DNA from: Oscillospiraceae bacterium
GTDB taxonomy: Bacteria; Bacillota; Clostridia; Oscillospirales; Oscillospiraceae
Direction: 5' to 3'
NCBI GenBank assembly: GCA_022846075.1
Contig: AP025582.1
Span: forward strand, 496,001 to 560,000
DNA length: 64,000 bases
The stretch's first letter is position 1. Each line of letters starts with the position of its first letter. Shown piece after piece: positions 1 to 64,000 of the stretch. Below the pieces are notes generated by a model, which was not told the DNA's origin, did not search any database, and worked only from the letters and a program-made list of their open reading frames with translations. The translations under genes were made by a program, and so were the position numbers.

Positions 1-18
1 AGGTTCTTACCTGCGATG

Positions 19-36
19 CCCCCATAAGGGGGATTT
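19..36 (+). terminator. Possible terminator hairpin at window start
   Basis: A 5-bp C/G stem (19-23 with 28-32), an ATAA loop and a short ATTTT tail lie upstream of the first gene. It may end a transcript entering from outside the window. The stem is short, so the call is weak. Confidence 0.3.
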
Positions 37-55
37 TGCCACGACGGAGGAAATA

Positions 56-604
56 ATGAGAAAAGTTGTACTTTTTATAGCCATGAGCCTGGACGGTCGT
101 GTCGCCGACGCCGACGGCAAGGTGGACTGGTTGCAAGGTGAGACGCCGGGCGAAAATGATATGGTGAGCTACCAGGCGTTCATCAAAGACGTGGACACGG
201 TCCTGATGGGCTGGAACACCTACCACCAGGTCGCTACGGACCTGTCCCCGGGCGCATGGCCCTACGCGGAGCTTACCAGCTACGTCCTCACCCACAGGTC
301 CCTGCCCCCGGCAGACGGGATCAGGTTCGTCAGCGAGGACGCCTGCGCTCTGGTCCGTCGGCTGAAGCAGGAGCCGGGGAAGGACATCTGGGTCTGCGGC
401 GGGCCGAATATCATCCAGCCCCTTCTGCGGGAGAACCTCATTGACGCTTTCCACATCTCCGTCATCCCCACCATCCTGGGCGGCGGCGCCCGCCTTTTCG
501 GGGAGCTGGAACGAGCACGTCCGCTAAGACTGATGAAGACGGAGCACTACAATGGGATCGTGGACTTGGTCTATGAACGGAGGGAGGGCCGGCATGGAGC
601 CTGA
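56..604 (+). CDS. Dihydrofolate reductase family protein (RibD C-terminal type)
   Basis: A 182-residue cytoplasmic protein of the RibD C-terminal/DHFR-like fold. It opens with the family-typical VVLFIAMSLDGRVAD. A DTVLMGWNTY segment follows near residue 45, with the glycine-rich WVCGGPNIIQPLL (about 118-130) and the strand FHISVIPTILGGGARLF (about 138-155). Proteins of this group bind NADPH; some act in riboflavin synthesis and many have no known substrate. GGAGG lies 8 nt before the ATG. The next gene overlaps its 3' end by 11 nt, so the two are probably co-translated. It is not a housekeeping FolA, because the folate-reductase motifs are only partly kept. Confidence 0.85.
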   Translation: MRKVVLFIAMSLDGRVADADGKVDWLQGETPGENDMVSYQAFIKDVDTVLMGWNTYHQVATDLSPGAWPYAELTSYVLTHRSLPPADGIRFVSEDACALVRRLKQEPGKDIWVCGGPNIIQPLLRENLIDAFHISVIPTILGGGARLFGELERARPLRLMKTEHYNGIVDLVYERREGRHGA

Positions 605-944
605 CAAGGTATATCAAATGGACGTCTCCAAGGTCTACCCGCTGCTGGTCAGCAAGGCCGAGAAAAAGGGCCGGACCAGGGCTGAGGTGGATGAAATCAC
701 CCGCTGGCTCACAGGGTACAGGCAGGAGGAGCTGGACAAGATTTTGGCACAGCCCATCAGCTACGCAGCCTTCTTCCAGGGTGCCCCGGCCTTGAATGAA
801 AACAGAAAGTTGATCGAGGGATCGGTCTGCGGGATCAAAGTGCAGGACATCGAGGCCCCCCTGATGCAGAATATCCGCTATTTGGATAAGCTCGTGGATG
901 AGCTTGCGAAAGGGAGACCTATGGAGAAAATCCTGCGCAAGTAG
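594..944 (+). CDS. DUF2200 family protein
   Basis: A 116-residue protein matching the DUF2200 pattern: VYQMDVSKVYPLLVSKAEKKGR at the start, then EVDEITRWLTGY, and the closing RYLDKLVDELAKGRPMEKILRK that marks the family. The biochemical role of DUF2200 is unknown; it is a small soluble protein in many Firmicutes. The reading frame is open further upstream, but the ATG at 594 is preferred because the family begins shortly before the VYPL motif and GGAGGG lies just upstream inside the reductase gene. It overlaps the reductase stop and is followed directly by a strong terminator, so the two genes form a short operon. Confidence 0.85.
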   Translation: MEPDKVYQMDVSKVYPLLVSKAEKKGRTRAEVDEITRWLTGYRQEELDKILAQPISYAAFFQGAPALNENRKLIEGSVCGIKVQDIEAPLMQNIRYLDKLVDELAKGRPMEKILRK

Positions 945-961
945 CTGCCGGCAGAGAAAAA

Positions 962-995
962 GACCTCCATCCTTGGCGGGATGGAGGTCCTTTTT
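962..995 (+). terminator. Intrinsic terminator after the DUF2200 gene
   Basis: An 11-bp stem (962-972 with 979-989), a 6-nt loop and a run of five T. It also separates the convergent unknown gene at 1003-1404. Confidence 0.85.
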
Positions 996-1002
996 AAACT
1001 GT

Positions 1003-1404
1003 TTAGGAGAGGGATGGCAGGAATTTTAAATAATTTGGTGATGCCCCGTCCTTCCTCGTGATTTTCTTTGCTTCCAACGCTTGAGTATCGAAATTCGGGT
1101 CCTCCGCAAAATAATGACGAATTAGTTGGTAGAATTTCTTATCCATAAGGGCTGGCCTATCGTCATCCTCATCAAAAAGGATCGTAAAAATCACAGAAGC
1201 GCAATCCTCTATCGCCCAGTATATATCCTGGAATGTAAAGTCGGGATAAGCCCCTTTGTCCCCTATGGCCGTATCAGCAATCCATACGTACACGTTACGG
1301 AATTCAACGCACACTGGCTGCGGGATTGGAAAAACCAGATTTCCCTTGCGGTAGCAATATATCGGGCCGATCAGCCCCAGAGGGTTGTGTGCTGAGGAGT
1401 CCAA
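1003..1404 (-). CDS. Hypothetical protein, second of an unknown pair
   Basis: I do not recognise this 133-residue protein. It has no signal peptide or membrane segment. The middle is rich in aromatic and acidic residues, with a run FDEDDD near residue 78. The start is uncertain: the reading frame opens with TTG at 1404, and the best Shine-Dalgarno (AGGAG) is only one or two bases before it. It follows the gene at 1409-1807 by 4 nt on the same strand, so the two are almost certainly one transcript. Base composition is lower in GC than the surrounding housekeeping genes. An accessory role such as immunity or defence is possible, but nothing in the sequence proves it. Confidence 0.55.
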   Translation of the reverse strand: MDSSAHNPLGLIGPIYCYRKGNLVFPIPQPVCVEFRNVYVWIADTAIGDKGAYPDFTFQDIYWAIEDCASVIFTILFDEDDDRPALMDKKFYQLIRHYFAEDPNFDTQALEAKKITRKDGASPNYLKFLPSLS

Positions 1405-1408
1405 TCTC

Positions 1409-1807
1409 CTAAATAGTCACTGTAATATCCTCGGCGCCGAATGTTGACGCTTCCACAAGGTCAGTCCACATCCGTTCCCGATGTTCCGGGGGGCAGGTTT
1501 TGAGACGGCAGGCCAGTACCTCATAATCCACAATAAGCCGCCCGTGCTCAGAATCAAAATAGACCAGATTACCGTCGTAGCCCCGTTCCCCGTACTGGTC
1601 TGCCTGCATGGGGATCTCGGTATTGACGTTGCGGTCGATTACCCATCCCTCAAAATCTGTGCTGGACACATAGTAGACACCAGGCGGGCCGTACTCCCAG
1701 GTTAAAACCTTGCCATAAGCCTTGACGTCAAAAGGAATCGGCAGCCGCATGGCCATGGGGGGCCGCTCCTCGGGGTTTAGGCAAACGCTGTCTTCATGCA
1801 GTTTCAT
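1409..1807 (-). CDS. Hypothetical protein, first of an unknown pair
   Basis: An unrecognised 132-residue soluble protein with several aromatic beta-strand-like stretches (LTWEYGPPGVYYVSS near residue 35, GNLVYFDSEHGRLIVDYEVLACRL near 80-103). GGAGGAG lies 8 nt before the ATG, a convincing ribosome site. It is followed 4 nt later by the gene at 1003-1404. The pair sits between a terminator and the tRNA terminator, with no recognisable partner genes. No catalytic motif is visible. Confidence 0.6.
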   Translation of the reverse strand: MKLHEDSVCLNPEERPPMAMRLPIPFDVKAYGKVLTWEYGPPGVYYVSSTDFEGWVIDRNVNTEIPMQADQYGERGYDGNLVYFDSEHGRLIVDYEVLACRLKTCPPEHRERMWTDLVEASTFGAEDITVTI

Positions 1808-1899
1808 CTTCTTTACTCCTCCGGCTGTTTCTTATCGGTGTGGCTCGGTTCTTTGGATTGTCGAATAATTTCCGTTAAATTCAGGCTGATTCTTTTTAA

Positions 1900-1941
1900 A
1901 AAGAAAAAAGCATCTGATTTCCAAAGAAATCAGATGCTTTT
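1900..1941 (-). terminator. Terminator of the tRNA operon
   Basis: A 12-bp stem (1909-1920 with 1927-1938), a 6-nt loop, and on the minus strand a T-rich tail. It lies 2 nt beyond the CCA end of tRNA-fMet. Confidence 0.85.
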
Positions 1942-1942
1942 C

Positions 1943-2019
<77 letters not shown>

Positions 2020-2030
2020 ATATGAATTTG

Positions 2031-2120
2031 TGGTGCCGGAGACCGGGATCGAACCGGCACGTTCTGTTGGGAACACAGGATTTTAAGTCCCGGGCGTCTA
2101 CCAATTCCGCCACTCCGGCA
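2031..2120 (-). tRNA. tRNA-Leu (TAA)
   Basis: A 90-nt class II tRNA with a long variable arm, encoded CCA, TTCGATCC T-loop and anticodon loop CTTAAAA, which reads leucine UUA/UUG codons. First gene of the two-tRNA operon. Confidence 0.93.
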
Positions 2121-2151
2121 TGGATGACACGGGCCTCTCAAGTGCTTAACT

Positions 2152-2180
2152 ACTATACCATAGGATACACGCAGTGTCAA
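2152..2180 (-). promoter_or_regulatory. Consensus promoter of the tRNA operon
   Basis: On the minus strand, TTGACA (2175-2180), a 17-bp spacer and TATAGT (2152-2157). The predicted start is about 25 nt before tRNA-Leu. Close to a perfect housekeeping sigma site. Confidence 0.88.
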
Positions 2181-2259
2181 GGAAAAATTCCAAGTATCTT
2201 TTTCGGGGCCCCCGCATAAGATAGGGGGAACCGCTGTTTTTTAGAGAGGAGGCGCCGCT

Positions 2260-2361
2260 ATGGAGGAAAAAAACCTTCCCATCCGGGCGGGTGGGGAAAA
2301 GGGCGACGTGGACGACCTCATATTTCCCATTCAGTCCGCACCCATTCCCAGCGACCGATAA
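2260..2361 (+). CDS. Small orphan protein, 33 residues
   Basis: A short open frame starting MEEKNLPIRAGG and ending PIQSAPIPSDR. It has a very good ribosome site (GAGAGGAGG, 7 nt spacing) and a strong terminator starting 12 nt after its stop, the layout of a real one-gene unit. The product is hydrophilic, acidic in the middle, and has no membrane segment. I do not recognise the family. A regulatory leader peptide for prfB is less likely, because the terminator and a separate promoter lie between the two. Confidence 0.55.
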   Translation: MEEKNLPIRAGGEKGDVDDLIFPIQSAPIPSDR

Positions 2362-2372
2362 AAGGACCAAAG

Positions 2373-2395
2373 ACCGCCCGAAGGGGCGGTTTTTG
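2373..2395 (+). terminator. Terminator after the 33-residue gene
   Basis: A 7-bp GC stem (2373-2379 with 2384-2390), a GAAG loop and a T run. It isolates the small gene from prfB. Confidence 0.8.
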
Positions 2396-2407
2396 TGTAT
2401 CTTTCCC

Positions 2408-2436
2408 TTTACAAGCCGGGCGCTTTTGGATATAAT
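2408..2436 (+). promoter_or_regulatory. prfB promoter
   Basis: TTTACA (2408-2413), a 17-bp spacer, then TATAAT (2431-2436). The predicted leader is only about 30 nt. Confidence 0.82.
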
Positions 2437-2473
2437 AATATCCGCTGATTTTAAGAATGCGAGTGTGGAACAT

Positions 2474-3595
2474 ATGCTGCAATTTGATGAATATAAGATC
2501 AAGCTCAACAATCTAAAGCCCGCCTTGGACGAGCTGAGCCAGGCCTTGGACCTGGACAGCGCCGCCCGTGAGCTGGAAATGCTGGAGTCTGAGAGCGCTT
2601 CCGACGGGTTTTGGGACGATCTGGAGAAGTCCCAGAAGGCCACCCGGCGGATGAATTCCCTCCGGGGCAAGCTGGAGAGCCAGCGCAGGCGGGAGAGTGA
2701 GTGGGACGACCTTATGACCCTCTGCGAGATGGGCAACGAAGAAGAGGACGAGAGCCTCCTGCCCGAGCTGGAGGAGGGCTACGCCAAGCTGGAGAGCGAG
2801 ATGGAGGAGGCCCGGCTTTCCACCCTGCTGAACGGTGAGTACGACAGCTCCAACGTCATCCTCACCATCCACGCCGGCGCCGGCGGCACCGAGGCCCAGG
2901 ACTGGGCCCAGATGCTTCTGCGGATGTATACCCGCTGGGCCGAGCGCCACGGGTATGAGTGCAAGGTGGCCGAGGTCACCGACGGGGACGAGGCGGGCAT
3001 CAAGTCCGCCACCATTATGATCGAGGGGGACAACGCCTACGGCCACCTGAAGAGCGAGCACGGCGTCCACCGCCTGGTGCGGGTCTCTCCCTTTGACGCC
3101 AACGCGAGAAGGCAGACCTCCTTCGCCGCATTGGAGGTCATGCCCGAGATCGAGGACGACGTGGAGGTGGATATCCGCCCTGAGGACATCGAGATGCAGG
3201 TCTACCGCTCCTCCGGCGCCGGCGGCCAGCACATCAACAAGACCTCCTCCGCCGTCCGGCTCATTCACAAGCCCACCGGCGTGGTGGTGGCCTGCCAGAC
3301 CGAGCGCAGCCAGTTCCAGAACAAAGAGACCTGTATGAAGATGCTCCGCTCCAAGCTGGTGCAGATGAAGATGGAGGCCCACGCCGAGAAGATCTCCGAC
3401 ATCAAGGGGGTCCAGCTCAAGATCGAGTGGGGCAGCCAGATCCGCTCCTACGTGTTCATGCCCTACCAGCTGGTGAAGGACAACCGCACGGGGTATGAGA
3501 CCAGCAACGTCAACGGCGTGATGGACGGGGATCTGGACGGGTTCATCAACGCGTACTTGAAGTGCGCCGCCACGGGGAACTGGGCGACAAAATAA
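2474..3595 (+). CDS. prfB: Peptide chain release factor 2
   Basis: RF2 recognises UGA and UAA stop codons and triggers release of the finished peptide on the ribosome. The 373-residue protein has the stop-recognition motif SPF inside VRVSPFDANARRQTS and the catalytic GGQ in SSGAGGQHINKTSS (about residues 246-259). The N-terminal coiled coil is intact. I start it at the ATG at 2474, which matches the family start and lies just after a good promoter. In many bacteria RF2 needs a programmed +1 frameshift near codon 25; here the frame runs straight through (ALDLDSAARELE) with no in-frame stop, so that autoregulation is absent. Confidence 0.95.
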   Translation: MLQFDEYKIKLNNLKPALDELSQALDLDSAARELEMLESESASDGFWDDLEKSQKATRRMNSLRGKLESQRRRESEWDDLMTLCEMGNEEEDESLLPELEEGYAKLESEMEEARLSTLLNGEYDSSNVILTIHAGAGGTEAQDWAQMLLRMYTRWAERHGYECKVAEVTDGDEAGIKSATIMIEGDNAYGHLKSEHGVHRLVRVSPFDANARRQTSFAALEVMPEIEDDVEVDIRPEDIEMQVYRSSGAGGQHINKTSSAVRLIHKPTGVVVACQTERSQFQNKETCMKMLRSKLVQMKMEAHAEKISDIKGVQLKIEWGSQIRSYVFMPYQLVKDNRTGYETSNVNGVMDGDLDGFINAYLKCAATGNWATK

Positions 3596-3597
3596 AG

Positions 3598-3642
3598 AAT
3601 TGGGACGGATATCCGAGAGGGGTATTCGTCCCAATTTGTTTT
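3598..3642 (+). terminator. prfB terminator
   Basis: A 10-bp stem (3598-3607 with 3627-3636), a 19-nt loop and a T-rich tail. Confidence 0.75.
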
Positions 3643-3990
3643 TCACCTTTTGAAAGGTGGGGAAATCCTGGGGGGAGGTCTTTTCCAGAAAAGACCTCCC
3701 CCCAGACCCCCCAGAAAAGCACTCGGGGGAGAGAGTTCCGACTCTCTCTCCCCCGAGCCCCTCTCTCAACGGCCAGCCAAGGGGGCCGAGGCCCCCTTGG
3801 CTGGATTCATCCCCCGGGGCTGTCCACAAGAGGGTGGGAAAACCCCAGCCCCTTACTCCGTAACGGGTCCGGGGTTCGGTAGCTCTTAGGCTTCCCCTGG
3901 GATCTAGTGGCCCTTAGCGATAGCTTTAGGGCCACTTGATGCAAGCGTAGTCGTTGAAGCTGTCTGCGAAGCAGACTGATGAGGGGAACC
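3643..3990 (+). repeat. Multi-hairpin intergenic repeat, family 1 copy A
   Basis: A gene-free stretch filled with perfect hairpins. Stem 1 is 18 bp with a 2-nt loop (3668-3685 with 3688-3705). Stem 2 covers 3722-3736 with 3743-3757. Stem 3 is 15 bp (3773-3787 with 3790-3804). A conserved GTGGGAAAACCCC (3834-3846) and GGGGTTCGGTAG (3871-3882) follow. Beyond about 3895 two further small hairpins appear: a TGGCCCT stem at about 3908-3937 and a GTCTGC/GCAGAC stem near 3961-3976. The first part is homologous to 49497-49780. No coding sequence is supportable here. Confidence 0.8.
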
Positions 3991-3994
3991 TGCC

Positions 3995-4234
3995 CTACCC
4001 AAAATCGTGCCGTGAGGTAATCAACCCGGCGTTGTTCATAATCTCCACAATTTGGTCAAGACAGTAGAAATCCTCCAAATCCTCGTCGTCCAGCGTGGCT
4101 CGGATGGCGTCCAAGGTCTGAATTGCCTCGCTGTTGACACGCTCCTCCAAAACGTGCAGATCCGGGGGGAGCAAGTACTGTACAACCATCCAGCCAATCT
4201 CATGAGTGATGAGGTCCATAGTAGAATCCGGCAT
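3995..4234 (-). CDS. Small acidic protein divergent from XRE regulators
   Basis: A 79-residue soluble, strongly acidic protein (LDDEDLEDFYCLDQIVEIMNN near residues 48-68), predicted helical. I do not recognise the family. The frame is open well upstream, but GAGGA lies 7 nt before the ATG at 4234 and the region beyond is the operator/promoter zone, so 4234 is the sensible start. It is transcribed away from the two XRE genes, and its likely promoter overlaps TGTATCA repeats. That arrangement suggests it is controlled by one of those regulators; an antitoxin-like or regulator-partner role would be speculation. Confidence 0.6.
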   Translation of the reverse strand: MPDSTMDLITHEIGWMVVQYLLPPDLHVLEERVNSEAIQTLDAIRATLDDEDLEDFYCLDQIVEIMNNAGLITSRHDFG

Positions 4235-4247
4235 AGTTTTTCCTCGG

Positions 4248-4317
4248 TGTATCATTTTTACAACCGATGTATCACGTGCTTCGTATAAAATCAAGAAAAA
4301 GTGCGAAAAGTGATACA
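4248..4317. promoter_or_regulatory. Candidate XRE operator in divergent intergenic region
   Basis: Three copies of one octamer lie between the divergent genes: TGTATCAT (4248-4255), TGTATCAC (4268-4275, exactly 20 bp later) and the inverted GTGATACA (4310-4317). On the minus strand a TTGATT/TACATC pair with a 17-bp spacer overlaps the middle copy. The spacing of two helical turns suits a dimeric HTH protein. Confidence 0.5.
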
Positions 4318-4330
4318 AGACGGTGATAGT

Positions 4331-4579
4331 ATGCCAAAGCCCAGAACAGAAACAGGAGAGAAAAATTTGGTTGGTGCAAGGCTCAAACTGTTGAGGGCCA
4401 GGGAGAAGATGTCTCAACGCGATTTGGCGCATAGACTTCAGCTGATGGGCTTTGATATGGATAAGAATGTGATTACCCGAATTGAAACCAACAAGCGATA
4501 TGTGACAGATTTGGAAATTCGGGCTTTGGCGAAGGTCTTTAAAGTTTCTTATCAATATTTGATTGATGGTGAAGAATGA
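4331..4579 (+). CDS. XRE-family helix-turn-helix regulator, copy 1
   Basis: An 82-residue DNA-binding protein made almost entirely of one Cro/CI-type HTH: NLVGARLKLLRAREKMSQRDLAHRLQ, then NVITRIETNKRYVTDLEIRALAKVFKVSYQYLIDG. The GTG at 4301 is an alternative start adding ten residues, but the ATG at 4331 aligns with its neighbour and with the family. It is followed 1 nt later by a paralogue with the same plan, and it diverges from a small acidic gene across a repeated octamer. It probably represses one or both directions. Confidence 0.82.
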   Translation: MPKPRTETGEKNLVGARLKLLRAREKMSQRDLAHRLQLMGFDMDKNVITRIETNKRYVTDLEIRALAKVFKVSYQYLIDGEE

Positions 4580-4580
4580 C

Positions 4581-4820
4581 ATGAGAGCGGAGGACGGGAG
4601 CAAAAACCTGGTTGGACCCCGTGTCCGGGCCCTGCGGCAGAAAGCGGGACTTTCCCAAGAAGAATTGATGACGCAATTACAGCTTTTGGGAATGACATCT
4701 GAACGAGGTGTGGTAAAGCGGATGGAAAACGGAGACCGGGCGGTCAGTGATTTAGAAGTGCGTTTGCTGGCCAGGTATTTTAAGGTTTCCTATGAATATC
4801 TCATTGACGGCACAAACTAA
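4581..4820 (+). CDS. XRE-family helix-turn-helix regulator, copy 2
   Basis: A 79-residue HTH protein, clearly a paralogue of the gene just before it (shared KNLVG..., SQ.-L...LQL.G, R.-SDLE-R-LA-.FKVSY.YLIDG). GGTGAAG precedes the ATG at 4581 with 6 nt spacing; the ATG at 4566 overlapping the upstream stop is possible. A strong terminator follows, so the two regulators form a bicistron. Two nearly identical regulators in tandem may form heterodimers or recognise related sites. Confidence 0.82.
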   Translation: MRAEDGSKNLVGPRVRALRQKAGLSQEELMTQLQLLGMTSERGVVKRMENGDRAVSDLEVRLLARYFKVSYEYLIDGTN

Positions 4821-4857
4821 GGCCATCCTTAACATAAGGATGGCCATTTCTTTTATT
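4821..4857 (+). terminator. Terminator after the XRE pair
   Basis: An 11-bp stem (4821-4831 with about 4835-4845), a short loop and a T-rich tail. Confidence 0.82.
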
Positions 4858-4962
4858 TTCTTTGGGACAGGCTATTGTTTTTTTGTCACCATTTTGTTAC
4901 AATTATAAGCGTCATAAATCTTATATTTTCCCGGCAAAAAATAAAGGAAAAGGTGAATGTCC

Positions 4963-7167
4963 ATGAAGAAGAAAAAACTTCTGTCCCTGGCGCTTTCCCT
5001 GGTCATGGCCTTCTCCCTTGCGGCCCCCGTCATGGCGGCCGATGAGGAAGAGACCCCCGTTACCCCCTACACCGTCCCTGCTGATGTGAAAGACAAGCTG
5101 GTGGTGATCCACACCAACGACACCCACGGCCACGATGTGGCTGTGGAGGGTGAGACCGTCGGCACTGCCGGCGTGGCCGCCCTGAAGAAGGACTTTGAGG
5201 CCGCCGGCGCCAAGGTCCTGCTCCTCTCCGCCGGCGACTTCTCCCAGGGCACCACTCTGGTGAGCCTGGACAAGGGCGCCTCCGCCGTCGACTTCATGAA
5301 CGCCGCCGGCTATGACGCCGCCTCCCTGGGCAACCATGAGTTCGACTACAAGATGGAAGCCCTCAAGGCCAACGCCGAGAAGGCCGAGTTCCCCATCCTG
5401 GCCGCCAACATCGTGGACACCGAGACCAAGAAGCCCGTCTTCGGTGACCACATCACCTTCGACACCCCCATCGGCAAGGTGGGCGTGTTCGGCCTGGACA
5501 CCCCCGAGACCATGACCAAGGCCCATCCCGACAACGTCAAGGGCCTGACCTTCTACCAGGGCGAGGAGCTTGTCAAGTGCGCCCAGGATCAGGTGGACGC
5601 CCTCAAGGCCGACAAGTGTGACTACGTCATCGCTCTGTGCCACCTGGGCGTGGACCCCGAGTCTGAGCCCAACCGCTCCACCGATGTCTTCGCCAAGGTC
5701 ACCGGCGTGGATCTGGTGGTGGACGGCCACTCTCACACCGTCATGGACGGCGGCGAGAAGGTGGGCGACGCCCTGGTGGTCTCCACCGGCGAGTACCTGA
5801 ACAACGTGGGCGTGGTCATCACCGACGGCAAGACCACCGAGGCCGCCCTGGTTTCCGCCGCCCAGTACACCAAGGTGGACGAGGCTGTGGCCAAGGTCGT
5901 CAACGACAAGAACGCCGAGATCGAGGCCGAGATGAGCAAGTCCTTCGGCAAGACCGAGGTCACTCTGAACGGCGAGCGGGACCCCGGCAACCGCACCATG
6001 GAGACCAACCTGGGCGACTTTGCTACCGACGCCCTGCTGTGGCAGGCCAAGCAGTCCCTGGGCGAGGATAAGGTGGACGCCGCGCTGACCAACGGCGGCG
6101 GCATCCGCGCCAGCATCGCCGCCGGCGACATCACCATGAACGACATGAAGACCGTCTTCCCCTTCGGCAACACCGTGGTGACCATCGATGTCACCGGCGC
6201 CCAGCTGTTGGAGGCCCTGGAGGCCGCCACCTGCTCCACTCCCACCGCCATCGGCGCCTTCCCCCAGGTCTCCGGCATTGATTTCACCATTAACACCGGC
6301 GTGGCCTATGTCAACGGTGAGCAGTACCCCGACTCCACCTACTATGCGCCCGCCAATCCCGGCAGCCGCGTGACCATCGCCACCGTGGGCGGCGAGGCCT
6401 GGGCCGCTGACGCCACCTACACCATCGCCACCAACGACTTCACCGCCGCCGGCGGCGACACCTACTACGTCTTCAAGGCCGGCAAGAACGTCACCATGAC
6501 CGCCGTGGCTATGGAGGACGCCCTCATCAACTACACCAACGAGGTCCTCAAGGGCACCATTACCGCCGAGCAGTACGGCGAGGCCGCCGGCCGCATCACC
6601 ATCGTCAACCGTCCTGCCGATCTGGACGCCAACGAGTGGTACTACGCCGCCACCATCCAGGTGCTTGACAACGGCTACCTGAAGGGCACCGACAAGGGCT
6701 TTGACGCCGCCGCCAACGTGACCGTGGCCACCGTCTACCAGACCCTCTACAACATCGAGGGCAAGCCCGCCGCCGCTGAGGACGCCAAGACCGTCACCAT
6801 GCCCGAGGGTGCCTGGTACGCCGACGCCATCAACTGGGCGTTCAACGCCGGGCTCTACACCGCCGAGAGCTTTGACGCCGACGCCGTCATCACCCGCTCC
6901 GCCCTGGCCACCATCGTGGCCAACTACTGCCAGAGCAAGGATCTGGCCGTGGAGGGCGGCATGGCCGTCAAGGAGGCCCCCGACTACGACCAGGTCCCCG
7001 AGGCCGACGTGGCCGGCGTGGGCTACTGCTTCGAGGCCGGCATCATGACCGGCAACGAGGCTGGCGCGCTGGTGCCCGCCGGCCAGCTGACCCGGGCCGA
7101 GTGGGCCCAGGTCCTGGTCAACCTGGAGGCGTTCACCACCGAGAGCGCTCCCGCCAAGGCCGCCTGA
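4963..7167 (+). CDS. Secreted 5'-nucleotidase with C-terminal SLH region
   Basis: A 734-residue exported enzyme. A signal peptide (MKKKKLLSLALSLVMAFS, cut after VMA) is followed by a calcineurin-like phosphoesterase domain. Its metal motifs are HTNDTHGHD, GDFSQGT, GNHEFDY and GHSHT, spanning about residues 45-260. The 5'-nucleotidase C-terminal domain follows, with PGNRTMETNLGDF and NGGGIRAS (about 340-500). The last 190 residues hold SLH motifs (YLKGTDKGFD..., WAFNAGLY, GYCFEAGIMTG) that bind cell-wall polymer. It should cleave external nucleotides to nucleoside and phosphate for uptake. ATG 4963 is favoured over 4957 because AAAGGTGA sits at the spacing used in the paralogous SLH genes. Its SLH block resembles those at 7351 and 41969. 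Confidence 0.92.
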   Translation: MKKKKLLSLALSLVMAFSLAAPVMAADEEETPVTPYTVPADVKDKLVVIHTNDTHGHDVAVEGETVGTAGVAALKKDFEAAGAKVLLLSAGDFSQGTTLVSLDKGASAVDFMNAAGYDAASLGNHEFDYKMEALKANAEKAEFPILAANIVDTETKKPVFGDHITFDTPIGKVGVFGLDTPETMTKAHPDNVKGLTFYQGEELVKCAQDQVDALKADKCDYVIALCHLGVDPESEPNRSTDVFAKVTGVDLVVDGHSHTVMDGGEKVGDALVVSTGEYLNNVGVVITDGKTTEAALVSAAQYTKVDEAVAKVVNDKNAEIEAEMSKSFGKTEVTLNGERDPGNRTMETNLGDFATDALLWQAKQSLGEDKVDAALTNGGGIRASIAAGDITMNDMKTVFPFGNTVVTIDVTGAQLLEALEAATCSTPTAIGAFPQVSGIDFTINTGVAYVNGEQYPDSTYYAPANPGSRVTIATVGGEAWAADATYTIATNDFTAAGGDTYYVFKAGKNVTMTAVAMEDALINYTNEVLKGTITAEQYGEAAGRITIVNRPADLDANEWYYAATIQVLDNGYLKGTDKGFDAAANVTVATVYQTLYNIEGKPAAAEDAKTVTMPEGAWYADAINWAFNAGLYTAESFDADAVITRSALATIVANYCQSKDLAVEGGMAVKEAPDYDQVPEADVAGVGYCFEAGIMTGNEAGALVPAGQLTRAEWAQVLVNLEAFTTESAPAKAA

Positions 7168-7196
7168 GCGGCCCTCTGATCCGAACAGCATGCAAA

Positions 7197-7235
7197 GGAC
7201 CCGGGGATGAATTCATCCTCGGGTCCTTTTTCTTT
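7197..7235 (+). terminator. Terminator after the SLH 5'-nucleotidase
   Basis: A GGACCC.../...GGGTCC stem from 7197 to 7226 with an AATTC centre, then a T-rich tail. Confidence 0.85.
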
Positions 7236-7265
7236 ATCAGTTCCAAAGGTTTTGGTAAAATATAT

Positions 7266-7294
7266 TTGTGTTTTATGTATAGGAATGGTAAGAT
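7266..7294 (+). promoter_or_regulatory. Promoter of the SLH hydrolase-phosphatase fusion
   Basis: TTGTGT (7266-7271), a 17-bp spacer and TAAGAT (7289-7294), about 50 nt before the start codon. Confidence 0.55.
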
Positions 7295-7350
7295 AATAGT
7301 ACATTCCAAGCCGCCGCGATAGAAACCATGAAAAGGAAAGGTGAACGCAT

Positions 7351-9849
7351 ATGAATTGGAGAAAACCCCTCTCTCTGGCGCTTTCCGCCGCACTGTCCCT
7401 GGCCGTCCCGGCCTTTGCCGCGGACGAGACCCCCGCCCCTTGGTACGCCGAGGCCCAGGCCTACGTGACCGACAAGGGCTACATGACCGGCACCGACAAG
7501 GGCTTCGAGCCCGACGGCACCGTGGACCGGGCCACCGTGTTCCAGACCCTCTACAACCTGGAGGGCAAGCCCGCCCCCGAGAACTCCACCGTTCTGACGG
7601 ACGGCGGCTGGGAAGTGGACGCGGCCAGCGCCTACTTCACCGATACCACCGCGACGTGGTATTCCAACGCCGCCAACTGGGCGGTGGACGCCGGGCTTGC
7701 GAAAGTCCCCGAGGATAAGCTTTTCAACGGCGAGCGGGCCATCACCCGGGCCGAGATCGCCGCCATCTTCTCCCGCTATGCCCAGATGGACGGCTGGATG
7801 GTGGACGTCACGGACAGCGCCGTGGCGGAGGCCGCCGACTACGCCGCCGTCCCCGCCTGGGCCGCTGAGGACATGGCCGTGTGCTATGAGCTGTGGCTGA
7901 TGACCGGCGACCAGAACGGGAACCTGAACCCCGCCGCCACCGCCTCCCGGGCGGAACTGGCCACCCTCCTGATGAAGCTGGACACCCTGGTGCCCGCCTA
8001 CACCGAGGAGACCGTCGCCATTGAGGTGCCCGAGACCGACGGCATCCCCGCCCACACCATCCCCGCCATCGTCACCATCCCCGGCGGCGAGGGGACCTTC
8101 CCCGCCGTGGTGATGCTCCACGGCACCGGCTCCGATAAGCACGAGGCCGGCGGCGGCTACGATCTGGCCGCCCCCGCCATGGCTACCTCCGGCATCGCCA
8201 CCATCCGCTTCGACTTCATGGGCAACGGCGAGTCTGAGGCTGACTACTCCGACTATAACTACACCTCGGCCAACATCGACGCCAAGGCCGCCGCCGACTA
8301 CATGGCCGCCCTGGACGCCGTGGACGGCGGCAAGCTGGCCGTCATGGGCTGGAGCCAGGGCGGCACCAACGCCCTGCTGGCCGCCGCCGCTTATCCCGAG
8401 ACCTTCAAGGCCGTCATCACCTGGTCCGGCGCCACCAAGCTGGACGGGGTGAGCCTCTTCGGCGACAAGACCTTCGACCAGGCTTACGCCGCCGCCAGGA
8501 AGGACGGGGCCTACACCATGGAGTTCGACTGGCGGGAGCCCCTCCAGGTGGGCGAGCGCTGGTTCCGGGAGGTCAAGGAGACCGACGTCCTCAAGGAGAC
8601 CGCCAAGATCACCGCCCCCGTCCTGGCCATCAACGGCGATAAGGACGACGTGGTACCCATGGACAACGCCGAGGCCATCCAGAAGGCCGCCCAGAACGGA
8701 CGGACCTGGATCGCGGAGGGTGCCGACCACACCTACAACGTCTTTACCGAGGCCGAGAGCGGCTATCCCACCATCGGCAGTGTCATCAACGTGGGCATCG
8801 GCTTCCTGGAGGAGACCCTCAACGGTGCCCTGGAGCCCGCTTACGCCCTCTCCGTCAGCAAGTACGGCAACGTGACCACTACCATGCCCGTGTCCGTCTT
8901 TGACGGCGCCGGCTATTGTACGGGCGACATCCTGAAGGTCACCGTGGGCGACACCACCATCGAGGCTCCTTACGGCACCGGCTATTCCAACGTGGACACC
9001 GGCAGCGTCATCGTCCTGCCCGACGGCGACACCGGCACCGTGGCCATCGCCATCAACATGGGCAACTTCGCCGGGACCTACAACGTCACCGAGGAGACCC
9101 CCATCGTCTTCTCGATGGGCGAGAAGGAAGGCTACCTGGAGGAGTACGAGATCCGCAACATCGACTCCCTGCGCACCAACGACCGCAAGGACTACAAGTC
9201 CGACGAGATCTTCGCCAACTTCCGTGAGATCAAGATGGGCGATATCGCCGCCGGCACCCTCTACCGCTCCGCCAGCCCCGTCAACCCCGAGCTGGGCCGG
9301 AACACCTACGCCGACGCCTTGGCCAAGAAGGCGGGGATCAAGACCTTCATCAACCTGGCCGACGACGAGGAGACCCTGAAGGCCTACGAGGGCTACGCTG
9401 AGAGCTACTACGGCAAGCAGAACGTGGCGGCCCTCAACATGGGCGTTGACTTTGCCGCCCCCGAGTTTGCCGAGAAGCTCAAGACCGGCCTGGAATTCAT
9501 GATCGCCAACGAGGGCCCCTACCTCATCCACTGCACCGAGGGCAAGGACCGGGCCGGCTTCGTCTCCATGCTGCTGGAGGCCCTGATGGGCGGCAAGAAG
9601 GACGAGATCGTGAACGACTACATGCTCTCCTTTGAAAACTACTACGGCGTGGAGCACGGCTCCGACCGCTGGACCCGCATCGCCCAGAGCAACATCATTT
9701 CCAACCTCCTCAAGCTCACCGGCGCGGAGGACGAGAAGGCCCTGGACAAGGCGGACCTGGTCAAGGCCGCCGAGACCTACCTCACCGACACCGTGGGCCT
9801 GACCGCCGAGCAGGTCACCGCCCTGAAGGACGTCCTGTCCGGGAAGTAA
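7351..9849 (+). CDS. SLH - alpha/beta hydrolase - barrel - tyrosine phosphatase fusion
   Basis: An 832-residue exported multi-enzyme protein. It has a signal peptide (cut after FAA) and three SLH motifs (about 25-215). An alpha/beta hydrolase follows with an HGTGSDK oxyanion region, nucleophile GWSQGG (Ser about 334), acid NGDKDDVVP and His in GADHTY. A beta-rich segment (about 495-590, GDILKVTVGD..., VAIAINMGNFAG) resembles the C-terminal barrel of SAM hydroxide adenosyltransferase; that assignment is inference. The C-terminal third is a Y_phosphatase3-type protein tyrosine phosphatase (LYRSASPVN, P-loop HCTEGKDRAGF, Cys about 728). Its natural substrates are unknown. AAAGGTGA precedes the ATG. 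A paralogue lies at 38994-41969. Confidence 0.85.
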   Translation: MNWRKPLSLALSAALSLAVPAFAADETPAPWYAEAQAYVTDKGYMTGTDKGFEPDGTVDRATVFQTLYNLEGKPAPENSTVLTDGGWEVDAASAYFTDTTATWYSNAANWAVDAGLAKVPEDKLFNGERAITRAEIAAIFSRYAQMDGWMVDVTDSAVAEAADYAAVPAWAAEDMAVCYELWLMTGDQNGNLNPAATASRAELATLLMKLDTLVPAYTEETVAIEVPETDGIPAHTIPAIVTIPGGEGTFPAVVMLHGTGSDKHEAGGGYDLAAPAMATSGIATIRFDFMGNGESEADYSDYNYTSANIDAKAAADYMAALDAVDGGKLAVMGWSQGGTNALLAAAAYPETFKAVITWSGATKLDGVSLFGDKTFDQAYAAARKDGAYTMEFDWREPLQVGERWFREVKETDVLKETAKITAPVLAINGDKDDVVPMDNAEAIQKAAQNGRTWIAEGADHTYNVFTEAESGYPTIGSVINVGIGFLEETLNGALEPAYALSVSKYGNVTTTMPVSVFDGAGYCTGDILKVTVGDTTIEAPYGTGYSNVDTGSVIVLPDGDTGTVAIAINMGNFAGTYNVTEETPIVFSMGEKEGYLEEYEIRNIDSLRTNDRKDYKSDEIFANFREIKMGDIAAGTLYRSASPVNPELGRNTYADALAKKAGIKTFINLADDEETLKAYEGYAESYYGKQNVAALNMGVDFAAPEFAEKLKTGLEFMIANEGPYLIHCTEGKDRAGFVSMLLEALMGGKKDEIVNDYMLSFENYYGVEHGSDRWTRIAQSNIISNLLKLTGAEDEKALDKADLVKAAETYLTDTVGLTAEQVTALKDVLSGK

Positions 9850-9862
9850 GGACAGCGCAAAA

Positions 9863-9896
9863 AGACCGTTCCCCGAGAGGGGAACGGTCTTTTTTT
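9863..9896. terminator. Bidirectional terminator
   Basis: A 12-bp stem (9863-9874 with 9879-9890), a GAGA loop, A-rich on the left and seven T on the right. It serves the SLH fusion gene and the convergent proA. Confidence 0.92.
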
Positions 9897-9912
9897 GATA
9901 AAATGGGAAGCC

Positions 9913-11163
9913 TTACTCCCGGACCTGCCCGGAACCGTAGATGACGTACTTGGTGGAGGTCAGCTCCTCCAGCCCCATGGGGCCCCTGGCGTGCATCTTC
10001 TGGGTAGAGATGCCGATCTCCGCCCCCAGGCCGAACTCAAAGCCGTCGGTGAACCGGGTGGAGGCGTTGACGTACACCGCCGCCGCGTCCACCGCGTCCA
10101 GGAACCGCTGGGCCACGGTGTAATTCTCAGTGACGATGGCCTCGGAGTGGCCGGTGGAGTGGGCGGCGATGAAATCCACCGCCTCGTCGAAGCCGGAGAC
10201 CACCTTCACTGCCAGCTGGTAGTCGCCGTACTCCGTGTCCCAGTCCTCCTCCGTGGCGGGGACCACAACGTCCCCCAGGATATCCCGGGCCTCGGGGCCG
10301 CCGTGGAGGACCACGTTTTTGTTCTTGAGGTACTCCCAGGCCATGGGGAGGAAATCCTCCGCCACCGCCCGGTCGATGAGTACGCACTCGGCGGCGTTGC
10401 ATACCGAGGGGCGGGAGCACTTGGCGTTGTAAAGGATGCGGGCGGCCATGTCCAGGTCCGCGTCCTGGTGGACGTAGACATGGCACACCCCCTCGCCGGT
10501 GCGGATGACGGGTACGTGGGCGTTGGCCGCCACCGAGCGGATGAGCCCCGGCCCGCCCCGGGGGATGAGCACGTCCAGATAGCCCGTCAGGTCCATCATC
10601 TCCTGGGCGCTCTGGCGGCTGGTGTCCTCCACCAGGGCCACGCAGTCCCGGGGCAGGCCGCTGGTTTCCAGGGCGTCCCGGAGGATGGCTACCACCGCCT
10701 TGTTGGAGCGGAAGGCCTCTTTCCCGCCCCGGAGGAGGACGGCGTTGCCCGCCTTGAGGCAGAGCACGGCGGCGTCCACCGTGACGTTGGGCCGGGCCTC
10801 GTAGATGATGCCCGCCACACCCAGGGGGACCCGGCGCTGTTCGATTTTCAGCCCGTTGGGGCGGCGGATGATCTTGACCACCTGGCCGATGGGGTCGGGG
10901 AGGGCGGCCACCTGCCGGACGCCCTCGGCGATGCCGGCCACACGGCCCTCGTCCAGGGCCAGCCGGTCCAGCAGGGCGGGGCGCATCCCGGCGGCCCGGG
11001 CGGCCTCCAGGTCGGCGGCGTTTGCGGCCAGCCACTCGTCCCGGCGGCGGAGCAGGGCGTCGGCCACGGCGGCCAGGGCCCTGTTCTTTTCCTCCGTGGA
11101 GGCGGCGGCCAGCCGCCGGGCGGCGTGTTTGGCGGCAAGGCCCTGGGTTTCCATGACTGTCAT
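9913..11163 (-). CDS. proA: Glutamate-5-semialdehyde dehydrogenase (gamma-glutamyl phosphate reductase)
   Basis: Catalyses the NADPH-dependent reduction of gamma-glutamyl phosphate to glutamate semialdehyde, the second step of proline synthesis in the cytoplasm. The 416-residue product has the aldehyde dehydrogenase fold, with VPLGVAGIIYEARPNVTVDAA, a nucleotide-binding stretch LRGGKEAFRSN, the active-site Cys region (ILYNAKCSRPSVCNAAECVLI) and the C-terminal FGLGAEIGISTQKMHARGPMGLEELTS typical of ProA. ATG 11163 is chosen because AAAGGTGG lies 8 nt upstream; a GTG at 11175 overlaps that site. It follows proB by 60 nt on the same strand. Confidence 0.95.
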   Translation of the reverse strand: MTVMETQGLAAKHAARRLAAASTEEKNRALAAVADALLRRRDEWLAANAADLEAARAAGMRPALLDRLALDEGRVAGIAEGVRQVAALPDPIGQVVKIIRRPNGLKIEQRRVPLGVAGIIYEARPNVTVDAAVLCLKAGNAVLLRGGKEAFRSNKAVVAILRDALETSGLPRDCVALVEDTSRQSAQEMMDLTGYLDVLIPRGGPGLIRSVAANAHVPVIRTGEGVCHVYVHQDADLDMAARILYNAKCSRPSVCNAAECVLIDRAVAEDFLPMAWEYLKNKNVVLHGGPEARDILGDVVVPATEEDWDTEYGDYQLAVKVVSGFDEAVDFIAAHSTGHSEAIVTENYTVAQRFLDAVDAAAVYVNASTRFTDGFEFGLGAEIGISTQKMHARGPMGLEELTSTKYVIYGSGQVRE

Positions 11164-11223
11164 AAAGATGACCACCTTTCTGTGAGAGATTTGGGGAGGA
11201 GGGGGCTTGGAAGGCTGGGGCGG

Positions 11224-12036
11224 TCAGCCCACGGAGGTGGGCCGCCGGGCGGCCGCGAACCGGGTGCCCACGTCTCTGCCCTCCACGATGTCGTAAAGGG
11301 CGTCCAGATGCTCCGAATTGGCGATGACCATGTCGATGCCGTGGTCCATGGCCCGGCGGGCGGCGGTGAGCTTGGTGTACATGCCCCCGGTGCCCCACTG
11401 GGTGCCCCCGCCCCCGGCCAGAGCCTCGATCTCGGGGGTGATGGCCTCCACCCGGTGGATGAGTTTGGCACCGGGGCACTTGTGGGGGTCGGCGTCGTAG
11501 AGCCCGTCGATGTCGCTGAGGAGGACCAGCAGGTCGGCCCCGCACAGCCCGGCCACGATGGCGGAGAGGGTATCGTTGTCGCCCAGCACCTTTTTCTGGC
11601 CGGTCTCGATCTCAGTGGAGGACACGGAGTCGTTCTCGTTGACCACCGGGATGCAGCCCAGCTCCAAAAGGGCGGTGAAGGTGCCCGACAGGTGCTCGGC
11701 CCGGCTGGGCACGTCCACGTCCTCATCGGTCAGCAAAATCTGGGCCACGGTCTGGCCGTACTCGGCGAAGAACTTGTCGTAGAGGTGCATCAGCTCGCAC
11801 TGGCCCACGGCGGCCACGGCCTGCTTCTGCCGCAGCTCGGTGGGCCGGGCCTTCATCCCCAGCTTGCCCGCCCCCACGCCGATGGCGCCGGAGGAGACAA
11901 GGATGACCTGATGGCCCATGTTTTTCAAGTCGGCCAGCACCCGGGCCAGGCCGTCCATCCGCCGCAGGTTGACCCCGCCCCCCTCCCGCAGGAGGGTAGA
12001 GGTGCCCACCTTGACGACGATCCGCTGTGCTTCCAT
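11224..12036 (-). CDS. proB: Glutamate 5-kinase, short form without PUA domain
   Basis: Phosphorylates glutamate to gamma-glutamyl phosphate, the first step of proline synthesis. The 270-residue protein is a single amino-acid-kinase domain: VVKVGTSTL at the start, LVSSGAIGVG, the substrate-binding VNENDSVS, and GTGGMYTKLTAA near the end. E. coli ProB is about 100 residues longer and carries a C-terminal PUA domain, which is missing here; this is common in Firmicutes. GGGGGG precedes the ATG. It forms an operon with proA. Confidence 0.93.
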   Translation of the reverse strand: MEAQRIVVKVGTSTLLREGGGVNLRRMDGLARVLADLKNMGHQVILVSSGAIGVGAGKLGMKARPTELRQKQAVAAVGQCELMHLYDKFFAEYGQTVAQILLTDEDVDVPSRAEHLSGTFTALLELGCIPVVNENDSVSSTEIETGQKKVLGDNDTLSAIVAGLCGADLLVLLSDIDGLYDADPHKCPGAKLIHRVEAITPEIEALAGGGGTQWGTGGMYTKLTAARRAMDHGIDMVIANSEHLDALYDIVEGRDVGTRFAAARRPTSVG

Positions 12037-12074
12037 GGGGAAGCCCCCCTTCTTGTGTTCTATGGATGCTCACC

Positions 12075-12103
12075 ATCATAGCACACTTTTCTGTGGAAAC
12101 AAA
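12075..12103 (-). promoter_or_regulatory. proBA promoter
   Basis: On the minus strand TTTGTT (12098-12103), a 17-bp spacer and TATGAT (12075-12080) with an extended TGC before it. Confidence 0.55.
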
Positions 12104-12225
12104 GAGGATAGGGGAGATGAAAAAAGCATTTTTGGAGAATCATACGAAAAAGGGACAAAGTCTGAAAAATTTTTGCCCAACTGAAAGAAAACTGAATGGT
12201 TTTCTCCATTTTAACCTGATTTCTG

Positions 12226-12254
12226 TTGAAATCATCCGACAAATGGGGTACAAT
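12226..12254 (+). promoter_or_regulatory. Promoter of the trmL-glycolysis operon
   Basis: TTGAAA (12226-12231), a 17-bp spacer and TACAAT (12249-12254), with the start predicted about 25 nt before the trmL start. No other clear promoter is seen before eno. Confidence 0.75.
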
Positions 12255-12285
12255 ATCCCCTGCGAGTGTTCAAGGGGGTGGTTTT

Positions 12286-12786
12286 GTGCTCAATATCGTG
12301 TTGGTAGAGCCGGAAATCCCCCAAAACACGGGCAATATCGCCCGTACCTGCGCCGCCACCGGGGCCCGGCTCCACCTGGTGGAGCCCCTGGGCTTCGATA
12401 TCAGCGAGAAGGCGGTGCGGCGGGCCGGATTGGACTACTGGCATCTGGTGGATCTGCATGTCTACTCCGGCCTGGACGACCTGTTCAGCCGGTGCCGTCC
12501 GGAGGACTTCTGGCTGGCCACCGCCAAGGCGCCCCGGAGCTACACGGATCCCTCCGTCACCTTCCGGGACGATTGCTGGCTGTTCTTCGGCAAGGAGACC
12601 AAGGGCCTGCCCGAGGATTTCCGGGAGAAGCACCGGGAACGCTGTATCCGCATCCCCATCCGGGCGGAGGCCCGGTGTCTGAACCTTTCCAATTCCGTGG
12701 CCATCCTCGCCTATGAGGCCCTGCGCCAGACCGGGTTCCCCGGCCTGAGGGAGGCGGGGGAGATGGCATATCCCACATCTGAATAG
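12286..12786 (+). CDS. trmL: tRNA (cytidine(34)-2'-O)-methyltransferase
   Basis: A SPOUT-class enzyme that uses SAM to 2'-O-methylate the wobble base of tRNA-Leu isoacceptors. The 166-residue product begins [21 protein letters not shown]. It has [24 protein letters not shown], the knot motif [12 protein letters not shown] (about 104-115), and the closing [26 protein letters not shown] that defines the family. The start is a GTG at 12286, 5 nt after AAGGGGGTGG. It is first in a run with pgk 13 nt downstream, so a tRNA modification gene leads the lower-glycolysis operon. Confidence 0.93.
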
Positions 12787-12799
12787 GAGGTCAATAGGT

Positions 12800-13993
12800 A
12801 TGAATTACAACAAGAAGACCGTCAAAGACGTGGACGTGAAGGGCAAAAAGGTCCTTCTGCGCTGTGACTTCAATGTTCCCCAGGATAAGGCCACCGGCGC
12901 CATCACCGACGATAAGCGCATCGTGGCCGCCCTGCCCACCATCCAGTATTTGCTGGACAACGGCGCCGCTGTCATCGCCTGCTCCCACCTGGGCAAGCCC
13001 AAGGAGGGGCCCGACCCCAAGCTGAGCCTGGCCCCCGTGGCAGGGCGCCTTGCCGAGCTGCTGGGCAAGCCGGTCATCATGGCCGCCGACGTGGTGGGCC
13101 CCGACGCCACCGCCAAGGCCGCCGCTTTGAAGCCCGGCGAGATCATGCTGCTGGAGAACACCCGCTTCGAGAAGGGCGAGACCAAGAACGACCCGGAGCT
13201 GGCCAAGAAGATGGCCTCCATGGCCGAGGTCTACGTCTCCGACGCCTTCGGCGCGGTGCACCGTGCCCACGCCTCCACCGCCGGCGTGGCCGACTACCTC
13301 CCCGCCGTCAGCGGCTTCCTCATCCAGAAGGAGCTGGAAATCATCGGCGGGGCCCTGGCCGACCCCAAGCGGCCCCTGGTGGCCATCCTGGGCGGCAGCA
13401 AGGTCTCCTCCAAGATCGGCGTCATCAATAACCTGCTGGAGATCGCCGACACCATCATTATCGGCGGCGGCATGGCCTACACCTTCTCCGCCGCCGAGGG
13501 CGGCAAGGTGGGCGACAGCCTGCTGGAGGCCGACTGGGAGGACTACTCCAAGGAGATGGTGGCCAAGGCCAAGGAGAAGGGCGTGAAGCTCCTCCTGCCC
13601 GTGGACACCGTTATCGCCGACGCCTTCGCCCCCGACGCCAACCACAAGGTGGTGGCCTCCGGCGAGATTCCCGACGGCTGGCAGGGCTTGGACATCGGTC
13701 CCGAGACCGTGAAGCTCTACTGCGACGCGGTGAAGGACGCGGGCACCGTCATCTGGAACGGCCCCATGGGGGTCTTTGAGTTCCCCGCCTTCGCCGTGGG
13801 CACCAAGGCCGTGGCCGAGGCCCTGGCGAATACAAATGCCATCACCATCATCGGCGGCGGCGACTCCGCGGCGGCCGTGCAGCAGCTTGGCTACGCCGAC
13901 AAGATGACCCACATCTCCACCGGCGGCGGCGCCTCGCTGGAGTTTATGGAGGGCAAGGAGCTGCCCGGCGTTGCCTGCCTGCTCGACAAATAA
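12800..13993 (+). CDS. pgk: Phosphoglycerate kinase
   Basis: Makes ATP from 1,3-bisphosphoglycerate in glycolysis. The 397-residue length is normal. Visible motifs are [11 protein letters not shown], the substrate-binding [20 protein letters not shown]-like [27 protein letters not shown], and the nucleotide-binding [21 protein letters not shown] lies 11-12 nt before the ATG. It sits 13 nt after trmL and 69 nt before tpiA. No gapA is next to it, so glyceraldehyde-3-phosphate dehydrogenase must be encoded outside the window. Confidence 0.97.
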
Positions 13994-14062
13994 GCCGGCC
14001 TGTTTTTACCGAAGAATTGGGGCGGTTTCCCCATTGAGATAGAATGAAGGAGCTTGTGTCCA

Positions 14063-14836
14063 ATGAATAGAAGATACCGAAAGACCATCATCGCGGGCAA
14101 CTGGAAGATGAACAAGACCCTCTCCGAGACCCGGGCCTTTGCTGAGGAGCTCAAGCCCCTGCTGGGCCGTCCCAAGTGGTGCGAGGTGGTGCTGTGTGTG
14201 CCCTACGTCAACATCCCCGCCGCCACCCGGCTGTTCAAGGACTGCCGGATCGCCATCGGCGCGGAGAACTGCCACTATGAGTCCTCCGGGGCCTATACCG
14301 GCGAGGTGTCCGCCGAGATGCTCAAGGAGCTGGGCGTGAAGTACGTGGTCATCGGCCACTCCGAGCGGCGCCAGTACTACAACGAGACTGATTTTACCGT
14401 CAACAAGAAGGTCCACGCGGCCCTGGACGCCGGCCTCCGGCCCATCGTGTGCGTGGGGGAGAGCCTGGAGCAGCGGGAGCTGGGGGTGACCCTGGAGCTC
14501 ATCAACTATCAGGTCAAGTGTGCCCTGGCCGGGGTGCCCGCCGAGAAGATGCGCCACGTGGTCTTCGCCTACGAGCCCATCTGGGCCATCGGCACCGGCA
14601 AGACCGCCACCGCCCAGGAGGCGGGGGAGGTCTGCGAGACCATCCGCACCATCATCCGCAAGCTCTACGGGGCCCGGGTGGCCCGGGCCGTCACCATCCA
14701 GTACGGTGGGTCCATGAATCCCAAGAACGCCTTCGAGCTGCTGGCCCAGCCCGACGTGGACGGCGGCCTCATCGGCGGCGCGGCCCTGAAGCCGGACCAG
14801 TTCGTGGAGATCATCAACGCCGCGAACCAGGACTGA
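14063..14836 (+). CDS. tpiA: Triosephosphate isomerase
   Basis: Interconverts dihydroxyacetone phosphate and glyceraldehyde 3-phosphate. The 257-residue protein shows the TIM-barrel signatures: IIAGNWKMNKT (substrate Lys), VVIGHSERRQYY (catalytic His), FAYEPIWAIGTGKTAT (catalytic Glu) and IQYGGSMNPKN. AAGGAG lies 10 nt before ATG 14063; the TTG at 14054 is too near that site. Third gene of the glycolysis run. Confidence 0.97.
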   Translation: MNRRYRKTIIAGNWKMNKTLSETRAFAEELKPLLGRPKWCEVVLCVPYVNIPAATRLFKDCRIAIGAENCHYESSGAYTGEVSAEMLKELGVKYVVIGHSERRQYYNETDFTVNKKVHAALDAGLRPIVCVGESLEQRELGVTLELINYQVKCALAGVPAEKMRHVVFAYEPIWAIGTGKTATAQEAGEVCETIRTIIRKLYGARVARAVTIQYGGSMNPKNAFELLAQPDVDGGLIGGAALKPDQFVEIINAANQD

Positions 14837-14875
14837 GGCCAAACATTTTTCTAAATTTTAGAATTGAGGCAATAT

Positions 14876-18060
<3,185 letters not shown>

Positions 18061-18133
18061 CTTTTGCCCGACTGGCAAGGGAACCTTTCCCATCATGGTT
18101 CGTCCAAAGGAAAAATGGAAGGAGGTCCTTGGC

Positions 18134-19372
18134 ATGAAAAAGCGTATCCTTGCCCTTGCCCTGACCCTGCCGCTGCTCTTGTCCTGCTCCGGCTGCGGCG
18201 CCCCGGCGGAGGCGGTGGATCTGATGAAGGGGATATGGCCGGACGGGGGCCAGCGCCCGCCCAAACAGGGGCCTTCGCCGGAGCAGATCGCCGGACTCAG
18301 CGATTTTTCCCTGGCCCTTCTGCGGGAAAACGCCGGGGAGGGGGAAAATGTCCTGCTGTCCCCCCTGTCCATCGTCAGCACCCTGGGCATGACGGCCAAC
18401 GGCGCCCGGGGCGAGACCCTGGCACAGATGGAGGGGGTGCTGGGCTTGCCCCTGACCGAACTGAACCTGGCTGTCTACGCATCCTTGTTCCCGCCCTCCG
18501 ACCAGTTCCACGCCGCCAACTCCATTTGGTTCCGGGACAGCGGCGGTTTGACCGTGGAGGAGGAGTTCCTCCAGGCCAACGCCAACTGGTACGAGGCGGG
18601 GGCCTACCGGGCGCCCTTTGACGAGACCACCTGCCGGGCGATCAACGATTGGGTCGGGAAGAACACCGACGGCATGATCGGGAAGATCCTGGACGAGATC
18701 CCCGGGGACGCTGTGACCTATCTGATCAATGCCCTGGCCTTTGACGCCAAGTGGGAAACCCCCTATGTGGAAGGCCAGGCCCAGGAGGCCCTGTTCACCA
18801 CGGAGAACGGGGAGGCGCGGAAGGTAACGCTGATGTATTCGGAGGAGGGGCGTTATCTGGAGGATGAAAACGCCGTCGGCCTGCTGAAGGCTTACGCCGG
18901 GGGACGGTACGCCTTTGCCGCCCTTCTTCCGGACGAGGGGGTGGAAATGGCCGGGTACCTGGCGTCCCTTACCGGGGAGCGGCTGGTGGAGATCCTGGAA
19001 AACGCCGGGACGGCCACCGTGGACGCGGCCATCCCCAAGTTTGAGCTGGAGTACGGGACCGAGCTGAGCGAACAGCTCCGGGCGCTGGGCATGACGGACG
19101 CCTTCGACGCAAATCAGGCGGACTTTTCCGGGCTGGGACACAGCGAGGCGGGGAACCTCTATCTCAGCCGTGTGCTCCATAGGACCTGTCTGTCGGTGGA
19201 TGAGCAGGGCACGAAGGCGGGGGCCGTTACCGTAGTGGAGGTGGAATGCGGCTCCGCGGCGCCGGTAGAGGTCAAGACCGTCCACCTGGACCGTCCTTTT
19301 GTCTGCGTGATCGTCGACACCAATACCAATCTCCCTCTCTTCCTGGGCACGGTCATGGACATCGGGGATTGA
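18134..19372 (+). CDS. Serpin-family protease inhibitor, lipoprotein
   Basis: Serpins trap serine or cysteine proteases through a bait loop. The 412-residue product starts with a lipoprotein signal (LPLLLSC, lipid Cys about 18), so it should be anchored outside the membrane. Serpin landmarks are NVLLSPLSIVSTLGMTANGARGET, ANSIWF, TYLINALAFDAKWETPY, and the reactive-loop hinge EQGTKAGAVTVV near residue 360. The closing DRPFVCVIVDTNTNLPLFLGTV is also present. The expected scissile region (EVECGSAAP) is small and aliphatic, which would suit an elastase-like target; this is inference. AAGGAGG precedes ATG 18134. Gut bacterial serpins are known to inhibit host elastases. Confidence 0.92.
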   Translation: MKKRILALALTLPLLLSCSGCGAPAEAVDLMKGIWPDGGQRPPKQGPSPEQIAGLSDFSLALLRENAGEGENVLLSPLSIVSTLGMTANGARGETLAQMEGVLGLPLTELNLAVYASLFPPSDQFHAANSIWFRDSGGLTVEEEFLQANANWYEAGAYRAPFDETTCRAINDWVGKNTDGMIGKILDEIPGDAVTYLINALAFDAKWETPYVEGQAQEALFTTENGEARKVTLMYSEEGRYLEDENAVGLLKAYAGGRYAFAALLPDEGVEMAGYLASLTGERLVEILENAGTATVDAAIPKFELEYGTELSEQLRALGMTDAFDANQADFSGLGHSEAGNLYLSRVLHRTCLSVDEQGTKAGAVTVVEVECGSAAPVEVKTVHLDRPFVCVIVDTNTNLPLFLGTVMDIGD

Positions 19373-19381
19373 GGAAAAGAG

Positions 19382-19418
19382 AAGAGCCGCCGGCAGCTGC
19401 CGGCGGCTCTTTTCTTTT
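19382..19418 (+). terminator. Serpin gene terminator
   Basis: A near-perfect palindrome of AGAGCCGCCGGCAG and its complement followed by TTTTCTTTT. About 90 nt beyond it, to 19510, I see no gene. Confidence 0.88.
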
Positions 19419-19510
19419 ATAACTGAGTTCAGTTCAGCTATAAAACGGCATGCGGCCGTCCCGGCCGCTGCCTGAAATCCAGGGCATGGCCCCGGAGGGC
19501 CATATACCGT

Positions 19511-19540
19511 AAAATAGCTGAAGAAGCTATTTTTTTATTT
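19511..19540. terminator. Terminator overlapping the stop of the S41 peptidase gene
   Basis: An AAAATAGCT stem with a GAAG loop, T-rich on both sides. The stop codon of the minus-strand gene lies inside the T run. Confidence 0.65.
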
Positions 19541-21007
19541 GTCCTTCAAAAAGGCCAGGGCCGTTTCCAGGGCGTCCTCCCCGGGGGCGGTCTCAATGTC
19601 CGGCACCAGGGTGGAGGGGTCGGCCTGGGTGTCGGGCCGCTGCCACTGCTTGTGGGAGATGGTGCCCATCATACCGGTGTTGTCCAGCTGATAATACAGG
19701 ATGTCCCCATAGCTGCTGGGGGCGTTGGCGCTGGCCCGGCCGATGACCGTGCCCAGCCCGCCGTCCTGGACCCACACGCCCAGCATGGTGGCCGAGCTGT
19801 ACGTGGCCTCGTCGGTGAGGACCACCAGGTCGATGTCGGGGTTAGCCTTGGCGGTGGTCAGGTCAGGGGCCTCAGCGAGCTCGGCTCCCTCCGTCCGGGT
19901 GTAGCCCCGCTCATAGGGATAGGGCTTATAGGGGTCCTGGACCTCGTCCAGCGCCAGAGTGGAGTAGCGGACGTATTCCCCATAGAGGGGGACGTCCATC
20001 CCCAAAGTCTCCAAGAACTGATAGCAGGCCTCGGAGTTTCCGCCGCCGTTGCCCCGGACGTCGATGATGACCTTGTGGGTCCCCTTCTTGACCGCCTGGG
20101 CCAGCTGGTCGGAAACGGCGTCCACCTCATCCCCCAGGATGCACTGGTTCAAATCTATGTAATAGACGTCGCCCATCTGTTCCCCGGCGGCGATGGGAGG
20201 CATGGAATCCACGGCCTGGGGAAGAGTCAGAGCGGCCGTTTCCTCCTTCCCCTCCACGGTGACGGCGACGCCGTCATCGGTGAAAGCGGCCCCGGCCACA
20301 TGGAGGAGGTTTTTATTGGTGCTCCAGGCGGCGCGATTCACGTCCCGCCCGGAGGCGTTCTCCGCCGGGATGTACTTGTCCACTACGGCGAAGAGCTGGG
20401 CCACGGGGATCCCGCCCACGCTGGTCACCGGCCGCCCATTCCAATAGAGGGCCCCTTCCTGGGCCGTCCACTGTCCCTCCAGAGAGGCCTGGGGGCCGTT
20501 GCCGAACACGTTGATGTTGGTGTGGCCGTCGTGGAGGGAGGCAGTATAGGCCAGGGCGGCCCAGCTGAAGTCGTAAAGGGTGGTCTCGGGGTCCTCCGCC
20601 ACGGCGAGGAGCTGGGCCTTGGCCTCCTCATAGCCCTGGGGCACCAGCTCCAGGGGGAAGGCGGGGTGGGCGCTCTCGGTCAGGGAGATGAGCTGCAGGG
20701 CGTCCTCCACGAAGGGGGCCTGGCCTACCATTACGGTGTGGGACTCCTCATCCCAGACCACCTCCTTGCCCAGGATGCCGCCCAGGGTGCGGACGGGGAT
20801 ATAGATGGTGCCGTCCACGGCGAAGGGCTGGGCCGGGGCCCCGCTTCCATCCACGGGGGTGACGGTCTGGCCGTTGACCTGAAGGGCGATGTCCATGTAC
20901 TGGGCCTGCAAGGTCTTGGTGGTGATGGCGCTGGAGGCCGCCGCCGTCCCCGCCGCCAGGGCGGCGGCGCAGGTCAGGGCCAGGGCGAGCTGACAGGGTT
21001 TTTTCAT
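19535..21007 (-). CDS. Secreted S41 (C-terminal processing) peptidase with copper amine oxidase-like N-domain
   Basis: A 490-residue exported protein. After a signal peptide (cut after TAAA) comes a copper amine oxidase N-like domain (VNGQTVTPVDGSG..., IYIPVRTLGGILGKEVVWDEES, about residues 40-100), a beta module common in clostridial exoproteins. The C-terminal half is an S41 peptidase domain: SLHDGHTNI, VIIDVRGNGGGNSEACY, and the nucleophile serine in TDEATYSSATMLG (about residue 405), followed by IGRASANAPSSYGD. It should cleave peptides outside the membrane; the substrate is unknown. AGGAGG precedes the ATG. The chromate transporter pair lies 54 nt upstream on the same strand. Confidence 0.88.
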   Translation of the reverse strand: MKKPCQLALALTCAAALAAGTAAASSAITTKTLQAQYMDIALQVNGQTVTPVDGSGAPAQPFAVDGTIYIPVRTLGGILGKEVVWDEESHTVMVGQAPFVEDALQLISLTESAHPAFPLELVPQGYEEAKAQLLAVAEDPETTLYDFSWAALAYTASLHDGHTNINVFGNGPQASLEGQWTAQEGALYWNGRPVTSVGGIPVAQLFAVVDKYIPAENASGRDVNRAAWSTNKNLLHVAGAAFTDDGVAVTVEGKEETAALTLPQAVDSMPPIAAGEQMGDVYYIDLNQCILGDEVDAVSDQLAQAVKKGTHKVIIDVRGNGGGNSEACYQFLETLGMDVPLYGEYVRYSTLALDEVQDPYKPYPYERGYTRTEGAELAEAPDLTTAKANPDIDLVVLTDEATYSSATMLGVWVQDGGLGTVIGRASANAPSSYGDILYYQLDNTGMMGTISHKQWQRPDTQADPSTLVPDIETAPGEDALETALAFLKDK

Positions 21008-21061
21008 GGAAGGATCCTCCTAATATAATATGGTAAGGCCGCCGCTGCCGGCGGTCTGGGT

Positions 21062-21634
21062 TCACATCTGGAACAGGACCCCGGCCCCGGCGGCCAGGGC
21101 GATATAGAGGATGGGGTGAAGATCTCTCAGCTTGGGCAGGCGCAGGCACAGAAAGACCCCGGCGGCCAGGGCGATGGCGGGCCAGTAGGGGACGTAGGCG
21201 TTCATGCTGGCGGTATCCACCGGGATCTCCTGGATCAGGGCGATAAAGGCCACCGAAAGCCCCGCGGAGGTGATAAGGGCGGTGGAGGCGGGCCGCAGTC
21301 CGGAAAAGACGCCCTCCACCACCCGGCTCTGGCGGAAGCGCTTCAGGAAGCCCGCCACGATGAGGATGACGAGAATGGAGGGGGTCACCAGCCCCAGCAC
21401 GGCCGCCACGGCGCCGGGGACGCCGCCGCAGGTGAAGCCCACGTAGGTGGACATGTTCACCCCCATGGGGCCGGGGGTGGACTCACTGACGGCAATCATG
21501 TCCGCCAGATCGGCGGCGGAAAACCAGCCGGAGGTCTCCCCAAGGTGCTGGAGAAAGGGGATGGTGGCCAGGCCCCCCCCCACGGAGAAGAGCCCCACCT
21601 TGAAAAACTCATAGAAAAGGCGCAGATAGATCAT
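21062..21634 (-). CDS. Chromate transporter family protein, C-terminal half of a split pair
   Basis: A 190-residue membrane protein of the short-chain CHR family. LFYEFFKVGLFSVGGGLATIPFL and the STPGPMGVNMSTYVGF motif (about 50-66) are typical, with about five hydrophobic segments. Short CHR proteins work as pairs, equivalent to one long ChrA, exporting chromate or, in many gut bacteria, an unknown anion. Its ATG overlaps the stop of the partner gene by 4 nt (21631-21634), a tight translational coupling. Confidence 0.88.
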   Translation of the reverse strand: MIYLRLFYEFFKVGLFSVGGGLATIPFLQHLGETSGWFSAADLADMIAVSESTPGPMGVNMSTYVGFTCGGVPGAVAAVLGLVTPSILVILIVAGFLKRFRQSRVVEGVFSGLRPASTALITSAGLSVAFIALIQEIPVDTASMNAYVPYWPAIALAAGVFLCLRLPKLRDLHPILYIALAAGAGVLFQM

Positions 21635-22209
21635 CCCTTCCGCCTCCCCGCCGCTGAAATGAGGAGGCCGCAGGCCCCGGCCAAGATCACGTAGGTCACG
21701 GGGCTGAAGAGGAAGCCCACCGCAGGCAGCAGGGCGGCCAGTTCAGAAGAGAAGAGGGAGAGGAGCAGCACCCCCACATAGACCGCCACAGCGGAAGGGG
21801 AGACCAAAGTGGACTTACCCAGCTTGAGGACGCTGGAGGCGATGAGGGCCACCACGGCGGCCCGGACGCCGTTGAAGGCGTGGGCCACGGCGGAGATGTG
21901 GGCGAAGTTCCGGAGGAAGGCGGCGATGAGCACAATGATGACCACCGAGGGGAAAACCACCCCCAGGGTGGCGACGATGCCACCGAGGTTCCCCTTCTGC
22001 TTATGGCCCACGAAGGTGGCGGTGTTGACGGCGATGATGCCGGGGGTGCACTGGCCGATGGCGTAGTAATCGGCCAGCTCCTCGTCGGTGCACCAGCCCT
22101 TTTTGCCCACCACCTCCCGCTGGAGGATGGGCAGCATGGCCAGGCCCCCGCCGAAGGTACATGCGCCAATCTGGGCAAAGGTGAGAAACAAGTCGAGATA
22201 GAGGTTCAT
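21631..22209 (-). CDS. Chromate transporter family protein, N-terminal half of a split pair
   Basis: A 192-residue membrane protein of the short-chain CHR family. It begins LYLDLFLTFAQIGACTFGGGLAMLPIL and has GQCTPGIIAVNTATFVGHK (about 51-69), the counterpart of the motif in its partner. The family length and conserved first motif fix the start at 22209; the longer open frame upstream runs through duplicated intergenic sequence. Its first 15 codons plus upstream DNA are repeated at 22388-22457, leaving a broken start fragment there. The native promoter may be displaced or duplicated by that event. Confidence 0.88.
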   Translation of the reverse strand: MNLYLDLFLTFAQIGACTFGGGLAMLPILQREVVGKKGWCTDEELADYYAIGQCTPGIIAVNTATFVGHKQKGNLGGIVATLGVVFPSVVIIVLIAAFLRNFAHISAVAHAFNGVRAAVVALIASSVLKLGKSTLVSPSAVAVYVGVLLLSLFSSELAALLPAVGFLFSPVTYVILAGACGLLISAAGRRKG

Positions 22210-22457
22210 AGTAAGGCAAGCACCGCCTTTCCCTCGTGTGTGCCTTCTCCCCGCCGGAGGCGGGGCGGCGCGGTAAGCGCCGTAAATTCGGAGCGCAGCG
22301 AGGAATTGCGCAGGAAGGATCCACTCCGACCGAGCATATAAAAAGAGCCGGGGCCCCCGGCGGGGCGCAGCCCCGTTGGGGGACACACGCCGATCTGGGC
22401 AAAGGTGAGAAACAAGTCGAGATAGAGGTTCATAGTGAGGCAGGCACCGCCTTTCCC
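22164..22457 (-). repeat. Direct duplication of the chromate transporter 5' end around an inverted-repeat-bounded element
   Basis: Bases 22164-22233 (first 15 codons and leader of the transporter gene) recur at 22388-22457 with three differences, an offset of 224 bp. The second copy has the start codon at 22431-22433 but runs into unrelated codons, so it is a dead fragment. The element between the copies ends in short inverted repeats (CGTGTGT at 22235-22241, ACACACG at 22383-22389). It contains several hairpins, including a family 2 core at about 22350-22382. No functional gene lies in 22210-22545. Confidence 0.78.
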
Positions 22458-22469
22458 GCATGGCAGTGG

Positions 22470-22512
22470 ATTCCCCGGCAAAGCCGGGCGGCTTTGCCGG
22501 GGAGAGGAGGAG
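22470..22512 (+). repeat. Family 2 hairpin repeat
   Basis: CCCCGGCAAAGCC, a GGGC loop and GGCTTTGCCGGGG followed by AGAGGAGG. It matches the hairpin plus GGGGAGAGGAGG tail at 17855-17892, with compensated stem changes. Confidence 0.65.
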
Positions 22513-22545
22513 CGGCGGGAGATATGCGGCCTGCGGCGGTGATAT

Positions 22546-24465
22546 TCACTCCAACCCCTCCAGTTCATCCAGCCAGAGGGCGGCCGAGGCGTCGGAGGGC
22601 ATCCGCCAGTCGCCCCGGGGGGAGAGGGTCACGGAGCCCACCTTGGGGCCGTCGGGAAGGCAGGAGCGCTTGAACTGCTGGGAGAAGAACCGGCGGTAGA
22701 AGTTTTTCAGCCACTTCAAAAGGGTGGGGCGGTCATAGGCCCGGCCGAAGGCCTGCTCGGCCAGCCGCAGCACCTTCCGGGGGGAGAAGCCCCAGCGGAC
22801 GGCGTAATAGAGGAAGAAGTCGTGGAGCTCGTAGGGGCCCACCAGGTCCTCCGTCTTTTGGCTGATCTTCCCTTCAATGGCGGGGAGGAGCTCGGGGGAG
22901 ACGGGGGTGTCCAGGATATCGGTGAGGACGGCGGAGAGGCGCTCGTCCTCCTCGGCCTTGTCCCCGGCCACGAAGGAGACCAGGTGGCGGACCAGGGTCT
23001 TGGGGATGGAGGCGTTGACGCCGTACATGGACATGTGGTCGCCGTTGTAGGTGGCCCAGCCCAGGGCCAGCTCGGAGAGGTCTCCGGTGCCCACCACCAG
23101 CCCCCCGGTCTGGTTGGCGATGTCCATAAGGACCTGGGTCCGCTCCCGGGCCTGGCCGTTCTCAAAGGTGACGTCGTGGTCCTCCATGGACTGGCCGATG
23201 TCCCTGAAGTGCTGCTTGACGGCCTCGCTGATGTCGATGCGCTTCAGGGTGGCTCCCAGCCGGGAGGCCAGCTCCACGGCGTTGTCCCGGGTGCGGTCGG
23301 TGGTGCCGAAGCAAGGCATGGTGACGGCGATGATGTCGCTGGCGGGCCGGTCCAGCAGCTTCATGGCCACCCCGGTGATGAGGATGGCCAGGGTGGAGTC
23401 CAGCCCCCCGGACAGGCCCACCACGGCGGTCCTGGCCCCAGTGTGCTCCAGCCGGTGCTTGAGGCCCAGGGCGGCGATGCGCAGGACCTCGTCGCACCGC
23501 TGGGCCCGGTCCGCCGCGTCCTCGGGGACAAAGGGGGTGGGGGAGATCCGGCGGGTCAGGGTGGTGGTGGCCCGCTCCAGGGAGAAGTCGGAAGTCCAGA
23601 TCTCCCCGCCCTCCGGCCCGGCGGCGAAGGTGTTGACCCGGCGGCGCTCGTAGGCCAGCTTATCCACGTCGATCTCCGAGATGGTGAGGCCGGTGGAGAA
23701 CCGGCGCTCGGCCAGCAGGGCCCCGTTTTCCGCGATGAGGTCGTGGCCGGTAAACACCAGGTCGGTGGTGGACTCCCCCTCCCCGGCGTCGGCGTAGACA
23801 TAGCCGCACATGAGCCGGGCGGACTGGCTGGTGACCAGGGCCCGGCGGAAATCCGCCTTGCCCACCACCTCGTCGCTGGCGGAGAGGTTCAGAATAAGGG
23901 TGGCCCCGGCCTGGGCCAGCCGGGTGGAGGGGGGCAGGGGGGCCCACAGGTCCTCGCAGATCTCCACGCCGATGCGCAGGCCGGGCATCTCCTCACAGGC
24001 GTAGATGTTCTGAGTGGTCATGGTGACCCACTGGCCGGCCAGAAAGACCCGGTCGTCCCGGTCCAGGCCGGAGGCAAACCAGCGCCCCTCGTAAAACTCC
24101 CCATAATTGGGGATGTTGGTCTTGGGGATCAGGCCCAAAATTTCTCCCTTGTGCAATAAAGCGGCGCAGTTATACAATTTGTTGTCACACCGCACCGGCA
24201 GGCCCAGGGCGGTGATCATGTCCAGGCTCTTGGTGGCCTCCAGGATGGTGGCCAGCCCCTCGTCGGCCCCCTTCAAAAGGGTGTCCTGCAAAAACAAGTC
24301 CCCGCAGGTGTAGCCCGTCAGGCACAGCTCGGGCAGGCAGAGCACCCGGACCCCCTGGCGGGACGCCTCCCGCATGAGGGTGAAAATCTGCTCGGCGTTA
24401 TAGCGGCAGTCGGCCACCTTGATCTTGGGGGTGCCGGCGGCCACCTTGATAAATCCGTCCCGCAT
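22546..24465 (-). CDS. nadE: Glutamine-dependent NAD+ synthetase
   Basis: Amidates deamido-NAD to NAD+ using glutamine and ATP, the last step of NAD synthesis. The 639-residue protein joins a nitrilase-type glutaminase to a synthetase. The glutaminase triad is Glu in LPELCLTGYT, Lys in IPKTNIPNYGEFYE and Cys in GVEICEDLWAP (about residue 170). The synthetase has the ATP-pyrophosphatase loop VVGLSGGLDSTLAI (about 350) and VGTGDLSELALGWATYNGDHMSMYGVNAS. AAGGAGG lies 9 nt before the ATG. The NAD regulator nadR is about 4 kb upstream on the same strand, but the two are not one operon. Confidence 0.96.
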   Translation of the reverse strand: MRDGFIKVAAGTPKIKVADCRYNAEQIFTLMREASRQGVRVLCLPELCLTGYTCGDLFLQDTLLKGADEGLATILEATKSLDMITALGLPVRCDNKLYNCAALLHKGEILGLIPKTNIPNYGEFYEGRWFASGLDRDDRVFLAGQWVTMTTQNIYACEEMPGLRIGVEICEDLWAPLPPSTRLAQAGATLILNLSASDEVVGKADFRRALVTSQSARLMCGYVYADAGEGESTTDLVFTGHDLIAENGALLAERRFSTGLTISEIDVDKLAYERRRVNTFAAGPEGGEIWTSDFSLERATTTLTRRISPTPFVPEDAADRAQRCDEVLRIAALGLKHRLEHTGARTAVVGLSGGLDSTLAILITGVAMKLLDRPASDIIAVTMPCFGTTDRTRDNAVELASRLGATLKRIDISEAVKQHFRDIGQSMEDHDVTFENGQARERTQVLMDIANQTGGLVVGTGDLSELALGWATYNGDHMSMYGVNASIPKTLVRHLVSFVAGDKAEEDERLSAVLTDILDTPVSPELLPAIEGKISQKTEDLVGPYELHDFFLYYAVRWGFSPRKVLRLAEQAFGRAYDRPTLLKWLKNFYRRFFSQQFKRSCLPDGPKVGSVTLSPRGDWRMPSDASAALWLDELEGLE

Positions 24466-24492
24466 GGAAAAGACCTCCTTTTATTGAGACTT

Positions 24493-24521
24493 ATTTTACC
24501 CTGATTTCAAAGGAAACGCAA
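24493..24521 (-). promoter_or_regulatory. nadE promoter
   Basis: On the minus strand TTGCGT (24516-24521), a 17-bp spacer, then TAAAAT (24493-24498). The same TTGCGT -35 with 17-bp spacing is used by nadR. Confidence 0.6.
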
Positions 24522-24530
24522 GCGGCTGGA

Positions 24531-24585
24531 AAAAGCCTCCCCCCTTTGGGGGGAGGTGCCGGCGCAGCCGGCGGAGAGGGCCCAC
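24531..24585 (+). repeat. Family 3 double-hairpin repeat, copy 1
   Basis: AAAAGCCTCCCCCC, TTT, GGGGGGAGG, then a second hairpin GCCGGCGCAGCCGGC (24558-24572) and GGAGAGGG. A second copy is at 58638-58688. Apart from this and the next hairpin, I see no gene in 24466-24788. Confidence 0.75.
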
Positions 24586-24604
24586 TCCGCCGAGGCTGGA
24601 AGGC

Positions 24605-24642
24605 CCAAAAAGCCCCTGGCCAAACGGCCAGGGGCTTTTTGG
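24605..24642. terminator. Bidirectional terminator-like hairpin
   Basis: A 17-bp perfect stem (24605-24621 with 24626-24642), an AAAC loop, A-rich on the left arm and T-rich on the right. It probably ends the minus-strand ATPase transcript. Confidence 0.8.
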
Positions 24643-24788
24643 GTGTGTGTTGTCGCAGAGAGTTGGAGAGGGATGGTTTTGGGAGGATGTGTGTTTGTTT
24701 TGGCTCTTCCTGTGTCCATCCTTAAGATACCAAACAATTACGGCCAAACTTTGACGGAACTATGAATAAACTGTAAATTGGCTTGAAC

Positions 24789-27413
24789 TTAAGAGTTTTT
24801 CTTTTTCCGATCCCGGAAAAGCACCTTGTAGAGCTGGATCAGCAGGGTGGGCAGGAAGGCCAGCAGGGCCACCAGGCCAATTTCGCGGGAGGAGAAGGGG
24901 CTGACCTGGAACAGGCGGGACAGGCCGGGAATGAAGAGGACCGAGGCCAGGAGGACCACGCCCACGGCGAAGGCGCCCAGGCTGTACGGGTTGGTGGCAA
25001 GGCCCAGCTTAAAGATGGAGCCCTCCCCCCGGCAGCTGAAGCCGTGGAACAGCCGGGCCAGGGTGAGGGTGGAAAAGGCCAGGGTCATGCCGAGGCCCGC
25101 GCCCCCGTCCTTGAGGCCGATGAAGTAGGCCCCCAGGGTGGCCGCGGCGATGAGAGCGCCGTAGGAGAGGATGCGCCCCATGAAGTTCCGGGTGAGGATG
25201 GGCTCCTTGGGGTCCCGGGGGGGCTGGTCCAGCAGGCCGGAGCCGGCGGGCTCCATGCCGATGGCGATGGCGGGGAGGGAGTCGGTGAGGAGGTTGATGA
25301 ACAGCAGGTGGACCGGGGCGAAGGGCATGGTCAGCCCCAGCACGGAGGTGAGAAAGACACAGAAGATGGCGGCCATGTTGCCCGAGAGGAGGAAGTTGAT
25401 GGCGTTTTTGATGTTGGCGTAGACCCCCCGGCCGTTGACCACCGCCCCCACGATGGTGGCGAAGTTGTCGTCGGTGAGGATCATGGAGGCGGCGTCCTTA
25501 GAGACCTCGGTGCCCGTGATGCCCATGGCCACGCCGATGTCGGCGGCCTTGAGGGCGGGGGCGTCGTTGACGCCGTCGCCGGTCATGGAGACAATCTTCC
25601 CTTTGCGCTGCCAGGCCTCTACGATGCGTATTTTATGCTCGGGAGATACCCGGGCGTATACCGAAATGTGCTCCAGGCGGCGGTCCAGCTCGGACTGGTC
25701 CATGGCGTCCAGCTCGGGGCCGGACACGGCCTCGTCCCCCTCCCGGAAGATGCCCAGCTGCCGGGCGATGGCGGCGGCGGTGGATTTGTGGTCGCCGGTG
25801 ATCATGACGGTGCGGATGCCGCCCCGCTTGGCGTCGGCCACGGCCTGGATGGCCTCGGTCCGGGGCGGGTCGATCATGGAGATGAGGCCCAGGAAGGTGA
25901 ACTCCCCCTCGTCGGCCAGCTCCAGGGGGCGGACGGCGTCCAGATCCCGGAAGGCGAAGGAGAGGACCCGAAGGCCCTGGCCGGACCACTGGGCGTTCTG
26001 CCGGGTGATCTCCTGCCGGTAGTCCTGGGTCATGGGGATCCGCCCCTGGCTGGTGAGGATGTGGGTGCAGCGGGGGAGGAGCACGTCCAGGGCCCCCTTG
26101 GTGTAGAGGGTGGGCACCCCCTCGATCTCGTGGAGGGTGGACATGAGCTTGCGGTCGGAGTCGAAGGCCAGCTCCCCCAGGCGGGGGTGCTGGGCCCGGT
26201 AGACGGTCTCCTCCACCCCCAGCATATCGCCCAGCATCACCAGGGCAATCTCGGTGGGGTCGCCCACGGCCTGGGCCCCGGTGGTGGCGTCGCTGGCCAG
26301 GAGGGCGGATTTGAGAAGGATGTGGCAGGGCTCGTTGGAGAGGTCGATGCGGTCCGCGGGGAAGATCCTGCCGTCGGTGTAGAGCTCCTGGGGGGTCATC
26401 TGGTTGAGGGTCAGGGTGCCCGTTTTGTCCGAGCAGATGACCGACACGCACCCCAGGGTCTCCACCGCCTTCAGGTCCTTGATGATGGCGTGCTGTTTGG
26501 CCATCTTCTGGGTGCCCATGGCCTGGACGATGGTGATGATGGAGCCCAGGGCCTCCGGGATGGCGGCCACCGCCAGGGCCACGGCGAACATGAGGGCGTC
26601 CAGCACCGCCGCCTGGTGGAAGAGGGACATGGCGAACACCACGGCGCAGATGGCCATGATGCAGAAGGCCAGCTTTTTGCTGAAGGCGTCCAGGCTGATC
26701 TGGAGGGGGGTGCGCCGCTCCTTGGCCTGGTTCATCAGCGCGGCCACCCGGCCCAGCTCGGTGGACATGCCGGTGGCGGTGACCACCACAGCGGCCCGGC
26801 CGTAGGTGACCAGGGAGCCGGAGAAAACCATGTTTTTCTGGTCCCCCAGGGCCACCTCCCCGCCGGTGATGGCGTCGGCGGTCTTGTCCACCCCCTCGCT
26901 CTCGCCGGTGAGGGAGCTCTCGTTGACCTTGAGAGAGTAGTTTTCCAGGATGCGGCCGTCGGCCACCACCATATCCCCGGCCTCCAGCTCCACGATGTCC
27001 CCGGGGACCACCTGGGCCGAGGGGACCAGGGTCCGGCGGCCGTCCCGCAGGACCTTGGCCGTGGGGGCGGACATGGCCTTGAGGCTCTCCAGGGATTTTT
27101 CCGCCTTCACGTGCTGGACGGTGCCCAGGATGGCGTTGAGGATGAGGACGGCGAAGATAACGATGGTGCTCTCGGCGTTTTCCGAAAAAAAGGAGATGAC
27201 GGCGGCGATCATGAGGATGAATACCATCAGGTCCTTGAACTGCTCCAGAAAGACCTGGAGGACCGACTGCTTTTTCCCCTCGGCCAGGGCGTTGGGGCCG
27301 TGCGCTTCCAGCCGTTGCCGGGCCTCCTGGGCGGTAAGTCCGGCGGTGGTGGCGCTGAGAAGCTCCAGGGATTCCCGGCCGGTGCGCTGATAATAGGGGG
27401 TTTTGGGCTCCAT
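24789..27413 (-). CDS. P-type cation-transporting ATPase (Ca2+/Mn2+ efflux type)
   Basis: An 874-residue P2-type ATPase of the bacterial PMR1/SERCA-like group. It has the N-terminal cation ATPase domain, the membrane motif AAIPEALGSII in the fourth helix, the phosphorylated Asp in CSDKTGTLTLNQ (about residue 338), and the hinge MTGDGVNDAPALKAADIGVAMG. A pump of this type uses ATP to export Ca2+ or Mn2+. The leader carries what looks like a yybP-ykoY Mn2+ riboswitch with a terminator, which makes manganese control likely. AAGGAG precedes the ATG at 27413. Confidence 0.92.
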   Translation of the reverse strand: MEPKTPYYQRTGRESLELLSATTAGLTAQEARQRLEAHGPNALAEGKKQSVLQVFLEQFKDLMVFILMIAAVISFFSENAESTIVIFAVLILNAILGTVQHVKAEKSLESLKAMSAPTAKVLRDGRRTLVPSAQVVPGDIVELEAGDMVVADGRILENYSLKVNESSLTGESEGVDKTADAITGGEVALGDQKNMVFSGSLVTYGRAAVVVTATGMSTELGRVAALMNQAKERRTPLQISLDAFSKKLAFCIMAICAVVFAMSLFHQAAVLDALMFAVALAVAAIPEALGSIITIVQAMGTQKMAKQHAIIKDLKAVETLGCVSVICSDKTGTLTLNQMTPQELYTDGRIFPADRIDLSNEPCHILLKSALLASDATTGAQAVGDPTEIALVMLGDMLGVEETVYRAQHPRLGELAFDSDRKLMSTLHEIEGVPTLYTKGALDVLLPRCTHILTSQGRIPMTQDYRQEITRQNAQWSGQGLRVLSFAFRDLDAVRPLELADEGEFTFLGLISMIDPPRTEAIQAVADAKRGGIRTVMITGDHKSTAAAIARQLGIFREGDEAVSGPELDAMDQSELDRRLEHISVYARVSPEHKIRIVEAWQRKGKIVSMTGDGVNDAPALKAADIGVAMGITGTEVSKDAASMILTDDNFATIVGAVVNGRGVYANIKNAINFLLSGNMAAIFCVFLTSVLGLTMPFAPVHLLFINLLTDSLPAIAIGMEPAGSGLLDQPPRDPKEPILTRNFMGRILSYGALIAAATLGAYFIGLKDGGAGLGMTLAFSTLTLARLFHGFSCRGEGSIFKLGLATNPYSLGAFAVGVVLLASVLFIPGLSRLFQVSPFSSREIGLVALLAFLPTLLIQLYKVLFRDRKKKNS

Positions 27414-27471
27414 AGGACATCGCTCCTTTTTTCTCTTGAAAGTAGTGTGGCCCAAACGATGACCGGATAAC

Positions 27472-27607
27472 AAAAAAGACTTTTGAGTATGCGCTCCACC
27501 CTTTGGTCGAGAACATACTCAAAAGTCTTGTAACCGGAAGGCCGGCGTCCGCCACCAGGCTATAAGGCCGTGATGTTGATGGCGGAACTTGCTACTACTC
27601 CCTTTTA
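27472..27607 (-). promoter_or_regulatory. Probable yybP-ykoY (Mn2+) riboswitch with transcription terminator
   Basis: Reading the minus strand, AAAAGGGAGTAGTAGC (ending near 27607) is followed by CGCCATCAACATCACGGCC, a GCCTGGTGGCGG stretch and CGCCGGCCTTCCGG. A 16-bp stem follows (27514-27529 with 27476-27491), closed by a T run at 27472-27477. The GGGAGTAG and CATCAACA elements and the terminator fused to the closing helix are features I know from the yybP-ykoY family. That family turns on Mn2+/Ca2+ exporters, including P-type ATPases, when Mn2+ is high. The identification is from memory of the consensus, not a covariance search. Confidence 0.75.
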
Positions 27608-27745
27608 AGTGAGTTTAGTCTATTCGAAAATGAACCTTTTGTCAAGAGGGGGGCGGAAATATTTTATTTCCGGGGGAAGACGCTGGGCCTATGCTCATAA
27701 GATAAAGATGCGGTCCTGCCTTAATTCTTTCGGCGCAATAATCTG

Positions 27746-27785
27746 AAAACCGCCCGGCAATCCTGAAGGATGCCGGGCGGTTTTG
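27746..27785. terminator. Terminator between ogt and the ATPase leader
   Basis: A 14-bp stem (27746-27759 with 27771-27784), with AAAA and TTTT at its outer ends. It probably ends the minus-strand ogt transcript 80 nt downstream of its stop. Confidence 0.8.
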
Positions 27786-27865
27786 CAGACTTTTTTCCTT
27801 AAAAGGTCGCCGGCGGGGCTCCTTTGGCCCAAACTGGGCGCATCTTTCCTTATGGGCACAAGCCT

Positions 27866-28399
27866 TTACAGCGCCGTCCCCTTTTTGGGAAGATGAAGAT
27901 GGGCGATGTCGGCTCCCTCCAGTTCCAGCAGCTTGACCTTCCGGTCCAGGCCCCCGGCGTAGCCCGTCAGACTGCCGCTGCTCCCCACCACCCGGTGGCA
28001 GGGGATGAGGATGGAGATGGGATTGTGGCCCACCGCCCCGCCCACCGCCTGGGCGGACATGGCGGCAGTGCCCCGCCGTTTGGCAAGGAGGACGCCGATC
28101 TCTCCGTAAGTCATGACCGTTCCGCGGGGGATCTGCGCCAGCACGTCCCAGACCTCCCGGCGGAAGGGGGAGCCCTGGGGGGCGAGAGGGGGCATAAAGT
28201 CGGGAACAAGGCCCTGGAAATAGAGGTCGAGCCAGCGCTTTGCCTGCTGGAACACGGGGATCTCCCCCTCCTGGCGGCCCGGCTCCAGGGTGCTGCCGAA
28301 ATACTTTTGGCCCAGGAACCACAGCCCGGTCAGATGTTCGCCGTCCCCGGAGAGGAGCATCTCTCCCAGGGGAGAGGAGTAGGTAGTGGTATACTGCAT
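27866..28399 (-). CDS. ogt: Methylated-DNA--protein-cysteine methyltransferase
   Basis: A suicide repair enzyme that takes methyl groups from O6-methylguanine onto its own cysteine. The 177-residue protein has the N-terminal ribonuclease-like domain and the conserved C-terminal block: FRREVWDVLAQIPRGTVMTYGEIG, the acceptor cysteine in ILIPCHRVVGSSGSLTGYAGGL (about 137), and KVKLLELEG. ATG 28399 is chosen because AAGGA lies 8 nt upstream; the ATG at 28408 overlaps that site. It lies 39 nt downstream of nadR on the same strand, so the two may be co-transcribed. Confidence 0.94.
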   Translation of the reverse strand: MQYTTTYSSPLGEMLLSGDGEHLTGLWFLGQKYFGSTLEPGRQEGEIPVFQQAKRWLDLYFQGLVPDFMPPLAPQGSPFRREVWDVLAQIPRGTVMTYGEIGVLLAKRRGTAAMSAQAVGGAVGHNPISILIPCHRVVGSSGSLTGYAGGLDRKVKLLELEGADIAHLHLPKKGTAL

Positions 28400-28438
28400 C
28401 TGATCCATCCTTCTTTCTCTATGTAATGAGATCTGTTT

Positions 28439-28978
28439 TCAGCGGGCCTCCGGCCCCGTCCCTTCCTCCAGCAGGTACCCCAGCGCCCGGAGGGCCTGAG
28501 CCGCCCGGTCCAGGGCGGCCGGCTCGAAGGCGCGGATGGTGTGCAGGTGGATGCCGTCGGTCAGATCGGACAGGGGCCGGGCCTCACTGGCGGCTACCTG
28601 CTCCAAAAACTGGCCCACGTCATACCGGGAGCGCAGCCGCAGGGCCCCCGTGAGCTGGCCGTAGAGGGGGTGCTCCACGATGACGTCCACCACCTCACAG
28701 CCGGCGTCCACGATGGCGTAGAGCTCCGCCCCCATCCCCTCCGGGGGATGGACGCAGGCCAGGGTGCGGGCGGCACCGGGCGCCCGCTCCGTCAGGTAGC
28801 CCCGGGGGGTGGCCGAGATGGGATGTCCCCCCGCCCGGAGGAGGGCCACGTCTCCCACGATGATCTGACGGCTGACGCTCAGCTCCCTGGCCAGCGCCGC
28901 GGCGCTCACCGGCGTGTGGGTCCCGCCCAGCCGGGCCAAAATGGCCTCCCGGCGGGCCTGTCCATCCAACGCGTCCAA
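28439..28978 (-). CDS. nadR: NAD biosynthesis transcriptional repressor (NiaR/NadR type)
   Basis: A 179-residue regulator with an N-terminal winged HTH (REAILARLGGTHTPVSAAALARELSVSRQIIVGDVALLRAGG) and a C-terminal 3H domain. The conserved histidines of that domain appear in CVHPPEG, VEHPLYGQLTG and GIHLHTI. In Firmicutes this family represses niacin uptake and NAD synthesis genes when nicotinic acid is bound. The start is TTG at 28978, 8 nt after GGAGG. No known target gene is adjacent; nadE is about 4 kb downstream. The promoter lies about 210 nt upstream, leaving an unusually long leader. Confidence 0.9.
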   Translation of the reverse strand: MDALDGQARREAILARLGGTHTPVSAAALARELSVSRQIIVGDVALLRAGGHPISATPRGYLTERAPGAARTLACVHPPEGMGAELYAIVDAGCEVVDVIVEHPLYGQLTGALRLRSRYDVGQFLEQVAASEARPLSDLTDGIHLHTIRAFEPAALDRAAQALRALGYLLEEGTGPEAR

Positions 28979-29189
28979 TTTGTTCCCCTCCCTTGTCCGT
29001 TAATGGCAACCTGCGTGCGGCCGCGGCAAGTACAGCTATCATAACCACAGGTTCAAACCGAAAGGGGCCCGGGCTGCAGAAAGCCGCCGGCCGTTTCCCC
29101 TGTGGCGCGGCACCAATCGTAGGAAATTTCACATGCAATATCCCGGCCAAACCCTGGCGTGCCGGCGCGGCCGCACACCGTTTGCCGAT

Positions 29190-29218
29190 ATTATATCATA
29201 GGAAGACCACGGACGCAA
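29190..29218 (-). promoter_or_regulatory. nadR promoter with long leader
   Basis: On the minus strand TTGCGT (29213-29218), a 17-bp spacer and TATAAT (29190-29195). The transcript would begin near 29183, leaving about 205 nt before the nadR start. This explains most of the 28979-29324 gap, in which I see no convincing gene. Confidence 0.6.
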
Positions 29219-29251
29219 AGGCAAAGGTGTAGGAAAGAGGCGGAAAACAGC

Positions 29252-29280
29252 TTGATTTTCCCTTTATTTGGTGTTAAAAT
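29252..29280 (+). promoter_or_regulatory. Promoter of the regulator-dipeptidase operon
   Basis: TTGATT (29252-29257), a 17-bp spacer and TAAAAT (29275-29280), about 40 nt before the GTG start. Confidence 0.7.
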
Positions 29281-29324
29281 AAACTCACTTATCTGCCAGA
29301 AAAAAGAAAGGTGGGGCAACACCT

Positions 29325-29969
29325 GTGACAAAAGAGGAGGCCTTCGAATTTTTGGACCGGACCGCCCGGGGGATCGCCGAAACCTTCGGCGCCTCCTGCG
29401 AGACGCTGGTGCAGGATATGGGAAATCCCAATCACCCCATTTTGTCCATCTACAACGGCCAGGTCTCCGGTCGGGAGGTGGGCTCCACTTTGGACATTCT
29501 GGGCTCTGACAAGAGCCTGGATGCCACCCAGCTTACCACAGATTATGTCAACTTATTTGCCACCACCCCCTCGGGGCAGCAGATCAAATCCTCTACCTTC
29601 CATCTCATGGGGGAGGGCTTCAATCTGGCCCTGGGGATCGACTTCGACTTTACCTCCCTGGCCTATGCCAACCGGACCCTGGTGGGCCTCATGAGTGCCG
29701 ACGCGGACCTGCAAAGCGCCCTGTGGACCGGCGGGGAGGGCCAGCTGAGCCAGATTTTCGAGGAGTGCCTGGCCTCCCTGGGCAAGCCCATCGACGAGCT
29801 GAACAAGCGGGAGCGGATGAAGCTGGTGGCCTTGATGGACCAGAAAAACGCCTTTTCCTTCCGCAAGTCGGTGCCCTTCGTGGCCTCCCGGCTCAAGGTG
29901 TCCCGCTACACCGTATACAAATATTTAGGGGAGCTGGCCGAGGAGAAGGCCACCGCCCGGAAAGAGTGA
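29325..29969 (+). CDS. YheO/DauR-type transcriptional regulator (PAS + HTH)
   Basis: A 214-residue regulator with an N-terminal YheO-like PAS domain (LVQDMGNPNHPILSIYNGQVSGREVGS, FHLMGEGFNLALGIDFDF) and a C-terminal HTH (ERMKLVALMDQKNAFSFRKSVPFVASRLKVSRYTVYKYLGEL). The best-known relative, DauR, represses D-arginine catabolism genes. The start is a GTG with AAAGGTGG about 10 nt upstream. A dipeptidase gene begins 4 nt after its stop, so they are co-transcribed and the regulator may sense an amino-acid-like ligand; that last point is inference. Confidence 0.85.
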   Translation: MTKEEAFEFLDRTARGIAETFGASCETLVQDMGNPNHPILSIYNGQVSGREVGSTLDILGSDKSLDATQLTTDYVNLFATTPSGQQIKSSTFHLMGEGFNLALGIDFDFTSLAYANRTLVGLMSADADLQSALWTGGEGQLSQIFEECLASLGKPIDELNKRERMKLVALMDQKNAFSFRKSVPFVASRLKVSRYTVYKYLGELAEEKATARKE

Positions 29970-29973
29970 CAGG

Positions 29974-31386
29974 ATGTACAAGGAGCAGATCAGCGCCTAT
30001 TTTGACGATCCCGCCCGCCGGGCCGAGCTGGTGGCCGCCGTGTCCCGGCTGGTGGGGGTGAAGAGCGTGCGGGAAGCGCCCGCCCCCGGCGCCCCCTTCG
30101 GCCCCGGCCCCCGGGCCGCTTTGGACGAGGCCTTGAAGCTCTGCTCGGAGCTGGGCTTCGCCACCCGGGACTACGACCACTATGTGGGCCTGGCCGACCT
30201 GAACGACAAGCCCACCCAGCTCCACATCCTGGGCCACCTGGACGTGGTGGGGGAGGGCACCGGCTGGGACACCGACCCTTACACCTGCGTGGAGAAGGAC
30301 GGGATGCTCTACGGCCGGGGGGTCAGTGACGACAAGGGCCCCGTGTGCGCCGCCCTGCTGGCCATGAAGGCTGTGCGGGACCTGGGCCTGCCCGTCAGCA
30401 AGAACGTCCGGCTCATCCTGGGCACCGACGAGGAGTCGGGCTCGGAGGACATCGCCTATTACTACGCCCGGGAGCCTTACGCCCCCCAGGCATTCACCCC
30501 TGACGCCGACTTCCCGGTGATCAACATCGAGAAGGGGCACTACCACCCCGACTTCGGCGCCTCCTGGGCCGCCGCTTCCGCCCTTCCCCGGGTGGCGGCC
30601 CTCACCGGCGGCTTCCGCCACAACGTGGTGCCTCCGGAGGCCCAGGCGGAGATCCTGGGGCTGAAGGCCGCCGACGTGGCCCCCCTGTGTCCCGGACTGG
30701 AGGAGGCCACCGGGGCCCGCTTCACCTGCACCGACGCCGGCCAGGGCGTGACCGTCCACTGCGCCGGCCGCAACGCCCACGCCGCCAGCCCCGACGACGG
30801 CATCAACGCCATCGCCGCCCTGCTGGAGCTGCTCTCCCGGCTGCCCCTGGCCGACTGTCCCTCCACCCGGGCCCTCCTGGGGATGCACGCCCTGTTCCCC
30901 TTCGGGGATAACCGGGGCAGGGCCCTGGGCATTGCCCAGTCCGACGCCGAGAGCGGGGAACTGACCCTCAACCTGGCCCTCATGACCCTGACGGAGACCG
31001 GCTTTACCGCCAAGTTTGATGCCCGGTTCCCCGTGTGCGCCACCGAGGAGACCTGCAAAAAGGCCTGCGAGGCCAGCCTGGCCAAATACGGCATCTCCGT
31101 CACCGGCGACGGGGAGATGACCGCCGTCCACATGGTCCCGGCGGACTCCCCCCTGGTCAAAACCCTTCTGAGCTGCTATGAGACTTACACCGGCGTGAAG
31201 GACGCCAAGCCCATCGCCATCGGCGGCGGCACCTACGTCCACGATATCCCCGGCGGCGTGGCTTTCGGCTGCGACTTCCCCGGCTTCGACCCCAAAATGC
31301 ATTCAGCCAACGAACAGGCCAGTGTGGAGAATCTGCTGCTCTCCGCCAAGATCTTCGCCCTGGCCATCGCTGAGCTGTGCAGATAA
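29974..31386 (+). CDS. Sapep/PepV-type Mn2+-dependent dipeptidase
   Basis: An M20-family metallopeptidase of 470 residues that hydrolyses dipeptides in the cytoplasm. Metal ligands and catalytic residues fall in the expected order: LHILGHLDVVGEG (His about 91), GRGVSDDKGPVCAALLAMKA (Asp), GTDEESGSED (catalytic Glu and ligand Glu), TPDADFPVINIEKG, and the late ligand region IAIGGGTYVHDIPGGVAFG. The insertion between the catalytic halves is the lid domain. It follows the YheO-type regulator by 4 nt and precedes a lipoprotein gene by 29 nt. Confidence 0.93.
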   Translation: MYKEQISAYFDDPARRAELVAAVSRLVGVKSVREAPAPGAPFGPGPRAALDEALKLCSELGFATRDYDHYVGLADLNDKPTQLHILGHLDVVGEGTGWDTDPYTCVEKDGMLYGRGVSDDKGPVCAALLAMKAVRDLGLPVSKNVRLILGTDEESGSEDIAYYYAREPYAPQAFTPDADFPVINIEKGHYHPDFGASWAAASALPRVAALTGGFRHNVVPPEAQAEILGLKAADVAPLCPGLEEATGARFTCTDAGQGVTVHCAGRNAHAASPDDGINAIAALLELLSRLPLADCPSTRALLGMHALFPFGDNRGRALGIAQSDAESGELTLNLALMTLTETGFTAKFDARFPVCATEETCKKACEASLAKYGISVTGDGEMTAVHMVPADSPLVKTLLSCYETYTGVKDAKPIAIGGGTYVHDIPGGVAFGCDFPGFDPKMHSANEQASVENLLLSAKIFALAIAELCR

Positions 31387-31415
31387 AGCTAGAATGAGAT
31401 TAAGGAGAAAAGAGA

Positions 31416-32117
31416 ATGAAGAAACTGACCAAGCGCTTGAGCGCCCTTGCCCTGGCCATCGGCCTGGGACTGTCCCTGACCGCCTGCGGTGGCGGCGGCC
31501 TGAGCAAATTTGACGCCGTGGCCTACATGGACGGCCTCCTGAAGGAGACCTACCTGGGTGAGTTCGACAAGAACTATATGGAGCTGGTGGGCATCGACGA
31601 GACCGAGGCTCAGGAGACCTACGAGACCAGCCTGGAGGCCGAGACCGAGTTCTTCCTGTACTTCTACGACATTGAGTACCCCACCGACGAGATGCGCCAG
31701 GAGATCAAGGACATGTACGCCGAGATCTACAAGCACGCCAAGTTTGAGGTGGTCTCCGCCGCCGAGCAGGACGACGGCTCCTTCTCCGTGAAGATCAACG
31801 TGGAGCCCATCAACATCGTCCAGCTGGTGGAGGCGGATTGGGAAGAGGTCATGGACCCCTTCTACGAGAAGTACACCATGGACGTGCAGAACAGCATGAC
31901 CGACGAGGAATACCAGGCCATGGACGAGGAGTGGGCCCGGATGATCGTGGACCTCTACCTGGAGAAGCTGCCCGAGACCAGCAACCTGGAGAGCCAGTCC
32001 ACCACCGTGCAGCTGGAGAAGGACACCGACGGGTATTACATCATCACGGAGGACGACTTCAACCGCCTGGACGGCATGATCATCGACTATTCCTCCGCTC
32101 CCAGCTCTGAGGCCTGA
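31416..32117 (+). CDS. Hypothetical lipoprotein
   Basis: A 233-residue exported lipoprotein: the signal LALAIGLGLSLTAC ends in a clear lipobox, followed by a GGGG linker. The mature part is acidic and helical (AQETYETSLEAETEFFLYFYDIEYPTDEMRQEIKDMYAEIYKHA), then a beta-rich part. Related proteins of unknown role are common in clostridia (DUF4878/DUF5105-like), but I cannot assign one with confidence. AAGGAG precedes the ATG. It is 29 nt after the dipeptidase and is followed by a strong terminator, so it closes that operon. Confidence 0.75.
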   Translation: MKKLTKRLSALALAIGLGLSLTACGGGGLSKFDAVAYMDGLLKETYLGEFDKNYMELVGIDETEAQETYETSLEAETEFFLYFYDIEYPTDEMRQEIKDMYAEIYKHAKFEVVSAAEQDDGSFSVKINVEPINIVQLVEADWEEVMDPFYEKYTMDVQNSMTDEEYQAMDEEWARMIVDLYLEKLPETSNLESQSTTVQLEKDTDGYYIITEDDFNRLDGMIIDYSSAPSSEA

Positions 32118-32125
32118 GACATAAT

Positions 32126-32166
32126 CAAAAGAGCGCCCGCATCGTCACGATGCGGGCGCTCTTTTG
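32126..32166. terminator. Bidirectional terminator
   Basis: A 19-bp stem with a TCA loop centred at 32145, A-rich left end and T-rich right end. It separates the lipoprotein gene from the convergent SSB-like gene. Confidence 0.9.
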
Positions 32167-32176
32167 ATCAGCGGGC

Positions 32177-32788
32177 TCAAACCTCCGCCGGCTCCAGGGA
32201 CATGACGGAGACCTCGTAGGCGGTGCGCTCCGTCTCCCGGCCCTCCTCCAGCTTGTGGTACTTCCGGCTCTGCAGGCGGCCGGTCATATGGACGGCGTCC
32301 CCCACCTCCAGCTGCCCGCAGGAGCGGGCCAGGGAGCCCCAGACGATGCAGGGCAGGTAGTCTGCCCGGCCGTACCGGCGGTTGACGGCCAGGAGCAGGT
32401 CGCAGATCTCCCGCCCCAGGGGGGTGCGGCGGACCACCGGCTCCTTGCACAGCACCCCCGTCAGCTCCAGCTGGTTGGCGTGCTCCCCCTGGGCGGGGGC
32501 CAGGGTGCGGGCGAAGAAGGTGATGACCAGGCGGCTTCCCACGCCGCTGCGGTTATTGAACGAGCGGACCTCCCCCGTCACCTGGTATTCCCCTCCCGGC
32601 TCCACCGGGCAGGCGGAGAGCATGTCCTCCGAGACCACCACGTTGAGGGTGTCCATGGCGCCGCTGAGCCGGGCCACCTCCAGAGGAAAGGTGAGATAGG
32701 TCATGCCGTGATTGGTGTGGGAAAAACGGGGCTGGCCGCCCGCCCGCCCCCGCAGGGCGGCTTGGTTCCTGTTCCAGCTGGTCTCCAT
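32177..32788 (-). CDS. Single-stranded DNA-binding protein homologue with two OB-like halves
   Basis: A 203-residue protein. The C-terminal half is a recognisable SSB OB-fold: LTGVLCKEPVVRRTPLGREICDLLLAVNRRYGRADYLPCIVWG, then GDAVHMTGRLQSRKYHK. The N-terminal half (GMTYLTFPLEVARLSGAMDTLNVVVSEDML...GGEYQVTGEVRSFNNRSG) looks like a second, diverged OB-fold. The acidic DDDIPF-type tail used by housekeeping SSB to recruit repair proteins is missing. It is probably an accessory ssDNA or nucleic-acid binder and not the replicative SSB. AGGAG lies 10 nt before ATG 32788. Confidence 0.82.
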   Translation of the reverse strand: METSWNRNQAALRGRAGGQPRFSHTNHGMTYLTFPLEVARLSGAMDTLNVVVSEDMLSACPVEPGGEYQVTGEVRSFNNRSGVGSRLVITFFARTLAPAQGEHANQLELTGVLCKEPVVRRTPLGREICDLLLAVNRRYGRADYLPCIVWGSLARSCGQLEVGDAVHMTGRLQSRKYHKLEEGRETERTAYEVSVMSLEPAEV

Positions 32789-32901
32789 TTGTGTCACGCT
32801 CCTGTCCGTATTGTCAGGATACTATATGAGACGAGCCCTGGAAGTATGACAGGGAGGCGGGCGGAGAAACGGGCCGCCCAGTCTCCTGGACGGGATATGA
32901 A

Positions 32902-32932
32902 AACGGGCCGCCCAGAAAATGGACGGCCCGTT
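32902..32932 (-). terminator. Terminator of the MBL nuclease gene
   Basis: An ACGGGCCG/CGGCCCGT stem with a mismatch, followed on the minus strand by TTTTC. The motif CGGGCCGCCCAG appears twice nearby (about 32865 and 32904). Confidence 0.55.
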
Positions 32933-32947
32933 GGCGCTGCGTATATT

Positions 32948-34549
32948 TTACCGGTCCCACTTCTTGATGAGGGCCCGGATCTGGTCGGCGAACCGTCCCA
33001 GGTCCTTGTTGGCGCCCCCTTTGTTGTGGCGGATGACGGTGAGAAGCTGCTGTCCCGCCTCCTCCAGCCTCCGGTAGGCCGGGGAACCGGCGGGGGAGGT
33101 GGGCAGGGACTCCTTGACGGCGGGGGGGATGCCCGGGGCCAGCATGCGGCCCGCCAGCAGGTCGTAGACCTCTTCATAATCGGGGGCGTGGGCGGCAAAG
33201 CCCCGCTCCTTCAGAAGGTCGGCATAAATCACGGTCACATCCTGGTCCCCGTGGACCACGAAGATCTGCTGGGGCTTGGGGGCGTCGAAATGGCTGATCC
33301 AGTCCAGCAGGCCGTTCTGGTCGGCGTGGGAGGACAGGCCCTCCACCCGGGTGATCTTGGCCCGGACCACGATCTCCTCGCCGAAGAGCTTGACCCGCTC
33401 GGCCCCCTCCAGCAGGCGGCGGCCCAGGCTGCCTTCGGCCTGATAGCCCACGAAGACCACGGTGCTCTCCTCCCGCCAGAGGTTGTGCTTCAGATGGTGG
33501 CGGATCCGGCCGGCGTCGCACATGCCGGAGGCGGACAGGATGACCCGGCTCCTGCCGTCGGCGTTCAGGGCCTTGGACTCCTCCACCGTCTCGGTGAGGG
33601 TCAGGTTGGGAAACTGGAAGAGGTTGCCCCGCTTGATGGCGGCGATGGCGTCCTCGTCCAGGTAGCCCGTCAGGTCCCCGGAGAAGATCTCCGTGGCCTC
33701 CTTGGCCAGGGGGGAGTCCACCACCACCTCAAAATTGGGATTGCTCTTGACCAGGCCCTCCTCCTTGATCTCCCGGATGAAGTAGAGAAGCTCCTGGGTG
33801 CGGCCTACGGCGAAGGAGGGGATGACCACGTTGCCGCCCTTGGCCATGGTGTCGTCGATGATGGCGGCCAGCTCTTCCTTATAGGAGCCCACCTTGCCGT
33901 GGAGGCGGTCGCCGTAGGTGCTCTCGGTCACCACGTAGTCGGCGCCGCCCTGGATGGGCTGGGGGTCCCGGATGATGGGCTGGTCCAGGTTGCCCAGGTC
34001 CCCGGAAAATACGATCTTCTTGGTGACCCCGGCCTCGGTGAGCCAGAGCTGGGCCTCCGCCGAGCCCAGCAGGTGCCCGGCGTCCACAAACTCCAGCTCC
34101 ACGTCGTCCTGGAGCTTGATCCGCTGGCCGTACTCCACGGGGACCAGGTGCTTCAGGGTCTCCTGGGCGTCGGCGATGGTGTAGAGGGGCTCCACCAGCT
34201 CCTTGCCCGCCCGCTTGCCCTTCTGGTTCTCCCACTGGGCGTCGCTCTCCTGGATGTGGGCGGAGTCCAGCAGCATGATGCCCAGCAGTTTTGCGGTGAG
34301 GCGGGTGCAGTAGATGTCCCCGTCAAAGCCCTGCTTGACCAGCAGGGGCAGCCGCCCCGAGTGGTCGATGTGGGCGTGGGTGACGATGACCGCCTCCACC
34401 ATGCCGGGGGCGAAATCCAGGACGCTGTTGTCCTTCTCGTCCCGGCCCTGCTGGAGCCCGCAGTCGATGAGGTATTTGCGGCCGTTGCATTCCACGCAGT
34501 GGCAGCTCCCCGTGACAGCACGGGCGGCGCCGAAGAAAGTAAGTTTCAT
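32948..34549 (-). CDS. MBL-fold/beta-CASP RNA-processing hydrolase
   Basis: A 533-residue protein of the metallo-beta-lactamase, beta-CASP and RMMBL architecture found in RNases J/CPSF-like enzymes. It shows the zinc motif VTHAHIDHSGRLPLL (about 57-71), further ligands in VDAGHLLGSA and VFSGDLG, the beta-CASP motifs SFAVGRTQELLYFI and ILSASGMCDAGRI, and the late LSSHADQNGLLDWI. About 80 C-terminal residues are extra. It is expected to cleave RNA, but its target is unknown. Its start overlaps the stop of the CNNM/CorC gene by 4 nt. Confidence 0.9.
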   Translation of the reverse strand: MKLTFFGAARAVTGSCHCVECNGRKYLIDCGLQQGRDEKDNSVLDFAPGMVEAVIVTHAHIDHSGRLPLLVKQGFDGDIYCTRLTAKLLGIMLLDSAHIQESDAQWENQKGKRAGKELVEPLYTIADAQETLKHLVPVEYGQRIKLQDDVELEFVDAGHLLGSAEAQLWLTEAGVTKKIVFSGDLGNLDQPIIRDPQPIQGGADYVVTESTYGDRLHGKVGSYKEELAAIIDDTMAKGGNVVIPSFAVGRTQELLYFIREIKEEGLVKSNPNFEVVVDSPLAKEATEIFSGDLTGYLDEDAIAAIKRGNLFQFPNLTLTETVEESKALNADGRSRVILSASGMCDAGRIRHHLKHNLWREESTVVFVGYQAEGSLGRRLLEGAERVKLFGEEIVVRAKITRVEGLSSHADQNGLLDWISHFDAPKPQQIFVVHGDQDVTVIYADLLKERGFAAHAPDYEEVYDLLAGRMLAPGIPPAVKESLPTSPAGSPAYRRLEEAGQQLLTVIRHNKGGANKDLGRFADQIRALIKKWDR

Positions 34550-35853
34550 GACCCTGCCTCCTTATTCGATTTTCCCGTATGTTCTTCCGCCGGCTGGAGC
34601 TTGGAGACCTTGGCCCACTCCACCCGCCGGTCGGCCAGTTCCTCTACCTCGATGCGCAGGCCGTCGGCCTCCACCACCGGGTGGCTGCCGTCGGCGGGGA
34701 TCACGTCCAGCCGGGCAAAGACCAGACCGCCCAGGGTCTCGGCCTCCTCCTCTTCGGGGAATTCCACGTCCAGGGCCTCGGCCAGCTCCTCCAGCTCGGC
34801 GGAGCCCGCCACCCGCCAGAGGTTTTCCCCCAGGGGCACGATCTCCTGGTCCTCCTGGGGATCGAACTCGTCGTAGATGTTGCCCACCAGCTCTTCCAGC
34901 AGGTCCTCCATGGTGATGATGCCGCTGGTGCCGCCGTATTCGTCCACCACCACGGCAAAGTGGATCTTTCGGCTCTGCATATCCCGGAACAGCACGTCGG
35001 TGCGCACCGTCTCGGGGACGAAATAGGCCTTCCGAAGCAGCTGCCGCAGGGGCTTGGGCTGCTCCGAGCGGGCGTTGAGGAGATAGTCCCGGGTATTGAG
35101 GGTGCCGATGATGTCGTCCTGGTCCTCCTCGTAGACGGGGAACCGGGACAGGCCCGAGGAGCGGATGGCCTCCATGATCTCCTCGTCGGTGTCGTCCACC
35201 CAGATCATCACCACGTCGGTGCGGTGGATCATCACGTCGCCGGCCGCGGAGTTGTTGAACTCAAAAACGTTCTCGATGAGCTCCTTCTCCTCCTTCTCGA
35301 TGGCCCCCTTCTCCTCCCCCATGTCCACCATGAGGCGGATGTCCTCCTCCGAGACCCCCTCCGCCTCCGCGTGGGGGTCGATCCGAAAGAGCCGCAGGAG
35401 GGCTCCGGTGAGGCCGGAGATGAGCCAGGAGACGGGCCGCAGCAGGACGGAGAGAAAAACCAGAGGGGCCCGCAGGGCCCGGCCGGTCTTTTCCGGGGCG
35501 TGGATGGCCACCCTGCGGGGGAGGTAGCTCACCAGCACCAGATGGACCAGACCCAGCAGGGCCAGCACCAAACCGGCGTCCAGTGCCGGATGTCTCCGGG
35601 CCCAGTCAAAGGGGAAGGAGAACCAGCGCACGCAGGTGACCGCGGCGGCAAAGGACTCCGCCGTCAGCAGGATGCGGCAGGCGGCCAGGGCGTGGGCGGG
35701 GGAGCGGGCCAGGACGGCCAGGGGGTCCCCCTCCTCCCGGATGAGGGGGTCGTTGGCCAGCTCCTTGAGGGCGGCCTCCCCGGCGGCGCCCAGGGCGCCC
35801 AGGGACAGCAGCACCAGCTCGATCAATAATCGGGGCAGTGTGGGGTCTCCCAC
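34546..35853 (-). CDS. Hemolysin-family CNNM/CorC transporter-like protein
   Basis: A 435-residue membrane protein. An N-terminal DUF21-like membrane region with three or four segments (about 1-150) is followed by paired CBS domains (VMIHRTDVVMIWVDD..., MQSRKIHFAVVVDEYGGTSGIITMEDLLEELVGNIYDEFD) and a C-terminal CorC/HlyC domain (WRVAGSAELEELAEAL). Proteins of this type are linked to Mg2+ or Co2+ export. The start is GTG with AAAGGAGG 8 nt upstream. It overlaps the MBL nuclease gene by 4 nt. Confidence 0.9.
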   Translation of the reverse strand: MGDPTLPRLLIELVLLSLGALGAAGEAALKELANDPLIREEGDPLAVLARSPAHALAACRILLTAESFAAAVTCVRWFSFPFDWARRHPALDAGLVLALLGLVHLVLVSYLPRRVAIHAPEKTGRALRAPLVFLSVLLRPVSWLISGLTGALLRLFRIDPHAEAEGVSEEDIRLMVDMGEEKGAIEKEEKELIENVFEFNNSAAGDVMIHRTDVVMIWVDDTDEEIMEAIRSSGLSRFPVYEEDQDDIIGTLNTRDYLLNARSEQPKPLRQLLRKAYFVPETVRTDVLFRDMQSRKIHFAVVVDEYGGTSGIITMEDLLEELVGNIYDEFDPQEDQEIVPLGENLWRVAGSAELEELAEALDVEFPEEEEAETLGGLVFARLDVIPADGSHPVVEADGLRIEVEELADRRVEWAKVSKLQPAEEHTGKSNKEAGS

Positions 35854-35991
35854 AGAGAATTCCTCCTTTGAGTGTCAAATGGTTACAGCCAGTATAGCAC
35901 AGCGCGGGAAAAAATGCACGAGAAAACGGAAAAAGGGGGCCATTGACCCGTTGTCTGCCCGGAGTCCAAAGGACAAGCAGTCCCACATATC

Positions 35992-36020
35992 ATGACAGTG
36001 GAGGGAAACTGTGCTATAAT
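35992..36020 (+). promoter_or_regulatory. Promoter of the CLC-amidohydrolase operon
   Basis: ATGACA (35992-35997), a 17-bp spacer and TATAAT (36015-36020). The leader of about 30 nt leaves no room for a fluoride riboswitch downstream of this promoter. Confidence 0.75.
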
Positions 36021-36057
36021 ATGGTTGATTTCGACGTTTATGGAGCGGGTGTGTGGT

Positions 36058-37323
36058 ATGAACAAGCTGAAAGACGAACTTTCCGGCGAGGTCAAGGGCC
36101 TGGGGGCCCATTTGGGGGTCCTGGTGAAGTGGTCCCTCATCGCCTGTGTCGTGGGCCTTGGAGTGGGGCTGGTGGGCGTGGCCTTCCACATGGCGGTGGC
36201 CTGGGCCACCCAGACCCGGGTGGATAATCCCTGGCTCCTCTACCTTCTGCCTCTGGCGGGGCTTGCCATCGTGGCCCTCTACCACCTGGCGGGCATCTAC
36301 GAGGACAAGGGCACCAACCTGGTGATGAACGCCGTCCGGGGGGAGTCCAATATGTCCTTCCGCACCGCCCCCCTCATCTTCATCGCCTCCGCCCTGACCC
36401 ATCTGTGCGGTGGCTCCTCCGGCCGGGAGGGGGCCGCCCTCCAGATCGGCGGCGCCATCGCCTCCAGCGCGGGGCGGCGGCTGGGCTTTGACCAGGAGGA
36501 CCGGCGCATCCTCATCGTGTGCGGGATGGCCGCCGCCTTCTCCGCCCTCTTCGGCACCCCGCTGGCCGCCGCCGTCTTTGCCATGGAGGTGGTCCACGTG
36601 GGGGTGATGCACTACGCCGCCATCGTCCCCGCCACCCTCTCCTCCCTCATCGCCTCCTATCTGGCGGAGCGCGGGTTTGGGGCGGTGCCCACCTCCTACG
36701 CGGTGGCCCGGGTGCCCGAACTTTCCCCCCTCTCCCTCCTCCAGGCCGTGGGCCTGGGGGTGCTGTGTGCCGTGGTGGCCATCATTTTCTGCCAGCTGAT
36801 GCACACCACCCATGATTTCTACCAGCGCTACATCCCCAACCCCTATTTCCGGGCCGCCGTGGGCGGCGGGATCGTCATCGCCCTCACCGTCCTGCTGGGC
36901 ACCCAGGACTACAACGGCGCCGGGGGCCAGGTCATCGCCGCCGCCGTGGCGGGGACCGCCGTCCCCTACGCTTTTTTGCTGAAGATGCTCTTCACCGCCC
37001 TCACCCTGGGGGCGGGCTACAAGGGGGGCGAGATCGTCCCCGTCTTCTTCACAGGGGCCACCTTCGGCTGTGTGGTGGGGCCCCTGCTGGGCCTGCCCGC
37101 CTCCTTCTCCGCCGCCGCCGGGATGGTGGCGGTCTTCTGCGGGGTCACCAACTGCCCCATGACCTCCGTGTTCCTGGCCTATGAGCTCTTCGGCGGCCAG
37201 GGGCTTGGGATGTATGCCGCCGTCTGCGCCGTCAGCTATCTGGTGTCCGGCTACGGCGGGCTGTATACCGCCCAGGAAATTGTGTATTCTAAGATCAAAC
37301 CCGCTCGTTACGAGCGCAAGTAA
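36058..37323 (+). CDS. CLC-family anion/proton antiporter, fluoride-clade features
   Basis: A 421-residue CLC membrane protein with about ten hydrophobic helices. The gating glutamate lies in GGSSGREGAALQIG (about residue 125), and FGTPLAAAVFAMEV follows. The chloride-selectivity signature GSGIPE is absent; the equivalent place reads DKGTNLVMNAV. The late motif GAGYKGGEIVPVFFTGATFG and the stretch TAPLIFIASALTHLCGGS resemble the fluoride-exporting CLC-F group as I remember it, so fluoride export is my preferred role. Start 36058 follows GGAGCGGG. An amidohydrolase gene begins 11 nt later. Confidence 0.85.
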   Translation: MNKLKDELSGEVKGLGAHLGVLVKWSLIACVVGLGVGLVGVAFHMAVAWATQTRVDNPWLLYLLPLAGLAIVALYHLAGIYEDKGTNLVMNAVRGESNMSFRTAPLIFIASALTHLCGGSSGREGAALQIGGAIASSAGRRLGFDQEDRRILIVCGMAAAFSALFGTPLAAAVFAMEVVHVGVMHYAAIVPATLSSLIASYLAERGFGAVPTSYAVARVPELSPLSLLQAVGLGVLCAVVAIIFCQLMHTTHDFYQRYIPNPYFRAAVGGGIVIALTVLLGTQDYNGAGGQVIAAAVAGTAVPYAFLLKMLFTALTLGAGYKGGEIVPVFFTGATFGCVVGPLLGLPASFSAAAGMVAVFCGVTNCPMTSVFLAYELFGGQGLGMYAAVCAVSYLVSGYGGLYTAQEIVYSKIKPARYERK

Positions 37324-37334
37324 GGAGCAATCGT

Positions 37335-38903
37335 ATGCTGTCAGAGCGTTATTTCGGCGGCCCTATCCTGACCATGGAGCCCGGCCCCAGACCCGAAGGG
37401 GTGCTGGTGTCGGGCGGCAGAATCGTGGCCGTGGGCACGAATGAGGAGCTAAAGGCCCTGGACCCCAAAGCCAGGGTCGTGGACCTGGCGGGGCGGACCC
37501 TTCTGCCCGCCTTTTTGGATCCCCACGGCCATCTGTCCGCCGTGGCCTCCACCATCTCCCTGGCCCAGCTGGGGACGGCGGAGAGCTTCAGTCAGATCGA
37601 AAAGGCCCTGGTGGACTTCCGGACGGAGCGCCGGGTCCCGGCAGGGGAGTGGGTGGTGGGCAACGGCTACGACCATAACCTGCTGGCCGAGGGGGTCCAT
37701 CCCACCCGGCGGGTGTTGGACGCCGCCCTGCCGGAAAACCCCTGCCTGATCACCCACGCCTCCGGCCATATGGGGGTGGCCAATACCGAGGCGCTGCGGC
37801 GCATGGGCATCACCGCCGCCACTCCCGACCCTGCGGGCGGCAAGATCGGCCGGGAGGAGGACGGCACGCCCAACGGCTACCTGGAGGAGAACGCCTTCAT
37901 CCGGCTGGCGGCGGGCTTTGTGCCCCGGCCCACGGCGGAGGAGGCCCTGGACGACCTGCGGGCCGCCCAGGAGAAGTACCTCTCCCAGGGGTATGTATTG
38001 GCCCAGGACGGTATGACGGGAAAGGCGGAGTACGCCCTCCTCGCCGCCGGGGCCCGGGCGGGCCTCCCCCTGGATGTGGTGGGCTATGCCGACCTCCGCA
38101 ACGCCCCCGAGCTGGCCAAGGAGCCCCCGGTGGGCCGCTTTTCCATGGGGGGCTGCAAGATCTTTCTGGACGGCTCCCCCCAGGGGCGGACCGCCTGGAT
38201 GAGCCGGCCCTATGAGGGGGAGGCGGACTACGCCGGCTACCCCGCCTGGACCGACGAGCAGGTCACCGCCTTCCTCTCCCTGGCCCTGGGGGAGGGGCGG
38301 CAAATCCTGGCCCACTGCAACGGGGACGCCGCCGCCGAGCAATATCTGCGCTGCTTCGCCGCCGCCCGGCAGAGGATGGGGGCGGGGGACACCCACCGGC
38401 CCGTCATGATCCACGCCCAGCTGGTCCGCCGGGACCAGCTGGAGCGGATGGGGCGGTTTTCCATGATCCCCTCCTTTTTTGCCGCCCATATCTGGTACTG
38501 GGGGGACACCCACTGGAAAAACTTCGGGCCGGAGCGGGCCAGCCACATCAGTCCCCTGAAATGGGCCCAGGAGCTTGGCCTGCCCTTCACCATGCACCAG
38601 GACAGCCCGGTCATCGAGCCAAACGTCCTGGAGAGCGTTTGGTGCGCCGCCAACCGGGTGACCCGGAAGGGCCGGAAGCTGGGGTGCGGGCTTGCGGTGA
38701 CGGCGGAGACCGCCCTCAAGGCCTTCACCATCCATGCCGCCTACCAGTACTTTATGGAGTCCGAGCGGGGGAGTATCGCCCCCGGAAAACGGGCGGACTT
38801 CGTGCTCCTGGACGCCGACCCCACCGCGGTGGAGCCCATGAAGATCCGGGACATTCAGGTGTTGGAGACCATCAAGGACGGCGTAAGCGTGTACCGCAAA
38901 TAA
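37335..38903 (+). CDS. YtcJ-type amidohydrolase
   Basis: A 522-residue metal-dependent hydrolase of the amidohydrolase superfamily, YtcJ/Amidohydro_3 group. The N-terminal barrel strand carries LLPAFLDPHGHLS (metal-binding HxH), then GEWVVGNGYDHNLL. Later ligand histidines lie in ILAHCNGDAAAEQYL and VMIHAQLVRRDQL, and the end has GSIAPGKRADFVLLDADP. Substrates of the group are mostly unknown (N-formyl or N-acyl compounds in a few). AAGGAG precedes the ATG. It is co-transcribed with the CLC antiporter; no functional link between them is evident. Confidence 0.88.
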   Translation: MLSERYFGGPILTMEPGPRPEGVLVSGGRIVAVGTNEELKALDPKARVVDLAGRTLLPAFLDPHGHLSAVASTISLAQLGTAESFSQIEKALVDFRTERRVPAGEWVVGNGYDHNLLAEGVHPTRRVLDAALPENPCLITHASGHMGVANTEALRRMGITAATPDPAGGKIGREEDGTPNGYLEENAFIRLAAGFVPRPTAEEALDDLRAAQEKYLSQGYVLAQDGMTGKAEYALLAAGARAGLPLDVVGYADLRNAPELAKEPPVGRFSMGGCKIFLDGSPQGRTAWMSRPYEGEADYAGYPAWTDEQVTAFLSLALGEGRQILAHCNGDAAAEQYLRCFAAARQRMGAGDTHRPVMIHAQLVRRDQLERMGRFSMIPSFFAAHIWYWGDTHWKNFGPERASHISPLKWAQELGLPFTMHQDSPVIEPNVLESVWCAANRVTRKGRKLGCGLAVTAETALKAFTIHAAYQYFMESERGSIAPGKRADFVLLDADPTAVEPMKIRDIQVLETIKDGVSVYRK

Positions 38904-38940
38904 CAAGGTTTGTCTCTCCCACCCGACGGACTGACTACAA

Positions 38941-38980
38941 AAAGGCCCCGGCGTCCATAGGACGCCGGGGCCTTTGGTTT
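38941..38980. terminator. Bidirectional terminator
   Basis: A 13-bp GC stem (38944-38956 with 38960-38972), an ATA loop, A-rich left flank and T-rich right flank. It serves the amidohydrolase and the convergent SLH fusion gene. Confidence 0.9.
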
Positions 38981-38993
38981 AAAAGGGACAGGT

Positions 38994-41969
38994 TTACTTG
39001 GACAGGTTGGCCTTGAGGGCGGCCAGGTCCTCGGCCTTCATGCCGTGGGCGGTGAGATAGCTCTCGGCGGCCTTGGCCAGGTCGGTCTTGGACAGATCCG
39101 CGCCCTTTTCCAGGCCCGCCACGGCCCGGAGCATCTCCATCACGTTGCCCTCGGCGATCAGGTCGTACTTGTCTTTGTCGGCGGTGGGGTCAATGTGGTA
39201 GTAGTTGACATAACTCGTCATGTAGTCGGCCACGATGTCCTCCAGCTTGGCGCCCATCAGAGCCTCCAGCAGGGCAGAGGTGAAGCCGGCCCGGTCCTTG
39301 CCCTCGGTGCAGTGGACCAGGTAGGGGCCGTCGTGCTGGGCCAGGAAGGTCAGGCCCTTGACGATGCCCTCGCCGAACTCGTCGGAGGCGTAGTTGACGG
39401 GCATACCCAGGGCGATGACGGCCTGGGCCTCCACCAGGGACTTGTAGTAGGGGGAGGCGAAGCCCTCGGCGGCGATGTATTCGGCCATCTCCTCGTCGGT
39501 GTCGGCCAGGTTCATGACGGCCTTCACGCCGGCTGCCTCGATGAGCTTGTCGGCGGTGGCGGCGCGGCTGTTTTCGTCGTTCACCGGGGAGGCGGAGCGG
39601 TAGAGCTTACCCTCGGCGATGTCGCCCATGACCACGGGGCGGAAGTTGGCGAAAATCTCGTCGGTGGCGTAGTCGGAGCGGTCATTGGTGTACTTGAGGG
39701 AGTAGGTGGCCTGGAGGGCGGCGGCGCCGCCCTTTTCCTTCATGGTGACGGTGATTTCAGAGCCCACGTCTACCTTGGCGACCTCGTTAAACTTGCCGTA
39801 GTTGATGCACACGGCCAGGTAGTCCTTGCCGGGGTAGGCCCGGAGCATGGCCTCGCCGGAGTCCACGTAGTAGCCGTCCAGGTAGGGCATGTCGGCGGTG
39901 TAGTCCCCGGCGGTGACGGTGACCACGTCGCCCAGGGTGAAGCCCAGGGCCTCAAAGTCGGAAATCTTCACGTCCAGCACGGCGTGGCCGTACTTCTCCA
40001 CCTCGGTGACGGTACCGGTGACGGGGCGGCGGGAGAGGTCGTAGGTGCTGGGGAACACGGCGCCGTTGAGGACCCACACGTCGGTGAGGTCGGGCTTACC
40101 GTCCTTGACGGTGGAGACCAGGTAGTCGCCCTGGCCGTGCTCCACGCCGGGACGGTTGGCCACCAGCACGTCGCCCCAGGCGGTCTCCACCACCACACGG
40201 GTATCGGCGGGGACGAACATGGCGAAGTTGGTGTCGGGCTCGGCCTTGGTCTTGAGGTCGATGTAGGTGTCCTTCTTGGCGAAGGTCTTGGCGGTGACGG
40301 CGGAGCCGTCGGCGGTGGTATAGGTTTTCTCCACCTTCTCCAGCTTGGAGGGCCACAGCTCGTCCACGGTGCCCTTCAAAAGGACGGTGACGCCGTCATC
40401 GGTGACCACGCCGGAGTTGCCCTCCAGGACGTTTTCATAGGGGGTGTCCTTGGAAACCATCATGCCCTGGATGGTGTACTCGGTCTTGCCGGTGAGGAAC
40501 CAGTCGTGCTCAGAGGCGGCCAGGTAATCCTCCAGAGTGACAGTGGTGTAGAGGTTGTTGGTGAAGAAGTCGGTGATGGAGGTCTCCACCAGGGCGGTGA
40601 CTTCCGGCTGGTCGGAGTAGAAGCCGTAGCCATGGTCGGCGTCGGGGACCACGATCTCCTGGGCGGCGGGGTAGGCGGAGACGATGGCCTTGTTCATCTC
40701 GTCGGTGACCACCACGTCCTGGTCGCCGTGGAGCACCAGCACGGGGCCGGTGAACTTGGCCAGGGACTCCAGAGGCTTGCCCGCCTCCATGTCGGCAAAC
40801 CAGGCCTTGGACAGCTCCTGGGTCTGGCCGTAGATGGTGGTGAAGGCGGCGAAGCCGTCCTTCTCGGCGGTCGCCTTGAGCTCATTGTAGGTCTCCAAAT
40901 CGCCGAAGATGCTGGGGGCAAGGACCTCGGCGTCCACGGCGGCGGCGGAGAGGAGGACCACGGCCTTGTAGGGGTTATTCTCGGCGCCCACGATTTCGCT
41001 GGCGATGCGCCCGCCCATGGAGTAGCCCAGGATGCCCAGGCGGTCCGCGTCAATGGGATAGTTGTCCAGCAGATAGGCCAGACCCGCGTTGGAGTCGGCG
41101 ATCATGTTGGTCATGGTGTTGTCCTGGAAGGACGCCTCGGAGCCCCCGCAGCCGGGGAAGTCCATGCGGATGGTGGCGAAGCCGGCCTGGGCCAGGGCAC
41201 GGGCCACGCCCACGAAGCCCACGTTCTCGTCCTTGCTGCCGCCGTGGCCGTGGTTCATGACCACCGCGGGGAAGGGGCCTTCCCCGGCGGGGAGGGTGAC
41301 CACGGCGGGGACGGTGCGCTCGCCGCTCTGATAGGTGACGGTTTTCTCCACGTAGCCGGGGGTGAGGGCGTCGAACTTCATCAGCACGGTGGCCAGCTCG
41401 GCCCGGACGGCGTTGGCGGTGGGGTTCAGGTTCCCGTTCTGGTCACCGGTCATCAGCCCGGCGTAGTAGCAGAAGCTCATGCCCTCCAGAGCCCAGGCGG
41501 GGATGGCGTCGTAGTCGGGGGCCTCCTTCATGGACATGCCGCCCTCGGTGGAGGTCAGGCCCTTGCCGGCGGCGTAGCGGGCCAGGATGGTGGCGATCTC
41601 GGCCCGGGTGATGGCCCGCTCGCCGTTGAAGGCGCCGTTCTCGTCCCCGGCGGCGACGCCGGTGAAGCCCGCCCAGTGGGCGGCGGGGGCGAACCACTTG
41701 CCCTCAATGTCATTGAAGGCGGCCTTCTCGATGCCCTCGGTGGGCTTGCCCTCCAGGTTGTAGAGGGTCTGGAACACGGTGGCCCGGTCCACGGTGCCGT
41801 CTGGCTCGAAACCCTTGTCGGTGCCGGTCATGTAGCCCTTGTCGGTCACATAAGCCTGGGCCTCGGCGTACCAGGGGGCGGGGGTCTCGTCCGCGGCCAG
41901 AGCCGGGACGGCCAGGGACAGGCTCAGCGCCGCGGACAGCGCCAGGGAGAGGGGTTTTCTCCATTTCAT
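38994..41969 (-). CDS. SLH - alpha/beta hydrolase - barrel - tyrosine phosphatase fusion, larger paralogue
   Basis: A 991-residue exported protein paralogous to 7351-9849. A signal peptide (cut after ALAA) is followed by three SLH motifs whose first repeat is almost identical to that paralogue. The alpha/beta hydrolase has nucleophile GYSMGGR (Ser about 316), acid HGDQDVVVTDE and His in DADHGYGFYSD. A beta-rich insertion of about 130 residues (EYTIQGMMVSKDTPYENVLEG...), absent from the paralogue, comes next. Then comes the SAM-hydroxide-adenosyltransferase-like barrel (LGDVVTVTAGDYTADMPYLDGYY...YLAVCINYGKFNEVAKV). A C-terminal tyrosine phosphatase (KLYRSASPVN, HCTEGKDRAGF, Cys about 886) ends it. 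ATG 41969 has AAAGGTGA upstream, as in its relatives. The external substrate is unknown. Confidence 0.86.
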   Translation of the reverse strand: MKWRKPLSLALSAALSLSLAVPALAADETPAPWYAEAQAYVTDKGYMTGTDKGFEPDGTVDRATVFQTLYNLEGKPTEGIEKAAFNDIEGKWFAPAAHWAGFTGVAAGDENGAFNGERAITRAEIATILARYAAGKGLTSTEGGMSMKEAPDYDAIPAWALEGMSFCYYAGLMTGDQNGNLNPTANAVRAELATVLMKFDALTPGYVEKTVTYQSGERTVPAVVTLPAGEGPFPAVVMNHGHGGSKDENVGFVGVARALAQAGFATIRMDFPGCGGSEASFQDNTMTNMIADSNAGLAYLLDNYPIDADRLGILGYSMGGRIASEIVGAENNPYKAVVLLSAAAVDAEVLAPSIFGDLETYNELKATAEKDGFAAFTTIYGQTQELSKAWFADMEAGKPLESLAKFTGPVLVLHGDQDVVVTDEMNKAIVSAYPAAQEIVVPDADHGYGFYSDQPEVTALVETSITDFFTNNLYTTVTLEDYLAASEHDWFLTGKTEYTIQGMMVSKDTPYENVLEGNSGVVTDDGVTVLLKGTVDELWPSKLEKVEKTYTTADGSAVTAKTFAKKDTYIDLKTKAEPDTNFAMFVPADTRVVVETAWGDVLVANRPGVEHGQGDYLVSTVKDGKPDLTDVWVLNGAVFPSTYDLSRRPVTGTVTEVEKYGHAVLDVKISDFEALGFTLGDVVTVTAGDYTADMPYLDGYYVDSGEAMLRAYPGKDYLAVCINYGKFNEVAKVDVGSEITVTMKEKGGAAALQATYSLKYTNDRSDYATDEIFANFRPVVMGDIAEGKLYRSASPVNDENSRAATADKLIEAAGVKAVMNLADTDEEMAEYIAAEGFASPYYKSLVEAQAVIALGMPVNYASDEFGEGIVKGLTFLAQHDGPYLVHCTEGKDRAGFTSALLEALMGAKLEDIVADYMTSYVNYYHIDPTADKDKYDLIAEGNVMEMLRAVAGLEKGADLSKTDLAKAAESYLTAHGMKAEDLAALKANLSK

Positions 41970-42021
41970 ACGCGTTTTCACCTTTTCCTTTTCGATTTTG
42001 GCACGCTGGGAATGTAAAAAT

Positions 42022-42050
42022 ATTGTATCATTTGGGTGGGAAAAAGACAA
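42022..42050 (-). promoter_or_regulatory. Promoter of the larger SLH fusion gene
   Basis: On the minus strand TTGTCT (42045-42050), a 17-bp spacer and TACAAT (42022-42027). Confidence 0.68.
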
Positions 42051-42115
42051 CTTGTATTTTCTAGGCGATGGAGACGGCAGGCCCCGGGCGGAGCTTGTCC
42101 GTCCGGGGCCCGCGT

Positions 42116-43723
42116 TTATTTATGGTGGGTCTTGGCCGCGGCGAGGAAGGCTCGGAAGAGGGGGTGGGCCCGGTTGGGGCGGCTCTTGAACTCCGGGTGG
42201 AACTGGACCCCCACGAACCAGGGGTGGTCCGGCAGCTCCACAATTTCCACCAGCCGCCCGTCGGGGGAGAGGCCCGCCAGCTCCAGGCCGGCGGCGGTGA
42301 GGGTGTCCCGGTAGTCATTGTTGAACTCGTAGCGGTGGCGATGGCGCTCCTGGACGGTGTCCGCGCCGTAGGCGGCGTAGGTCTTGCTGGTATGGGCGGT
42401 CACCCGGCAGGGGTAGGCCCCCAGCCGCATGGTGCCCCCCTTGGCGGTGACCCCCCGCTGGTCGGGCATCAGGTCGATGACCGGGTGGGGGGTGTCCTCC
42501 CGCAGCTCGCTGGAGTGGGCCTCCGCCAGCCCCGCCGCGTGGCGGGCGAACTCGATGACCGCCATCTGCATCCCCAGGCAGATGCCGAAGTAGGGGACGT
42601 TACGCTCCCGGGCGTAGCGGACGGCGGAAATCATGCCCTCCACTCCCCGCTCACCAAAGCCGCCGGGGACCAGGATGCCGTCGCAGTCCTTGAAAAGGTC
42701 GGCGGCGTTGGCGTCGGTGACCGTCTCGGAGTCCACCCAGTCGACGTCTACCTGTACGCCGTTTTCGATGCCGCCGTGGGTGAGGGCCTCGGCCACCGAG
42801 AGATAGGCGTCGTGGAGGCCCATATACTTGCCCACCATGGCGACGCGGACTCGGGCCTGGGCCCCCTTGGCCCGGTCCACCATGGCCGCCCAGCCGGAGA
42901 GGTCGGGGGCCTTGTCCGCCAAGCCCAGGCGCTTGCAGACCACCCGGGCCAGGCCCGCCTGCTCCAGGAGGAGGGGCACCTCGTAGAGGATAGGGGCGGT
43001 GAGGTTGGGGATGACGTTCTCCGCCGGGAGGTTGCAGAAGAGGGAGATTTTATCCAGCACGTCCCGGGGGATCTCCGAATCCGAGCGGCAGAGGATCACG
43101 TCGGGCTGGATGCCCAGGGCCAGCAGCTCCTTGGCGGAGTGCTGGGTGGGCTTGGACTTCAACTCCCCGGAGCCGGGGATGGACACCACGAGGGAGACGT
43201 GGAGGAACATGCAGTTCTCCCGGCCCACCTCGTTGGCCACCTGACGGATGGCCTCCAGGAAAGGCTGGGACTCGATGTCCCCCACGGTGCCGCCGATCTC
43301 GGTGATGACCACGTCGGGGCTGTCCGCCTCCCCCACGGCGTAGACCCGGCGCTTGATTTCGTCGGTGATGTGGGGGATCACCTGGACGGTGCCCCCCAGG
43401 TAGCCGCCCTCCCGCTCCCGGCTCAGCACCGTCCAGTAGACCTTGCCCGAGGTCACCGAGGAGTGGACGGTGAGGTTTTCGTCGATGAAGCGTTCGTAGT
43501 GGCCCAAATCGAGGTCGGTCTCCGCCCCGTCCTCGGTGACGAAGACCTCCCCGTGCTGGTAGGGGCTCATGGTGCCGGGGTCCACGTTGAGATAGGGGTC
43601 GAACTTCTGGATGGTGACCTTACAGCCCCGGGCTTTGAGGAGACGGCCCAGCGAGGCCGCCGCGATGCCCTTGCCCAAGCCAGAGACCACACCGCCGGTG
43701 ACGAAGATGTATTTGACTGCCAT
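42116..43723 (-). CDS. pyrG: CTP synthase
   Basis: Converts UTP to CTP with ATP and glutamine. The 535-residue protein has the synthetase domain beginning [50 protein letters not shown] and the UTP/CTP site. A glutamine amidotransferase follows, with the nucleophile Cys in [15 protein letters not shown] (about 380) and the closing His-Glu in VQFHPEF. GGGAGG precedes the ATG. A GC hairpin lies after the stop (about 42072-42112) without a good T run. The spacing of the domains is normal. Confidence 0.97.
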
Positions 43724-43905
43724 GTGTCATTCCTCCCATTCGCGATGGGACGCCCTTGCCCCAAAGGCTTTTTAATTTCCTTTTACTTACAGAAAAATCC
43801 TTTTTATTCTACTTCCGTTCCCGCTCCGCGTCAAGACGAAATTTTCCCCTGGGGAGCCGGTTTGTGCTATACTGAAAACAAGAAACGGTTTGGAGGGGAA
43901 CGGGT

Positions 43906-44658
43906 ATGGGAGCCGAGTTCATCAACCTGACGCCGGAAAATCTGGCGGGGGAGCATTTGTGCTGTATCATACGAAGCAAAAAGCCCCATCCGGGGGTGGA
44001 GGCCAAGCGGCAATGGCTGGCGGACCGCCTGGAGGAGGGCCACGTCTTTCGGAAGCTGGACGCCAAGGCCGTGGTCTTTATTGAGTATGCCCCTCTGGAG
44101 ACGGCGTGGGTGCCCGTGGTGGGGGACAACTACCTCTACATCTACTGCCTGTGGGTCTCCGGCGGGGACGTGAAGGGGAAGGGGTACGGGAAGGCTCTGA
44201 TGGAGGACTGCCTGGCCGACGCCCGGGAGAGGGGAAAATCCGGCGTGTGCATGCTGGGGGCGAAGAAGCAGAAGGCGTGGCTCTCCGACCAGTCCTTCGC
44301 CAAAAAGTTCGGCTTCGAGGCGGTGGACGAGACGGAGGACGGGTACGAGCTGCTGGCCCTCTCCTTTGATGGGACCGCGCCCCGGTTCACAGAGCGGGCG
44401 AGGCGGGGGGAAATCGAGGAGAAGGGGCTGGCCGTCTATTACGATATGCAGTGCCCCTTCATTTATCAGAAGGTGGAGGACCTCCGGGCCTACTGCGGGG
44501 AGAAGGGCGTGGAGGCGTCCTTCGTGCGGGTGGACAGCCTGGAACAGGCGAAAGGGCTGCCCTGCGCGTTCAACAACTGGGCCGTGTTTTACAAGGGGAA
44601 GCTCCAGACGGTGAACCTGCTGGACGCGGCGGCGGTGGAGCGGATACTGAAGAAGTGA
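43906..44658 (+). CDS. GNAT acetyltransferase with YoaP-like C-terminal domain
   Basis: A 250-residue protein. The N-terminal two thirds is a GNAT fold (YIYCLWVSGGDVKGKGYGKALMEDCLADARERGKSGV, with the acetyl-CoA loop GKGYGK). The C-terminal part (GLAVYYDMQCPFIYQKVEDLRAYCGEKGVEASFVRVDSLEQAKGLPCAFNNWAVFYKGKL) is the YoaP-like domain with a thioredoxin-like CPF motif. Substrates are unknown. An extended -10 (TG-C-TATACT, 43865-43873) lies about 35 nt upstream, and GGAGGGG is near the ATG. The next gene follows by 16 nt. Confidence 0.88.
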   Translation: MGAEFINLTPENLAGEHLCCIIRSKKPHPGVEAKRQWLADRLEEGHVFRKLDAKAVVFIEYAPLETAWVPVVGDNYLYIYCLWVSGGDVKGKGYGKALMEDCLADARERGKSGVCMLGAKKQKAWLSDQSFAKKFGFEAVDETEDGYELLALSFDGTAPRFTERARRGEIEEKGLAVYYDMQCPFIYQKVEDLRAYCGEKGVEASFVRVDSLEQAKGLPCAFNNWAVFYKGKLQTVNLLDAAAVERILKK

Positions 44659-44674
44659 GGATGGAGGTGCCGGG

Positions 44675-46036
44675 ATGAAAAAGTTGCTGTGTGCCGTCTG
44701 GGCCTTGGCGGCGGCGCTGTGCCTGCCCGCCCTGGCGGCGGAGGGGGAGATCGGGGTCTACCTGGACGGGACGCCCCTCGCCTTCGACACCGCCCCCGCG
44801 GCGGTGGAAGGGCGGACCCTGGTGCCGGTACGGGCCATCTTTGAGGCGCTGGGCTATCAGGTGGACTGGGACGGGGGGACGGGCATCACGGCCGTCTCCC
44901 CGGAGCATCAGGTGGAGCTGGAGCTGGGGAAGGCGGAGATGAGGGTGGACGACGTGCCCCAAGCTCTGGATGTGCCGCCTATGGCGGTGGAGGGGCGCAC
45001 GCTGGTGCCGGTCCGGGCGGTGGCCCAGGCGGCGGGCTGCGACGTGTTCTGGGACCAGGAGCGGAATGTTGTGCTCCTCTGGACGCCGGGGGCCCTGCCC
45101 ACCCATTTCCTCTATGATGATTTTTCCACCGACGGGATGTATCTCTACGCCTTCTCCTTCCGGGGGACCCTGCAGATCTCGCTGGCGGACCAGTCCGTCC
45201 GGGTGCTGCCCCTGCTTGGGGCGATTTGCCAGCCCTACGGGGGGAAGCTGTACGGGCGGTTCGGCTCCGAGGGGGACAACCTGGCCTTCGCCGCCTACGA
45301 CCTGGCCGCCGGGGAAAAGAAGGCGCTGACGGAGGAGAACGTGGGGGAGCTGTACGTCTACGGGGACCATATCTACGGTGTGCTCCCCGGCGTGGGGTTC
45401 GGCAGGATGGACCTGGACGGGGGGAACGTGGAGGAGGTGCCCTTCCGGGACGAGGGGGCGGGCATCGGCTACTTCGCCCTCCGGGACGGGCTGCTCTTCA
45501 GCCCCGGGGGCTGGGTGCTGGATTTGGAGACGGGGGAGACGGCGGCCCGGCTGACCAGCGGCGTGAAGGCCGAGGGCTGGCGGGACTTTTACACCCTGGG
45601 GGGCGCCTCGCTGTCCGGGGACCGGTTCTACGTGCCCATCAGCTTCTACTACTCGGAGTCCTACCCGCTGTACCCCTGCGGCATCGCGGTCTACGACTAT
45701 AAGAGCGGGGCTTATGGCTTCCTCCCCGTGGACGACGTGGTGGAGGACACCCAGGCGGTGGGGGATACGCTGTACTACACCGTCCGCACCGGCGGTGCGG
45801 GGTACAATACCGGGACTCTCTACCGGCTGGACGACTGGGACCTGCCCCCCACGGTGCTGGCGGAGGGGCTCTACGTGAGCGGCTTCATTGTAATTGGGGA
45901 CTACGTCTACTATAACCGCCCGGCCTATGAAGGGGAGATCACGCTGGACGAGGGCATGGGGGGCGCCACGGCCCTGTGCCGGATGCCGGCGGACGGGGGA
46001 GAGGAGCAGGTCATCAGCTTTGACCAGCACTTCTGA
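44675..46036 (+). CDS. Exported copper amine oxidase N-domain protein with propeller-like region
   Basis: A 453-residue secreted protein. After a signal peptide (cut after ALA) come two copper amine oxidase N-like repeats (YLDGTPLAFDTAPAAVEGRTLVPVRAIFEALGYQVDWD and VDDVPQALDVPPMAVEGRTLVPVRAVAQAAGCDVFWD, about 25-150). The remaining 300 residues form repeated beta sheets with LYxR.D or Yxx.DxxxG turns (LYVYGDHIYGVL, LYYTVRTGGAGYNTGTLYRLDDWD). These resemble DUF5050-type propellers. The role is probably surface or wall binding; no enzyme motif is seen. GGAGG precedes the ATG. It is in operon with the GNAT gene. Confidence 0.78.
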   Translation: MKKLLCAVWALAAALCLPALAAEGEIGVYLDGTPLAFDTAPAAVEGRTLVPVRAIFEALGYQVDWDGGTGITAVSPEHQVELELGKAEMRVDDVPQALDVPPMAVEGRTLVPVRAVAQAAGCDVFWDQERNVVLLWTPGALPTHFLYDDFSTDGMYLYAFSFRGTLQISLADQSVRVLPLLGAICQPYGGKLYGRFGSEGDNLAFAAYDLAAGEKKALTEENVGELYVYGDHIYGVLPGVGFGRMDLDGGNVEEVPFRDEGAGIGYFALRDGLLFSPGGWVLDLETGETAARLTSGVKAEGWRDFYTLGGASLSGDRFYVPISFYYSESYPLYPCGIAVYDYKSGAYGFLPVDDVVEDTQAVGDTLYYTVRTGGAGYNTGTLYRLDDWDLPPTVLAEGLYVSGFIVIGDYVYYNRPAYEGEITLDEGMGGATALCRMPADGGEEQVISFDQHF

Positions 46037-46081
46037 AAAATCAGGGGATTTTTTGAGGATACTGACTGTTTGACGCTTGCC

Positions 46082-46110
46082 TTGAGCGGGATTTGACAAG
46101 ATGGTATACA
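46082..46110 (+). promoter_or_regulatory. Possible promoter of the AT-rich EFR1 gene
   Basis: TTGAGC (46082-46087), a 17-bp spacer and TATACA (46105-46110). The TATAC core sits in a partly palindromic GGTATACATG. Confidence 0.4.
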
Positions 46111-46208
46111 TGTCTTTGGGAGATACGGCGGTCGCTCGACAAATGGGAATTTGTACTATTGGAAAATGAGGAGAATAAAATTTATATTTTGTAAAAGAGG
46201 TGAGGAAT

Positions 46209-46973
46209 GTGAACATATTAATACTATATTATTCTGGTGTAGGTAACACTAAAATGGTTGCCACAAAAATATTTGATTTATTGCATGGTTCACATGAAGT
46301 TACCCTTGCTTCTATTGAAAAATTAACAACGGATATATCCATAGATAATTATGATAGTTTGGTAATAGGTTTTCCCACCATTCATGCTTCCCCTGCACAA
46401 CCGATACTTACTTTTATCGAACAGATAAAACAACTTCAAAAATCGATTCCAACTTTTCTTTTTACAACCTGTGGATTATATTCAGCAAATGCTTTACGGA
46501 TATTTGCTAAACAGTGTGCGAATAAAAATATCATTACGATTTTAAGTAAGAGTTATCGCTGTGCTGCTACTGATGGTGTTCTAATTGCTCCCACCATGAA
46601 TATATGGTCATGCCATGAGAAACGATTAGACAAAAAAGTGGAGAATGATGTCAGCGTTTTTATCAAACATTGTAGCAATAGTCCAGCAGTCGCTAATATT
46701 CCACGTTTTAAGATATACAGTATTTTAAACTACCCCAATAAATATTTCGGACAGCGGTTTTCTCCTCAAATATACACTCATAAAAAGAATTGTGTTTCAT
46801 GTGGAAAATGCGTAATAAATTGCCCTGTGCGATGTATCTACAAGGACGACAAAGGATATCCATTATTTGATAATGAAAAGTGTATACATTGTTATAGATG
46901 CATTCACCATTGTCCTAAAAAGGCGTTGTCATTGTCAAAGAAGCGTCCTCCAATAAAAACATTGTACTATTAA
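46209..46973 (+). CDS. EFR1-family flavodoxin-ferredoxin protein
   Basis: A 254-residue electron carrier. The N-terminal flavodoxin-like domain begins ILILYYSGVGNTKMVATKI, the FMN-phosphate loop, and continues with GFPTIHASPAQPI. Two 4Fe-4S clusters follow: CVSCGKCVINCP (about 200-211) and CIHCYRCIHHCP (about 227-238). The start is GTG at 46209, 8 nt after AGAGG. Base composition is strikingly AT-rich, with AAA, ATA and TTA codons that neighbours avoid, and the flanks 46037-47060 are AT-rich too. It looks like a recent import and stands alone. Its redox partner is not visible here. Confidence 0.9.
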   Translation: MNILILYYSGVGNTKMVATKIFDLLHGSHEVTLASIEKLTTDISIDNYDSLVIGFPTIHASPAQPILTFIEQIKQLQKSIPTFLFTTCGLYSANALRIFAKQCANKNIITILSKSYRCAATDGVLIAPTMNIWSCHEKRLDKKVENDVSVFIKHCSNSPAVANIPRFKIYSILNYPNKYFGQRFSPQIYTHKKNCVSCGKCVINCPVRCIYKDDKGYPLFDNEKCIHCYRCIHHCPKKALSLSKKRPPIKTLYY

Positions 46974-47085
46974 TGAACATTTTGCTGAGTATGCCATATG
47001 GGTATAAGACGCTTAGAAAAAATTCTAGTTTTCCGAGTTGATTATCAATGGTTGATTGGTAGGACGGGCGCGCCGTAGTAAAGAG

Positions 47086-47118
47086 CCGCCCCAGCGCTGT
47101 CTGCGCCGGGGCGGTTTT
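47086..47118. terminator. Bidirectional terminator
   Basis: A 12-bp stem (47086-47097 with 47103-47114), one mismatch, then TTTT on the plus side and CTCTTT on the minus side. It ends the DUF1846 gene and may end the EFR1 transcript. Confidence 0.8.
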
Positions 47119-47121
47119 CTA

Positions 47122-48603
47122 TTACCGGTGGTAGAGCTTGTTGGTCTCGTACTGGGGCTCGCAGGTCATCTGGAGGCCCAGCTTTTTGTAGATGGCGGAG
47201 TCGGTGGCCGAGAGGATGACGGTGGCGTGGGCCTGGCAGTCCCGGAGGCGGGCCAGCTGGTCCAGGGCCTTGGCGGCCACGGGATTGGAGGTGGCGGAGA
47301 TGGCCAGGGCGATGAGCACCTCGTCGGAGTGGAGGCGGGGGTTGGAGCTGCCCAGGTGCTCCACCTTCACCTTCTGGATGGGGAGGATGGCGTCGGGGGA
47401 GATGAGGTGGACGGCCTTCTCAATGCCCGCCAGGGTCTTGAGGGCGTTCAGCAGGGCGCCGGCGGAGGCACCCATCAAGTCGGTGGTCTTGCCGGTGACC
47501 ACCCGGCCGTCGGGCAGCTCCACCGCCACGGCGGGGCCGCCGGTCTCCTCGGCCACCGCCAGGGAGGCGGAAATCACCGGGCGGATGGAGGCATCCACCT
47601 TGGCCTGCTTCATGAGAAGCTCCAGCTTGTACACCGCCTCGTCGCTGCCCCGGCCCTCCCGCCGGTCGCAGAGGGCCTCGTAATACCGGCGGACAATTTC
47701 CTGCCGGGCGGCGGCGCAGACCACGTCGTCGTCCACGATGCAGCTGCCCACCATGTTGACCCCCATGTCGGTGGGGGACTTGTAGGGGCTCTCGCCGGTG
47801 ATGGTCTCAAAGAGGGCGGAGAGGACGGGGAAGACCTCCACATCCCGGTTGTAGTTCACCGTGGTCACCCCGTAGGCGGCCAGGTGGAAGGGGTCTATCA
47901 TATTCACGTCGTTGAGGTCGGCGGTGGCCGCCTCGTAGGCCAGGTTCACCGGGTGGTTGAGGGGGAGGTTCCAGATGGGGAAGGTCTCGAACTTGGCGTA
48001 GCCCGCCTTGACCCCCCGGCGGTGTTCGTGGTAAAGTTGGCTCAGGCACACCGCCATCTTGCCGCTGCCGGGGCCGGGGGCGGTGACCACCACCAGGGGC
48101 CGCTCGGTCTCGATGAACTGGTTTTTGCCGTAGCCCTCGTCGCTGACGATGAGGGGGATGTTGTGGGGGTAGCCCTCGATGGAGTAGTGGCGGTAGACCT
48201 TGATGCCCAAATCCTCCAGCCGGTGCTGAAAGACGTCGGCGGCGGACTGGGCGGCGTAGCGGGTGATGACCACGCTGCCCACCAGCAGGCCCATGCCCCG
48301 GAAGGCGTCGATGAGGCGCAGCACGTCCACGTCGTAGGTGATGCCCAAGTCGCCCCGGACCTTGTTTTTCTCAATGTCGGCGGCGTTGATGGCGATGACG
48401 ATCTCCACCTGGTCCTTGAGCTGGGTGAGCATCTTCATCTTGCTGTCGGGGGCGAAGCCGGGGAGCACCCGGGCGGCGTGGTGGTCGTCGAAGAGCTTGC
48501 CGCCGAACTCCAGGTAGAGCTTGCCGCCGAACTGGGCGATGCGCTCCCGGATGTGGAGCGATTGGGTCTCCAAATACTTGTTGTTGTCAAAGCCTACTCT
48601 CAT
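47122..48603 (-). CDS. DUF1846 (UPF0371) family protein
   Basis: A 493-residue soluble protein that spans the whole DUF1846 family. It begins RVGFDNNKYLETQSLHIRERI and contains FGGKLFDDHHAARVLPGFAPDSKM, a glycine-rich VVTAPGPGSGKMAVCLSQLYHE (about 172-193) that could bind phosphate, and ISPDAILPIQKVKVEHLGSSNPRLHSDEVLIAL near the end. The biochemical role is unknown to me. It is divergent from the TauE/SafE gene, with 91 nt between start codons. Confidence 0.92.
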   Translation of the reverse strand: MRVGFDNNKYLETQSLHIRERIAQFGGKLYLEFGGKLFDDHHAARVLPGFAPDSKMKMLTQLKDQVEIVIAINAADIEKNKVRGDLGITYDVDVLRLIDAFRGMGLLVGSVVITRYAAQSAADVFQHRLEDLGIKVYRHYSIEGYPHNIPLIVSDEGYGKNQFIETERPLVVVTAPGPGSGKMAVCLSQLYHEHRRGVKAGYAKFETFPIWNLPLNHPVNLAYEAATADLNDVNMIDPFHLAAYGVTTVNYNRDVEVFPVLSALFETITGESPYKSPTDMGVNMVGSCIVDDDVVCAAARQEIVRRYYEALCDRREGRGSDEAVYKLELLMKQAKVDASIRPVISASLAVAEETGGPAVAVELPDGRVVTGKTTDLMGASAGALLNALKTLAGIEKAVHLISPDAILPIQKVKVEHLGSSNPRLHSDEVLIALAISATSNPVAAKALDQLARLRDCQAHATVILSATDSAIYKKLGLQMTCEPQYETNKLYHR

Positions 48604-48694
48604 CCTTGGTACCGTTCCCTTCCCAAATCATTCTTTTCTATTGTATCATTATTTTTGTTGGATACAAGGAGAAAATTCCAACCGGGAGGTTTTT

Positions 48695-49462
48695 ATGGAA
48701 GTTACGCTTCAAATGCTGGCAATCGTGTGCCCGCTCATTTTCCTGGCGGGGCTGGTGGATGCGGTGGCCGGGGGCGGGGGGCTCATCTCCCTGCCCGCCT
48801 ATCTGGTGGCCGGCCTGCCGCCCCACTACGCCTCCGCCACCAACAAGTGCGGGTCGGTCTTCGGGACGGCGGTGTCCACCTTCCGGTTTTTGAGGCGGGG
48901 GCGGTATCACCGGCGGGCGGCGGCCGTCTCGGCGGTGACGGCGCTGGCGGGCTCTGCCCTGGGAAGCCGGCTGAACCTGTTTTTGAGTGAGCGGGCGCTC
49001 CACTACGTGCTCATCGGGCTGCTGCCCGTCATCGCCCTCTTCCTCCTCTTCCACCGGGACTTTGGGGCGGAGAGCCGAGTGGACAAGCTCTCTCCCGGGG
49101 CGGTGGGGGCCCTGTCCGGGGGGATCGGGCTGCTGCTGGGGGCCTACGACGGGTTCTTCGGGCCTGGGGCGGGGACCTTTATGATATTGGCCTTTACCGG
49201 GCTGTGCGGGTTTGACCTGGTCACCGCCTCGGGGAACGCCAAGGTGGTGAATTTGTGCTCCAACCTGGCGGCGTTCGTCAGCTTCACCCTGGCGGGGAAG
49301 GTGGTTTGGGCCTTGGGGCTTCCCGCGGCGGTGTGCTCCATCGGGGGGCATTATGTGGGGGCCTCCCTGGCGCTGAAGAAGGGGGCCAAGGTCATTCGGC
49401 CCATGTTCTTTGTGGTGCTGTGCCTGCTGCTGGGGAAGATCGTGGCCGATTTGGTGGGGTAG
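48695..49462 (+). CDS. TauE/SafE (TSUP) family membrane exporter
   Basis: A 255-residue membrane protein with about seven hydrophobic segments. Both halves carry the family motif: GLVDAVAGGGGLISLPAYL and the mirrored GAYDGFFGPGAGTFMILAF; SATNKCGSVFGT and TASGNAKVVNLCSNLAAF are the paired Asn/Lys-containing motifs. TSUP proteins move sulfite, sulfoacetate or other small organosulfur and carboxylate anions; the substrate here is unknown. GGGAGG lies 6 nt before ATG 48695. Confidence 0.92.
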   Translation: MEVTLQMLAIVCPLIFLAGLVDAVAGGGGLISLPAYLVAGLPPHYASATNKCGSVFGTAVSTFRFLRRGRYHRRAAAVSAVTALAGSALGSRLNLFLSERALHYVLIGLLPVIALFLLFHRDFGAESRVDKLSPGAVGALSGGIGLLLGAYDGFFGPGAGTFMILAFTGLCGFDLVTASGNAKVVNLCSNLAAFVSFTLAGKVVWALGLPAAVCSIGGHYVGASLALKKGAKVIRPMFFVVLCLLLGKIVADLVG

Positions 49463-49496
49463 ATTTGTTCTGGGGGCGGATGGGCCTACCTCCGGG

Positions 49497-49780
49497 AGGT
49501 GGGGGAGCCGTGGGGGGCTATTCTTTCTGGAAAGAATAGCCCCCCACACCCCCCAAGAAAGCACCAGGGGGAGAGTTTCGACTCAACAGCTTCGCTGCAT
49601 TAGCTGGCCCTAAGCTCGTGCCTCGCTAAGGGCCAACAAATTTCCCCCTGGACCCCCTCTCAACGACCAAAGGAGAGGCACCTGCGGGTGCCCCTCCTTT
49701 GGAAACCTCCCCGGGCTCTTCACAAGAACGTGGGAAAACCCCGTGGCCGCACTTTGTGGCGGCCACGGGGTTCGATAGGA
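49497..49780 (+). repeat. Multi-hairpin intergenic repeat, family 1 copy B
   Basis: This has the same plan as 3656-3890. Stem 1 is again exactly 18 bp with a 2-nt loop (49510-49527 with 49530-49547). ACCCCCCAAGAAAGCAC follows. A second stem (CCAGGGGGA about 49563-49571 with TTTCCCCCTGG about 49641-49651) has a nested TGGCCCT module in its loop. Stem 3 is 49667-49682 with 49687-49702, one mismatch. Then come GTGGGAAAACCCC and a GGCCGC/GCGGCC stem ending GGGGTTCGATAG. Stem sequences differ from copy A but pair equally well. The whole 49463-50156 gap holds no supportable gene. Confidence 0.8.
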
Positions 49781-49908
49781 GTTCGGGCGGCTGATAGCCG
49801 CCCCTACGTGGAAAGTACAGGTCATAGGCAGTACATGATCCGTGACGCAAAAAGCCTGGGCATGTGAGGTACCACGTATTTGTAGGGGCGGATATTATCC
49901 GCCCGAAC
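49781..49908. mobile_element. MITE-like element with 27-bp terminal inverted repeats
   Basis: A 128-bp segment bounded by 27-bp inverted repeats (49781-49807 and 49882-49908), each itself a small palindrome of the GTTCGGGCGG...CCGCCCCTAC type, with a few differences. There is no coding capacity. GTAGGGGCGG-type palindromes are widespread in bacterial genomes and often act as non-autonomous repeats. Confidence 0.6.
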
Positions 49909-50045
49909 CACCCATCCATCAAGCACACGTCAGCAGCAGCGGCGCAAGGGGGATCACTGGTTGACAGACGCACCCGCACTTATACCCCTTCTTCGGGCAG
50001 TAGACTTTCTACTAAAGAGGGAGGCTGTGTTCAGGTCCGCACCAG

Positions 50046-50110
50046 AGACTTTTCTTTGGGGGTCTGGGGTGGTGCTTCTTTTCCTCGGGAAAAGAAACGT
50101 CCCCCAGATT
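50046..50110 (-). repeat. Inverted, degenerate partial copy of family 1
   Basis: TTTGGGGGTCTGGGG, then TTCTTTTCC/GGAAAAGAA and CCCCCAGATTT mirror the stem 1 end of family 1 in reverse orientation. The outer stem is imperfect. The stretch 49909-50045 before it shows nothing clear. Confidence 0.5.
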
Positions 50111-50156
50111 TACGCACGTCCCGATGTGCAATCAGGAAACAGTTAAACGGAATCCG

Positions 50157-51290
50157 TCACCGCCCCAACCACACAAAGTTGGTATCGCTGACGAAGTTGG
50201 GCACGGAGTAAAGCACCACCGCCATATCGATGCCGTTATCCTGGATATACTGCACGGCGGACTGCTTGTAGTACCGCAGGTCGATGAGGTGGATTTCGGA
50301 AAAGTGGGGGGTGAGGAAGGGCACCAGGGAGTCGGAATAGCTGTCCCGGATGAGGAGGAGCTTGGGCTTGTCGGTATTACCCGTGCGCACCACGCCCAAA
50401 GCCTGCTGTCCCCCCAGGAACATAGCGTACTTGTCCTTCTTGGCCAGATAGCTCTCGTCATAGAGCTGGCGGGGCTCCTCCACCGGGTTGCCCTTCATGT
50501 CATAGGTGTAGGAGGTGACGGTGACGCCGTCCTCGGGGACGTAGGTGTCCATCTCGTCGGGGCGCACCCAGCGGACCCCGGAGGAGGAGAAGACGGTGCC
50601 GTAAAACTCGGTGGACACGGTGGTTTTGATATAGTCGGTGAGAGGGACGGGGGTGAAGCCCAGGGCCCCGGACAGGCCGGTGTAGCCGTAGTAGGCCCCC
50701 AGGGAGGTCCAGTGGTGGTCGGTGCGGTAGAAGATGTCCTCCCCCTTGTGTTCCATCAGGGGGGTGTAGAGGTCCACGAACTGAGCGGCGGAGGACTGAG
50801 CGGCCTGGTCTATGACCAGCTTCTGGTCGTAGTTGGGCGCGCCCTGGGGCAGCTTGTCGGCCCACACGGTGGCGGCGCCGGGAATGAGGCCGAAGTACAC
50901 CGGCACCGGGGACTTAGCCGCAAAAAAATTTACATAATTAATATTATTCGCAACCTTCTCGGCGTCGGGGGCGTCAAAGCGGGTAATGAGGGTGGCGTCG
51001 TCGCAGAAGTAGACACCGTTGTTCTCCTGCTTGCCCACCGCCCGCTCGGAGTACGCCTTGGCCGCCACCCAGGCGTCCCGGGCGACAAACTGGTCGGTGA
51101 CGTAGGTCTCGTAGTCGGTCATGAACTGGCCGGAGAGGACGTTTTTCACCGTGGGAGAGGGCCGCTGGGCCAGGGGGCGGTTCTCCACCTCGGAAAAGGC
51201 GCTGTCGGGGGTCAAGGCGTTGGCGGCGAAGAGGAGGGCCAGGAAGCAGCAGAAGAAGGCGGACAAAAACTTAGCGTAATGTTTCGACAT
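50157..51290 (-). CDS. DHHW-family (AlgJ/AlgX-like) exported protein
   Basis: A 377-residue protein with an N-terminal signal anchor (FLSAFFCCFLALLFAANAL) and an extracytoplasmic SGNH-like domain. The name-giving motif is FYRTDHHWTSLGA (about 192-204), and the nucleophile-type block is LLLIRDSYSDSLVPF (about 310-324). DHHW/AlgJ-like proteins pair with MBOAT acyltransferases to place acetyl groups on surface polysaccharides. Here the MBOAT gene lies 65 nt upstream on the same strand, supporting that role. The polymer is not known. Confidence 0.9.
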   Translation of the reverse strand: MSKHYAKFLSAFFCCFLALLFAANALTPDSAFSEVENRPLAQRPSPTVKNVLSGQFMTDYETYVTDQFVARDAWVAAKAYSERAVGKQENNGVYFCDDATLITRFDAPDAEKVANNINYVNFFAAKSPVPVYFGLIPGAATVWADKLPQGAPNYDQKLVIDQAAQSSAAQFVDLYTPLMEHKGEDIFYRTDHHWTSLGAYYGYTGLSGALGFTPVPLTDYIKTTVSTEFYGTVFSSSGVRWVRPDEMDTYVPEDGVTVTSYTYDMKGNPVEEPRQLYDESYLAKKDKYAMFLGGQQALGVVRTGNTDKPKLLLIRDSYSDSLVPFLTPHFSEIHLIDLRYYKQSAVQYIQDNGIDMAVVLYSVPNFVSDTNFVWLGR

Positions 51291-51329
51291 AATATCACCT
51301 CTCGGAATCGCATTATGAAAGTTCTTTTG

Positions 51330-51355
51330 CTTCCTTTTCTTTCAAGAAAAGGAAG
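51330..51355. other. Palindrome between MBOAT and DHHW genes
   Basis: A perfect 12-bp stem (51330-51341 with 51344-51355) with a TC loop, placed right after the MBOAT stop. It lacks a clear T run in the gene direction, so it may stabilise or attenuate instead of fully terminating. Confidence 0.5.
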
Positions 51356-52759
51356 TTAGAATTGGAAGTAGAGGAAGGGGTTATAGGTGCCGTCCACCAA
51401 ATAGGCGGTGGAGAGGAGAAGCCCCGCCAGCATGAGGAGGGGGCAGGCGATTTTTTGGGCCTTTTCGGGGAGCTTGTACCACAGATGCTTGCCCAGGGGG
51501 GTGGCGGCCACGCCGGCGATGAGGAACATGGGCAGGTAGGAGCGCAGATAGTAGAGGGCCGTCCCGTCCGCTCCCCCCGCCCCGGCGAGGCCGAACATGG
51601 CCCCCAGGTAGGGCCCAAGCTGGGCGAAGTTCTCCAGAGAGAAGAGGGCCCAACCCACCAGCACCAGGAGAAGGGTGTATCCGTGCCGCACCCAGCCGGG
51701 GAGCCGCTCCAGGGACTTGCCCCAGACCACCTTCTCCAGCACCAGGAGGACGCCGTAGTAGAGCCCCCACAGGAGGAAGTTCCAGTTGGCCCCGTGCCAG
51801 ATGCCGGTGGCCCCCCAGACCACCATCAGGTTGAACACCAGCCGGCCCTTGCCTACCCGGCTGCCTCCCAGGGGGATATAGAGGTAATCCCGGAACCAGG
51901 AGGAGAGGGAGATGTGCCAGCGCCGCCAGAAGTCGGTGATGGACTTGGCCAGGTAGGGGTAATTGAAGTTGCCCAGGAACTCGAAACCCAGCATCCGTCC
52001 CAGGCCCACGGCCATGTCGGAGTAGCCGGAGAAGTCGAAGTAGAGCTGGAAGGCGAAGGCCAGCACCCCCAGCCAGGCCCCCAGGGTGGTGAGCTGGGAG
52101 ACCGGCATGGCCTTGTAAGCCTCCCACAGGGCCCCCAGGTTGTTGGCCAGCAGGACTTTTTTGGCCAGGCCCACCACGAAGATCTGGGTCCCGGCGGCGA
52201 AGCGCTCCACGGGGTAGTCCCGTTTATCGATCTGGTCGGCCAGGTCCTTGTATTTCAGGATGGGCCCGGCGATGAGCTGGGGGAAGAGGGTGACGAAGGT
52301 GCCGAAGTTGACAATGTTCCGCTGGGCTCTGGCGTCCCCCCGGTATACGTCGATGGTGTAGGACATGGTTTGGAAAGTGTAGAAGGAGATGCCCACGGGC
52401 AGCTCCAGCCCCAGGACGGGCATAAAGCCCAGGCCCACGGCATGAAGGCTTCCCGCGATGAAGTCCCAGTACTTAAAAAAGCCCAGGAGCAGCAGATTGA
52501 ACACCACAGACTGGGCCACGAACCGCCGGGCCCGCCTGTCGTTGCCGTCCGCCTTGGCCCGCTCCACCAGGATGCCGTGGACATAGTCGATGCCGATGGA
52601 GGCGAACATGATGAGCAGGTAGACCGGCCTTTTCCAGCCATAGAAGAACAGGTTTACCACCAAAAGCACGGCGTTGCGGTACTTCAGCGGGGTGATGGAG
52701 TGAAGCAGCAGCACGATGGGAAAATAGGTGAAGAGAAAAAATAAGGTGGAAAAGACCAT
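51356..52759 (-). CDS. MBOAT family O-acyltransferase (AlgI-like)
   Basis: A 467-residue polytopic membrane enzyme. Family landmarks are LPVGISFYTFQTMSYTIDVYRG, PQLIAGPILKYKDL, the catalytic-region FWRRWHISLSSWFRDYLYIPLGGSR (about 290-314) and the catalytic histidine in GIWHGANWNFLLWG (about 335). It transfers acetyl groups across the membrane to a carrier protein such as DHHW/AlgJ. The start is set at ATG 52759, where the protein begins with its first membrane helix; the frame is open further upstream. It sits between DUF4358 and DHHW genes, a set I know from other clostridia. Confidence 0.93.
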   Translation of the reverse strand: MVFSTLFFLFTYFPIVLLLHSITPLKYRNAVLLVVNLFFYGWKRPVYLLIMFASIGIDYVHGILVERAKADGNDRRARRFVAQSVVFNLLLLGFFKYWDFIAGSLHAVGLGFMPVLGLELPVGISFYTFQTMSYTIDVYRGDARAQRNIVNFGTFVTLFPQLIAGPILKYKDLADQIDKRDYPVERFAAGTQIFVVGLAKKVLLANNLGALWEAYKAMPVSQLTTLGAWLGVLAFAFQLYFDFSGYSDMAVGLGRMLGFEFLGNFNYPYLAKSITDFWRRWHISLSSWFRDYLYIPLGGSRVGKGRLVFNLMVVWGATGIWHGANWNFLLWGLYYGVLLVLEKVVWGKSLERLPGWVRHGYTLLLVLVGWALFSLENFAQLGPYLGAMFGLAGAGGADGTALYYLRSYLPMFLIAGVAATPLGKHLWYKLPEKAQKIACPLLMLAGLLLSTAYLVDGTYNPFLYFQF

Positions 52760-52854
52760 GGGCCACCCCCGGAAAGTTAATATAAAAAAGAGCGGGATGC
52801 AGGGAGGAAGGGCGCCGGTTGCCCAAGCGCCCTTCGCATTATAGAACCTTTTTC

Positions 52855-53544
52855 TTATTTTGTACAGTCGTTGAAAATGGATACCACGTCGTCGGCGTAC
52901 TCGGTGACGGCGAACATGACATAGTTGCCGTTGGTGACCAGCTTGTAGTTCTCCACCAGCTCCAGCTGGGCGGGGAGATACTGCTTCCACTGCTCCACAA
53001 GGTCGGCCTGCCGCTTGGCGATGCCCGCCTTCACGGTGTCCATCTTGCCCTCCTTCACCTGGGCGATGAAGAACTCGGTGGCCTGGACGCTGACCATGGG
53101 CACCTTGCCCACGTACTCCACCAGGTCATCGGCGCTGATGCCGTAGAGGGCGGAGAGGGTCTCGCCGTCCAGATCCATGAAGCCGGGCAGCTCCTTGGCG
53201 GAGATGCCGGTCCAGACGGCCTGGACCTTGGACTCTCCGGAGGGGGCCTCGCTGGGAGCCTGGGTGGGCGCGGAGGGCTTCTCAGAGGGCTTTTCGGTGG
53301 GCTTGGCGGTCTCCGCCGGGGCGGTGGGGGTGGAGACGGGGGCGTCGATGTCCGGGGTCTCGGTGTCCTCGGGGAGCTCGCTGACCTCGGGCGTCTCGGT
53401 GGGAGTTACGCTCTCAGTGACAGCGGGACTCTCGGTGAGCTCGGGGGTGGGGGTGGGATCGGCCTTGCCGCCGCAGGCGGCGAGGAGAAGGGACAGGGAC
53501 AGGGCGCCGGTCAGGGCCAGCGCGGGGATACGGATGTGCTTCAT
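52855..53544 (-). CDS. DUF4358 lipoprotein
   Basis: A 229-residue lipoprotein: lipobox LLLAAC (Cys about 24), then an 85-residue Pro/Thr/Glu/Ser spacer (PTPTPELTESPAVTESV...). The C-terminal DUF4358 domain has LYGISADDLVEYVGKVPMVSVQATEFFIAQVKEGKMDTVKAGIAKRQADL. The domain function is unknown, but it commonly sits beside MBOAT and DHHW genes, as here. The low-complexity spacer would let the domain reach through the wall. AAAGGAG lies 11 nt before ATG 53544. Confidence 0.9.
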   Translation of the reverse strand: MKHIRIPALALTGALSLSLLLAACGGKADPTPTPELTESPAVTESVTPTETPEVSELPEDTETPDIDAPVSTPTAPAETAKPTEKPSEKPSAPTQAPSEAPSGESKVQAVWTGISAKELPGFMDLDGETLSALYGISADDLVEYVGKVPMVSVQATEFFIAQVKEGKMDTVKAGIAKRQADLVEQWKQYLPAQLELVENYKLVTNGNYVMFAVTEYADDVVSIFNDCTK

Positions 53545-53625
53545 AGGGGACAAAACTCCTTTGTTTTTTAGTTTCGCTTCTCTTGGACGGCGAAACCGCA
53601 AACAAGTTCCCAAAAATTTTTGTAA

Positions 53626-55194
53626 TTAATCGGAAGCCTGGGGGATGAGCCACTGAAAGACCACCTTCCCGTCCCGGGTAGTCAGGGTGCAGCGGTCCGG
53701 GCGGGTGTGGAACAGAAGCCCGCCCACCAGCTGGTCCTGGCCCCCTCCCTGGGAATAGGGCTGGCTGGACAGCAGGTTCCCCTCCAGGTCGAAGAGCCGC
53801 CAGCACTGCAGCTCGTTGGAGCTGGTCCAGATGTAGCGTTCCCCGGTGAGCTCATCGGTCTGGAACATGGCGGTAAAGCTGCCGGGGAGGGGCACGGTCT
53901 CAAAGGTCTCCAAATTCAGAAGGGAGGACTCCTCCGCGTCGGGGGCGTGGAGCAGGGCGTAGCCCCCCTCCCCGGACCAGGCATTGCCCAGCTCGGGCGG
54001 GAGGTCCCGGCTCACCCCGTCCTTCCACAGGGTGGTCCCGCCCCCCTCCCGGAGCCAGGATACCCAGCCGTCCCCCAGGATGGCGGCGTCCCAGGCCCCC
54101 TGGGGCAGCTCCACCTCTGTCAGGTCGGCGCGGAAGATGCGGTCGGGGACGTCGGCCCCGTAGACCTTCCAAAAGCCCTTTTCATAGTAGAAGGAGTCAT
54201 ACCCCGCGGGCAGCTCCATGAGGACGGTGCCTGTTTGGTCCAGGAAGCACCACCCGCCCCCCGTGGTCCGGGCGGCGGCTACTCCCTCGTAAAAGTCGCC
54301 CAGCTCGTTGTAGATGGGGTCGATGACCCACCGGCCCTGCTCGTCCAGGCAGCCGTAGCCAGAGCCGCCCTGGGCCCGGAAGAGGCCGTCGTGGAGCGGG
54401 CCGGCGTACATCACGTCGCCCGGGAGCGGGAGGGCCTCGCCGGTGTCCAGGTCGGCCAGGTAATAGAGGAACGTGTCGGTCTGGGAGTCCCGGACCGAGA
54501 AGGGGGCGTACCGCTCATCAGGGACGATGTTGCCGATGAGCTCCCAGCCGTACTCCAAGCCCATGTCCCGATAGGGCTGGATGTCGATGACCCGCCGCTC
54601 CGTGCCGTCACCGGCGTCCAGAAAGACCAGCTGGGTGTCCCCCTTGAGCAGGGGGATGCCGTGAGTCATGTCCATGCCGTAGAAGAGCTCCCAATCATAG
54701 GTGTAGAGGAAGTCGGTGCACCAGCTCCCATCCCGAGCGCAGACGGCGCTCCTGGCCTCCGGCTCCCCACCGGGGACGGGGAAGGTCTTGGTGAGGAGGA
54801 GGGCGTAGGGGTCGTAGCCGGTTTGGCCGTCGGGGCCGTACTGCCGGAGGGCGAAGGCGGAGGTATACACCGGGTCCACGATGACCTCCCCCTCCAGGGT
54901 GGCGAGGCCGTAGAGAGTATAGGGGTCGTCGAAGCCGTACTCGTGGCGGATGAGGGAGGCCCCCTGGAAGGGGAGGAGGGGGCCGTAGTCGCCGGCGGGG
55001 GTCAGGGTGTCGTTGAAGTCCTCGTACCGCCGGGTGTAGACCTCCCGGGGGGCCTCATAGGGGGTGAGGCGGGACCAGTCGGCGTACACCGGGGAGAGGG
55101 ATTCCGTCGCTGCCGGGCTCTCCTGGGCCGGGGCGGACCTGCACCCGGAGAGGAGGAGGGTCAGGGACAGGGCGGTCAAACACAGTCGTTTCAT
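53626..55194 (-). CDS. WG-repeat lipoprotein, copy 1
   Basis: A 522-residue lipoprotein (LLLSGC lipobox, Cys about 18). The body holds beta-hairpin repeats of the WG type: YGCLDEQGRWVIDPIYNELGDFYEGVAAARTTGGGWCFLDQTGTVLMELPAGYDSF is the clearest. About 50 residues after the lipid site, SLSPVYADWSRLTPYE is shared with the next gene upstream. WG repeats are usually binding scaffolds; no enzyme motif is visible. It lies 15 nt after its paralogue in the surface-protein run. Its partner ligand is unknown. Confidence 0.82.
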   Translation of the reverse strand: MKRLCLTALSLTLLLSGCRSAPAQESPAATESLSPVYADWSRLTPYEAPREVYTRRYEDFNDTLTPAGDYGPLLPFQGASLIRHEYGFDDPYTLYGLATLEGEVIVDPVYTSAFALRQYGPDGQTGYDPYALLLTKTFPVPGGEPEARSAVCARDGSWCTDFLYTYDWELFYGMDMTHGIPLLKGDTQLVFLDAGDGTERRVIDIQPYRDMGLEYGWELIGNIVPDERYAPFSVRDSQTDTFLYYLADLDTGEALPLPGDVMYAGPLHDGLFRAQGGSGYGCLDEQGRWVIDPIYNELGDFYEGVAAARTTGGGWCFLDQTGTVLMELPAGYDSFYYEKGFWKVYGADVPDRIFRADLTEVELPQGAWDAAILGDGWVSWLREGGGTTLWKDGVSRDLPPELGNAWSGEGGYALLHAPDAEESSLLNLETFETVPLPGSFTAMFQTDELTGERYIWTSSNELQCWRLFDLEGNLLSSQPYSQGGGQDQLVGGLLFHTRPDRCTLTTRDGKVVFQWLIPQASD

Positions 55195-55209
55195 TTCATT
55201 TCGTTCCTT

Positions 55210-56781
55210 TCAATCCATGCCGTCGTCCCAGTACCGCCGCAGGAGGACGGCCCAGTCGGGGGAGAGGATGGTGGTGGAGTCGCTGCGGGAGAGCTGGCAC
55301 AGCCCGCCCAGGAGGGAGGGGAAGGCGTCTTCGGGCAGGCCGTCGAAGAGGACGGCGCCGTCCAGGGCGGTGAGCCGCCGCGAGCCGTCCGGCAGGGACA
55401 CCCGGCAGTAGTCCGCCCCGGTCACCGGGTCCCGGTCCACGTTCTCCAGCGCGCCGGGGAAGACGGCCAGGGCGCCGGTCTGGGGCGTCCACGCCGCCCA
55501 CTCCTCCGGGCCGGTGAGGAAAATTTGGTCCTCTCGGGCGCAAATCAACTGGCTGTCCTCCCAGCCCGCAGGGAGGGGCCACTGCTCCGCGCCCCGGACG
55601 AGGCTTTGGACGCTGTCCTTTCGGAGGGTGATCCAGCCGCCATCCAGGAGGAAGTACTCGGTTTGATAGAGGAGGGGGGAGGCGACGGCCTGGAGGTTTT
55701 CGTCCAACACCAGGCCGGGGTCGCCGCTGTACCCCAGGAAGTACCAACAGCCGCCCCGCTGGAAACAAGTGTCCGCCGCCACGGGGCCGACGAGGGTCTC
55801 CCCGGCGGGGGAGATGAGGGAGAAGCCGCCGCCCCGGACCAGGGCGGAGCCGTTTTCAAAGGGGCGGGCGTAGGAGTACTGGGGCGGGATGGCCCACGCC
55901 CCGCTCGCGTCCAGATAGCCCCACTGGCCGCCGCCGTTCCGGGCGGGGGCGAGGCCCTGGGAGAACCGGCCCACCTGGGTGACCTCCTCCGGCAGGGGGA
56001 TGGCCTGTCCGTCCAGGGTCCAGCAGAGGGGCCGGTAGGTCTGGCCTGCAAAGGCGTCATAGTAGGAGACGGTGACCCGCCCGTCACCGGCCTGGGCGCT
56101 CCACAGCGCGTCGTACCGGCTGTCCCGGGACAGGGCGCCGGGGAGGGAGGCGGAAAAAAGCTCCACACCGGTCTCCGGGTCCAGCAGGACCAGGACGTTT
56201 TCGTCCCGGAGGGCGAAGAGCTGCCCCGGCTCCACGTCCGTACCGCCGGAGCTTAGGTCGAAGTTAAAGGTGTAGACCTCCTCCGTGACCCAGCTCCCAT
56301 CCCGGGCGGCCAGGGCGGAGCGGAACACCGCCTCGCCGGTCTCGGGGTCTTTTTCCCCGGTGTACCGGGTGAGGATCATGGCGGGGAGGGGCTTCGGAGT
56401 GTCCCCATCGTTCCACCGGGTCAAAAGCGTGACGGAGGAGTACACCGGGTCCACTACCGCCTCCCCCTCCAGAGTCATGAGGCCGGAGAGACAGGAGGTG
56501 ATCCACTCCCCGGCGTACCAGGTGGTGGTCATGACCGCGCCGGGGAAGGGCACCAGGGGGCCGTAGTCCGGGGCGGGGAGAAGGGTATCGTGGGGGCCGT
56601 CCCGGCGGGGATAGACCTCCGCCCGCTCCGGCGTCTCGTAGGGGGTCAGCCTGGACCAGTCGGTGTAGACGGGAGAGAGACTTTCCGCCGCCTCCGGCGG
56701 CCCGCTGGGATCTGGCGCGGGGGCCTTGCAGCCAGTGAGGAGCAGGGCCAGGGCCAGGCCCAAGGAGATGGCGTGTTTCAT
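55210..56781 (-). CDS. WG-repeat lipoprotein, copy 2
   Basis: A 523-residue lipoprotein (LLLTGC lipobox, Cys about 18), paralogous to 53626-55194. They share SLSPVY-DWSRLTPYE, LTLEGE-VVDPVY and the closing beta repeats. The best WG-like unit is WGYLDASGAWAIPPQYSYARPFENGSALVRGGGFSLISPAGET (about 285-328). The proteins have diverged widely, so the duplication is old. No catalytic residues are evident; a surface scaffold or sensor role is the most that can be said. Confidence 0.82.
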   Translation of the reverse strand: MKHAISLGLALALLLTGCKAPAPDPSGPPEAAESLSPVYTDWSRLTPYETPERAEVYPRRDGPHDTLLPAPDYGPLVPFPGAVMTTTWYAGEWITSCLSGLMTLEGEAVVDPVYSSVTLLTRWNDGDTPKPLPAMILTRYTGEKDPETGEAVFRSALAARDGSWVTEEVYTFNFDLSSGGTDVEPGQLFALRDENVLVLLDPETGVELFSASLPGALSRDSRYDALWSAQAGDGRVTVSYYDAFAGQTYRPLCWTLDGQAIPLPEEVTQVGRFSQGLAPARNGGGQWGYLDASGAWAIPPQYSYARPFENGSALVRGGGFSLISPAGETLVGPVAADTCFQRGGCWYFLGYSGDPGLVLDENLQAVASPLLYQTEYFLLDGGWITLRKDSVQSLVRGAEQWPLPAGWEDSQLICAREDQIFLTGPEEWAAWTPQTGALAVFPGALENVDRDPVTGADYCRVSLPDGSRRLTALDGAVLFDGLPEDAFPSLLGGLCQLSRSDSTTILSPDWAVLLRRYWDDGMD

Positions 56782-56805
56782 GGCGCGTCCTTTCCAGGGG
56801 GGGGG

Positions 56806-57573
56806 CTATTTCAGGGTCACGGGCAGCTCCAGCACGGGGCTGCCCCCGGCGCCGATGGTGATCTCGTAGCGGTCGAACTGGAGAAATACCTTTCCCTCGT
56901 CCACATAGAAGTCGAAACTGTCCAGGGCGCGGCCCTCCATGGAGGCGCCCCCATAGCCGTTTTCCTCGATGACCGAGCGGATGAGGGCCAGGGCCTTGTC
57001 CTCCGGCTCGGCGATGAGGTCGGAGAGACAGAGCCGCTCCCCGGTGGCCGGGTCGAAGTTGTAGCAGTCGCCGCCGGTGTCGTTGACCCCGCCCATGTAC
57101 CAGTACCAGTCCAGGTAGACGCTGACAAGGGTGTCGGTCTGGGTCAGGACCCGGACGGAGCGCTCGTAAAAATAGCGGTACTCCGGATCGCCGGCCGATG
57201 TCACGCTGTCCCAGGCGGCCTGGGCGGAACCCTCCCCGCCCTTTGAATCAAAGAAGGCCTCCCACAAGTCCTGGAAAAAGGCGTTGATGGCCCGGTAACC
57301 CTCCGTGGTCTCCTCAAATTTGGGGATTTCAAAGGAACAGGTCAGGGGGTACCCCTGGGTATCCATGACGGCTTTGTCAAGATAAACGGTGGGACGGAGG
57401 TAACAGAGGGTGTGGAAATAGTTGGTGGGCAGCGGGGGCGCCGTGGCCTCGGGTGAGGGGGCGGCAGCCTCCGGCGTGGGCGTGGGAGCGGCTGTCTCCT
57501 CAGGGACGGGCGCGGCGCAGCCCGCTAAGAGGGCCAGGGCCAGCCCCGCCGCCAGGAGAGAGGGCTTTCTCAT
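56806..57573 (-). CDS. DUF3298-type lipoprotein
   Basis: A 255-residue lipoprotein: lipobox LLAGC (Cys about 19), a Pro/Ala/Thr/Glu spacer, then a DUF4163/DUF3298-like region. This region has YLTCSFEIPKF-type strands, VLTQTDTLVSVYLDWYWYMGGVNDTGGDCYNFDPATGERLCLSDLI and the closing VFLQFDRYEITIGAGGSPVLELP. Domains like this occur in anti-sigma factors and peptidoglycan-associated proteins (RsiV/PdaC). Its ATG overlaps the stop of the PstS-like gene by 4 nt, so translation is coupled. Confidence 0.85.
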   Translation of the reverse strand: MRKPSLLAAGLALALLAGCAAPVPEETAAPTPTPEAAAPSPEATAPPLPTNYFHTLCYLRPTVYLDKAVMDTQGYPLTCSFEIPKFEETTEGYRAINAFFQDLWEAFFDSKGGEGSAQAAWDSVTSAGDPEYRYFYERSVRVLTQTDTLVSVYLDWYWYMGGVNDTGGDCYNFDPATGERLCLSDLIAEPEDKALALIRSVIEENGYGGASMEGRALDSFDFYVDEGKVFLQFDRYEITIGAGGSPVLELPVTLK

Positions 57574-58499
57574 TGGGTGGGCTCCTTCACGGAGACATAC
57601 CCCTCATGGGCGACCAGGTTCTGCCCCTCCTGGGAGAGAAGCCAGTCAAAGAGGACGCCTGCGGGGCTGTCCGCCGGGGCCTCGGCATCCATGACGGCGT
57701 AATAGGCGGTGTGGATGGGGTAGCTGCCGTCCCGGATGGTCTCGTCGGTGGGGGCGATCCCGTCGATGGACAGCAGCTTCAGCCCATCGGCCATGCCCAT
57801 GTCAGTGGCGTAGTAGTAGACGGTGTAGCCCATGGCGTCGGGCTGGTCGTCCCAGGCCCGGACGGCCTGGATGATGCCCTCCATGGAGGAGACCACGTAG
57901 TCGGTGTTGTAGGGCTCCATCATAGGCGTCTCCCCCATTACCTCCTTCTCCATGATGGCCTGGCTGCCGCCTCCGGCGGGCCGCTGGTAGGCCTGGATGG
58001 GGGCGTCGGAGCCCCCCACCTGGCTCCAGTTGGTGAGCTTCCCGGAATAGATGTCCCGGACCTGGTCCAGGGTCAGATTATCCACCGGGTTGTCGGCGTT
58101 GACGAAGAACACCAGGGTCTCGGCGGCCACGGGCTCCATCCGCCAGGACATGCCCCGCTCGTCCCGGTAGGAATAGGAGTCCTCGCCCCCCTCGGCCACG
58201 ATGAGGAGGTCGGCCTCCCCGTCCACCAGGTTGTAGTAGGCCCGGGAGGTCTTGTTGAACTGGATAAGGTCGTCCACCTCCTCCCGGCTCTCCCCCAGCA
58301 GCACCGCCGCCACCGCCTGCCCCAGGGGCACCGTGGCGGTGGAGCCGTCCAGCCGGGGGAAGTTCTCCCGGGTAAAGACGTACTGGGAGGGGGCGGGGGT
58401 GGCCGCCGCGGGCGGCGCGGAAGGCTCCGCGGGGGCCTTGCAGGCGCATAAGGAAACTCCCAGCCCAGCGGCCAGGAGGAGAGACAGCATTCGTTTCAT
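57570..58499 (-). CDS. PstS-like phosphate-binding lipoprotein
   Basis: A 309-residue solute-binding lipoprotein (SLCAC lipobox). It has the PBP-like fold seen in phosphate-binding PstS: FPRLDGSTATVPLGQAVA near the N terminus, then VFFVNADNPVDNLTLDQVRDIYSGKLTNWSQVGG and the phosphate-site-like QRPAGGGSQAIME. No pstCAB genes lie beside it, so it may be a sensor or scavenger instead of part of a transporter. It heads a minus-strand surface-protein run that ends at 50157. A promoter probably lies in 58500-58560, but I do not see a strong one. Confidence 0.87.
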   Translation of the reverse strand: MKRMLSLLLAAGLGVSLCACKAPAEPSAPPAAATPAPSQYVFTRENFPRLDGSTATVPLGQAVAAVLLGESREEVDDLIQFNKTSRAYYNLVDGEADLLIVAEGGEDSYSYRDERGMSWRMEPVAAETLVFFVNADNPVDNLTLDQVRDIYSGKLTNWSQVGGSDAPIQAYQRPAGGGSQAIMEKEVMGETPMMEPYNTDYVVSSMEGIIQAVRAWDDQPDAMGYTVYYYATDMGMADGLKLLSIDGIAPTDETIRDGSYPIHTAYYAVMDAEAPADSPAGVLFDWLLSQEGQNLVAHEGYVSVKEPTQ

Positions 58500-58589
58500 C
58501 GCTTAAACACTCCTTTCAGGGCTCCAGTCTACCATAGCTTGGAAGGGGCTTCCAGGCCAAAACGGTGACAAATGGTAAAAAAGAGTGAC

Positions 58590-58628
58590 AAACACCCCGT
58601 GGGCCCTAAAAAAGCCCACGGGGTGTTT
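58590..58628. terminator. Terminator hairpin upstream of the surface operon
   Basis: A 15-bp stem (58590-58604 with 58614-58628) with a 9-nt loop. It most likely ends the minus-strand rnr-nagZ transcript. Confidence 0.72.
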
Positions 58629-58637
58629 ACACGTCCG

Positions 58638-58688
58638 AAAAGCCTCCCCCTTCGGGGGGAGGTGTCAGCGCAGCTGACGGAGAGGGGG
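58638..58688 (+). repeat. Family 3 double-hairpin repeat, copy 2
   Basis: AAAAGCCTCCCCC, TTC, GGGGGGAGG, then GTCAGCGCAGCTGAC and GGAGAGGG. Compared with 24531-24585, the second stem changes GCCGG/CCGGC to GTCAG/CTGAC, with all pairs kept. Confidence 0.75.
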
Positions 58689-58711
58689 CGGCACAGCCTC
58701 CCAGAGAAGCA

Positions 58712-59959
58712 TCAAGGCAAAACGGCCTCGATCTCCTGGTTGAGCGCCGCCACGTCCGGCGCCACCGGGGCGTCGGAGAGACCGTAGGCCGCCTTCAGCG
58801 CCAAAACGCGGTACACGCTCTCGTCCAGCCGCTCCATGCTGATGCGGCCGCTGTCCACGGCCTCCAGCAGGGCGGACCGGGCCGCCTTCAGGTTGTCCTG
58901 GCGGTGGCACACCAGGGCCATGTCGCACCCGGCCTCCACCGCCAGCACGGCGGCCTCCCCCATGCCGTAGGTCTGGGAGACGGCCCCCATGGTGAGGTCG
59001 TCGGTGAACACCACCCCGTCAAAGCCCAGCTCCTCCCGCAGAAGGCCGGTGACCACGGCGGGGGAGAGGGAGGCGGGCCGCTGGGGGTCGAGCTGGGTCA
59101 TGAGGATATGGGCCACCATTACGGCGGGGGCGCCGCCGTCGATGGCGGCGCGGAAGGGGGCCAGCTCGTTTTCCAGAAGGGCCTCCCGGCCCTTCTCCAC
59201 CACCGGCAGGCCCACGTGGGAGTCGGTGAGGGTGTCCCCGTGGCCGGGGAAATGCTTCACCACCGGGACGACCTCGGCGGCCATCATGGCGTAAGTACAG
59301 GCCGTCCCGGCCTCGGTCACCGTCTGGGCGTCGGTGCCGAAAGCCCGCCTGCCGATGACGGTGTTCTGGGGGTTGCTCCACACGTCCAGGGAGGGTGCGA
59401 AGTCCACGTTGAAGCCGAAGGCGGCGCACTCCGCCGCCAGGACGGCACCCCGGGCGGCGGGGTCGCCCCCGAAGCGGATGAAGTCGTAAGCGGAGGGGAG
59501 GTCTTGGACCTCGGGCGGCATCCGGGAGACCATCCCCCCCTCCTCGTCCACGCAGAGGAAGAGAGGGGCGTTCCCAGCGGCGGAATTGAGGGCTTTCAGG
59601 TCGCTGTTGAGCTGGGCCAGCTGCCCGGCGCTGGCCACGTTCCGGCCAAAGAGGATGACGCCCCCCACCTTGGCCTCCCGGATGGCCCACCGGGCGTCGT
59701 CGCCGGGAGATGTCCCCTCGATGCCCGCCACCAAGAGCTGGCCGACCTTCTCCTCGGTGGAGAGGGCGGCCACCTGCTGGGCGATGGGGTCGGGTTCGGG
59801 GGTTGGCGCGGGGGTACTCACCCCGGTGGGCGCGGGGGACGGGGCGGCCTCTGCGCCCTGGGAGGGGGCGGGGGTCTGGACGGTCTCCCAGGGGCCGCAG
59901 CCGGTGGTAAAAGCGAATACAAAGAGCAATAAAAGAGGGGCTAAATTCCGCTTTGTCAT
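58712..59959 (-). CDS. nagZ: Glycoside hydrolase family 3 lipoprotein (NagZ-type beta-N-acetylhexosaminidase)
   Basis: A 415-residue exported lipoprotein (FTTGC lipobox) with a Pro/Ala/Thr spacer and a GH3 N-terminal barrel. Motifs are EEKVGQLLVAGIEGT, GGVILFGRNVAS, CVDEEGGMVSRM, the substrate-binding and acid/base loop VVKHFPGHGDTLTDSHVGLP (His-Asp dyad about 237-250), and the nucleophile Asp in GVVFTDDLTMGAVS (about 318). It should release N-acetylglucosamine from peptidoglycan fragments outside the cell. It overlaps the rnr stop by 4 nt, an unusual coupling with an RNase. Confidence 0.92.
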   Translation of the reverse strand: MTKRNLAPLLLLFVFAFTTGCGPWETVQTPAPSQGAEAAPSPAPTGVSTPAPTPEPDPIAQQVAALSTEEKVGQLLVAGIEGTSPGDDARWAIREAKVGGVILFGRNVASAGQLAQLNSDLKALNSAAGNAPLFLCVDEEGGMVSRMPPEVQDLPSAYDFIRFGGDPAARGAVLAAECAAFGFNVDFAPSLDVWSNPQNTVIGRRAFGTDAQTVTEAGTACTYAMMAAEVVPVVKHFPGHGDTLTDSHVGLPVVEKGREALLENELAPFRAAIDGGAPAVMVAHILMTQLDPQRPASLSPAVVTGLLREELGFDGVVFTDDLTMGAVSQTYGMGEAAVLAVEAGCDMALVCHRQDNLKAARSALLEAVDSGRISMERLDESVYRVLALKAAYGLSDAPVAPDVAALNQEIEAVLP

Positions 59960-62046
59960 CCCTTTTTCCCCTTTCTCCTCCCCTTGGGCACGTGCATGGC
60001 GGGCTTGCCGCTCCCCCTGCGCTTACCCGGAGCCTTACCCTGGGGACGGCCCCCCTGGGGCTTTTTCTTCCCCGGGACGGGGAGGGGCTTGACGGCGGGG
60101 GCCGCCCGGCCGGGGGCATCCTCCATGCCGGGGAGGCGGAAGTCCACCCGGCCGGTGGAGGGGTCGGCGGCGACGCACACCACCTGGAGGGCCATGCCGA
60201 AGGTGAACACCCGATTGGCCCGCTCCCCGGTGAGGGTCATGCGGGTCTCGTCGTAGACGTAGCGGTCCTCGGGCAGGCTCTCCACGGGGATGAGACCCTC
60301 CACCCCGGAGGGGAGGGCGGCGAAGAGACCGAATTTGGTGACCCCGGAGACGGCGGCGTCGAAGGTCTCCCCCAGGTGGTCCAGCATATATTCCGCGAAG
60401 TAGAGCTTGTCAATGTCCCGCTCGGCGCTCTGGGCGGCGATCTCCCGCTGGGAGGACTGTACGGCGGCCTTCTCACAGCTCTTGGCCAGCTTCTTTTCCC
60501 CGGCAGGGCCCAGCTTCCCCTCCAGCAGGGCGTGGAGGCAGCGGTGGACCATCAGGTCAGGGTAGCGGCGGATAGGGGAGGTGAAGTGGCAGTAGAAGGG
60601 GGCGGCCAGGCCGAAGTGGCCCAGGTTTTCCACGTCGTACCGGGCCTTCATCAGGGAGCGCAGCACCATCATGTTCACCGCCGGGGCCTCCGGCTTGCCC
60701 TTGACGGCCTCCAGCACCTTCTGGATGGAGAAGTTGTCCGCCTCCTTGATGGCGTAGCCCAGGGGGGAGAGCATGGCCTTCAGGGTCTCGGTCTTATCCT
60801 GGGAGGGCTTTTCGTGGACCCGGTATACGGCGGGCTTTTTCAGGTCGAAGAGGTGCTTGGCCACCGTCTCGTTGGCGATGAGCATGAAGCTCTCGATGAG
60901 CTTTTCGCTCTCCCCCTGGCTCCGGGCCACGATGTCCACGGGCCGGCCTGCGTCATCGCAGACGATATAGCTCTCGGCGCTGTCAAGGTCCAGGCTCCCC
61001 CGGGCCTTCCGCCGCTTTTCCAGGGCACGGGCCAGGGCGGCCATATCCCGGAGCATGGGCAGGATGCGGGCGTAGCGCGCCTCCAGGGCCTTGTCGCCCC
61101 CGGCCAGCAGGACGTTGCAGTCCTCGTAGGTCATCCGCTCGGTGGAGCGGATGACGCTGGCGGCGATAGTGTGGTCCAGCAGGGCCCCGGTCTTGTCCAG
61201 GGTCATGAGGCAGGACAATGCCAGCCGATCCACCTGGGGGTTCAGGGAACAGATACCGTTGGAGAGGGCCACCGGCAGCATGGGCACCACCTGGTCGGCG
61301 AAATAGACCGAGGTGCCCCGGTGAAAGGCCTCCAAATCGAGAGGCGCGCCGGGGTGGACGTAGTGGCTCACGTCGGCGATGTGGACCCCCAGCACCCAGT
61401 TACCCTTGTCGTCCTGCTCCAGGGACACGGCGTCATCCAGATCCTTGGAGGAGGCCCCGTCGATGGTGATGATGGTCTTTTCCCTGAGGTCCAGCCGCCC
61501 CTTGCGCTGGGGGGCGGAGACCTTCTGGGGCACGGCGGAGGCCTCGGCGGTCACCGGCTCGGGGAACTCCCGCTGGATGTCCTGCTGGTAGAGGATGGCC
61601 TCCACGGCGGCGGCGCGGGAGCCGGCGGGGCCGAAGGTCTCCTTCAGGGTGCCCAGAGGCGGGGTCTTGGCCGAGCCGTAGCTGGTCACGGCCACAGCGG
61701 CCTTCTCCCCCTCCCGGACCTTGGCCTTGCCCACCACCTTGATGGCGGCGGGGAGCCGGTCGGAGTCGGGGCGCAGCCAGACCTCGTGGTTCAGCTTTTG
61801 GATGGTGCCGGTGACCGTCTTGTTGCCCCGCTCCACGATTTTGGTGATCCGGGCGGTGCTGCGGCCGGGCTGGGAGGAGTCTGTCTCCACGGCGGCCTCC
61901 ACCGTGTCGCCGTCCCAGGCGCCGTTCTCCCGGCGGGGCGGGACGAAGCTGTCGTCCCCCCGGCCCGCGCCGTCCTCGGGGATGAAGAAGCCGAAGCCCC
62001 GGCCCGAGCCCTGGTAACGGCCGGTAATGTTCTTTTTTTCTATCAT
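59956..62046 (-). CDS. rnr: Ribonuclease R
   Basis: A processive 3'-5' exoribonuclease for structured RNA and mRNA decay. The 696-residue protein has N-terminal cold-shock domains (GRYQGSGRGFGFFIPEDG), then the catalytic RNB domain: TIDGASSKDLDDAVSL with the Mg2+-binding aspartates (about 195-207), LGVHIADVSHYV and HFTSPIRRYPDLMVHR. The S1 domain is GVTKFGLFAALPSGVEGLIPVESL, and the tail of about 50 residues is Lys/Arg-rich. The start is 62046; TGAGG lies 11 nt upstream. smpB, a frequent neighbour, is not next to it; nagZ follows instead. Confidence 0.95.
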   Translation of the reverse strand: MIEKKNITGRYQGSGRGFGFFIPEDGAGRGDDSFVPPRRENGAWDGDTVEAAVETDSSQPGRSTARITKIVERGNKTVTGTIQKLNHEVWLRPDSDRLPAAIKVVGKAKVREGEKAAVAVTSYGSAKTPPLGTLKETFGPAGSRAAAVEAILYQQDIQREFPEPVTAEASAVPQKVSAPQRKGRLDLREKTIITIDGASSKDLDDAVSLEQDDKGNWVLGVHIADVSHYVHPGAPLDLEAFHRGTSVYFADQVVPMLPVALSNGICSLNPQVDRLALSCLMTLDKTGALLDHTIAASVIRSTERMTYEDCNVLLAGGDKALEARYARILPMLRDMAALARALEKRRKARGSLDLDSAESYIVCDDAGRPVDIVARSQGESEKLIESFMLIANETVAKHLFDLKKPAVYRVHEKPSQDKTETLKAMLSPLGYAIKEADNFSIQKVLEAVKGKPEAPAVNMMVLRSLMKARYDVENLGHFGLAAPFYCHFTSPIRRYPDLMVHRCLHALLEGKLGPAGEKKLAKSCEKAAVQSSQREIAAQSAERDIDKLYFAEYMLDHLGETFDAAVSGVTKFGLFAALPSGVEGLIPVESLPEDRYVYDETRMTLTGERANRVFTFGMALQVVCVAADPSTGRVDFRLPGMEDAPGRAAPAVKPLPVPGKKKPQGGRPQGKAPGKRRGSGKPAMHVPKGRRKGKKG

Positions 62047-62111
62047 AAATATGGAACCTCATTTCATTGGCGGGGTTGATGGAAGTATGCCCAGGCTGGG
62101 GAAAAATAAGA

Positions 62112-62145
62112 AAGAGCGCCCTCCCGGAGGTGGGAGGGCGCTCTT
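62112..62145 (-). terminator. secG terminator
   Basis: A 14-bp stem of AAGAGCGCCCTCCC and its complement around a GGAGGT centre, with a T-rich tail on the minus strand, 8 nt after the secG stop. Confidence 0.88.
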
Positions 62146-62152
62146 GAGTTCC

Positions 62153-62389
62153 TTACACCAGGGAAAGAACCAGGCAAACGACCATGAAAATAATGGCCAC
62201 CCACTTGGTCCAGCGGGCCAGCTTGGCGTCCCAGCTCTTGGCCTTGTTCTTGGACAGGAAGGTGTCGGCGCCGCCGGAGATGGCCCCGGACAGGCCAGCG
62301 GTCTTGCCCTCCTGCAGCAGCACCACGGCCACCAGGAACAGGGAGAGCAGGAAGAGGATAATAGACAGGATCAGCTGAGGAATGTTCAT
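62153..62389 (-). CDS. secG: Preprotein translocase subunit SecG
   Basis: A small accessory subunit of the SecYEG channel that helps SecA-driven export. The 78-residue protein has two membrane helices (LILSIILFLLSLFLVAVVLLQ and WVAIIFMVVCLVLSLV). The conserved linker is QEGKTAGLSGAISGGADTFLSKNKAKSWDAKLARWT. The start at 62389 lies 7 nt after GGAACG, a modest ribosome site. It stands alone with its own promoter and terminator, although rnr follows on the same strand, the common secG-rnr order. Confidence 0.95.
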   Translation of the reverse strand: MNIPQLILSIILFLLSLFLVAVVLLQEGKTAGLSGAISGGADTFLSKNKAKSWDAKLARWTKWVAIIFMVVCLVLSLV

Positions 62390-62476
62390 CGTTCATCGTT
62401 CCTTTCCGCCCCGGGTGTGGAGCGAAGTGATATCTAAAATTGGGGCGCAATACGCCCTTTCTTTCACAGGAACTAT

Positions 62477-62505
62477 ATATTAGCACAATTTTGGGGCAAA
62501 TGCAA
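62477..62505 (-). promoter_or_regulatory. secG promoter
   Basis: On the minus strand TTGCAT (62500-62505), a 17-bp spacer and TAATAT (62477-62482), leaving an 80-nt leader. Confidence 0.6.
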
Positions 62506-62529
62506 GTCCTTTTTCCGCCCCTCGGGGCC

Positions 62530-63711
62530 TCAGCGCCCCGGCCTGACCGCTCCGGTCCGCCGGGCGGCCCGGGCCACCGCCGCCGCCACGGCGGGGCAGA
62601 CCCGCTCATCGAAGGGGGCGGGGAGGATGTAGTCGGGGGAGAGGTCCTCCCCCACCAGCCCCGCCAGGGCCTCCACCGCGGCCAGCTCCATTTCCTCGTT
62701 GATCTCCACGGCCCCGGCGTCCAGGGCCCCCCGGAACACGCCGGGGAAAACCAGCACGTTGTTGATCTGGTTGGGGAAGTCGCTGCGGCCCGTGCCCACC
62801 ACCGCCGCCCCGGCGGAGCGGGCCTCGTCGGGCATGATCTCGGGGGTGGGGTTGGCCATGGGGAAGAGAATGGGCCTGGGGGCCATGGAGCGGACCATGT
62901 TGGCCGTCACCAGCCCCGGGGCGGATACCCCGATGAAGAGGTCGGCCCCCTTGAGGGCGGCGGAGAGCCCGCCCTCGGTGACCGCCGGACGGCTCAGGGC
63001 CGCCAGCTCGGCCAGATAGGGGTCCCCCTCCAAATCGGCCCGGCCGGGGTAGACCACGCCGTTGATGTCGTAGAGGGTGGCTTCCCGCAGCCCCAGCCGG
63101 TGGAGGAGCTTGAAGATGGCGGTGCCCGCCGCCCCGGCCCCGGAAAAGACCGCCTTCATATCCTTGAGCTCCTTGCCCACCACCTTGCAGGCGTTTTGCA
63201 CCGCAGCTGCCGCCACGATTGCGGTGCCGTGCTGGTCGTCGTGAAAGACGGGGATGCCGCATTCCTGCCTCAGCCGCCGCTCCACCTCGAAGCACCGGGG
63301 GGCGGCGATGTCCTCCAGGTTGATGCCCCCGAAGGAGGGGGCGATGAGCCGCACGGCGCTGACGATATCCTCCACCTCCTGGCTCCCGATGCACAGGGGC
63401 ACGGCGTTCACCCCGCCGAAGGCCTTGAAGAGGACGCATTTCCCCTCCATGACGGGCAGGCTGGCCTCGGCGCCGATGTTGCCCAGGCCCAGCACGGCGG
63501 AGCCGTCGGTGACCACCGCCACGGTGTTGGCCCGGTCGGTGAGCTTCCACACCTCCCCGGGCTGTTCCTTGATCTTCAGGCAGGGGGCGGCCACCCCGGG
63601 GGTGTAGGCCAGGGAGAGGGCCTCCTTGCTGTCCACCGGCATCTTGGGCACCGTGTCCAGCTTGCCGTTCCACTGGTAGTGGAGCTTGAGGGATTCCGCG
63701 GCGTAATCCAT
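62530..63711 (-). CDS. NAD-dependent malic enzyme (malate dehydrogenase, decarboxylating)
   Basis: Converts malate to pyruvate and CO2 with reduction of NAD(P)+. The 393-residue short bacterial form has LSLAYTPGVAAPCLKI, VVTDGSAVLGLGNIGAEASLPVMEGK, the metal-binding IPVFHDDQHGTAIV (about 160), the nucleotide-binding AVFSGAGAAGTAIFKLL, and PMANPTPEIMPDEA. ATG 63711 has AAGGAG 9 nt upstream; the ATG at 63717 is too close to that site. A TATAAT box lies at 63751-63756 on the minus strand without a good -35. It supplies pyruvate and NADH; no transporter or partner gene is adjacent. Confidence 0.94.
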   Translation of the reverse strand: MDYAAESLKLHYQWNGKLDTVPKMPVDSKEALSLAYTPGVAAPCLKIKEQPGEVWKLTDRANTVAVVTDGSAVLGLGNIGAEASLPVMEGKCVLFKAFGGVNAVPLCIGSQEVEDIVSAVRLIAPSFGGINLEDIAAPRCFEVERRLRQECGIPVFHDDQHGTAIVAAAAVQNACKVVGKELKDMKAVFSGAGAAGTAIFKLLHRLGLREATLYDINGVVYPGRADLEGDPYLAELAALSRPAVTEGGLSAALKGADLFIGVSAPGLVTANMVRSMAPRPILFPMANPTPEIMPDEARSAGAAVVGTGRSDFPNQINNVLVFPGVFRGALDAGAVEINEEMELAAVEALAGLVGEDLSPDYILPAPFDERVCPAVAAAVARAARRTGAVRPGR

Positions 63712-63906
63712 GGGCATTGACTCCTTTGTTCCACAGATAATATGGAAGTCATTATACTACACTTTTCGGGCCATGTGTGATAAAATAACAAGAAAATCCT
63801 TTTTCCCGTCTCCGTCGGAGACAATCAAAAGGACGGATAAAAATGATACCGCAAATCCCAGGGGCCTGTGATATCATTTTATAAAATCAAACAGGGGGCG
63901 CTGTTT

Positions 63907-64000
63907 ATGGACATCATGGTCATCGGCATCGCGGGGGGCACCGGCTCGGGGAAAACCACGCTGACCGAAAAGCTGAAGGAGCGGTTCGGGGAGGACGTGT
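63907..64000 (+). CDS. udk: Uridine kinase, 5' fragment
   Basis: Only the first 31 codons are in the window. They read MDIMVIGIAGGTGSGKTTLTEK and include the P-loop GGTGSGKTT in the form typical of uridine/cytidine kinases (phosphoribulokinase/uridine kinase family). The enzyme phosphorylates uridine and cytidine with ATP or GTP for nucleotide salvage. GGGGGC lies about 8 nt before the ATG. Another P-loop kinase of the same superfamily cannot be fully excluded, since the gene runs off the end. Confidence 0.75.
   Translation, partial: MDIMVIGIAGGTGSGKTTLTEKLKERFGEDV

Follow-up and report, generated by a model that had tools for sequence, protein, structure and literature searches.

A dispersed bacterial repeat with arm-tracking linkers and a predicted chain of minus-strand DNA triplexes

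Two hairpin-rich stretches in a 64-kb window of an Oscillospiraceae genome (the window being the whole stretch of DNA that was analysed, 64,000 nt) are best read as copies of a non-coding mobile DNA repeat that would fold, on its minus strand, as a chain of intrastrand triplexes; for this reading as a whole we estimate a probability of roughly 60%. The three-way covariation in its unit C is held with more confidence than that, and strand, molecule and function with less. Comparison of copies shows hairpin arms that compensate each other's changes, linkers specific to their arms, covariation between a loop and a linker, lineage-specific insertion and a place behind stop codons; we infer that the triplexes form, that minus-strand DNA is the selected form and that the fold serves the element.

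The original prediction had placed the two copies at 3656-3890 and 49497-49780, where both are present. Copy 1 spans about 3644-3879 and copy 2 about 49486-49785, with a right end near 50129, and the full unit reaches beyond 3656-3890: comparison of sites with relatives gives inserts of 596-972 nt. The genome, a single contig of 3,230,334 bases, carries 34 copies in all, since 35 nhmmer rows exceed 50 bits and two of these are the halves of copy 2. On the plus strand the order is A, a short hairpin; B, a long hairpin, with its linker; C and D, each with its linker; E, which lacks a tracking linker; and then variable modules (Table 1). The C loop reads TTTCGA or TTCCGA and the end of the C linker AACGACC or AACGGCC. 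In other genera the B-C-D order is kept with most arm bases changed. Hairpin B is the 18-bp stem with a 2-nt loop that had been described for both copies (3668-3685 and 3688-3705, 100% complementary, in copy 1; 49510-49527 and 49530-49547 in copy 2), and it differs between them at positions 1, 9, 10, 11, 13 and 14, each change being compensated, just as predicted. Both regions fold much more stably than their shuffles, with z -8.2 for copy 1 and -7.7 for copy 2. An inverted hairpin pair B'-A' often closes the right end of copies, and at some loci cores lie tail to tail in pairs. Behind E, two further modules occur as a side feature, either GTAGGGGCGGATATTATCCGCCCG inverted pairs or CTTCCCC..GATGAGGGGAAC....GTTCCCCTCATCCGTCAGCCC..CTTCCCC (49781-49908 and many copies, namely L003, L009, L011, L012, L013, L015, L020 and L021).

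Table 1. Features of the two repeat copies in the window, with the basis of each assignment.
Feature	Position	Strand	Basis
Terminator-like hairpin with T-run, upstream release-factor gene	3598..3643	+	sequence, fold; element begins directly behind
Copy 1 module A, short hairpin	3644..3659	+	sequence; equal position in other copies
Copy 1 hairpin B, 18-nt arms	3668..3705	-	fold; 34 copies
Copy 1 B linker, proposed third strand ACCCCCCAGAAAAG, parallel complement of TGGGGGG..TCTTTTC	3706..3719	-	arm tracking
Copy 1 hairpin C, loop TTCCGACT	3722..3757	-	fold, alignment
Copy 1 C-loop bases CCG, pseudoknot side one	3738..3740	-	Y-R covariation
Copy 1 C linker, proposed third strand CCCCTCTCTC	3758..3767	-	arm tracking, controls, class I motif scan
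Copy 1 linker bases CGG, pseudoknot side two	3770..3772	-	Y-R covariation
Copy 1 hairpin D, 15-nt arms	3773..3804	-	fold
Copy 1 D linker, possible third strand	3805..3815	-	weak, z 4.3 vs 3.2
Copy 1 hairpin E, no tracking linker	3842..3875	+	fold, alignment; control z 0.5
Copy 2 module A	49488..49500	+	sequence
Copy 2 hairpin B	49510..49547	-	fold
Copy 2 B linker ACCCCCCAAGAAAG	49548..49561	-	arm tracking, as copy 1
Copy 2 hairpin C, 3' arm split by nested insert	49564..49651	-	sequence; nhmmer match broken there
Copy 2 C linker ACCCCCTCTC	49652..49661	-	arm tracking, as copy 1
Copy 2 hairpin D	49667..49702	-	fold
Copy 2 D linker AAACCTCCCC	49703..49712	-	weak, as copy 1
Copy 2 hairpin E	49738..49771	+	fold
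Copy 2 right end, inverted hairpin B' and linker	50049..50107	-	nhmmer match 50125-50049 minus
Copy 2 right end, inverted short hairpin A'	50112..50129	-	sequence

The linkers had been thought to stay constant while the arms change, a claim that did not hold up, as they covary with the arms: ACCCCCCAGAAAAG stands behind TGGGGGG..TCTTTTC and ACCCCCCAAGAAAG behind TGGGGGG..TTCTTTC, and in unit C CCCCTCTCTC follows an arm with AGAGAG and CCCCCTCTC an arm with AGAG. The C linker is the parallel complement of the 5' arm, that is, the mirror image of the 3' arm, and both vary together. This was quantified in a first set of 99 cores (94 used for C, 95 for B, 92 for D) and in a later set of 73 cores that were absent from the first, came partly from genera already sampled and were found with the same core regular expression. 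For 77 distinct arm-linker pairs of unit C the parallel-complement score is 559 against 447 (sd 9.4) when pairs are re-dealt, a z of 11.8, and the antiparallel-complement control gives 2.0; z values here come from shuffles, which can overstate significance as the copies are related. When the shuffling is confined to strata, z is 3.0 for the genome itself and 7.2 both for congeners and for other genera (antiparallel 1.2, 1.8 and 0.3), and position controls yield 11.1 for the 16 nt behind the hairpin, 0.1 for the 16 nt before it and -0.2 for nt 21-36 behind it, with 0.5 for hairpin E against its own 3' flank. The later set repeats the pattern for C (z 8.2 vs 2.4 antiparallel, 42 arms) and for B (12.3 vs 5.0, 36 arms). 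For B in the first set (78 distinct arms) z is 13.3 against 5.0, and by strata (genome itself, congeners, other genera) it is 1.8, 3.7 and 12.9 against 2.9, 3.6 and 3.3, so that B beats the antiparallel control only between genera and its case rests on the comparison among them. By sequence comparison, arm-specific linkers are firm in C, apparent between genera in B and weak in D, where tracking (57 arms, z 4.3 vs 3.2 antiparallel) is not established.

Unit C contains a further covarying element. Within YCG/CGR, the loop's third base varies in step with the linker R, and the resulting 3-bp pseudoknot is complementary in 169 of 172 cores: 96 of 99 in the first set (T/A 82, C/G 14, C/A 2, T/G 1; Fisher p 5e-14) and 73 of 73 in the later one (T/A 68, C/G 5). 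Because the core regular expression requires TTYCG and AACGR, the CG of the pseudoknot is conserved by construction and the informative bases are Y and R. The two C/A exceptions are L014, which carries a nested insert, and L126, which is probably not a core. In the core alignment of 49 sequences, the C stem and the pseudoknot together have 94.4% of their cells paired compared with 81.1% in shuffles, which bears out the earlier view that the stems truly compensate, and their covariation score is 0.514 compared with 0.265 in shuffles and at most 0.298 in slid versions. The number of further pair types, 21, shows no excess over shuffles (23.1).

In arm-linker alignments anchored on G only, the bases facing each other give a third-strand code. 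Arm G in unit C faces C at 327 of 333 positions in the first set and at 256 of 263 in the later set; arm A faces T 100, A 28 and C 1 times in the first set, where shuffled pairing would put C opposite A at about 15 of 75, and T 31, A 21, C 1 and G 1 times in the later one. Arm C in this unit faces C 5, A 4 and T 1 times in the first set vs A at 12 of 13 positions in the later one, and T opposite C-G is a tolerated triplet. In D, arm A faces T 42, A 11, C 10 and G 4 times, so 14 of its 67 A positions have C or G opposite. On the minus strand the C code becomes G at G-C pairs and either A or T at A-T pairs, which matches the antiparallel purine motif as set out in PMC4666352; on the plus strand the same code would demand C+.G-C runs and many A opposite A-T. 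The intrastrand triplex motif class outlined in that source consists of three consecutive blocks on the same strand that fit a triplex code, with a stem of 6-15 nt (PMC4666352). A strict scan for class I only returned one match in the 64-kb window, at 3726-3767 on the minus strand, which is copy 1 unit C (stem 9, no mismatch), and none in 20 shuffles (stems 8 or 9); copy 2 unit C is broken by its insert.

The mismatches within the stems are asymmetric as well. With symmetric pairing, in which G.T and A.C are scored alike, distinct hairpins read on the plus strand contain 86 A.C cells vs 15 G.T cells, or 54 vs 15 mismatch contexts (p 3e-6). The later set has 11 vs 4 contexts and 17 vs 8 cells, which brings the minus-strand G.T-type contexts of both sets to 65 vs 19. 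Hairpin D in other genera has 4 A.C cells and 3 G.T cells. An RNAalifold table on the 35-copy alignment shows G.U and A.C cells more even; symmetric pairing was preferred because RNAalifold is biased towards G.U and that alignment puts arms that differ in length out of register. Since A.C on the plus strand is G.T on the minus strand, the code and the mismatches both point to the minus strand, although mutation bias rather than selection could be the source of the mismatch asymmetry.

These counts bear directly on the idea that the repeat acts as a plus-strand RNA in the 3' UTR of the upstream gene, where it might stabilise the transcript, terminate it or mark it for processing; its loops would be UNCG-like, and its C-rich linker would build a triple helix of the pyrimidine motif. 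The sense orientation close behind stop codons, the strong RNA folding and the loops TTTCGA/TTCCGA and CTGCGG, readable as UNCG type, would all suit such an RNA, which we nevertheless consider unlikely: the mismatches are A.C and not G.U, with the same direction in the later set, the third strand would need C+.G-C runs, A lies opposite A at 28 of the 129 A positions of unit C in the first set and at 21 of the 54 in the later one, the D and E loops also occur reverse-complemented, and Rfam contains no match above threshold. The original prediction had offered a structured RNA among its options, and of this the structured repeat stands; the plus-strand RNA does not agree with 86 A.C against 15 G.U cells, counts that led us to abandon a plain RNA reading. 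The prediction's remark that it recognised no named family in the repeat agrees with the Rfam searches, which at gathering score over the 64-kb window returned two tRNAs only and at E up to 1 over 14 loci a tRNA as the sole match above threshold; the best sub-threshold match on the element is the ylbH leader RF00516 (L106, 37 bits vs 50, E 2e-4). Searches of an open-access literature library found no description of this element. The mismatch bias alone would also fit G.U pairs in an outward transcript of minus-strand sense, which would be antisense to the last part of the upstream gene. Such an RNA would leave the C code unexplained, since purine-motif triple helices are reported not to form in RNA (PMC4666352), and we hold it to be very improbable; on the same report the minus strand is taken to act as DNA.

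Another possibility is that no structural selection is involved, and that recombination spreads the copies while palindrome repair, meaning template switching inside hairpins, rewrites both arms and so mimics covariation. The stems do occur as few allele-like variants in this genome, and judged by eye in the alignment some hairpin tips look as if they flip: E loops are reverse-complemented in L004, L036, L041 and L056 (ACTTCGT/ACGAAGT) and D loops in L024, L047 and L056 (CTGCGG/CCGCAG). Rewriting of hairpins at the DNA level, which had also been proposed, therefore seems real for D and E. However, template switching yields inverted or direct copies and would not be expected to produce mirror-image linkers, and arm-specific mirror linkers recur together with the Y-R pseudoknot across many genera, so that this explanation is already disfavoured and appears improbable.

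The earlier suggestion to search relatives with a covariance model was rewarded with many further copies across genera of the order. A first model, built from 35 aligned copies of this genome and its congeners, matches 14 of 16 genomes of the genus (E <=1e-6), with zero matches in G002 and G004 and one in G010, and in a family sample it matches 45 of 250 genomes and 26 of 106 genera. A second model of the C-D core, built from the 49 sequences whose cores had been chosen by the TTYCG/AACGR regular expression, finds 21 of 394 genomes and 17 of 169 genera, in several families, in an order sample, and in a phylum sample of 398 the genome studied here is the sole match. A search of genome contigs with the core DNA pattern gave 88 stretches, with Flavonifractor plautii ATCC 29863, other Flavonifractor, Pseudoflavonifractor, Intestinimonas and further Oscillospiraceae among the named carriers. 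One of the 88 lies in the gammaproteobacterial Aliidiomarina sp. B3213 (L228, 2060-2108) and is probably a chance match. Searches of phages and of plasmids returned no core match; among viral contigs the core pattern occurs once, in an IMG/VR contig (L298, 4966-5005).

That the repeat is mobile had been put forward as one option, and comparison with two relatives supports it: a core is present in 0 of 27 compared sites (of 31 matches from 22 joined flanks), 19 of the 27 aligning on both flanks. A model search over 30 loci of this comparison gave two partial matches of 18-20 bits at one locus. At four clean sites this genome has 704, 661, 853 and 972 nt where the congener G010 has 15, 53, 53 and 76, respectively; at the TauE gene site G010 has other sequence of similar length. 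This genome has a core behind the release-factor gene, and a pattern search of 520 nt found none in the 14 congeners examined; of the 15 others, G005 was left out as its match is a paralogue. A plain hairpin behind this gene also occurs in congeners that lack the element. The B'-A' pair at many right ends may be taken for terminal inverted repeats, with relatives too diverged for exact ends. The elements are non-coding insertions specific to lineages, about 600-970 bp long and with no gene of their own seen, and they lie for the most part directly behind stop codons.

Sixteen of 22 left-intact copies follow an ORF of at least 200 aa on the same strand, with the stop -2 to 63 nt from the element. 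Pfam backs 13 of 18 upstream ORFs tested, one of them below cut-off, and the genes include those for IleRS, ProRS, AspRS, RF2, UvrC, RecG and RNase J; in other genera 6 of 10 hand-picked ORFs (of 41 listed) match Pfam, again one below cut-off. An IleRS gene precedes a core in two genera, in this genome at 34054 (L007) and in L098 (G217), and in G010 none does; this may be either a common hot spot or chance.

The copies are unevenly spread over the chromosome. With dnaA at base 398 the origin is probably near base 0. The middle 38% of the map, from 1.14 to 2.38 Mb, contains none of the 34 copies (p 7e-8). An exact-pattern search allowing up to one mismatch places all 24 matches outside this interval, and at least two weak model matches, of 46 and 44 bits, lie inside it. 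Twenty-eight of 34 copies are oriented with the presumed replication fork (p 2e-4, uncorrected for gene strand bias). This layout, together with the tail-to-tail pairs, could speak for an intergenic DNA element that serves the host in the manner of BIMEs, by supercoil relief or as an origin-near mark of chromosome layout. The empty orthologous sites in two relatives and the three of 16 congeners with zero or one match count against a needed role, and the fork orientation weakens as support without correction for gene strand bias. A host role in chromosome layout may exist; as the main explanation we find it improbable. Two candidate movers were rejected: Y1 transposases do not fit the copy number (0 PF01797 in this genome, one in 8 of 16 congeners), and neither do reverse transcriptases, of which G010, with its single element match, has five and G007, G009, G011 and G015, each with 15-23 element matches, have none.

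The mobile-repeat reading suggests the following mechanism. With the minus strand single-stranded, the linkers would act as third strands, each aligned with its own hairpin, in C and D through the antiparallel purine motif (G.G-C, A or T opposite A-T) and in B through a T-rich pyrimidine motif or a mixture, and the 3-bp pseudoknot would close the middle unit by joining its loop to the apical end of the third strand. The fold would serve the element and not the neighbouring gene, by recognition or polymerase arrest at a single-stranded step of movement, and new copies would land behind genes, where insertion may do little harm. A movement step with a free minus strand would explain both the strand bias and the upkeep of the third strands. 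The more specific proposal, that evolution keeps a triplex chain with one pseudoknot-locked unit and that a predicted enzyme reads this fold to place copies behind stop codons, is put forward tentatively, as a possibility we would not yet favour.

The nearest known system is the BoxC/PIT/TMECO repeat of E. coli, and the present element would be a distinct variant of the same kind. TMECO is described as one class II triplex of 37 nt whose sequence hardly varies, shown by NMR and CD in vitro, which blocks DNA polymerase in vitro and for which no effect was found in vivo; the repeat is dispersed and intergenic, sometimes in inverted pairs, in E. coli and other Proteobacteria, and origin-proximal in K-12 and not in other strains (PMC4666352, Holder et al. 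2015). The two repeats share dispersal, intergenic location, inverted pairs and one strand capable of a purine-motif triplex (predicted here), and the avoidance of mid-map by the present copies resembles the origin-proximal clustering in K-12. In contrast, TMECO as described there has no orientation bias and lies more often upstream of ORFs, whereas the present repeat lies behind stop codons, has several consecutive units, with class I for C and D and a pyrimidine-type or mixed B (minus strand), and combines varying arms with following linkers and a pseudoknot that closes C. The TMECO consensus CCCTCNCCC N3-6 GGGNGAGGG N3 GGGNGAGGG was found at 0 of 347 loci.

Other systems resemble the repeat in part. 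REP/BIME sequences are dispersed palindromic extragenic repeats, often near gene ends and associated with RAYT (Y1) transposases; the present unit is far larger and composite, and this genome contains no Y1 transposase match. Streptococcus BOX elements and Bacillus bcr repeats are, like the present repeat, modular, non-coding, mobile and able to fold, and we know of no third-strand design in them. Integron attC sites also stand behind a stop codon, fold on the bottom strand (a fold predicted here) and keep structure while sequence varies; attC sites form cassette arrays, in contrast to the dispersed single copies seen here, and to our knowledge no triplex has been described for them. What appears new here is the series of units, the third strands that follow variable arms, the pseudoknot closure and the spread over an order.

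Whether triplex DNA forms in living cells, and whether it matters there, is a long-standing question. Since the TMECO stems are nearly fixed, comparison could not reveal selection on its third strand. In the present repeat, linkers keep step with variable arms across many genera, the covarying pseudoknot is a second witness, and such covariation of arm, linker and pseudoknot is the type of evidence that established RNA helices. The finding hints that evolution can maintain triple-stranded DNA, and it supplies testable oligonucleotides, a rule for genome searches and, in Flavonifractor plautii ATCC 29863, a carrier that has a name and a type strain.

The hairpins of the repeat themselves look like insertion targets. 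A nested insert of about 59 nt (about 49585-49643), absent from the original prediction, lies in the 3' arm of copy 2 hairpin C; it is an instance of a module, some 60 nt long and itself a hairpin (AACAGCTTCGCTGC..CTAAGGGCC, with a reverse-complement relative CTAGTGGCCCTTAGCG..GGGCCACTTG), that occurs at 49585-49643 and behind copy 1 (3899-3960). A second nested module, GAGAGACCCG..CCGGGCGGCCTA.., breaks hairpin B or C in L014, L019, L022, L023 and L061.
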